From the IMG/VR virus record IMGVR_UViG_3300009184_000153, positions 1 to 28,745 of that record: a stretch of 28,745 nucleotides of DNA; one strand, 5' to 3'. The stretch comes from a virus. The position numbers and the translations under genes are program-made. The first letter of the stretch is position 1. Each line of letters opens with the position of its first letter. Shown here in pieces: positions 1 to 28,745 of the stretch. A model generated the notes under the pieces. The model saw only the letters and a list, made by a program, of their open reading frames with translations. It made no database searches and had not been told where the DNA came from.

Positions 1-201
1 ACACAACAAACAACAACTACAACAAGTGATACATATCAAGTTGTAGGTACACAAACTGCAGGTGGTTCATTATCAATCACTAATGCTGGTTTGTTTGATG
101 CTATTACATCAGGTAACTTGTTTGTTAAAGGTGACTTTTCTACTATTAGCTTAACTTCTGGCGATAGTATTCAGTTTACAATTAAAGTACAATTTAGTTA
201 A
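1..201 (+). CDS. C-terminal part of a probable virion structural protein (5' end outside window)
   Basis: An open frame runs from the first base to a TAA at 199-201, giving 66 residues with no start inside the window. It is rich in Thr, Ser and Gly and ends in alternating hydrophobic/polar residues (GDSIQFTIKVQFS), as expected of a beta-rich head or tail decoration protein. It lies 20 bases before the next structural gene on the same strand, so it probably belongs to the tail/appendage block. No family is recognised; the structural role is inferred from composition and position. Confidence 0.6.
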   Translation, partial: TQQTTTTTSDTYQVVGTQTAGGSLSITNAGLFDAITSGNLFVKGDFSTISLTSGDSIQFTIKVQFS

Positions 202-221
202 CCTGATTAGGAGCCAATATT

Positions 222-1013
222 ATGGCTATTAATCAATCGGCAATTAACGTAGCGGCTGTTAATGGTACTGCTAGTGTTTTTAACACTCAGCTGTTAACAG
301 TCAATGCTACAGTTAGTCCTAGCATTGTTTATCAAGGTATTGTAACTTTACTTTTAAGTGTTATTGCATCAACTACTGCTAGTATTTATAAAGGACTCTC
401 TCAACTCTTAGTAGTTGCCTCTAGGTTCTTTGTAGGTACAGGTGCTCTTGATGGTAATGCTTTAAATACAAGTACTATAAATGCTCAAGCTACGGGTGCA
501 GTTTCAAGTAACTCATCACTCTTTACTAACTTTTTCTTTTATAGATCTATTACGGCTGCATCAACAGCTTTAAATTCTATTAGAAAAGATGTGCTAGGGC
601 CTAATGTATTTTTAGTTACTGTTAACTCAACTGTTACTATTACTAAAGCAATAAATAAACTAATAGATCTTGTTTTAAGTACAGCTACAGCTACTATGAC
701 AAGAGCTTTAATTTTATTTAAAGAACTATTAGCTTCAGTTACAAGCAGTGCTACTTTATTAGCTACAAGACTTTACTATAGAACTTTAACTTATATATCT
801 GTTTCTGTATCTACTATAGTAAAATCTATTCAAAAACCATTGACAATTCTGGTAAATTGTGGTATTATATTAGTTAAGGGTGCAAGAAAGATTCTTACAG
901 TAGTAGTTACTTCTACAGCTACAATGATTAGAAGTGCTATATCTTTTGTAAAATTCCCTTTAAATAGATTAATATATGCCGCTTCTAAAATTAGAAAAGT
1001 CTTTTATTCTTAA
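222..1013 (+). CDS. Repetitive Thr/Ser-rich phage protein, probably structural
   Basis: This 263-residue protein starts at an ATG after an AGGAG-type site (TTAGGAGCC). From about residue 130 it is built of degenerate repeats of about 18 residues: a Ser/Thr patch, a hydrophobic stretch, one Lys or Arg, then more hydrophobic residues. The marker basic residues fall near K142, R161, R183, K201, K219 and R237. Similar 'STATA..VK' repeats are known to me from virion-associated proteins of environmental phages, but no function is established. It has no enzyme motif or clear signal peptide. The hydrophobic periodicity could reflect a beta-solenoid or a membrane-active segment. It sits between a partial structural gene and a small tail gene. 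Confidence 0.7.
   Translation: MAINQSAINVAAVNGTASVFNTQLLTVNATVSPSIVYQGIVTLLLSVIASTTASIYKGLSQLLVVASRFFVGTGALDGNALNTSTINAQATGAVSSNSSLFTNFFFYRSITAASTALNSIRKDVLGPNVFLVTVNSTVTITKAINKLIDLVLSTATATMTRALILFKELLASVTSSATLLATRLYYRTLTYISVSVSTIVKSIQKPLTILVNCGIILVKGARKILTVVVTSTATMIRSAISFVKFPLNRLIYAASKIRKVFYS
840..868 (+). promoter_or_regulatory. Candidate sigma70 promoter inside the repetitive gene
   Basis: TTGACA (840-845), a 17-base spacer and TATTAT (863-868) preceded by TGG (an extended -10). It would serve the small tail genes from 1025 onward, including the fibre and sulfotransferase cassette. In DNA this AT-rich a chance match is possible; only the fit to consensus supports it. Confidence 0.35.
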
Positions 1014-1024
1014 GGATTTAGGGT

Positions 1025-1336
1025 ATGCCTACGGCTTTTTCATATAAAGTAATTACTGAAAACGAACAGTTTACTTTTGATTTTTCCCCAGCTATGGGTA
1101 CAGGAGAGACTATTACGAGTGCTACTAGCACTGCACTAGTAGTTTCTGGTACAGATGCATCTCCTACTTCTATACTTCTTGGTAGTCCTGTAGTTAGTGG
1201 TCAACAAGTAGCTCAAAGAGTTTATGCTGGTTTAGATGGAGTAATCTATCGTATTCAAATGACGGCAGTTACGTCCTCTGCTAATACTTTAGTTCTTTTA
1301 GCTGACTTACAGATTCTTGCTCCACTTAGTGTCTAG
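1025..1336 (+). CDS. Small phage tail/neck protein, possible fibre-tail adaptor
   Basis: This 103-residue protein begins at an ATG 11 bases after the preceding stop, with GGATTTAGGGT upstream. The pattern 'TFDFSPAMGTGETITSATSTALVVSGTDASPTSIL...' followed by 'VVSGQQVAQRVYAGLDGVIYRIQMTAV' is one I recognise from a small Ig/beta-sandwich-like family common in podoviruses and siphoviruses of freshwater and soil. Members are sometimes annotated as virion structural or fibre-tail adaptor proteins. The exact role is not proven. Position before the Cys-motif protein and the fibre gene fits an appendage attachment role. Confidence 0.65.
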   Translation: MPTAFSYKVITENEQFTFDFSPAMGTGETITSATSTALVVSGTDASPTSILLGSPVVSGQQVAQRVYAGLDGVIYRIQMTAVTSSANTLVLLADLQILAPLSV

Positions 1337-1345
1337 GAGACTCAG

Positions 1346-1753
1346 TTGAGTTACATACCTAGATATGATAAAGGCAACTGGATTGCCATGTGTGACGTGT
1401 GCGGTCGTAAGTATAAAGCCAGTGCTCTAACTAAACGTTGGGATGGTCTAATGTGTTGTCAAGAGGATTGGGAAATCCGACAACCACAAGACTTTGTAAG
1501 GGGTATTGCAGATACTCAAATAGCTCCTTGGTTAAGATCAGAACCATCAGATAGCTTTATAGCAGTAACACTAAGTTTGTTAAGTCAACTTTTTTCAACA
1601 AGTACAGCAACCCTACTTACAGTTTTTACAGCAGCACCATACAACTTTTATATAACGAGCCCAGTAACAGTAACCTTGAGTGCTATATTACTCAATCCAT
1701 CAACACCAACCCAAATTAATGGGAACCCAATTAATACTACAACATTAAACTAG
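1346..1753 (+). CDS. Phage protein with N-terminal Cys-rich (zinc-binding-like) motif; TTG start
   Basis: The start is a TTG at 1346, six bases after AGGAGA (1335-1340). The first ATG further in would remove the conserved N-terminus, so TTG is preferred. The 135-residue protein has CDVCGRKY (C16, C19) and a CC pair (C37, C38), followed by 'RQPQDFVRGIADTQIAPWLRSEP'. This arrangement recurs in small proteins next to tail genes of many phages, and the cysteines probably bind zinc. The C-terminal half (from about residue 70) is Thr/Ser/Pro-rich and poorly conserved in character, resembling linker or fibre material. Function is unknown; a structural or assembly role is inferred from neighbours. 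Confidence 0.7.
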   Translation: MSYIPRYDKGNWIAMCDVCGRKYKASALTKRWDGLMCCQEDWEIRQPQDFVRGIADTQIAPWLRSEPSDSFIAVTLSLLSQLFSTSTATLLTVFTAAPYNFYITSPVTVTLSAILLNPSTPTQINGNPINTTTLN

Positions 1754-1762
1754 GATAATATT

Positions 1763-3400
1763 ATGGCAGGATTAAATCTATTTACAAATAATGCATCAAC
1801 TACACTAGCTTCTGGCATTTCAGCAGTAGCTACCTCATTAACAGTGGCACCAGGTACCGGGGCTTTATTCCCGACATTAGCAGGATCACAATACTTTTAT
1901 ACTACCTTAAGCAATCTTGCTGGTACTATTATTGAAATTGTTAAAGTAACTGCTAGGTCTACAGACACGTTTACTATTGTCCGTGCTCAAGATAATACAA
2001 GTGCTTCTGCATATATAACTGGTGATAAAGTAGAACTTCGTTTAGTAAATGCTAATTTAACTAACTTTCCACAATTAGACTCTACTAATACTTTTGCACA
2101 AACTCAAACATTTGTAACTCCTATATTAGGTACCCCTACCTCAGCTACACTTACTAATGCAACAGGTTTACCTTTAACTACTGGTGTTACAGGAACGTTA
2201 CCTATAGCTAATGGTGGTACAGGTACTACATCTACTACATTTACAAACTTAACTACTAATGTAACAGGCACTTTACCAATAGCAAATGGCGGAACTGGTG
2301 CAACAACATTAGCTGCTGCAACAATTGCTACACAAGGATATACAACTACTGCTACTGCGGCTGGAACAACTACACTTACTGTATCTAGCACACAGCTACA
2401 ATTCTTTACAGGAACAACAACGCAAACTGTTACATTGCCTGTAGCTAGCACCTTAACAGCTGGACAAAGATTTGAAATACATAACAACTCTACTGGATCT
2501 GTGACAGTTAATTCTTCTGGAGCTAATTTAGTTGCAACTGTATTAGCTAATACAACAGTAGTCTGTACTTGTATCTTAACTTCTGGTACCACAGCAGCTT
2601 CATGGGATGCTGATATTCAAGGATTTACCACTACACTTCCTGTAGCTCAAGGCGGAACAGGATTAGCAACACTAACAGCTAACAATGTTATTTTAGGTAA
2701 TGGTACTTCTGCTCCTACATTTGTAGCTCCAGGTACATCTACTAATGTTTTAACTTCTAACGGAACTACATGGACATCTGCAGCTGCCCCTCAACCTGGT
2801 CTTGGTGGAACAACAGTATTTACTGCTAACGGAACATTTACAATTCCTAGCGGTAAAACAGTGGTTAAAGTTACTGTTCAAGCGGGTGGTGGTGGCGGCG
2901 GTAATTATAACGGAGGCGGTGGTGGTGCAGGTGGAGCGGCTGTTAAATATTTAACAGGATTAACTCCTGGCAATACTCTTACTGTAGTTAGAGGAGCTGG
3001 CGGTTCAAACGCCGGTGGTGCTGGAAGCACTTCATCTGTAGCATCAGGAACTCAAATTATAACTACAATTTCAGCAACGGGTGGTGCAGCTGGGACGACT
3101 GGAAATCAACAAAATGGTGATGGTGGTGTTGGTGGTGTTGGTACTAATGGTGATATAAATATTACTGGACAAGGCGGTGGTGGTGGATCAGGTGAAAGTG
3201 GATGTGGTGGTGGTGTTTCTGTAGGTGGTGTAGGTGGATCAGGTTTATATAGTGGTGGTGGTTATGGATCAGGATCTTCTTATGGCTCTGCTCATAGCGG
3301 AGGTACTGGAACTCTTGGTGGAGGAGGCGGAGGAGGGGCTGGTTATTATTATGCATCTGGCGGTTACGGTGGTAATGGTATTATTGTATTTGAATATTAA
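1763..3400 (+). CDS. Tail fibre-like adhesin with glycine-rich tip
   Basis: This 545-residue protein follows a short leader (AGGATAATATT before ATG). The N-terminal region (to about 115) is Thr-rich beta and may anchor to the virion. Residues about 120-345 carry repeats typical of phage fibres: 'TGTLPIANGGTG' twice, then 'TLPVAQGGTG' and 'NVILGNGTSAPTFV...TSNGTTWTSA'. From about residue 350 there is 'TVFTANGTFTIPSGKTVVKVTV', which leads into a long Gly-rich domain with runs of six Gly and many Tyr and Ser (about 373-545). That last architecture matches the Gly-rich domain of phage and environmental adhesins and recalls polyglycine receptor-binding tips. It is the likely host-recognition protein of this block and directly precedes the sulfotransferase gene. 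Confidence 0.8.
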   Translation: MAGLNLFTNNASTTLASGISAVATSLTVAPGTGALFPTLAGSQYFYTTLSNLAGTIIEIVKVTARSTDTFTIVRAQDNTSASAYITGDKVELRLVNANLTNFPQLDSTNTFAQTQTFVTPILGTPTSATLTNATGLPLTTGVTGTLPIANGGTGTTSTTFTNLTTNVTGTLPIANGGTGATTLAAATIATQGYTTTATAAGTTTLTVSSTQLQFFTGTTTQTVTLPVASTLTAGQRFEIHNNSTGSVTVNSSGANLVATVLANTTVVCTCILTSGTTAASWDADIQGFTTTLPVAQGGTGLATLTANNVILGNGTSAPTFVAPGTSTNVLTSNGTTWTSAAAPQPGLGGTTVFTANGTFTIPSGKTVVKVTVQAGGGGGGNYNGGGGGAGGAAVKYLTGLTPGNTLTVVRGAGGSNAGGAGSTSSVASGTQIITTISATGGAAGTTGNQQNGDGGVGGVGTNGDINITGQGGGGGSGESGCGGGVSVGGVGGSGLYSGGGYGSGSSYGSAHSGGTGTLGGGGGGGAGYYYASGGYGGNGIIVFEY

Positions 3401-3405
3401 TTTTA

Positions 3406-4152
3406 ATGGATAAATTTATAGCGTTAAGTGGATTACCTAGATCAGGATCAACTTTACTATCAGCTATACTTTCACAAAATCCTAATATTCATGCAGAAGG
3501 CAATAGTGCAGTATGTCAATTAATGTGGGATATGCAACAATCATGTTTAGGCAATTCAAATGAGCAATTAAAAGCAACTTATAGAGAACAAACTGCTTTT
3601 GATTTAATATCATCAATACCTAAAACATATTATAAAGATACTAATGCAAAAGTAATTATAGATAAGTGTAGGTCTTGGACACTACCTGATAATATGCAAA
3701 TGCTTTATAGTTATTTTGAACACAAACCAAAAGTGATTGTATTAGAAAGACCTATTATTGAAATAGTAAAATCTTTTGTAGCATTAAGAATAACTAACAA
3801 TTGGGAAGGAAATCCTGAAGATGGATTGTTAGATACATGGTCAGAACCTATTATGCGTTCTTATGAAGGTGTAAAATGGGCAAAAGCCAATAATAATGGT
3901 GAGTTTTTATTTGTTCAATATGATGATTTGGTAAATAACACTCAAGATACAATAGATACAATATATGAGTTTTGTGAGTTAGAGTGTTTTGAACATGATT
4001 TTAACAACATTACAAACAAGCATCCTGAAGATGACACAGTTTATAATATGATTGGTCAGCATGATGTAAGACCTACCATAAATAAAAAAGACTTGGATGT
4101 AGTTCTTACAGATGCTACAATAAAAAAATGTAAGGCAATAGAGAATAAATGA
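3406..4152 (+). CDS. PAPS-dependent sulfotransferase
   Basis: This 248-residue protein has the two PAPS-binding signatures of cytosolic-type sulfotransferases. The 5'-phosphosulfate loop is GLPRSGSTLL at residues 9-18. The 3'-phosphate site is R115 with S123 in 'LERPIIEIVKSF'; the 8-residue spacing equals that of known enzymes. Later features 'QYDDLV' (171-176) and 'HDVRP' (219-223) also fit the family. It would transfer sulfate from PAPS to an acceptor that cannot be told from sequence (glycan, lipid, metabolite or protein Tyr). It starts five bases after the fibre gene with no clear Shine-Dalgarno. Its stop overlaps the next start (ATGA), and an APS kinase-like gene two genes on could supply PAPS. 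Confidence 0.85.
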   Translation: MDKFIALSGLPRSGSTLLSAILSQNPNIHAEGNSAVCQLMWDMQQSCLGNSNEQLKATYREQTAFDLISSIPKTYYKDTNAKVIIDKCRSWTLPDNMQMLYSYFEHKPKVIVLERPIIEIVKSFVALRITNNWEGNPEDGLLDTWSEPIMRSYEGVKWAKANNNGEFLFVQYDDLVNNTQDTIDTIYEFCELECFEHDFNNITNKHPEDDTVYNMIGQHDVRPTINKKDLDVVLTDATIKKCKAIENK

Positions 4153-4679
4153 TTATTCCTTTAGTAATAGATAGGAATATAAAAAAAGAAGTATTAAAGT
4201 TTGTAGATAATTCTGACAAATCTTTATGGACTATTAATCCTATAGGAGAGAACAGAAAATATTGTACTTTAAATGCTTTTAATATAGAGCTAACTAAAAT
4301 AATAAAAGATTACAGTAGTAAAGTATATAAATATTTTGAAATTGATAATATTATGTCTGAGCCTATATTTGGTAATTTTATAGGAGTTCAAACTAATGGA
4401 GCATTTGTTCATGAACATACAGATGAAGCCCCTAATGGTTTGCATCATATAAGACTAAACTTTTTAATATCAAAACCAGAACAAGGTGGAATGCCTAATA
4501 TTAATGGAATTGAATTTAAAGTTAATGAAGATGAAGCATGGTTTAATTGGGCTAATAAATACAGACATTCATCTAGTAGTGTAATAGGTGATAAAAAAAG
4601 AATTGTATTAAGCCTTGGTGCATTAATAACTGAAGATAATGTTAATAAGATCATAGCTAAATGCGAATCCTTATCATAG
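4149..4679 (+). CDS. 2-oxoglutarate/Fe(II)-dependent oxygenase-like protein
   Basis: This 176-residue protein is translationally coupled (ATGA) to the sulfotransferase. It shows the expected iron triad of the double-stranded beta-helix oxygenases: H90-T-D92 in 'VHEHTDEAP' and a distal H140 in 'NKYRHSSS'. R151 in 'GDKKRIVLSLG' is well placed to bind 2-oxoglutarate. The 'W-F-N-W-A-N-K-Y-R-H' stretch resembles prolyl-hydroxylase or aspartyl/asparaginyl hydroxylase-like phage proteins. The reaction is likely hydroxylation of a protein or small molecule, but the substrate is unknown. Its position between a sulfotransferase and an APS kinase-like gene suggests joint modification of one target or a shared horizontally acquired cassette. 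Confidence 0.75.
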   Translation: MIIPLVIDRNIKKEVLKFVDNSDKSLWTINPIGENRKYCTLNAFNIELTKIIKDYSSKVYKYFEIDNIMSEPIFGNFIGVQTNGAFVHEHTDEAPNGLHHIRLNFLISKPEQGGMPNINGIEFKVNEDEAWFNWANKYRHSSSSVIGDKKRIVLSLGALITEDNVNKIIAKCESLS

Positions 4680-5065
4680 GACTATCAGGTTCAGGTAAGA
4701 CTACACTAGCTAAAGAACTAAGTGCTAGCCTAAACGCTAAGCATTTAAATGCGGATGAACTCCGTAAGCAATACAACGACTGGGATTTCTCAGACGCAGG
4801 AAGGTTAAGACAAGCACATCGAATTAAAAACTTGTCTGATAAATATGATTTGGTAGTGTGTGATTTTATAGCACCTAAAGAAATACATAGACATATTGTA
4901 GATGCTGACATATTAATATGGATGGATACAGTTAAAGAAAGTAAATATAAAGATACAGATAAATTGTTTGAAACACCAAAAAACTATAGCTTAAGAATAT
5001 TAGAAAAAAACTCAAATTATTGGGCTAATATTATTTATGACAAGATAGGTAAAAATGAGTTATAA
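4661..5065 (+). CDS. APS (adenylylsulfate) kinase-like P-loop kinase
   Basis: The 134-residue protein starts 19 bases inside the preceding gene. It has a Walker A loop GLSGSGKT (7-14), 'NADELR' (30-35, where APS kinases have D-G-D-N-x-R) and 'DFSDAGRLRQAHRI' (42-55), the counterpart of the conserved FSxxDRxxNIxR segment. 'VCDFIAPKEIHR' and 'DADILIWMDTVKES' follow the strand order of the family. It would phosphorylate APS to PAPS, the donor of the neighbouring sulfotransferase. It is shorter than bacterial CysC (about 200 residues) and its C-terminus ('KYKDTDKLFETP') resembles a compact phage/marine subgroup. The alternative is a P-loop kinase acting on another small substrate. No ATP sulfurylase is visible, so APS would come from the host. 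Confidence 0.72.
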   Translation: MRILIIGLSGSGKTTLAKELSASLNAKHLNADELRKQYNDWDFSDAGRLRQAHRIKNLSDKYDLVVCDFIAPKEIHRHIVDADILIWMDTVKESKYKDTDKLFETPKNYSLRILEKNSNYWANIIYDKIGKNEL

Positions 5066-5405
5066 AAAAGCATCAGAACTTGCACTAAAAGCCAAAAAAG
5101 TCTATTCATCAATAGATTCACCTTGGCATTGTTATTACCATGCTTTAAGTGGTGATGAACTAAAAGAACAGATTATGACTATTGCTCACAAGCCAACAGA
5201 CGCTATGATGAGTTTTGCATACAAAGATTTAACTGCACCTTACAAGATGTATGAAGATCAAGGTTTAGTTGAGTTTGTAAGACACAATTATAAAGTAACA
5301 GATAATGAAATACCTGAATGTATCAACTGCATTAAAGAGTTTCTTGATGATGCTAAAATTGAATACACAGGAAAACCATTTTTTAATAAGGAAATAACAA
5401 TATGA
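5055..5405 (+). CDS. Hypothetical protein
   Basis: This 116-residue protein overlaps the kinase-like gene by 11 bases. It is mainly helical in character and mildly charged, with no signal peptide, membrane segment or recognised catalytic motif. Four cysteines or histidines are scattered ('WHCYYH', 'ECINC'), and a metal site is possible but not demonstrated. The tight overlap on both sides (11 bases upstream, ATGA downstream) shows it is translated with the cassette. I do not recognise the family. Confidence 0.6.
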   Translation: MSYKKASELALKAKKVYSSIDSPWHCYYHALSGDELKEQIMTIAHKPTDAMMSFAYKDLTAPYKMYEDQGLVEFVRHNYKVTDNEIPECINCIKEFLDDAKIEYTGKPFFNKEITI

Positions 5406-5653
5406 AATATGCTTTAGTATGTAAAAATGAACCTAGACAACAAGGTTATAGAGTAGCTGAAATTGTGGATACTTTACCATCTTTTGAACCTGCACCCGAC
5501 CATCAATGGATTGAATGTGCTGATGATTTAGTAGCGGATGCAAAGTGGTTTGATCCAAGTGATAACACTTATAAAGACTTTCCAATTCCTGAACCAACCC
5601 AAGCAAGGGCAGCTGACGGCCAACCAAAAACAAACGGAACACAAGAAATTTAA
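5402..5653 (+). CDS. Hypothetical small acidic phage protein
   Basis: This 83-residue protein starts at an ATGA overlap with its upstream neighbour and ends in TAATG with the cupin gene. The N-terminus is a probable beta strand (MKYALVC). It is followed by 'HQWIECADDLVADAKWFDP', with regularly spaced Trp residues, and a Pro/Ala-rich polar tail. Such Trp-Asp-Pro patterns occur in small proteins near fibre genes, sometimes annotated as tail-fibre assembly-like. The similarity is too weak to assign a role. Confidence 0.6.
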   Translation: MKYALVCKNEPRQQGYRVAEIVDTLPSFEPAPDHQWIECADDLVADAKWFDPSDNTYKDFPIPEPTQARAADGQPKTNGTQEI

Positions 5654-5934
5654 TGGTTCAAGCAGCACCACTTAAACATAGCTTTACTTATGATGGAGCA
5701 CAGTTAAATGTAATTCATGCCAATAAGGGGGAAGGTTTACCTAAGCATTCTCACTCTTATAGTCATGCTACTATTTGCCACAACGGCTCTTGCGTTATAA
5801 GAATGGAAGGCAAAGAAAAGATTATTAATAAACACAGTGGTGCTTTTAATTTACCAGCTGGTGAGTGGCATGAGATTGAAGCATTGGAAGACGATACTGT
5901 ATTTGTAAACGTATTCTCAGAGGGTAAGTACTAA
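5653..5934 (+). CDS. Cupin-fold protein
   Basis: The 93-residue protein is a single small cupin barrel. Cupin motif 1 appears as 'GEGLPKHSHSYSHATICHNGS', with metal-ligand candidates H32, H34 and H38; the usual Glu is replaced by His. Motif 2 appears as 'GAFNLPAGEWHEI' with H73. Cupins can be isomerases, dioxygenases or ligand-binding proteins, and nothing here fixes the substrate. It is coupled by one-base TAATG overlaps to both neighbours and precedes the lysis genes. It could act with the sugar/sulfate modifying cassette upstream, but that is inference. Confidence 0.75.
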   Translation: MVQAAPLKHSFTYDGAQLNVIHANKGEGLPKHSHSYSHATICHNGSCVIRMEGKEKIINKHSGAFNLPAGEWHEIEALEDDTVFVNVFSEGKY

Positions 5935-6299
5935 TGGATCCAATAACAATCCTATCAGCTTTTGCTCCAGTAGTAATGGACTTAGGTAAGTCCCTTATTA
6001 ACAAGTTTGTAGCTCCAGATCAATTTAAACCTGCAACTATCGAGCAGTATGCTCAGATGAAGAACATAGACTTAGAGTTCTTTAAGGTTATGAATGATGC
6101 TGGGGCAGGTAATTCTTCATACCTTTGGGTAGAAGCCATCGTTAGATTAATGAGGCCTCTAATAGGCCTTCTTGTGCTTTCTACATGGGTATATATGCAT
6201 GTAACTGGTATAGGAACTCCTGAGGTAGATAACTTTGCTAGTGCTGTAGGTTTCTACTTATTTGGTGAGAGAAGCTTATTTTATATTAAAAAGAAATGA
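5934..6299 (+). CDS. Holin-like membrane protein (GTA/3TM holin family)
   Basis: The 121-residue protein has an amphipathic N-terminus ('DPITILSAFAPVVMDLGKSLINKFVAPDQFKPATIEQY') and a membrane segment at about 68-91 ('AIVRLMRPLIGLLVLSTWVYMHV'). A second hydrophobic stretch is at about 101-111, followed by 'FGERSLFY' and a Lys-rich tail. I recognise this order as the 3TM holin family found in gene transfer agents and many podoviruses. It would form lesions in the inner membrane at the end of infection. A second holin-type gene lies 335 bases downstream. Confidence 0.75.
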   Translation: MDPITILSAFAPVVMDLGKSLINKFVAPDQFKPATIEQYAQMKNIDLEFFKVMNDAGAGNSSYLWVEAIVRLMRPLIGLLVLSTWVYMHVTGIGTPEVDNFASAVGFYLFGERSLFYIKKK

Positions 6300-6634
6300 A
6301 TCTTATAACAGTTGAGTCGTGCAAGGCAGTTTACAGAATGTTACGTGAACTCCCACCCTTCAACAAGTATGAGTTACCTAGACCTTCAGAGATAGAATTT
6401 TTAGTAGTAGATGATCCTGCAATGTATGGGCAGTATCAACCTGAACCTCATTGTATTACAATTAGTTCAGCTAAGATGAGTCAACTACAGACCCTTGAGA
6501 AAACAATGGCACATGAAATGGTGCATCTTATTTTATACCTTCAGGGTAAAAGATATGAACTACATAACAAAAACTTCTATAACTTAACATATCAAATAGC
6601 CGCTATCTATGGCTGGGAACCTAAGGATTTATAA
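6296..6634 (+). CDS. SprT-like zinc metallopeptidase
   Basis: This 112-residue protein contains H73-E-M-V-H77 in 'MAHEMVHLILYLQ', the HExxH zinc site, and a third likely ligand H90 in 'RYELHNKNFY'. 'CITISSAKM' before it fits the strand preceding the active helix in SprT/M48-like minimal peptidases. Small proteins of this type are common in phage lysis or tail regions. The substrate is unknown; host proteins or phage virion precursors are candidates. The start overlaps the holin stop (ATGA) and the stop overlaps the next start (TAATG), so it is co-translated with two holin-type genes. Confidence 0.75.
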   Translation: MNLITVESCKAVYRMLRELPPFNKYELPRPSEIEFLVVDDPAMYGQYQPEPHCITISSAKMSQLQTLEKTMAHEMVHLILYLQGKRYELHNKNFYNLTYQIAAIYGWEPKDL

Positions 6635-6813
6635 TGGAACATTTACAAGAGTCAACTAAACACATAATAGACACAGCATCAATAGCTACTGCAGTAGGAA
6701 CCATGATGCAAGTATTGCCAGCAATTGCTGCTTTATTTACAATTATTTGGACTTTAATTCGTATTTACGAAACTAAGACAGTACAGAAACTATTAGGTAA
6801 ACATAAAGGATAA
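6634..6813 (+). CDS. T7-type (class II-like) holin, 59 residues
   Basis: This short gene starts at the ATG in a TAATG overlap with the metallopeptidase stop and ends at TAA 6811-6813. The protein begins 'MEHLQESTKH', has a long hydrophobic stretch at about 14-44 ('SIATAVGTMMQVLPAIAALF' then 'TIIWTLIRI') and a basic tail ('KLLGKHKG'). This polar head, single long or hairpin membrane segment and basic tail is typical of the T7 gp17.5-like holin family in freshwater podoviruses. It likely triggers inner-membrane permeabilisation, working with or regulating the larger holin upstream. Confidence 0.8.
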   Translation: MEHLQESTKHIIDTASIATAVGTMMQVLPAIAALFTIIWTLIRIYETKTVQKLLGKHKG

Positions 6814-6815
6814 GT

Positions 6816-7814
6816 ATGGCTACTTCAGGTACTACTACATTTACAGTTACCAGAGATCAGATTATTGAGGCTGCACTACGTAGTTTAGCAGTTCTTGAAG
6901 AAGGTGCTACACCAGGGCCTAATGCCCTAGAGAATGCTTCTTTCTCTTTAAATCTTATTCTAAAGAAATGGCAATCAGAAGGTATTAAACTATGGACTAT
7001 TAAAGAGTATACACTACCTTTAGTTCCTAATCAAACTTCTTATACTATTGGACCTTCAGGAACTTATAATTTAAATGCTGCTAAACCTTTAAGACTTATT
7101 CAAGCTTACTTAAGAAACTTATCTAATGCTACATACTCAGTAGGTGAAATTTCTTTAACGTCTGGTGGTACGGGTTATACAGTACAACCAACTAATCCAG
7201 CTGCTACTACTGGTGGTACTGGATCTGGGGCTACATTTAACTTAACGTTTACTGGCCCAACTGTTACAAGTGTAATGCTTGCTAATACAGGTGGTAGTGG
7301 GTATGCTGTAGGTGATGTACTAACAATGACTGGTGGTACCTTTACAACACCATGTACTGTTACAGTAGACACTCTTTTAAGTGTATTTACAGATATGCCT
7401 ATGACTGTTATCTCACAACAAGAGTATAACATTTTAGGTGCAAAGCAATCACAAGGTAACGTAAATACTGTATACTATAAACCTTGGAGAGATTATGGGG
7501 AACTAAGTGTATTCTTAACTCCTAATACTTTTACAGCTGAAAATTATAATTTACATTTATTTGTACAAACACCTATTGAAGACATAACATCAGCTAATCA
7601 AAACTTTGATTTCCCTTCAGAATGGTTTTTAGCTCTTAAATGGAATCTAGTTGCAGATCTTGCTTCAGATTATGAAAAGACTCTTACTGATAAACAATAC
7701 TATGAACAAAAAGCAAGTATGCTTAAGAATGAATTAATGGACTGGGATATTGAGTGGACCTCAACATTCTTCCAACCAGATGTAAGGGGCGGATTTAACA
7801 GGAGCTTTAGATAA
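6816..7814 (+). CDS. P22 gp4-like head-tail adaptor / tail accessory protein with inserted beta domain
   Basis: This 332-residue protein begins 'TFTVTRDQIIEAALRSLAVL'. With the segments 'ALENASFSLNLILKKWQSEG' and 'LWTIKEYTLPLVPNQTSYTI', this is the recognisable start of the P22 gp4-like adaptor family that attaches to the portal ring. The C-terminal part ('FPSEWFLALKWNLVADLAS', 'KASMLKNELMDWDIEW') also fits. Residues about 109-189 are a Gly/Thr-rich insert: 'LTSGGTGY...GGTGSGATFNLTF...VTSVMLANTGGSGY'. This is not part of the core adaptor and closely resembles an insert in the next gene. The gene couples to its successor by TAATG. Confidence 0.8.
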   Translation: MATSGTTTFTVTRDQIIEAALRSLAVLEEGATPGPNALENASFSLNLILKKWQSEGIKLWTIKEYTLPLVPNQTSYTIGPSGTYNLNAAKPLRLIQAYLRNLSNATYSVGEISLTSGGTGYTVQPTNPAATTGGTGSGATFNLTFTGPTVTSVMLANTGGSGYAVGDVLTMTGGTFTTPCTVTVDTLLSVFTDMPMTVISQQEYNILGAKQSQGNVNTVYYKPWRDYGELSVFLTPNTFTAENYNLHLFVQTPIEDITSANQNFDFPSEWFLALKWNLVADLASDYEKTLTDKQYYEQKASMLKNELMDWDIEWTSTFFQPDVRGGFNRSFR

Positions 7815-9466
7815 TGCCTATTGTTAATATTCCATTAACAACTCCTATAAAACAACGTACCAATGATGTTAGCAAAGATGCTAAGATGGTTAATTGTTTT
7901 AAAGAGACTTTAGCTGATGGTAGAACATTAGCTATTAAACGTCCAGGTAAAGCTTCTTATACAATTACACCAGTTCTTCCTTCATCAGGAGAAGGCTTAT
8001 GGTCTTATAATAATAACCTATATGCTGCTGCTGGCGGTAAACTATTTAGTATTACTAGTGGTGTATCTACACAATTACTTACAGGTATGAGTGGAGAGAA
8101 TGTAAGTTGGGTAAATACTTTAGATACATCTAGTCCTCATCCTTACATGGTATTTCATGATCAAGTAAAGGGTTGGTATTTAACTGCTACAGGCACTATT
8201 TATGAAATTCGTAAAATGGTAGCTGGTGTTACTTTAGTAAGTGGTGGTTCAGGATATCCTGCAACAGGTACATTTAGTATTACAGGATCAGTTAGTGGTA
8301 GTGGTGCTGTAGGGACTTATACTGCTGATGGTGGTGGTGTTATTACTAATGTTACTTTAACAAATCCTGGTTCTAATTACGCTGGTACATTAACTGTTGT
8401 ATTTTCAGGTGCAGGAACATTAGCAGTAGCTAATGCTTATTTAAATGCATTTCCAGCAAACCCTGTTCCAGGTTTAGTATACCTTGATGGTTATGTATTT
8501 GCAATGGATTCTCAAGGACAAATCTTTCAATCTGATAATGAAAATCCTGGTCAATGGAATCCTTCAAATTATACATCAGCTAAGTCAGAAGCAGATGAAG
8601 GTAAGGCTATAGCACGTCATCTTAATTATATTATAGCATTTAAAGAATGGACAGCTGACTTTTTCTATGATGCAGGTAATGCACAAGGATCTGTTCTATC
8701 TATTAACCAAGCAGCTCATATGGAAATTGGATGTGCTGATGGTAATTCAATACAAAATCCAGAACAGTCTTTAATTTGGATGGGAACTGTAGTTGAAGGT
8801 GGTAGAAACATTATGGTAATGGATGGGTTATCACCTAGAAAAGTATCTACTAAAGCTGTAGAAAACTTCTTAAATGCTAGTAATTTAACTGGTACATATT
8901 CTTGGTTATATAAAATTGCTGGCCATACATTATATGGTTTAGTACTAACTGATCAAAATGTAACCCTTGTATATGACTTAGCAGAAGATCAATGGCATTA
9001 TTGGACTACAAGTAAAGATTATATTGCAGGTGGTGAAAACTACTTTGAATGTTCTTTTGTAACACAATTCCCATTTAACAGTGGTAACTTTTATGTATTA
9101 GATGCTGTTAATGGTTTAGTATTTACATTAAGTCCTAATAACTATGTAGATCCTTTTGGGCCCATTAGGATGCGTGTAGTAACAGATCGTTTAGATTTTG
9201 ATACGTATGCATTTAAAACAGTATCAGGTTTAACTCTTTATGGAGATACAATTAATGATGTACTTAACATACGTCATACAGAAGATGATTATACTAACTG
9301 GTCTCAGTATAGACAAGTGCAATTAAACTTACAGAAACCAGGTTTATATCAACTTGGTAGGTTTAGACGAAGAGCTTATGAATATTTATATCAAGGTAAT
9401 AATCCTTTCCGTTTAGAAAAAGTACAATTTAATATTAATGGTAGATTAGATCCAAGCTCAGAATAA
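7814..9466 (+). CDS. P22 gp10-like packaged-DNA stabilisation / tail hub protein
   Basis: This 550-residue protein begins 'NIPLTTPIKQRTNDVSKDAK' and 'MVNCFKE...LAIKRPGKASYTI', then shows beta-propeller-like strands ('GLWSYNNNLYAAAGGKLFSI'). This is the P22 gp10 stabilisation family, a six-bladed tail hub below the adaptor. 'IIAFKEWTADFFYDAGNAQG' and 'MEIGCADGNSI' are further family landmarks. Residues about 136-208 form an inserted Gly-rich beta domain ('VTLVSGGSGY', 'SGSGAVGTY', 'ITNVTLTNPGSNY'), similar to the one in the adaptor. It seals the packaged genome and joins adaptor to tail tip. It is coupled by one-base overlaps on both sides. Confidence 0.85.
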   Translation: MPIVNIPLTTPIKQRTNDVSKDAKMVNCFKETLADGRTLAIKRPGKASYTITPVLPSSGEGLWSYNNNLYAAAGGKLFSITSGVSTQLLTGMSGENVSWVNTLDTSSPHPYMVFHDQVKGWYLTATGTIYEIRKMVAGVTLVSGGSGYPATGTFSITGSVSGSGAVGTYTADGGGVITNVTLTNPGSNYAGTLTVVFSGAGTLAVANAYLNAFPANPVPGLVYLDGYVFAMDSQGQIFQSDNENPGQWNPSNYTSAKSEADEGKAIARHLNYIIAFKEWTADFFYDAGNAQGSVLSINQAAHMEIGCADGNSIQNPEQSLIWMGTVVEGGRNIMVMDGLSPRKVSTKAVENFLNASNLTGTYSWLYKIAGHTLYGLVLTDQNVTLVYDLAEDQWHYWTTSKDYIAGGENYFECSFVTQFPFNSGNFYVLDAVNGLVFTLSPNNYVDPFGPIRMRVVTDRLDFDTYAFKTVSGLTLYGDTINDVLNIRHTEDDYTNWSQYRQVQLNLQKPGLYQLGRFRRRAYEYLYQGNNPFRLEKVQFNINGRLDPSSE

Positions 9467-9882
9467 TGAATGTAATTATAGTACCACAAGAACATAGACA
9501 CATTATATTTCCTAAAGTAAAACACTATCTAGAAAAAGCAGCTAAACTTTCAGGTGGTAGAATTTCTATAGAAGAGATTGAAAATAATGTGTTATATAAA
9601 AACCATCAGCTTTGGATTGCTTTTAATGATGATGAAATTGTAGCAACTGCTGATACAGAACTAATTCAGTATGCTAAAATTAAAACACTAGTGGGGCATT
9701 TTATTGGTGGTAAAGATTTAGAGTCTTGGAAACAACCTATTGTAGATGCAATGACTATGTTTGGTAAAGCAGAGGGTTGTTCTAGAATTGAATTTATGGG
9801 TCGTCGTGGTTGGACTAAACCATTAAAACAAATAGGCTGGAAAGAAACGTATCGTGTATATGAATATAATTTGGAGACGTAA
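9466..9882 (+). CDS. GNAT-like phage protein, T7 gp13-like
   Basis: The 138-residue protein fits a phage family with an acetyltransferase-like fold. It has 'KVKHYLEKAAKLSGGRISIEEI' at the N-terminus, 'LWIAFNDDEIVATADTELIQYA' as the central strands, and 'AEGCSRIEFMGRRGWTKPLKQIGWKE' near the end. T7 gp13, encoded just before the ejection proteins gp14-16, has the same size and position and is needed for virion maturation. The acetyl-CoA loop is not clearly conserved, so catalysis is uncertain. Its location between the tail hub and the gp14-like gene supports the gp13 comparison. Confidence 0.7.
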   Translation: MNVIIVPQEHRHIIFPKVKHYLEKAAKLSGGRISIEEIENNVLYKNHQLWIAFNDDEIVATADTELIQYAKIKTLVGHFIGGKDLESWKQPIVDAMTMFGKAEGCSRIEFMGRRGWTKPLKQIGWKETYRVYEYNLET

Positions 9883-9884
9883 CA

Positions 9885-10574
9885 ATGATTAACTTATTTA
9901 ACTGGGTAACTCTTTTAGTAGAATCATTTACCTTTTATGGTGGTGGTAAAGGTGGTGGTGGTAGTACACAACAATCTACTTCACAAGCTGTAGACTTTTT
10001 TGGTGTAGACAAACGACAAAAGTATGAAGATCTTCTTTACAAATATGTATCAGGAGACTCTGATACTTTAGCTAATGTTAAAAATCAACCTGGTTTTCAA
10101 TTTGGTTTAGATTTAGCAAATGAAGCACAAGATCGTAGTTTTGCAGCTACTGGTGTAGGTCCCTCAGGTTATGAAAATATTGCTAGAAGTAATTTAAATC
10201 AAGGTTATGCTCAAAATTATATCAATGGTATGATTGGTAATTTAACAGCTCCTTCTGGTGCTGGTATTAGCTTAGGTCAAAACTCAACAATGACAAGTAG
10301 TTCACAAGGTCAAAGTCCATTATGGAACGTAGCAGGTACTGTTGCAGGTGCTATGCCTTGGGGTAAAATATTCTCTGATAAAAATCTTAAAACTAATATT
10401 AAACATATTCAAACTATTAAAGGTATTAAAATTTATAGCTTTAATTATATATGGTCTCATGTTAAATCTATTGGTGTCCTTGCACAAGATCTTCTTAAGA
10501 TGCCTGAATATAAACATACGGTAAGTTTAACTAGTCTTGGTTACACTGTTGACTATTCTAAATTACCTATCTAA
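9885..10574 (+). CDS. gp14-like internal virion protein with C-terminal S74 self-cleavage-like domain
   Basis: This 229-residue protein has a short hydrophobic N-terminus, a Gly-rich linker (18-27), and a segment ('LANEAQDRSFAATGVGPSG', 'NIARSNLNQGY') typical of gp14-like DNA-ejection proteins. The C-terminus from S164 reads 'SDKNLKTNIKHIQTIKGIKI', then 'YSFNYIW', 'GVLAQDLL' and 'LGYTVDYSKL'. This matches the intramolecular chaperone/peptidase S74 domain, in which the Ser of the Ser-Asp pair and a nearby Lys carry out autocleavage. The domain is only about 66 residues, at the short end. It precedes the gp15- and gp16-like genes, as in T7. Confidence 0.75.
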   Translation: MINLFNWVTLLVESFTFYGGGKGGGGSTQQSTSQAVDFFGVDKRQKYEDLLYKYVSGDSDTLANVKNQPGFQFGLDLANEAQDRSFAATGVGPSGYENIARSNLNQGYAQNYINGMIGNLTAPSGAGISLGQNSTMTSSSQGQSPLWNVAGTVAGAMPWGKIFSDKNLKTNIKHIQTIKGIKIYSFNYIWSHVKSIGVLAQDLLKMPEYKHTVSLTSLGYTVDYSKLPI

Positions 10575-10589
10575 CTAAAGGATTATATC

Positions 10590-12458
10590 ATGGCATTTTC
10601 TGATGGCTTTTCAGCTGGACTTCAACTAAGAAAGTATATGGATGAGCAAAGTAAAGAAGAACAAGCTACTGAAATATATAATAGAAACATGGGTATAGAT
10701 CCAGCTACTCCTATAGTTCCTGATGGTTTTGCAGCTCCTCAATCTATACCTACTAATTATACTAAAGGTACTGGTTTTGGTGGTCAAGAAACAATGATGC
10801 CTAAAGGTGCTATGTCTATGACTCCAGGTACTACTAATGAAAAGATGGTGGCTAATAAAGATACAGTACCAGGTTATAGAGATGGTAATGTAACTACTTA
10901 TCCGTATCAAATTAATGAACCTATTCAAAACACAACTCCAATAGGAACATCTCCATACAATACTACAGAACCTGTAACTCAACAAGCTCCTAATTATAAT
11001 GTAATGAATGGCTACCCAGCAGGGGCTCAACCAAGTATTGAACCTACTGGTCCTGCTATGCCTAATGCTATTACTCAAGATTACGATGCTAATACTCCTA
11101 AAGAAGTTAAGGATAAACTAGCAAATGCTCAGACAGAAGATGAATATAATAGTATTTTAAATGATTATAAAAAGTCTCAACAACCTAAAGAGTCTAGTTT
11201 TTATGACAAGACTGTTGCAGAAGTTACATCTGCTAAAAATAAAGTAGAATCACATCAAGAAGAATTAGCTCGTATTAAAAAAACAGCTAATGAAATGAGA
11301 TCTAAAGGTCTTTGGAAAGAAGCTGAAAAGTTTGAAACTAAAGCTGTTCAAACTCAAAAAGATTATTATGAATCTACAAATGAATATAATAAAGTTGTAA
11401 GTAAAGCTTTAGAGACTAAAGCAGGTTTAGCTAAATCATATTTAAATGCTCTTGAAGCTGGTGTAGATCCTGAGTTTGCTTTTAATCAAACATTAATGAA
11501 AGCTCATAGCATGGGCATTCCTGACTTAGATCAATATAAATCTATGAGTGGTACTCAACGTGCTCAAGCTGCTCAAATGATTGTTGATGATGCTATTTCA
11601 ACTAAAGACAGACTTAGAACTGATCTTGAGATTATGAAAGATGAGACTAAAAAAGCTCTGTTTAATAAAACTATAACTCAAAAACAAGAAACTAATCTTA
11701 TGAAAGATAGATGGCATACAGAAGAGCGTGAGCTTAAAGAAAAATCTCTTGATATAAAAGCTGTTAAAACTAATTTTGATATGGCTAACCAAACTGTTAA
11801 GAATACTCAAAGAGATCTTAAGATGATTCAAGATCGTTTAGATTTAATTAAAAATGGTTATGTAATTAAAGATGACTTTGGTAATATTATGTCTCCTGCT
11901 GAATCACAACGTGAAGCTCAGGTTTTAGTACAACAACGTGAAAACTTGCAAGATAGGTTAGTTGCTGCAGAAGAACATGCTGCTAATGTTAAAAAGTATA
12001 TTCCTACTAAAGAATTAAAAGAAATTGAAAAAGCAGATAAAGTTTTAAATAATCAAACATCTGCTATTCCTGAAAAGAATGCTAATATTATTAAATCATA
12101 CTTTAATAAAATAGTTGCTTTACCTGCTGATAGACAAGCTCAACAATTTAATATTTTAAAATCTAATGTAGAAGCAGAACATCCTGGATATACTTTAGAT
12201 ACTAAAGGTAATCTTGTTGAGAAAGGTAATGTTTCTGCTGAATCTAAACCAGAACCTAAAACTCAAGAGAATGTATTAAAATCATTTGAAGGATCTCCAA
12301 ATCGTGTAAAAGTTGATGTAACTAAACAACCAACATCTTTTATTAGTGATGCTCAAGATGCTATTGTTAGAAGAATGGGTCCAGTAGAAGATCCTATAAC
12401 AGGTAAAATGATTACTCGATCAGAGTTCCGTAAAAAATATGGTGAAAATCCTAAGTAA
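10590..12458 (+). CDS. gp15-like internal virion (DNA ejection) protein
   Basis: This 622-residue protein follows an AAAGGA site. The first 190 residues are low-complexity and rich in Pro, Thr, Gln and Asn ('MSMTPGTTNEKMVANKDTVP'). Residues about 200-480 are highly charged and predicted coiled coil ('DLEIMKDETKKALFNKTITQ', 'AEEHAANVKKYIPTKELKEI'). It contains no catalytic motif. Size and position between a gp14-like and a gp16-like gene indicate an ejection protein stored in the capsid core that forms the trans-envelope tunnel. Identity rests mainly on order and composition, not on strong motif matches. Confidence 0.7.
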   Translation: MAFSDGFSAGLQLRKYMDEQSKEEQATEIYNRNMGIDPATPIVPDGFAAPQSIPTNYTKGTGFGGQETMMPKGAMSMTPGTTNEKMVANKDTVPGYRDGNVTTYPYQINEPIQNTTPIGTSPYNTTEPVTQQAPNYNVMNGYPAGAQPSIEPTGPAMPNAITQDYDANTPKEVKDKLANAQTEDEYNSILNDYKKSQQPKESSFYDKTVAEVTSAKNKVESHQEELARIKKTANEMRSKGLWKEAEKFETKAVQTQKDYYESTNEYNKVVSKALETKAGLAKSYLNALEAGVDPEFAFNQTLMKAHSMGIPDLDQYKSMSGTQRAQAAQMIVDDAISTKDRLRTDLEIMKDETKKALFNKTITQKQETNLMKDRWHTEERELKEKSLDIKAVKTNFDMANQTVKNTQRDLKMIQDRLDLIKNGYVIKDDFGNIMSPAESQREAQVLVQQRENLQDRLVAAEEHAANVKKYIPTKELKEIEKADKVLNNQTSAIPEKNANIIKSYFNKIVALPADRQAQQFNILKSNVEAEHPGYTLDTKGNLVEKGNVSAESKPEPKTQENVLKSFEGSPNRVKVDVTKQPTSFISDAQDAIVRRMGPVEDPITGKMITRSEFRKKYGENPK

Positions 12459-12475
12459 TACATAAAGGAGTTCTA

Positions 12476-15400
12476 ATGGCTGGAAATGCTTACTTAAAAG
12501 GACTTGATCCTAGCATTGGTGAAGAAGCTAATATGCAAGCTTACTTAGATGGTTTAGGTAAGGCTGAGGGTGCTGACTATGATACTATTGTTGGTGGTAA
12601 GAAGTTTACTGATTACTCTAAACATCCTAATATAGTAGGTGTTACTACTAAGGAAGGCCCAAGCACGGCTGCTGGTAAGTATCAAATTACTAAAACAACT
12701 TATGATCAGTATGCTCCTAAACTAGGCATAACTGATTTTTCTCCTACTTCGCAAGATGCAATTGCAAAAGCAATTCTTAAAGCTAAAGATGCTGAAGGAG
12801 ATGTTATTAAAGGAGACTTTGAAACAGCTCATAATAAATTAGGATCTGTTTGGGCAAGTCTTCCATCAAGCACCTATTCACAACCTAAGAGATCCACTAA
12901 GTGGGTTCAGGAAAATATAAAACCTATTACACAAGCAGACATGCTAGATGTGACAGCTAATATAGCACAACCTGAACAGGTGTCTTATCGGCTCGGTTCT
13001 AATGACAATCCTTATGCTAGGGGTCTTGACTTACCGACTGAAACAGAAGTATCAGTAGAAAATAATCCTTATCGTAAAGGTATAGCTAAAGATAATCCTT
13101 ATATGAAGGGATTAGATTTAAGTGAACCTATCTCTGCTACTAAATCATTTGGTAAGTCGTTCTTAGGCAGTGCGTCTAAAGCTATTGCTGCTTCTCCTGG
13201 TATGGCTATTGGTGCAACAGGTGGCTTTGAGCTTGGTGCTTTAACAGGCCCTGCTGCTCCTATTATGTCTCCTGTATTAGGACTTGTAGGTGGTGTAGGT
13301 GGATATTTAGCAGGTGAAAAAGCTGTTAGTGCAGCTTATGATAAGTTTGTACCTGAGTCTGTTAAAAAATATATAGGTTATGATAAAGCTACTCGTGAAG
13401 CTGAAATGGCTGCTAACCCTGAATCATCTTATGCTGGTGAACTAACAGGTAATGTTGCACTATTTAGACCTGGATCATTAGCTAACATTACTCTTCCTGG
13501 TGGTAAAGTAATAACTCCTCTTGCTCAACGAGCTACATTAGGTGGTGTCTCTGGTGGTATTGAAGCTGGTTCTGAGGCATTATCTGGTGGTGAATTAAAT
13601 CCTCAACGTATTGCAGAAGCTACTGCATTTGGTGCTATTGCGGCTAAACCTACAGCTATTACTCGTCATGCTGACAAGTTAGCTTCTAATCTTATCTCTA
13701 GAATTCCTGGAACTTCTGCTTATGAAACTAGATTATCACAAGGACTTGAAACTGATCGTACTATTAATGGTACGCAAGAACGTACGACTACTCAAGAACG
13801 TGCTGCTCCTGAACAACGAGATTTATTCCAAGAAGAATTAACTCAAGCTCAAGAGATGCAAAACAGGGGTCAAGTATTTGAACCTGGAGCTACTAGAACT
13901 ACACCTACAGATGCTGTAATTCGATCAGAACAAGACATTGATCTTGCTAAGATGGAAGCTAAACAAACTCGTTCTAGACTTGAAGAAGAGATTCCTGATG
14001 CTCGTAATCGTGAACAAATTACTATGTCTATTGAAGGACAGAAACGTCAAGATAGATTATTAAGTGACAGACAAAAAGCAGAAGAGCTTCGTATTTTAAG
14101 GTCAAGTATTGCTAAAAAAGAAAACTTAGCAAGAGGTATGGAAAGAGATCCTCTTAATGTTGTCTTACAAGATTTTAGAAATAGGGATGCTTATAACAAT
14201 CTTAGAAACAAAGAAGGTTTTCCTAGAGATGGTACTCAAGCAGAACAATTAGCTTTCTTACGTAATGATATAGAGAATACTATATATGGTCATAACTCTT
14301 TAAGAGATCGTCCTTCTGATGAACCATCATTTGGTGTAAGGGATTATATTGTTAGTGAGTTTAGACGTTTAGGTGAACGTGCTAGAAGTGAAGGTTTATT
14401 CCCACAATTACGTAGGGATTATGTAACTCATGCTTTAGACTTTACTGACTCTGTTTTAAATAGAGAACAACAACGAGCTTTATCTGACTATTTATTTGCT
14501 AATACTAATGAGTCTAGGTTTGTTAGAGACTTTACACAAGCTCGTCAATTTAGGTACCTTCGTGATCTTGAGAATGCTTTACGTCAAGCAGGAGATGAGC
14601 TTGGTATAAATACTCGTGGTATTAAAGTACAACGAGACATAGCTAAGGTTATGGAAATCTATAAGAATGCTATGGGTAGAGCTATTGTAGAGAAACGATT
14701 AGCTAACTACTTACTTAAAACTAAAATAGATGGTTCTCCTATCTCTGGGCAAGTAGGGGAACTTCCTATTGTAACTAATAACATAGAACAAGGTTTTAGA
14801 AATAACTATGTTAAGTTTACAGGTCAAGGTTCTGATATCCTGCAAGATTTTATGGTACATCCTGACTTTAAAGATATTTTAGGGCATGTCTTTAGACAAG
14901 ATAATCCAAATGCTATGCTTGAAGCATTTAAATCTGTATCTATGTTATCTAAGTTTTTAAATACTGCAGGTTCATTATTCCATGCTACATCATTAGCAGT
15001 AGCACAAGCTACCGCAGCTCCAGGATTATTCTTAAAAGAAGTAATGACTGGTGGTAGTGGTATTCGTGCAGCTTTAAAAGACCTAGAACATAGAGGTGTT
15101 GGAGCACAGGGTCAATTACTTATTAAAGGTGGTTTAAAGGTAGCTACAGAGGACGTACAGCGTACTATTATAGGTGATGCTGCAGGTACAGCAGACAAGT
15201 TAATTGGTGATCATCTTGTTGGTGGAAGAAATGTAAAAGTTCTTAGACAAATGAGTGATCCTTTAGAGAATCATTTCCTTAATCATATGAATAGATTTAC
15301 ATGGGATTACATGCATGCTGGTGGTAAATTAAATTTAGCACAGCATTTCTTTACACAAATTAAATCTAAACATCCTGAGATACCTGATGATCAAATTGCT

Positions 15401-16231
15401 TCTGAAGTAGCTAGCTTTGTTAACAATACATTAGGTGGTTTAAATTGGTTACAAGTAGCTAATGAAGTAGAAAACAAATTTCTTAAAGCTTTTGCAATTA
15501 AAGCTATGAAGTTACAGAACAGAGATTGGGCACAGATTGTATTGTTTGCTCCTGACTGGACTGTATCTACATTAAGATCATTTACTAAGGCATTGCCTAA
15601 AGAATTAATGAAACCACAAAATTGGGAGTTAAGAGCTGGTGTTAAAGGTCTTATTGATCCTACAAATAGTAGTGACTTAGCACGTAGATATGTATTAACT
15701 ACAGGTTTACTATGGTTAACTATTCTTAATGGCTTTAATATGGCATTTACAGGTAGACCTATTTGGACTAACAAAGATCCTACTCGTGTAGATTTAGGTG
15801 ATGGCACAGCTATGCAGATGGCTAAACATTCTATGGAAGCATTTCACTGGTTACTAGATCCTGAAAAGACATTAGGTAATAAGTTAGGCTTTATACCTAA
15901 GGGAATTATTACTATGACTACAGGTAAAGCATACCCAAGTCCTAAGGCACCTATGGTTAAAGATAATACAACTCTTGGACGTTTGGTTCATTCAGGTAAG
16001 GCTGCTCTACCATTCCAAATTAGTGCCGCTGCTTCCGCTCCTCCAGGAGAAGGTGGTAAACGTGCACTAGCAAGTTTCTTGGGTGTACCTATCTATGGTC
16101 AGACAGATAAAGCTAACTCTACTGCTGAAGTATTAGCAGAACGTAAGGCTCAAAGTAAAGAAACTAGAATTAAAAATAGACTTGATAAACTAGAACAGCA
16201 ATATGAGGAATCAAAATGGCAACAGGATTAG
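12476..16231 (+). CDS. gp16-like ejection protein with N-terminal muramidase domain
   Basis: The 1251-residue protein starts after AAAGGAG. Residues about 20-145 look like a phage muramidase of the GH104/COG4678 type: 'LGKAEGADYDTIVGG' carries the candidate catalytic E31, followed by 'FTDYSKHPN', 'STAAGKYQITKTTYDQYA' and 'DAIAKAILKA'. It would open peptidoglycan locally during DNA entry. Residues 177-215 contain three NPYxxG-type repeats, echoing 'GNAYLKGLD' at residues 3-11. A Gly/Ala-rich hydrophobic region at about 230-285 could enter membranes. The rest is long, helical and rich in Gln, Arg and Glu. The last gene of the T7-like core is similarly large. Its 3' end overlaps the next gene by 16 bases. 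Confidence 0.82.
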   Translation: MAGNAYLKGLDPSIGEEANMQAYLDGLGKAEGADYDTIVGGKKFTDYSKHPNIVGVTTKEGPSTAAGKYQITKTTYDQYAPKLGITDFSPTSQDAIAKAILKAKDAEGDVIKGDFETAHNKLGSVWASLPSSTYSQPKRSTKWVQENIKPITQADMLDVTANIAQPEQVSYRLGSNDNPYARGLDLPTETEVSVENNPYRKGIAKDNPYMKGLDLSEPISATKSFGKSFLGSASKAIAASPGMAIGATGGFELGALTGPAAPIMSPVLGLVGGVGGYLAGEKAVSAAYDKFVPESVKKYIGYDKATREAEMAANPESSYAGELTGNVALFRPGSLANITLPGGKVITPLAQRATLGGVSGGIEAGSEALSGGELNPQRIAEATAFGAIAAKPTAITRHADKLASNLISRIPGTSAYETRLSQGLETDRTINGTQERTTTQERAAPEQRDLFQEELTQAQEMQNRGQVFEPGATRTTPTDAVIRSEQDIDLAKMEAKQTRSRLEEEIPDARNREQITMSIEGQKRQDRLLSDRQKAEELRILRSSIAKKENLARGMERDPLNVVLQDFRNRDAYNNLRNKEGFPRDGTQAEQLAFLRNDIENTIYGHNSLRDRPSDEPSFGVRDYIVSEFRRLGERARSEGLFPQLRRDYVTHALDFTDSVLNREQQRALSDYLFANTNESRFVRDFTQARQFRYLRDLENALRQAGDELGINTRGIKVQRDIAKVMEIYKNAMGRAIVEKRLANYLLKTKIDGSPISGQVGELPIVTNNIEQGFRNNYVKFTGQGSDILQDFMVHPDFKDILGHVFRQDNPNAMLEAFKSVSMLSKFLNTAGSLFHATSLAVAQATAAPGLFLKEVMTGGSGIRAALKDLEHRGVGAQGQLLIKGGLKVATEDVQRTIIGDAAGTADKLIGDHLVGGRNVKVLRQMSDPLENHFLNHMNRFTWDYMHAGGKLNLAQHFFTQIKSKHPEIPDDQIASEVASFVNNTLGGLNWLQVANEVENKFLKAFAIKAMKLQNRDWAQIVLFAPDWTVSTLRSFTKALPKELMKPQNWELRAGVKGLIDPTNSSDLARRYVLTTGLLWLTILNGFNMAFTGRPIWTNKDPTRVDLGDGTAMQMAKHSMEAFHWLLDPEKTLGNKLGFIPKGIITMTTGKAYPSPKAPMVKDNTTLGRLVHSGKAALPFQISAAASAPPGEGGKRALASFLGVPIYGQTDKANSTAEVLAERKAQSKETRIKNRLDKLEQQYEESKWQQD

Positions 16232-16662
16232 TACCAATACCCAATCAACCTATAAGTGAGACACATGAATGGAGAGAATGGTTTTTTAATTTATGGGAAT
16301 CTCTTGGTGGTGCTCAAGGTCAAATCTTTTATACAGGTTTAAATTTTACAGGATCTAATTTAAATAGTATTCAAACTAGAGCACATAATATTTTACAAGG
16401 ATTACAAGGTGGTAATATAGGTGCTACTGAGTATTACCATTTAGATGCTACTCAATATGCAACTTTAACTTCACTTTCATTGCCTTTATCTATTGCTAAC
16501 GGGGGAACTGGAGCAACTACACAGGCAGGGGCTAGAACTAATTTAGGATTAGGAAGTGGTTTATCTGTAACTATTACTACAGCTGCTTTAACAGCGTTAG
16601 GAACACAGGGTAGTATGACTTTTGTTAATGGTATATTAACTGCACAAACACAGGCGACTTAA
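16216..16662 (+). CDS. Small tail fibre / tail tip-like protein
   Basis: This 148-residue protein overlaps the ejection gene. The N-terminus is 'GLVPIPNQPISETHEWREWFFNLWESLG', a short region seen at the start of phage appendage proteins. A fibre repeat 'SLPLSIANGGTGATTQAGARTNLGLGSG' follows, then a Thr/Ala-rich end. The ANGGTG element is the same as in the large fibre protein at 1763-3400. It may form a short fibre or anchor a longer one. Catalytic motifs are absent. Confidence 0.7.
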   Translation: MATGLVPIPNQPISETHEWREWFFNLWESLGGAQGQIFYTGLNFTGSNLNSIQTRAHNILQGLQGGNIGATEYYHLDATQYATLTSLSLPLSIANGGTGATTQAGARTNLGLGSGLSVTITTAALTALGTQGSMTFVNGILTAQTQAT

Positions 16663-16664
16663 TT

Positions 16665-17060
16665 ATGGAAATGAAGCTTAAACGATTTGAATTTGGTAAA
16701 ACATTTACTATTGGTAAATTATATATAGATGGTATATATCAATGTTTTGTGTTAGAAGATGTTATAAGACCTAAAGGAGAGAAAGTAGATGGACAAACAG
16801 CTATACCTAGCGGCACTTATTCTGTTATTATTGATCGTTCTACCAGGTTTAATAAAGATATGCCTCACATCCTAGATGTGCCTAACTTTACTGGTGTTAG
16901 AATTCATTCAGGTAACTCTTCTAAAAATACAGAAGGGTGTTTATTAGTAGGTACTACTTGGTCAAGTGGTGATTTTATTGGTAACTCTAAGTTAGCTTAT
17001 GATGCTTTATTTAAAAAGCTAGTAGCTACTAATGAAAAGATTACAATTACAATAGAATAA
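16665..17060 (+). CDS. DUF5675-family protein
   Basis: The 131-residue protein starts 2 bases after the preceding stop. It shows the family pattern 'FTIGKLYIDGIYQCFVLEDVIRP', 'GQTAIPSGTYSVIIDRSTRF', 'LDVPNFTGVRIHSGN' and 'NTEGCLLVG'. These proteins share a small beta fold with a His (in RIHSGN) and a Cys (EGCLLVG) positioned like an L,D-transpeptidase-type active site, and they are common in phage lysis regions. The biochemical activity is unproven. Because no classical free endolysin is visible, a cell-wall role here is plausible. It is the last rightward gene, and the terminator hairpin overlaps its stop codon region. Confidence 0.8.
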   Translation: MEMKLKRFEFGKTFTIGKLYIDGIYQCFVLEDVIRPKGEKVDGQTAIPSGTYSVIIDRSTRFNKDMPHILDVPNFTGVRIHSGNSSKNTEGCLLVGTTWSSGDFIGNSKLAYDALFKKLVATNEKITITIE

Positions 17061-17078
17061 AAAAGGGGCCGAAGCCCC
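17059..17078 (-). terminator. Intrinsic terminator with UUCG tetraloop between convergent gene blocks
   Basis: On the minus strand a 5-bp GGGGC/GCCCC stem closes on a TTCG loop (C-UUCG-G, unusually stable) and is followed at once by six T (plus-strand A run 17059-17064). That is a strong terminator for the leftward transcripts ending with the 50-residue gene. Read on the plus strand the same hairpin has a CGAA loop and a weaker T-rich tail (TAATATTATTT), so it may also slow rightward transcripts. Confidence 0.85.
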
Positions 17079-17083
17079 TAATA

Positions 17084-17236
17084 TTATTTAGCGTCCTTTA
17101 AGAAAGCCGCAACTTCATCCCAGTCTTTAAAGATCAAGACTTCGTTAAGCTGTGTCTTTGTTAAAATATCAATCTTAGTACCATTTAAAACATAACCATT
17201 GTTTACTTTGGTAATTTGAACGTTATCAAATTTCAT
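17084..17236 (-). CDS. Hypothetical 50-residue protein
   Basis: This minus-strand frame has an ATG at 17236 and a stop at 17084, preceded by a clear AAGGAGATAGT ribosome site. The protein alternates charged and hydrophobic residues ('VNNGYVLNGTKIDILTKTQL', 'FKDWDEVAAFLKDAK') and could form a small beta-hairpin plus helix. It is the last gene of the leftward block and ends 6 bases before the terminator stem. Function unknown. Confidence 0.7.
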   Translation of the reverse strand: MKFDNVQITKVNNGYVLNGTKIDILTKTQLNEVLIFKDWDEVAAFLKDAK

Positions 17237-17246
17237 ACTATCTCCT

Positions 17247-17384
17247 TTAAAAATTAACTACAACTCTAACTAAAAATAAATCAATCACTAGGTAAATATC
17301 TTCATTCTTAGGATCTACATCTTTACCGCTTACAAGTTCTATTCCAAAAGTACAACCTTGTATTAAATGAAATGTAGCATCCAT
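17247..17384 (-). CDS. Hypothetical 45-residue protein
   Basis: The ATG at 17384 overlaps the ribonucleotide reductase stop by one base (TAATG), and the frame ends at 17247, so translation is probably coupled. The reductase 3' end supplies an in-frame GTAGGAG Shine-Dalgarno. The protein ('FHLIQGCTFGIELVSGKDVD' ... 'YLVIDLFLVRVVVNF') looks beta-rich. No family recognised. Confidence 0.6.
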   Translation of the reverse strand: MDATFHLIQGCTFGIELVSGKDVDPKNEDIYLVIDLFLVRVVVNF

Positions 17385-19270
17385 TATTGCACTCCTACAA
17401 TCTCACAAGCACCCGCAGTACAACTAAGCTCTTGGGTGCCTGTGGTTGTATCTTCTTCCTCTTTTAAGTTACCCCAATCAATCAATGGGAAACTTGCTAC
17501 AAAGGCATCATACTCTTCCTTTGTTATTTCTTGATAAGGTGCTTGTTTATACACGTGATCGGAGTGCGGCAGAAGCGATACTCCTGATACATCACTGAAA
17601 TTATTGTATATCCAATCGCCTATCGTCAAGAACTCGTTATCTTTATAGTATACAGTAATAGATGGATTATGTTCTGTCCAGTTCTTTTGATATACACTAT
17701 AAAGTTTTAATTGTTCAATTGCATTTGTTTCATTTCTAGTAACACCAGACTCCGTTCCTTTTTGAGGGAAACTAAATATAGTAATGTCACTAGGTTTAGT
17801 TACATCAGGTTCATTAGGAACACCTTGTGTTTTAAAGAATAACGTTAACGGATCTTTGTTATCCATACGTACAGTCCTAATATAATATTGACTATATGCA
17901 GGATGAATCCCACTAGAACAACCCACCAACTGACTGACTGTACCACTTGGCTTAACAGTAGTGATAGCAGCAGACACAGGAATACCGAGTCGTTCAGCCC
18001 ACTCTTTATTGATCTTAATCGCATGTTCTCTTAGTTCTGTTAACCATTTAACTGTCTCCTCAGTAGGTTTACTAAGTACAGGATGGTCCATAATACCCGT
18101 CATGCTTACACCAAGTAAACGTTCTTCTTCTTGATTACGTTTCCAATCACTTCTTAAGTATCTAAAGTTTGTAAGGGTGGATTGAAATGTCCCGATAATT
18201 GTTGCGACCCTAACTTTTTCTTTAAGGTCAGCAAGGGTATCGTTCTCTCTGATGACAACTTCACTGAGATTACAAAGCCCTTTAGATCGCAGGATAATTT
18301 CTCCGCAAGGGTTTGTACCGTACTCAAAGCCATCAACATCTCGTCTTCCGTTAGAGCTTGCTTTTTTTGTAGCTGCAACTCTATTAAATAATCCTCTTTC
18401 TCCACTCTTTGATTCATATAATGTTGTCCATTCCTTTAAGAAAATACCTACATCAGGTTTCTCAGTATAGGCTACAGAGTTATTGGCAAGTGCACGTTGC
18501 ACATCAGATTCCCACCAGGCTCCGTTCTTTGCGTTTCGCATCCTATCGTCGGTGAGGTTTGACAAGCTGATAAGAGCTGACCTACGCACACCGCCAACAA
18601 TAACAATATCAGCAACTTTACATACGATGTCATGGCATTCTAAGCTGTTAAGCTTTCTCCCCGCTGCTTTCTTAAAAGTATGAACCGTAAATTGGAACAG
18701 GTCCTCGAGAGGCTTAGGGCCAGATGCTCGGCCTCCAAAAGTTTTAAGCCTAGCTCCTGCAGGTCTGATTCCTGAAGTGTCCCACTTTGGCACTCGTCCT
18801 GAATAGAGTAAGCTAATGAGTTCGCGGTACGCACTAGCCCAGCCAATTCTTGAATCTTTGACTCTAATTGTTGTATCAGTTTCATGGAACTCCTCTGCAA
18901 TAGTAGGTAGGTTATTAGTAAACTGACGTTCTACACTAAAGCCTACGCCAGTACCACACATTAAAACATACATTACTTCATCAAATGCTTTAGGGGAATC
19001 AATAGCAATGAAGCTACAATTGTAACCTGCTATTTCATCACGTTCTAATGCAGCACCCGCTGACATTAAACATCTCATACTAGGCATTACATTAAGATCA
19101 TGTATTGCTTTATTTACTTCTTGATCTGGAAAAGTATCTGGAAAACGATTCTTAAAAAAGCTAGTGTATCTGTTTACAGTTTCTTCCCATGTTTCTCTAC
19201 GGCTTTCATCAGGCATCCATCTTGCATAACGGCTTGCGTGAATAAAACGTTGATAGTCTGTTAATTGCAT
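17384..19270 (-). CDS. nrdJ: Class II (adenosylcobalamin-dependent) ribonucleotide reductase
   Basis: The 628-residue enzyme reduces ribonucleotides to deoxyribonucleotides for phage DNA synthesis. Visible active-site elements are C85 in 'GYNCSF', the radical Cys with its Glu in N320-P-C322-G-E324, and the redox partner C333 in 'GLCNLSEV'. The C-terminal shuttle pair is C-x4-C in 'LSCTAGACEI'. No class I small subunit or class III glycyl-radical motif is present, and the compact single-chain form resembles monomeric B12-dependent triphosphate reductases. The host must supply B12 or take it up. One-base TAATG overlaps link it to small genes on both sides. Confidence 0.92.
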   Translation of the reverse strand: MQLTDYQRFIHASRYARWMPDESRRETWEETVNRYTSFFKNRFPDTFPDQEVNKAIHDLNVMPSMRCLMSAGAALERDEIAGYNCSFIAIDSPKAFDEVMYVLMCGTGVGFSVERQFTNNLPTIAEEFHETDTTIRVKDSRIGWASAYRELISLLYSGRVPKWDTSGIRPAGARLKTFGGRASGPKPLEDLFQFTVHTFKKAAGRKLNSLECHDIVCKVADIVIVGGVRRSALISLSNLTDDRMRNAKNGAWWESDVQRALANNSVAYTEKPDVGIFLKEWTTLYESKSGERGLFNRVAATKKASSNGRRDVDGFEYGTNPCGEIILRSKGLCNLSEVVIRENDTLADLKEKVRVATIIGTFQSTLTNFRYLRSDWKRNQEEERLLGVSMTGIMDHPVLSKPTEETVKWLTELREHAIKINKEWAERLGIPVSAAITTVKPSGTVSQLVGCSSGIHPAYSQYYIRTVRMDNKDPLTLFFKTQGVPNEPDVTKPSDITIFSFPQKGTESGVTRNETNAIEQLKLYSVYQKNWTEHNPSITVYYKDNEFLTIGDWIYNNFSDVSGVSLLPHSDHVYKQAPYQEITKEEYDAFVASFPLIDWGNLKEEEDTTTGTQELSCTAGACEIVGVQ

Positions 19271-19446
19271 TAGTCTATATCTCCGTCCATGGACAATTGT
19301 TTGTTAAAGAATTCGTATTTGTCTTCAATACGGTCAAAGAAAGCATCAACAAGATCAAAAGAATTGATATTTAAAACTTCTAATAAAGTTATTTCATCAA
19401 ACTCCTCAGCAAGTTTTTCTTTAATCTCTTGCAATGTTAACGTCAT
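19270..19446 (-). CDS. Hypothetical acidic 58-residue protein
   Basis: The frame runs from an ATG at 19446 to a TAA at 19270-19272 that overlaps the reductase start. The protein is acidic and helical: 'LQEIKEKLAEEFDEITLLEV', then 'SFDLVDAFFDRIEDKYEFF'. Similar small proteins are common in T7-like marine and freshwater phages without assigned function. Coupling to nrdJ suggests expression in the nucleotide/replication programme. Confidence 0.7.
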   Translation of the reverse strand: MTLTLQEIKEKLAEEFDEITLLEVLNINSFDLVDAFFDRIEDKYEFFNKQLSMDGDID

Positions 19447-19447
19447 T

Positions 19448-19672
19448 TTATGTTTTTAGTTCTTTCAATAGTTCTACATAATGGATAATCTTATTAAGAT
19501 CTTCCACTCCACCTTTGTCTTGCCATCGACATATATATTTAATAATGTTTCCTTCAATATAAGGAATATTATTTTTAGTAATAAATTCAACAGGTTGGAT
19601 TACATACTTCTTGTAATGTGTACCTGCCACTTGTTGTTCTATAGCTTTTTCTAATTTAGGAAATTTACTCAT
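19448..19672 (-). CDS. DUF3310-family protein (T7 gp1.7-related domain)
   Basis: This 74-residue protein has the family signature 'VAGTHYKKYVIQPVEFITKN', followed by 'IEGNIIKYICRWQDKGGVEDLNKIIHYVELL'. The domain occurs in T7 gp1.7, a nucleotide kinase, and alone in many phages. The stand-alone domain is too small to assume kinase activity. It sits next to nrdJ, which fits nucleotide metabolism. There is no Shine-Dalgarno before its ATG; a sigma70-like -10 ends only 6 bases upstream, so it may be translated leaderless or from a longer transcript. Confidence 0.82.
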   Translation of the reverse strand: MSKFPKLEKAIEQQVAGTHYKKYVIQPVEFITKNNIPYIEGNIIKYICRWQDKGGVEDLNKIIHYVELLKELKT

Positions 19673-19678
19673 GCTATT

Positions 19679-19707
19679 ATTATATCATGCCTTTCTGAGA
19701 TTTGCAA
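19679..19707 (-). promoter_or_regulatory. Sigma70-like promoter directly at the DUF3310 start codon
   Basis: On the minus strand TTGCAA (19702-19707), a 17-base spacer and a perfect TATAAT (19679-19684). The predicted start site, about 7 bases downstream, coincides with the ATG at 19672. It lies in the 3' part of a tiny upstream frame, and would drive the DUF3310, 58-residue and nrdJ genes. Confidence 0.55.
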
Positions 19708-19799
19708 GACTTTTTAGAGGGGTTATGATGATAGTAGTTACTACGTTTTTTATCTATGTAGCAAGCCATTGATAGGAATATAATTATTAATACAATCAT
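19680..19799 (-). CDS. Possible 39-residue membrane peptide
   Basis: The frame runs from ATG (19797-19799) to TAA (19680-19682). The N-terminus is hydrophobic ('MIVLIIIFLSMAC'), followed by a basic, His/Asn-rich tail. The LSMAC end could be a weak lipobox. There is no nearby strong ribosome site. The ATG overlaps a TGA that would end an extended reading frame of the upstream nuclease gene (ATGA), which supports coupling if that stop is bypassed. It could also be non-coding sequence carrying the promoter. Confidence 0.4.
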   Translation of the reverse strand: MIVLIIIFLSMACYIDKKRSNYYHHNPSKKSCKSQKGMI

Positions 19800-19852
19800 A
19801 CGTTAACTAATTTCTGTGATCCTTTTGGTTTGAGATTTGTACCATCTCTAAA

Positions 19853-20542
19853 TCAATTACCACATGTTCTACATTGATAACGTTGGTATCTGCTAGTTGT
19901 AGTAATATTAAATCCACGTTTCTGTACGTTTTTAGATTGACAAGTAGGACAGCAATCAGTCGTACCATTAATTACATTGTTGTTAAGGTGATTTTTAATC
20001 CAAGGTTTAAATCGTTCATATACTTTTTCAAGAAGAATAACATCATTCTTGTTGTATGCTTCCATAATCTTCCATGCTTTAGGAATACCAGCCATACACT
20101 GTACCCATAACTCATGACCACTGTGTTCAGTCTTTTTACCTAATCCTAGTTGCTGTGCAACATAATCAAGCTTGTTAGATACAAATCTAAAGCGACTTTT
20201 AGCAACAGTAAGCAAATCAATTTCTTTAAATGGGGCAGGTGGGAACATGCCATGTAATAAGAATTCTTTATTGAGTGATGGGATATCAAATCGTTTACCG
20301 TTGTAATGAATGACGGCATCAGCCTCATCTAGTAATTTATGAATGCCTTCAAGCATTTTCTTATCACCAGATTTCTTAACAGAATCAAACATCATTTTTT
20401 TATCACCCAACCATTTGGCTGCATAACACATAACATATGAAGATTCTTGTAATTGATTGATACCAATATTCTGATCCCATATTCCCCATACGTGTGCCAC
20501 GTTGGGTGCCATTTCAATGTCTAATAGAAGTATCTTACTCAT
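19853..20542 (-). CDS. RNase H-like (DEDD-type) exonuclease with C-terminal zinc ribbon, apparently cut short by TGA
   Basis: This 229-residue protein starts after AAAGGAG. DEDD exonuclease motifs are visible: 'ILLLDIEMAPN' (motif I D and E), 'VIHYNGKRFDIPSL' (motif II) and 'YNKNDVILLEKVY' (motif III). A zinc ribbon follows: CCPTC near 200 and 'YQCRTCGN' at the end. It probably degrades host or phage DNA/RNA during replication or recombination. The frame stops at TGA (19853-19855) directly after CGN, but an aligned 18-codon continuation ('FRDGTNLKPKGSQKLVNV') runs to a second TGA at 19796. Relatives commonly have Trp at this point (CGxW), so this is a nonsense change, a readthrough site or a base error. 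Confidence 0.82.
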   Translation of the reverse strand: MSKILLLDIEMAPNVAHVWGIWDQNIGINQLQESSYVMCYAAKWLGDKKMMFDSVKKSGDKKMLEGIHKLLDEADAVIHYNGKRFDIPSLNKEFLLHGMFPPAPFKEIDLLTVAKSRFRFVSNKLDYVAQQLGLGKKTEHSGHELWVQCMAGIPKAWKIMEAYNKNDVILLEKVYERFKPWIKNHLNNNVINGTTDCCPTCQSKNVQKRGFNITTTSRYQRYQCRTCGN

Positions 20543-20551
20543 ATAGCTCCT

Positions 20552-21166
20552 TTACCAATAGAGTTCCATCTTATTATTTCTTTTTATTAAATGCCCTTGA
20601 AGAGTAATACGATGATCTCCTTGAACAATTTGTTTTAGTCCTGCTATTCTATGTACATTTAAACCATCATGCCATACAATTTGTTTTTCTTGGTATTCTA
20701 AATGTTGTACATTATCTTTAGAGTCAAGCCAATCTATACCACCTCCTAATGTAGGAAGTTTAATTACAATAGTAACTGTTGAGTTGTTTGTACCAATCAA
20801 AGCTAACTTTTCTTGAGGTTTATCAGTATGCCAATTGCCTGCTATACCTTTAAACTTTAAATCAGATTTAAATATATGAAACCCAGGATAAGCTAAATCT
20901 TCTGTTAATGTAACAGGTTCATTTAATTCTTTTGAAAGGTATGCTAAAATTGTATCATATAAATTTGAAAAGTTATCAAGTAATAGTTTATTAAACTTAC
21001 CTTTGTTACCTTCATACTCAAGATCTCCACCATCTAAGTAAGCATTCTTACCTAATGTATAAAAAGGAAAATCACTAGATCTTAATTCCCAATGGTTTTT
21101 AAGTTCAAGTAATTTATTAGTAATAGCTTCGTTATCAATATCTAATGTGTTTACTTTAAACTTCAT
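20552..21166 (-). CDS. 2-oxoglutarate/Fe(II)-dependent oxygenase-like protein (second copy)
   Basis: This 204-residue protein carries H113-T-D115 in 'GNWHTDKP', a distal H172 in 'NVHRIAGL' and R186 in 'GDHRITLQGHL', the order expected for Fe(II) and 2-oxoglutarate binding. 'YPGFHIF' precedes the first ligand as in prolyl-hydroxylase-like folds. It is not a close copy of the oxygenase at 4149-4679. It lies among replication and nuclease genes, so DNA, nucleotide or protein hydroxylation are all possible. Its stop region contains the Shine-Dalgarno of the nuclease gene, and its start overlaps the upstream stop (ATGA). Confidence 0.75.
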   Translation of the reverse strand: MKFKVNTLDIDNEAITNKLLELKNHWELRSSDFPFYTLGKNAYLDGGDLEYEGNKGKFNKLLLDNFSNLYDTILAYLSKELNEPVTLTEDLAYPGFHIFKSDLKFKGIAGNWHTDKPQEKLALIGTNNSTVTIVIKLPTLGGGIDWLDSKDNVQHLEYQEKQIVWHDGLNVHRIAGLKQIVQGDHRITLQGHLIKRNNKMELYW

Positions 21167-21339
21167 TTACGATCCTCAGAAGTTTCTACATGGATAATTC
21201 TTAAATCATTTGCATTAACATTAGGTAAAGCAGCAAGAAATAATTCCATCGCATGATCTTTAGCTACGTTTTCATTTGGACAATGAACCCGTATCTCTGT
21301 CTCATAACGAATCTTTACCCAGTAGTTTTGCTTATTCAT
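21163..21339 (-). CDS. Hypothetical 58-residue protein
   Basis: The frame begins at ATG 21339 and ends in a TGA at 21163 that overlaps the oxygenase start. The protein looks like a beta-alpha-beta unit: 'YWVKIRYETEIRVHCPNENV', 'AKDHAMELFLAAL', 'DLRIIHVETSED'. ATGA overlaps on both sides indicate that it is translated in series with its neighbours. Function unknown. Confidence 0.75.
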   Translation of the reverse strand: MNKQNYWVKIRYETEIRVHCPNENVAKDHAMELFLAALPNVNANDLRIIHVETSEDRK

Positions 21340-21539
21340 TTATAATTTAATCTTTCATCAAGCATTGCATCTGCAATTTTATAAGATTGTTCTGCAAACT
21401 TTTTAACATCTGCATAAGACTTAACACGCAATAAACTATTTAGTGCTTCTAGTGCAAAGTAATCTCTAAGATTCATACCTGTATAGATTTGTTTGTTGTT
21501 ATCTTGACACGGAAAAGCTGGTGAATTTCCTTGACTCAT
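21336..21539 (-). CDS. Small conserved phage protein, unknown function
   Basis: The 67-residue protein has 'GNSPAFPCQDNNKQIYTGMN', followed by 'LRDYFALEALNSLL' and a charged helix ('AEQSYKIADAMLDERL'). The FP...G(M)x-LRDYFA pattern is recurrent in small phage and prophage proteins, none with a proven role to my knowledge. ATGA overlaps join it to both neighbours. Confidence 0.75.
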   Translation of the reverse strand: MSQGNSPAFPCQDNNKQIYTGMNLRDYFALEALNSLLRVKSYADVKKFAEQSYKIADAMLDERLNYK

Positions 21540-21730
21540 GATACCATACCTCCATCTTCTTTAAATAAATCTAGTTCTTGTTGGGCTACATCTGTAGCAA
21601 TACTAAACACGCCACGTCTTACTAATTCTTTAATAGCTAAATCCATTAAGAACGAAGCTTCATTAGCATCAACATGGAAATCAAAGTCTAAAGATCCATC
21701 AGAGTTTTGCACACAATTCTTTATAATCAC
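21536..21730 (-). CDS. Hypothetical 64-residue protein
   Basis: This acidic protein ('LDFDFHVDANEASFLMDLAI' followed by 'KELVRRGVF') is probably helical with a beta start. It overlaps the 3' end of the endonuclease I gene by 32 bases and its own stop overlaps the next start (ATGA). Proteins of this size and pattern occur in T7-like phages without known function. Confidence 0.7.
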   Translation of the reverse strand: MIIKNCVQNSDGSLDFDFHVDANEASFLMDLAIKELVRRGVFSIATDVAQQELDLFKEDGGMVS

Positions 21731-22085
21731 TTAACCAATCCTTTCTAAAGTCTAACCACTTAAAGCCGTTAGCATCTGCCCACATCCAATAAGTTGTTTT
21801 ACTACGTTTGTTAATTTTATTATCAGGATTCATAAATAAAAAGATAACAGTTGTATTAGGATTACAATCCCTAAACCATACCATCTTTTGTCTTGTATCT
21901 AAATCCAGTTTACCTTTTGCTTCTAGATAAATCTTTCTACGTCCTGTTCTAAAGTCAGGAATATATGTTCGTTCCTTTTCAGGTTGTATATATTTAAACT
22001 TATCAGGTTCATATTTAACTGAAGGAAAGTTACTCTTCAGGATTTTCCATACTTGTTCCTCGAGTTTGCTTTTGAACGAGTTCAT
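21699..22085 (-). CDS. T7 endonuclease I-like Holliday junction resolvase
   Basis: The start chosen is ATG 22085, with AAGGA 8 bases before it; a longer frame starting at 22142 has no such site and would extend deeply into the exonuclease gene. The 128-residue protein has the PD-(D/E)xK nuclease residues of T7 gp3: E10 in 'KLEEQVWK', P43-D44 in 'TYIPDF' and E55-x-K57 in 'YLEAKGK', followed by 'TRQKM'. It would resolve branched replication intermediates and help degrade host DNA. It overlaps the exonuclease gene, as gp3 and other early genes cluster in T7. Confidence 0.9.
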   Translation of the reverse strand: MNSFKSKLEEQVWKILKSNFPSVKYEPDKFKYIQPEKERTYIPDFRTGRRKIYLEAKGKLDLDTRQKMVWFRDCNPNTTVIFLFMNPDNKINKRSKTTYWMWADANGFKWLDFRKDWLSDYKELCAKL

Positions 22086-22740
22086 TAAACTTATCCTTCC
22101 AGTCTTCATTTTCTTTACGTCTAATCCATAATACACGACCATTCATTAAGAATTCTTCATCATTGCTGTATGCTTCACGAACAGCATTAAACATTTCTTG
22201 TTCTGTTACACAACCAGCTAGAATCTTTTCTGCTTTCTTAGGGCCAATCTTTTCAATACCTTTAATGTTATCAGAACGGTCTCCAGTTAAACATTGCATA
22301 TAGAAATGAAACATACCTGAATCATTGGTAACTTCTTGAAACTCGTCTTTAACAAAGTTATAGTGCCGACCAGGAATCATAAGTAGGTCTTTGTCAATAG
22401 AGCATATGATTGTATCCTCTGTTTGAGCAATACCTAAAGCGTCATCAGCTTCTTGTCCATCAATTACTTCTGCATTAAATGTAGCAATAAGATACTGTCT
22501 ACACTTTTCAAGCCAGAATGGTTTTTCTTTAGGACGATGAGCTTTATACTCAGGGTATATTGTATACCTAAAGTTATTCTTTCCTGTTAAGAAGAGACGA
22601 TACTCAGTTGCTTCAGTATTGACTAGGATTTGATCTATTAGATCTTCTGCTCTAGCATATACAAAGTCTTCGGCATCGTCATCTTCTAACGTACAGGCAA
22701 CCCTATACGCTACTATGTCAGCATCAATAAGAGCTTTCAA
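22030..22740 (-). CDS. 5'-3' exonuclease (FEN/T7 gp6-like)
   Basis: Translation starts at a TTG (22740) preceded by AAGGAAG, overlapping the HNH gene by 17 bases. The 236-residue protein contains the acidic metal-binding clusters of the flap-endonuclease fold: 'LIDADIVAY', 'GQEADDALG', 'CSIDKDLLMI' and 'LTGDRSDNIKGIEKIGPKKA'. The last is the helix-hairpin-helix DNA-binding region. In T7 the equivalent removes RNA primers and degrades host DNA. It belongs to the replication operon with polymerase and SSB. Confidence 0.92.
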   Translation of the reverse strand: MKALIDADIVAYRVACTLEDDDAEDFVYARAEDLIDQILVNTEATEYRLFLTGKNNFRYTIYPEYKAHRPKEKPFWLEKCRQYLIATFNAEVIDGQEADDALGIAQTEDTIICSIDKDLLMIPGRHYNFVKDEFQEVTNDSGMFHFYMQCLTGDRSDNIKGIEKIGPKKAEKILAGCVTEQEMFNAVREAYSNDEEFLMNGRVLWIRRKENEDWKDKFNELVQKQTRGTSMENPEE

Positions 22741-23011
22741 TTAACTTCCTTTGCTTTTGTTCATCTAAAGTTTTCTCTAAATGGCATGCTTTACATAGTA
22801 CTTGACATTTAGCTATTTCAATATTACGTTTTGCTTCAGTCCAAGACCAAACTCTATGGGTAACTTTCTCTGCTGGATTAATGTGATCTAATTCTAACTG
22901 TTCTTTAGACTCACACTTAACACAACACTTATCTTTATAAAAGGCTCGTTTACGGTTATGTAACCAAGCCCTTTGATAAGCCCTTTGTTTGTCTTTATCT
23001 ATGTAAGGCAT
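22724..23011 (-). CDS. HNH endonuclease
   Basis: This 95-residue protein has a basic N-terminus, C30/C33 in 'KCCVKC', then the beta-beta-alpha metal core 'LELDHINP' (D42, H43) and C73/C76-H77 in 'LCKACHLEKT'. These are the HNH catalytic elements plus a structural zinc site. It may be a free-standing homing endonuclease or a phage nuclease acting on host DNA. It lies between SSB and exonuclease genes and close to the split polymerase, a common location for mobile HNH genes. Confidence 0.88.
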   Translation of the reverse strand: MPYIDKDKQRAYQRAWLHNRKRAFYKDKCCVKCESKEQLELDHINPAEKVTHRVWSWTEAKRNIEIAKCQVLCKACHLEKTLDEQKQRKLIESSY

Positions 23012-23019
23012 AGTTTTAA

Positions 23020-23529
23020 TTAAACAGGAAAGTCATCTTCCATTTCATTAATTGCATCAATGCCTGTTGATTTAGCAAAGACATAATCTTCGAATTGTTT
23101 AGCAATAGCTAATACTTCTTCTACTGATTTACCTGGACCTAGTAACTCTACAGCACTAGATAAAGATGATTGACGAACGATTAGCACTTGACGTGCAGCA
23201 CGTTCTTCTTTAGTTTCATAGTTGCTACCAGTTACACGACCACCAGTTTGAGGTGTTGTTTTAGTTTCAGTTGCCACAGTTTTATCTCCTTCAAGACCAA
23301 TCCACTGCCAATAACCAGCAGCATCTTTTTCAGTTCGTAGATTAATTTGATCACCTTTAGTTAAATCTTTAATGTGATTAAACACACCAGGATTACTAAA
23401 GGACATTAACTTTTTATTCTTTACTTGACCTTGATCATCTTTGTAAGTTACTTCAATTGATTGATAAGATCTGCCATTCTTTGCGGCATGAGTATTTGGT
23501 GCACCAACATCTATAATATTAATTAACAT
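23020..23529 (-). CDS. Single-stranded DNA-binding protein-like
   Basis: The 169-residue protein starts after GGAGATAGTAA, where the Shine-Dalgarno lies inside the end of the polymerase gene. Residues about 1-80 look like an OB-fold: 'INIIDVGAPNTHAAKNGRSY', 'IEVTYKDDQGQVKNKKLMSF', 'WQWIGLEG'. The C-terminal tail is acidic with an aromatic near the end ('NEMEDDFPV'), like the partner-binding tails of SSB and T7 gp2.5. It should coat single-stranded DNA and recruit polymerase and helicase. Position between polymerase and nucleases matches T7 gp2.5. Confidence 0.8.
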   Translation of the reverse strand: MLINIIDVGAPNTHAAKNGRSYQSIEVTYKDDQGQVKNKKLMSFSNPGVFNHIKDLTKGDQINLRTEKDAAGYWQWIGLEGDKTVATETKTTPQTGGRVTGSNYETKEERAARQVLIVRQSSLSSAVELLGPGKSVEEVLAIAKQFEDYVFAKSTGIDAINEMEDDFPV

Positions 23530-24235
23530 TTACTATCTCCATATTGCCCCAGTTAGGTCCTACTTGACACTCGACCCTCATGGGAAGATTAAAATCTACT
23601 CCAAACAATCTTTTAAAGTTTGCTGGAATATCCGTAAAACACTTATCAACAATCTTTACCATACTAGTATTATCGCATACTTCTTCATCAAAGTCAACAA
23701 TAATTGAATCATGTACAGTATTGATTAGTTTAACATTTTTAATACCCTTAAGTCTGTTACTCAAAGATACTCTTGCAATTGCCATTAGGTCTGCACCTAA
23801 TCCTTGCACAGGGTAATTTAATATCTTTGTTCTAGGCCATTTAGCTTGTCCTCCTCTAACATCAGGTTCATAGTAATAGATCCGTCCTGTTGGCATTGTG
23901 AGTTTTCTATCTCTTTTAGCGTCATTGACAATGTCAACATGCCACTCTCCGAGTCGTACATATTTTGCATAGAATTGATCAATAATACCTTGCCAAAACT
24001 TCTCTCCACCAATCCCTTTAAAGTCTGGATCTCTTGCATAACTCCAGGCTGACCCCCCATATATAAGTCTGAAGACAAAAGTCTTTGCGACCAATCTACT
24101 TGGTAATCCAAATCGTTCTTGGTTATCGCTATGTTGATCAACATTATTTAATATCTCCTTAATTGCTATTTGATCTTGACTTAAGTATGCAGCACAAACC
24201 CATTCCAAAGCTTTTGCATCAGCTTGTAACAGCAT
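23519..24235 (-). CDS. Family A DNA polymerase, C-terminal (catalytic) part
   Basis: The start chosen is ATG 24235, preceded by AGGAG with a 5-base gap, inside the end of the N-terminal gene; an upstream TTG/ATG in the same frame is less well placed. The 238-residue product has motif A 'LLQADAKALEWVC', motif B 'RLVAKTFVFRLIYGG' (Lys and, four residues on, Phe as at E. coli Phe762) and motif C 'INTVHDSIIVDFD'. It therefore holds the polymerase active site but no exonuclease. Together with the upstream fragment it makes a complete T7/Pol I-type enzyme of about 630 residues. The two frames differ by +1, so a frameshift product is also conceivable. Confidence 0.88.
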   Translation of the reverse strand: MLLQADAKALEWVCAAYLSQDQIAIKEILNNVDQHSDNQERFGLPSRLVAKTFVFRLIYGGSAWSYARDPDFKGIGGEKFWQGIIDQFYAKYVRLGEWHVDIVNDAKRDRKLTMPTGRIYYYEPDVRGGQAKWPRTKILNYPVQGLGADLMAIARVSLSNRLKGIKNVKLINTVHDSIIVDFDEEVCDNTSMVKIVDKCFTDIPANFKRLFGVDFNLPMRVECQVGPNWGNMEIVNVN

Positions 24236-25388
24236 ACCTACTCCTAAATAATTGTTTAATTTCTCCATCAAAGTTCTGCAAGTTAGGTTTACTAGATGAC
24301 AGTCTACCTGTTCTTGCTACACATTGATTAAGTTGACCATATAGTTTATCTACAGGCCAGTTCATAGATGTTCTAAGTTCAACCAATCCTCTATAATAAG
24401 TTGTTAATCGTTTCTCTAGAGTTGCTCGGTCTAGTATTAACTTTACTAGTTCTTTAGCTTCTGCAGATCCACGTAAACTTTTAAGAGTTGATTCATCAGT
24501 TGAGAACAATCCTTCTTTATCTAACTCAGATCCTTTTAATGGAGTAATACGTCTATCAAAGTTTATTAAATGTTCTACCCATTTTTCTTTTGCCTGTCCT
24601 TTGCGATCTCCCGTTTTAAACAGGCCAATAACTTCTCTACGTTTTACTTTTATAATACCTCCGTAAAGTAAACAAGAGAGCTGCTCATTACTGGAAGGAT
24701 TAAACTCAGGAAGATTATGATAGGAAACCAAAGCATTATCAAGATATTTAATTTGTTGTTCCAATTCTTTAGCAAGAATATTAGCTTTTGTTTCATCAAA
24801 TAAAAGTCCATTGTATTCCATTTCTTCTAAGATTAGTAAGTCTTGGTTATGTAAACTGATTAACCTTTGCATAGGTTTTGTGCATAACGCAAATTCTTCT
24901 ATTTGTTTATCAAATACTTTATGCGTAAGATGCAAATCACCAATTAAATATTCTTCTAGAATTTCTTTAGGGATATTAGGAGTGTCTATCTTGTTGCCCC
25001 AATACTCTGTAGCAACAACATCAAGCTTGCTACCCAGATCATAGTACTCAGAGACACCATTAAGACTTGGATAGGAATCTTGTTGTCCACGCAATATAAA
25101 ATGTACCAACTGACAATCCCAAACACGCTTACCCACAAAGTTAATTCCATATTTGCGAAGCCAATGCAAATCAAACTTAATGTTAAAGCCAACCAGTATC
25201 TCAGCTTGATCAATTTCTTTTTGGATCTCCTCTAGTTTATGTCGATAAGGTTCATCACCATACTCAATAGCATAGCATTGAGTTTTGTCAGCATTGGATA
25301 ACCCAACGTAACAAAGTTTATTAGACTCGTCAAATGGGTTACCCTTGTTACTGATTGTTGTTTCTACGTCTAAGATTAAGCTCCGCAT
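24219..25388 (-). CDS. Family A DNA polymerase, N-terminal part with 3'-5' exonuclease
   Basis: The start chosen is ATG 25388, just after GGAGG; a TTG at 25400 is in frame but overlaps the Shine-Dalgarno. Proofreading motifs are visible: 'LILDVETT' (Exo I, D and E), 'VGFNIKFDLHWLRK' (Exo II) and 'EEYLIGDLHLTHKVFD' (Exo III). The thumb and early palm follow: 'TGRLSSSKPNLQNFDGEIKQ'. The frame ends in 'RSRYAVTS' at TGA 24219-24221, exactly before motif A. It overlaps the C-terminal gene by 17 bases. About 389 residues, and not catalytic for synthesis by itself. Confidence 0.9.
   Translation of the reverse strand: MRSLILDVETTISNKGNPFDESNKLCYVGLSNADKTQCYAIEYGDEPYRHKLEEIQKEIDQAEILVGFNIKFDLHWLRKYGINFVGKRVWDCQLVHFILRGQQDSYPSLNGVSEYYDLGSKLDVVATEYWGNKIDTPNIPKEILEEYLIGDLHLTHKVFDKQIEEFALCTKPMQRLISLHNQDLLILEEMEYNGLLFDETKANILAKELEQQIKYLDNALVSYHNLPEFNPSSNEQLSCLLYGGIIKVKRREVIGLFKTGDRKGQAKEKWVEHLINFDRRITPLKGSELDKEGLFSTDESTLKSLRGSAEAKELVKLILDRATLEKRLTTYYRGLVELRTSMNWPVDKLYGQLNQCVARTGRLSSSKPNLQNFDGEIKQLFRSRYAVTS
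24236..24245 (-). promoter_or_regulatory. Ribosome-binding site that sets the start of the polymerase C-terminal fragment
   Basis: AGGAG (24241-24245 on the minus strand) followed by TAGGT and ATG, all inside the last codons of the N-terminal fragment. It supports separate, coupled translation of the two halves over a frameshift. Confidence 0.65.
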
Positions 25389-25534
25389 TCGCCTCCACAA
25401 CCACTTAATTTTTCAATTGTTTCTTCAATAGTATCACTAGGATTACCTAATGTCAATACATCTTCTACTTCGAATGGTGATAATTGTGGGTTTACATTTA
25501 ATACATCTGCTGCTGTTGCATTAATAACTAACAT
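25376..25534 (-). CDS. Hypothetical 52-residue protein with Cys-rich tail
   Basis: The frame starts at ATG 25534 after AAAAGGAGAAAGA and ends at 25376, overlapping the polymerase start by 13 bases. The body is acidic and helical ('FEVEDVLTLGNPSDTIEETI'), and it ends in 'EKLSGCGGECGA', a Gly-rich C-x3-C. This could bind a metal or form a redox pair, but no family is recognised. Its place between helicase and polymerase suggests a replication-linked function. Confidence 0.7.
   Translation of the reverse strand: MLVINATAADVLNVNPQLSPFEVEDVLTLGNPSDTIEETIEKLSGCGGECGA
25428..25456 (-). promoter_or_regulatory. Candidate sigma70 promoter upstream of DNA polymerase
   Basis: On the minus strand TTGACA (25451-25456), a 17-base spacer, then TGA-TACTAT (extended -10 at 25428-25436). 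The predicted start is about 33 bases before the polymerase ATG. It lies within the 52-residue gene, so it may be a coincidence of AT-rich coding sequence. Confidence 0.35.
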
Positions 25535-25545
25535 TCTTTCTCCTT

Positions 25546-26787
25546 TTATAAGTCTTCATAACGAGCAATTTCAGGTTTGATTAGAACCTGTGTTGAACCA
25601 TGCCTAAGATCAGGCATAGTATCTTCATCACCTATAAGTTTATTCTTACAGATGTTGAAGTATCTAGTGCGGGATGTGTTATCTTGTTCTTTACCAATCC
25701 CTAGAATCCAATCAGCTTCACCTTGTTTAGCTGTCTTAGATCCATCTACCATATCCATTGTTAGAAAAAGTTTCCCTTCCGCTTCGCCACTTGCTTGTGA
25801 CACCGCGATGACGGGAGCGTACGTTTTAGATATTTCACGAGCCCATTGATATATTTGTTTAAGTTCAAGGTCATTACGATCTCCTTTGAATCCACGAATT
25901 TTATCTATCTGGTCGAAGATAATTAACGCAGGGTTATATTGTTTAAGTACAGATTCAATTCTATTTTTACTACTTGAATCCTCGAAGTCTAGAATCTTAA
26001 TTCTATTTCCTGTTAACTCTGAATAGTCTTGTTTGTTTTTTGTTTTGTTTCTAAATAACTCCTGCGTCGTAAGACCAAGGGAAGCTTGATAAACCCTAAT
26101 ACCAACTTTATTTCCTTGTTCTTCGTTGTTAAACCACAATACATCTCCATCAGTTTGGCTGACCATATGAGTAATTTCAGACGCAAGGAATGTAGTCTTA
26201 CCAGTCTCAGGCCGAGCAAAGATAAACCCAAAGTCACCTTTACGCAAGCTACCAAGAGCTTTGTTAAGCCATCTATTACGCCACCGTAAACCTGGTGTGG
26301 CAACCTGGCTAGTGTACAATGTATCCAAGTCCATATCAACTGGAGTAATTTCATCAGCTTCTACCTCCTGGTGTTCAAAGTTATTAAATAATTCTAGCAG
26401 TTCAGCTGTTGTTTTTTTACCTGATTCTACATCTAATGCCATCAATGCTACTTGTCCTGCTAGAGAACGTCTTCGATGTTCTTCTAACAGTCCAATGATT
26501 AATTCAGGATTAGAAACATCTTGATTGTAGACATCTTCTAACAGTGCTATTAATTCTTTTCTTTCATTATCTTTTAATAAATAATTACTATTATAAAATA
26601 AATCTAATTCATTAATATTAATTATATTATTATTATTATATTTAATATAATATAAATCTATAATATTAAATAATTTATATAAATCATTATAATTAATCTT
26701 AATATAATTTATGTTAACATACTTGTAATATTTTGTAAAGAGATTCCTGTCTGTACAAAATAACTTAGCTATTTGTTTCTCAACCAT
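25546..26787 (-). CDS. DnaB-type replicative helicase (T7 gp4 helicase half)
   Basis: This 413-residue protein starts 19 bases inside the primase gene. It has a Walker A loop 'ARPETGKTTF' (191-200), Walker B 'ALIIFDQIDKI' (287-297) and 'PVIAVSQASG' (325-334), the sensor region of RecA-like hexameric helicases. The N-terminal 160 residues form the linker that in T7 gp4 joins helicase to primase and stacks subunits. Residues about 25-75 are extraordinarily rich in Asn, Ile and Tyr because the DNA there is 95 percent AT. It unwinds the fork ahead of the split polymerase and pairs with a separate primase. Confidence 0.9.
   Translation of the reverse strand: MVEKQIAKLFCTDRNLFTKYYKYVNINYIKINYNDLYKLFNIIDLYYIKYNNNNIININELDLFYNSNYLLKDNERKELIALLEDVYNQDVSNPELIIGLLEEHRRRSLAGQVALMALDVESGKKTTAELLELFNNFEHQEVEADEITPVDMDLDTLYTSQVATPGLRWRNRWLNKALGSLRKGDFGFIFARPETGKTTFLASEITHMVSQTDGDVLWFNNEEQGNKVGIRVYQASLGLTTQELFRNKTKNKQDYSELTGNRIKILDFEDSSSKNRIESVLKQYNPALIIFDQIDKIRGFKGDRNDLELKQIYQWAREISKTYAPVIAVSQASGEAEGKLFLTMDMVDGSKTAKQGEADWILGIGKEQDNTSRTRYFNICKNKLIGDEDTMPDLRHGSTQVLIKPEIARYEDL
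26581..26700. other. Extreme AT-rich tract (6 C, 0 G in 120 bases on the plus strand)
   Basis: Counted directly: 6 C and no G on the plus strand in 120 bases, 5 percent GC. It sits inside the N-terminal coding region of the helicase. It could serve as an easily melted element, such as a replication origin, or simply reflect drift in a weakly constrained linker. Confidence 0.6.
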
Positions 26788-27458
26788 TCGTTGATTTCTC
26801 CTGTTGAATATTCTTTAGGATCTTTGGGTGTAATTATTACATCCGAATCAATACCCTTTTGTTTTAAATTTCTAGCCTGTTTAACAGCTTCAATTGCTTT
26901 ATCCCTATCTAACCATATAAAAACTTTATTAAAGCGTTTAAGGATAGTTTCTGTAAGTTCTAGGGGTATTATAGAACCCAACAAGGGTATTACACATACA
27001 TTTTTATTTGATTTAGCAATTTTAATAGCAGAAATTACATCTTCTACACATACAAGTATATCACCTAAGCCATAGAATATCAAGGGTTTTTTACCTTTAG
27101 ATATATATTTAGGGCCATAGCCACTAAAGTTTCTACCTTGATGGTATTGAGGTGTGTTAACTAACACCAACATTTCTTTTCTAGATTCCCAACCAATGTG
27201 ACTTAACTTTACATCGTCTTGAGTAATACCATATTGCAGTAGCCATTGCATTGCTTTTAATGGTATGTTATAATCTAATACTAACTCATCAGATTGCATC
27301 GCATCCTCACGATGCTCTGACAATCTGCTTCGTATACTATTTAGATCATTCTTTTGTTTTTTATATCCACAACCAAAGCAATAGAATCCATCAGTATATT
27401 CTGCTAGATTATCACGGCTACCACATTTAGGGCAGTTAGTATGTTGGATAAAAGGCAT
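26769..27458 (-). CDS. DNA primase (T7 gp4 primase half)
   Basis: The 229-residue protein has an N-terminal zinc ribbon with C9, C12, C27 and C30 ('NCPKCGS', 'YCFGCGYKK'). A TOPRIM domain follows: 'ILVCVEDVISAIKIAKSN' with its catalytic Glu and 'VFIWLDRDKAIEAVKQA' with the DxD. It synthesises RNA primers on the lagging strand. In T7 primase and helicase are one chain; here they are separate genes overlapping by 19 bases. It is the first gene of the leftward replication cluster after the pqqA interruption. Confidence 0.9.
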   Translation of the reverse strand: MPFIQHTNCPKCGSRDNLAEYTDGFYCFGCGYKKQKNDLNSIRSRLSEHREDAMQSDELVLDYNIPLKAMQWLLQYGITQDDVKLSHIGWESRKEMLVLVNTPQYHQGRNFSGYGPKYISKGKKPLIFYGLGDILVCVEDVISAIKIAKSNKNVCVIPLLGSIIPLELTETILKRFNKVFIWLDRDKAIEAVKQARNLKQKGIDSDVIITPKDPKEYSTGEINEWLRNK

Positions 27459-27515
27459 TACAGATTTTCCTTAGGTAAGGTTAGGTGTTACACGCATGAT
27501 TGTTTTCATTCATTA

Positions 27516-27524
27516 TGTTATAAT
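27516..27524 (+). promoter_or_regulatory. Extended -10 promoter of pqqA
   Basis: TGTTATAAT: a perfect TATAAT (27519-27524) with the TGn extension. A good -35 is lacking, which extended -10 promoters tolerate. The predicted transcript start, near 27531, is the first base of a hairpin. It points rightward, opposite to the flanking genes. Confidence 0.6.
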
Positions 27525-27529
27525 AGTTG

Positions 27530-27549
27530 TATAGAATGAAAATTCTATA
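27530..27549 (+). promoter_or_regulatory. 5' hairpin of the pqqA transcript
   Basis: ATAGAAT (27531-27537), loop GAAA, ATTCTAT (27542-27548), extended by one T-A pair. A stem with a GAAA tetraloop at the very 5' end of a short mRNA typically protects it from decay; that role is inferred. The ribosome site follows 12 bases later. Confidence 0.5.
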
Positions 27550-27573
27550 TTAACTTTTATAAAGGAAAATATT

Positions 27574-27645
27574 ATGTGGACAACTCCAGCAGCTACTGAA
27601 ATGCGTTTTGGCTTTGAAGTAACAATGTATGTAATGAATAAATAA
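27574..27645 (+). CDS. pqqA: PqqA-like precursor peptide of pyrroloquinoline quinone
   Basis: The frame encodes 23 residues, starting at ATG 27574 after AAAGGA (27561-27566) and ending at TAA 27643-27645. It begins with Met-Trp-Thr, has 'MRFGFEVTMYVMNK' at the end and carries E15-x3-Y19, the Glu and Tyr that PqqE crosslinks as the first step of PQQ formation. Length, Trp2 and the GFEVTMY core agree with bacterial PqqA peptides of 22-24 residues. It is the only plus-strand gene in the leftward block, with its own promoter and leader hairpin. PqqB, C, D and E are not in the window, so it depends on host enzymes. PQQ is the cofactor of methanol dehydrogenases, suggesting a methylotrophic host. 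Confidence 0.88.
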   Translation: MWTTPAATEMRFGFEVTMYVMNK

Positions 27646-27686
27646 TGATTATTGTAACAGATTGTTATTAAATTACTCCATAGATA

Positions 27687-27711
27687 GCAGACGCCCTAAC
27701 AAGGGCTCTGC
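27687..27711. other. Stem-loop between pqqA and the convergent gene
   Basis: GCAGA-C-GCCCT, loop AACA, AGGGC-TCTGC: ten base pairs with one bulged C. It starts 41 bases after the pqqA stop and ends 12 bases before the end of the next leftward gene. No T tract follows on either strand, so it is a poor classical terminator; it may define or stabilise RNA 3' ends. Confidence 0.55.
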
Positions 27712-27723
27712 AATCATATGTCG

Positions 27724-27897
27724 TTAAAGGCCATTATAAGCTTCAGTTAATTTTTTAGAACTACTTTTATTTAATTTTAATTCTGAAGTTTTATTAGCAA
27801 TATAGTCTATGATAGCATCAGCTAATTCATATCCATCATCATACTCTTTGTCAATAACATTTTGTAGTTCAGTTAAAACTTTTAAGGCTTCATCCAT
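27724..27897 (-). CDS. Hypothetical 57-residue protein
   Basis: The frame starts at ATG 27897 after AAAAGGAAAACAATA and stops at 27724. The protein is helical and acidic in its first half ('LKVLTELQNVIDKEYDDGYE', 'LADAIIDYIANK'), then Lys/Ser-rich. It overlaps the upstream gene by 8 bases. No family is recognised. It is the last gene before the pqqA insertion site. Confidence 0.65.
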   Translation of the reverse strand: MDEALKVLTELQNVIDKEYDDGYELADAIIDYIANKTSELKLNKSSSKKLTEAYNGL

Positions 27898-28060
27898 TAT
27901 TGTTTTCCTTTTTAATTATTTCACCAGTAGATTTGTCAAGTTCATACTCAGCTAATTCTTTTTTCTTTTTAGGAAATATTAAATCCCAATTATCTTGACC
28001 TTTTTTAGATAGTTTTTTATTAATAATTTTATTTCCAGTAATATCATTTCTATTCGACAT
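27890..28060 (-). CDS. Small conserved phage protein, unknown function
   Basis: The 56-residue basic protein starts at ATG 28060 after AAGGAG. It begins 'MSNRNDITGNKIINKKLSKK' and continues 'GQDNWDLIFPKKKK'. The 'N-x-V/I-T-G-D/N...W-D-x-I-F' layout is familiar from short proteins of many tailed phages. Lys-rich composition could suit nucleic acid binding. It overlaps both neighbours. Confidence 0.7.
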   Translation of the reverse strand: MSNRNDITGNKIINKKLSKKGQDNWDLIFPKKKKELAEYELDKSTGEIIKKENNNG

Positions 28061-28262
28061 TAAATAGATCTCCTTCTAAGTCATCTAGTTCTAGAACGTC
28101 ATTGTCACATTCATCTCGTAAGTCTTCTCGTACTACAGTTTCTATATCATTTTCTACATCATGAAAGCAATGATTACATAAGTCTACATATTCACCAGTT
28201 GTTACTGATTTTCTAGTAGATTCAAAATCATTTAACGCTTTATTACAGGCTTGGCACCGCAT
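28050..28262 (-). CDS. Small zinc-ribbon protein with acidic tail
   Basis: The 70-residue protein has C3-x2-C6 in 'MRCQACNKAL' and C29-x2-C32 in 'DLCNHCFHD', a four-cysteine zinc ribbon, then a strongly acidic C-terminal half ('DDLEGDLFNVE'). Such proteins are common early genes in T7-like phages and may bind host polymerase or nucleic acids; this is unproven. Its start lies inside the 3' end of the upstream 49-residue gene, with AAGGGTAG as ribosome site. Confidence 0.75.
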   Translation of the reverse strand: MRCQACNKALNDFESTRKSVTTGEYVDLCNHCFHDVENDIETVVREDLRDECDNDVLELDDLEGDLFNVE

Positions 28263-28381
28263 TTTATACTACCCTTTTGTATTATAGTTTGTAAAGTGTA
28301 GTTAAATAATACCCATTTTTGTTTACGTTTGTCAATACGCATTTCAAATTCTTGATTGCCAATCCAAAAAACGGTAGTCAT
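28232..28381 (-). CDS. Hypothetical 49-residue protein
   Basis: The frame starts at ATG 28381 directly after the ATP-grasp stop, with AGGAG 9 bases upstream, and ends at 28232, overlapping the zinc-ribbon gene by 31 bases. The protein is beta-like and basic ('FWIGNQEFEMRIDKRKQKWV'). The long overlap is unusual for this genome, and the last residues may be dispensable. Function unknown. Confidence 0.6.
   Translation of the reverse strand: MTTVFWIGNQEFEMRIDKRKQKWVLFNYTLQTIIQKGSIKCGAKPVIKR
28306..28335 (-). promoter_or_regulatory. Sigma70-like promoter, proximal of a tandem pair
   Basis: On the minus strand TTGACA (28330-28335), an 18-base spacer and TATTAT (28306-28311). The predicted start near 28299 is 37 bases upstream of the zinc-ribbon gene. 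It would let host RNA polymerase transcribe the small leftward genes. Confidence 0.5.
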
Positions 28382-28745
28382 TTAATTACTCCTATAATAA
28401 TTGTATATTGCTTTTTGATATTTGTCAAGTGTTGTTCCTTCTAATCCTGGTGCAGTATTAACTTCGAACACGAAGAATTTGTTATCGATTAGTCTGTGCC
28501 CGATGTCAACGGCACCAAAATCAAGGCCCAATAATTTAACGGCTTGGATTGATGATAGTAGTAGCTCTTCGGACGGAGCTATTTCTGCCCTTGCATATAC
28601 CCATCCATTACTGTAGTTTCTAATGCCTGATCCCCCAAGGGATCCATTACGCTTACGCTTCATTTGAACATCAATAACTTTGTCTTTAAATACATGTACA
28701 CGATACTCATGTTTATGTTTAGTATGCAATGTATATAGTGGTGCA
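28382..28745 (-). CDS. ATP-grasp ligase-like protein, C-terminal part (5' end outside window)
   Basis: The frame is open to the right edge of the window, so the apparent TTG start at 28729 is not the true one. The residues before it ('APLYT') continue the family pattern. Visible are 'HEYRVHVFKDKVIDVQMKRK', 'DFGAVDIGHR' and 'FFVFEVNTAPGLEGTTLDKY'. The last two contain the acidic and Asn residues that bind Mg-ATP in ATP-grasp enzymes of the RimK/D-Ala-D-Ala ligase type. It would form a carboxylate-amine bond on an unknown protein or small molecule. Similar genes occur in many marine and freshwater podoviruses. Confidence 0.82.
   Translation of the reverse strand, partial: APLYTLHTKHKHEYRVHVFKDKVIDVQMKRKRNGSLGGSGIRNYSNGWVYARAEIAPSEELLLSSIQAVKLLGLDFGAVDIGHRLIDNKFFVFEVNTAPGLEGTTLDKYQKAIYNYYRSN
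28400..28428 (-). promoter_or_regulatory. Sigma70-like promoter, distal of a tandem pair
   Basis: On the minus strand TTGACA (28423-28428), exactly 17 bases, TACAAT (28400-28405). The predicted start near 28393 leaves a leader of about 12 bases that begins with the AGGAG of the 49-residue gene. It lies inside the end of the ATP-grasp gene. Confidence 0.55.

Follow-up and report, generated by a model that had tools for sequence, protein, structure and literature searches.

Our analysis indicated that a viral genome fragment carries a pqqA gene that is probably functional, with a promoter of host type, and that would supply extra substrate to the host PqqBCDE enzymes as a gene-dosage auxiliary gene. 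The window, meaning the whole stretch of DNA analyzed, comprises a 28,745-base IMG/VR record, in which the ORF at 27574-27645 (plus strand) encodes the peptide MWTTPAATEMRFGFEVTMYVMNK, with E15 and Y19 present and three residues between them. The preliminary description had called this peptide PqqA-like, with that pair and an FGFEVTMY core, and the profile check it had asked for agreed: the peptide matched Pfam PF08042 (E value, 3e-10; 40.3 bits against a cut-off of 21.1) and the NCBIfam equivalog TIGR02107 (38.8 bits against a cut-off of 20). No PHROG matched it. Residue for residue, the peptide is the commonest PqqA of the Methylophilaceae, being identical at 80 of the 84 distinct host loci, a set picked by similarity to the query. 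The gene occupies a gap of ~265 nt (27459-27723) with leftward genes on both sides. As claimed earlier, it is the sole rightward gene in a leftward block running from ~17084 to the window end at 28745, since every other rightward ORF of at least 40 aa in this interval overlaps leftward genes. The features of the region are as follows.

26769-27458, minus strand: DNA primase gene, divergent neighbor (PHROG 47; 42% identical to the MEP401/402 primase)
27459-27476, plus strand: palindromic upstream element TACAGATTTTCCTTAGGT, a putative operator of the pqqA type (host-derived matrix, 13.4 bits; phage-derived matrix, 14.6 bits)
27516-27524, plus strand: extended -10 TGTTATAAT, read from the sequence, with no recognizable -35 and 42 nt from the palindromic element
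27529-27550, plus strand: 5' hairpin with a 9-bp stem and GAAA loop at the predicted mRNA start (-7.5 kcal/mol; z, -3.0)
27562-27566, plus strand: ribosome-binding site AAGGA, read from the sequence
27574-27645, plus strand: pqqA, 23 aa, PQQ precursor peptide (Pfam and NCBIfam models above curated cut-offs)
27683-27715, plus strand: downstream stem-loop with no T-run (fold z about -4 for both strands)
27724-27897, minus strand: 57-aa ORF, convergent neighbor, absent in a related contig (L289)

The extended -10, the GAAA-loop hairpin, the ribosome site, and the downstream stem-loop were all found where the preliminary description had placed them, and its proposal of a stand-alone expression unit was borne out from the sequence. 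It had missed the palindromic element at 27459-27476, with which the unit extends from 27459 to about 27715. A canonical sigma-70 scan gave no -35 match in the unit, an intrinsic-terminator scan of the unit returned nothing, and an Rfam search of its leader and tail yielded only chance matches, none over the gathering score. Lacking a T-run, the downstream stem-loop is not a canonical intrinsic terminator, and its possible roles are protection of the 3' end or weak termination. The ribosome-binding site was kept in 164 of 164 viral pqqA copies scored, compared with 11% of random ATGs. Leaders of phage and host pqqA alike were enriched about twofold in 5' hairpins relative to shuffled sequence; hairpins starting at most 12 nt from the predicted transcript start occurred in 73-76% of phage leaders (37-40% in shuffled sequence) and in 61% of host leaders (30% in shuffled sequence).

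A palindrome resembling CTMATGA-N3-TCATKAG was located upstream of both phage and host pqqA genes and was recovered independently from each set. Separate EM motif searches of host (67) and phage (126) upstream regions, counted after similar sequences had been removed, returned the same AT-rich palindrome (TCATGAWWWTCATTAG in hosts, TTTAATGATTTTCCTTAT in phages) in 84% of host and 86% of phage upstream sequences, with log-likelihoods of 396 and 676, respectively, against 65-71 for shuffled sets. About 0.3-3% of the upstream regions of other ORFs on the same contigs reached the threshold (8 bits and above). At 29 of 55 host sites, against an expectation of 0.7, the distance from the end of the element to the -10 was exactly 42 nt, and phage spacings clustered at two distances, near 19-20 nt and 41-42 nt, roughly two helical turns apart. 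This two-peak spacing would fit an activator site that can occupy either of two positions along the same promoter face. The window element, which adjoins the start codon of the divergent primase gene and overlaps its leader and ribosome site, ends exactly 42 nt before the -10 (27519); this is the modal host spacing and the layout of a Methylophilaceae pqqA promoter. When ~0.8 Mb of host sequence was scanned, 76 strong element sites were found at pqqA and 32 elsewhere, many of the latter being the same palindrome on the opposite strand, and with a corrected operator pattern in 7 genomes, three of the four sites with the right spacing were at pqqA. At two independent sites on host contigs (L238:4040 and L282:11007; strand as scanned), the element stands close upstream of an ORF judged by eye to encode a metallo-beta-lactamase-like protein of the quinoprotein type, a hint of a wider PQQ regulon. 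The promoter element shared by hosts and phages points to a regulator that is so far undescribed.

The palindromic element and the 5' hairpin recur almost as often as the gene, as would be expected if the cassette acted as DNA or RNA instead of through its peptide, with the many phage operators titrating the host regulator of the pqq/methanol regulon or a short structured RNA exerting regulation. We consider this unlikely because the ribosome site was never lost in the scored copies and because the coding sequence is itself under selection. In 155 distinct viral coding sequences, W2, P5, E9, and R11-Y19 were invariant, a core that the IMG/VR search patterns fix in part. The conservation of the E-x3-Y pair anticipated for related phages thus held in 155 of 155 sequences under this constraint, as well as in the isolates, which were found without patterns. 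The preliminary description had named a missing profile match and the loss of this pair as signs against it; the match and the pair are both present. Because the patterns fix part of the core, pN/pS was remeasured outside it, giving 0.24 at positions 2-10 and 20-23 in the pattern-found loci; in the isolates and the window, for which 22 codons were compared, it was 0.19. With pN/pS about 0.2, purifying selection acts on the viral PqqA peptide, and synonymous divergence among viral pqqA genes is high.

The breadth of the gene among phages was traced by tblastn of the window peptide against 50,697 phage records, which gave 10 true phage matches: P19250A, MEP301, Venkman, MEP401, MEP402, four Melnitz strains, and one environmental phage. 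The nine isolates are classified as Methylophilales (8) or Methylophilaceae (1), and the orphan pqqA peptides of the methylophage isolates are 72-100% identical. MEP431-434, HIM624-A, and Venkman EXVC038S gave no tblastn match, possibly as they lie outside the searched collection. The two remaining matches are named Acinetobacter phage MD-2021a (L007, CAKLQF020000010.1; and CAKLQH020000055.1); the one inspected, L007, was rejected as a phage, since it carries ppk and fur in addition to pqqABCDE and resembles a piece of host chromosome. In no methylophage record examined is the gene annotated as pqqA: five of the nine isolate genomes have no CDS there, and the four Melnitz records carry a hypothetical protein, whose ORF lies over pqqA on the wrong strand in the one record inspected. 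In Melnitz (L005:4998-5066), pqqA (MKWTKPVAQEMRFGFEVTMYIMTR) has an AAGGAGG ribosome site and is situated just upstream of tRNA-Leu, under a wrong-strand hypothetical ORF. In IMG/VR, at least 589 stretches encode relatives of the peptide, and pqqB, C, D, or E was found near pqqA in none of 219 viral loci, compared with 16-17 of 81 host loci. Two further patterns retrieved orphan pqqA genes of other types (e.g., MKWETPTYVDLRFGFEVTMYIYNR and MWKKPEFVDLRLGLEVTLYISNR) in L554, L555, L560, L567, L568, L583, and others. Some of these contigs are large (143, 215, 372 kb with a terminase match), and PqqE over the cut-off was found in 0 of 15 such viral records tested. These contigs suggest that the strategy reaches beyond methylophages.

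Hosts with up to 12 scattered pqqA copies, many encoding identical peptides, offer ample material for a neutral passenger, that is, an amplified host gene often picked up and retained by chance. Its variable presence in phages fits such a history, pqqA being common and not universal (14 of 27) among near-full-length records with related terminases or primases. This origin is nevertheless quite improbable, as a pN/pS near 0.2 combined with high synonymous divergence indicates long-term retention, and the gene recurs at different sites in unrelated phages. Comparison of the window with MEP301, with Venkman, and with a 10-kb stretch of Melnitz turned up no shared proteins, and a single one was shared with P19250A. 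The carrier phages are largely unrelated, and the pqqA insertion sites differ between them.

PqqA is the substrate from which PQQ is made, and it is consumed one for one, with PqqB-E acting as catalysts. The likely hosts have 1-12 pqqA genes per genome and typically one pqqE over the cut-off. The preliminary claim that the host has pqqBCDE was supported with regard to pqqE, as 11 of the 12 genomes of likely hosts had a PqqE over the cut-off, the host of the window phage itself being inferred; 3-12 pqqA genes with a single pqqBCDE set have been published for hosts (PMC4109929). On a functional phage-borne pqqA, host RNA polymerase would transcribe the gene from the layout of palindromic element, 42-nt spacing, extended -10, and 5' hairpin, and the regulator that the host uses for its own pqqA genes would probably control the phage copy as well. 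Host PqqE and PqqD would cross-link the phage peptide at E15-Y19, and the remaining host enzymes would turn the cross-linked peptide into PQQ. Since one PqqA is used per PQQ and the enzymes turn over, pqqA alone could raise PQQ supply at minimal genome cost. The extra PQQ, to the presumed benefit of the phage, would sustain PQQ-dependent methanol dehydrogenase, and hence methanol oxidation, during infection, a link drawn from host physiology; no dehydrogenase was seen in the window, an incomplete 28.7-kb record. As cited in PMC9851590, added PqqA was turned into PQQ by cell-free extract. Counting against our explanation, overexpression of pqqABCDE in Methylovorus, also as cited there, lifted PQQ only modestly. 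The peptide might alternatively slow host PQQ synthesis or compete with it as a decoy for PqqD/PqqE, redirecting metabolism. We hold this to be a faint prospect: inhibitors do occur in phages and nothing direct speaks for one here, whereas the phage peptide is the same as the host substrate, so its conversion is to be expected. The addition of substrate under host-type control is the most economical account.

The closest annotated relatives of the window are a Manatee Spring environmental phage (MW202796) and the OM43 phages MEP401 and MEP402, and the window phage most likely infects methanol-eating bacteria. The window encodes a primase, a DnaB-type helicase, a family A DNA polymerase, head-closure proteins, and a B12-dependent ribonucleotide reductase. 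The polymerase region (23519-25400) consists of two overlapping leftward ORFs (24219-25400 and 23519-24271), which may reflect a split gene or a frameshift, and MEP401/402 likewise annotate two DNA polymerase ORFs. A sulfotransferase (Pfam) is encoded at 3406-4152, and a gene at 28382-28744, cut by the window end, matches PHROG 2599 (ribosomal protein S6 glutaminyl transferase; classed there under auxiliary/host takeover). The check for pqqA at the same place in related phages, which the preliminary description had proposed, found it there in two independent contigs (L288 and L289), the second lacking the 57-aa neighbor and keeping the pqqA unit and downstream hairpin. In others the place differs: pqqA is ~600 bases upstream of the primase with one gene between in L291 and L292, ~7 kb from the primase in L297, and elsewhere in the record in L293, where another gene occupies the site. 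The location thus varies, and the unit seems to be mobile. That the window is host DNA mis-binned as virus, as in the Acinetobacter "phage" record with pqqABCDE, has practically no probability, given the primase, helicase, polymerase, and head-closure genes on the same contig, the matching position in the two independent contigs, and, for the group, pqqA in cultured isolates, which refutes it. Chromosomal genes are absent from the contig, which further counts against host contamination, and this reading was rejected. The gene accordingly appears as a host-derived gene on a bona fide phage, the definition of an auxiliary metabolic gene, as judged from the phage genes, the isolates, and the host-identical peptide.

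Collectively, the recurrence of the gene suggests that phages repeatedly target the supply of PQQ precursor, topping up the raw material of methanol oxidation. A broader reading, for which we find the case about evenly balanced, is that orphan pqqA represents a widespread phage strategy, also beyond methylophages, of carrying a consumed substrate and not enzymes, placed in methylophages under an undescribed host PQQ/methanol regulon through a palindromic operator at helix-phased positions. Methanol oxidation by abundant aquatic methylotrophs thereby gains a control point that can be tested, the supply of PQQ precursor. Because standard annotation misses a gene as short as pqqA, the influence of viruses on one-carbon cycling has been under-read. 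The pqqA promoters of Methylovorus were reportedly addressed by Ge et al. in 2015. Neither the papers describing MEP401/402, MEP301, and Melnitz nor the isolation paper in ISME J mention pqqA, and the Melnitz paper names PQQ solely as a medium supplement. Virus-encoded pqqA figures in a 2026 list among phosphorus-cycle genes (PMC13188868). The preliminary description had left open whether such a gene was already described; one Lake Baikal virus has been, and the breadth of orphan phage pqqA and the shared promoter appear to be undescribed so far, as no description was found in the searchable open-access literature.

That virus, VP_266, known from a Lake Baikal metagenome and described in 2020 with PqqA and methanol dehydrogenase (PMC7678222), resembles the window in that its virus-encoded PqqA was proposed as an auxiliary gene for methanol oxidation. 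It differs in being T4-like, in also encoding methanol dehydrogenase, and in having been read from a metagenome only, and its study (PMC7678222) included neither promoter analysis nor isolates or breadth. MEP401/MEP402, MEP301, Venkman, P19250A, and Melnitz share the orphan pqqA with the window. The scattered pqqA genes of the Methylophilaceae (PF08042, TIGR02107) have the identical peptide, the same order of element, spacing, -10, and hairpin, and no pqqBCDE, whereas the window copy is on a phage genome; in many phage copies, unlike the window copy, the distance between element and -10 is shorter than in these hosts by about two helical turns. Cyanophage psbA is an auxiliary metabolic gene and, like pqqA in the window, is of host origin and presumed to sustain the energy metabolism of the host. 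In contrast to psbA, the window pqqA encodes a consumed peptide substrate and not an enzyme or protein subunit, and it has kept regulation of the host type.
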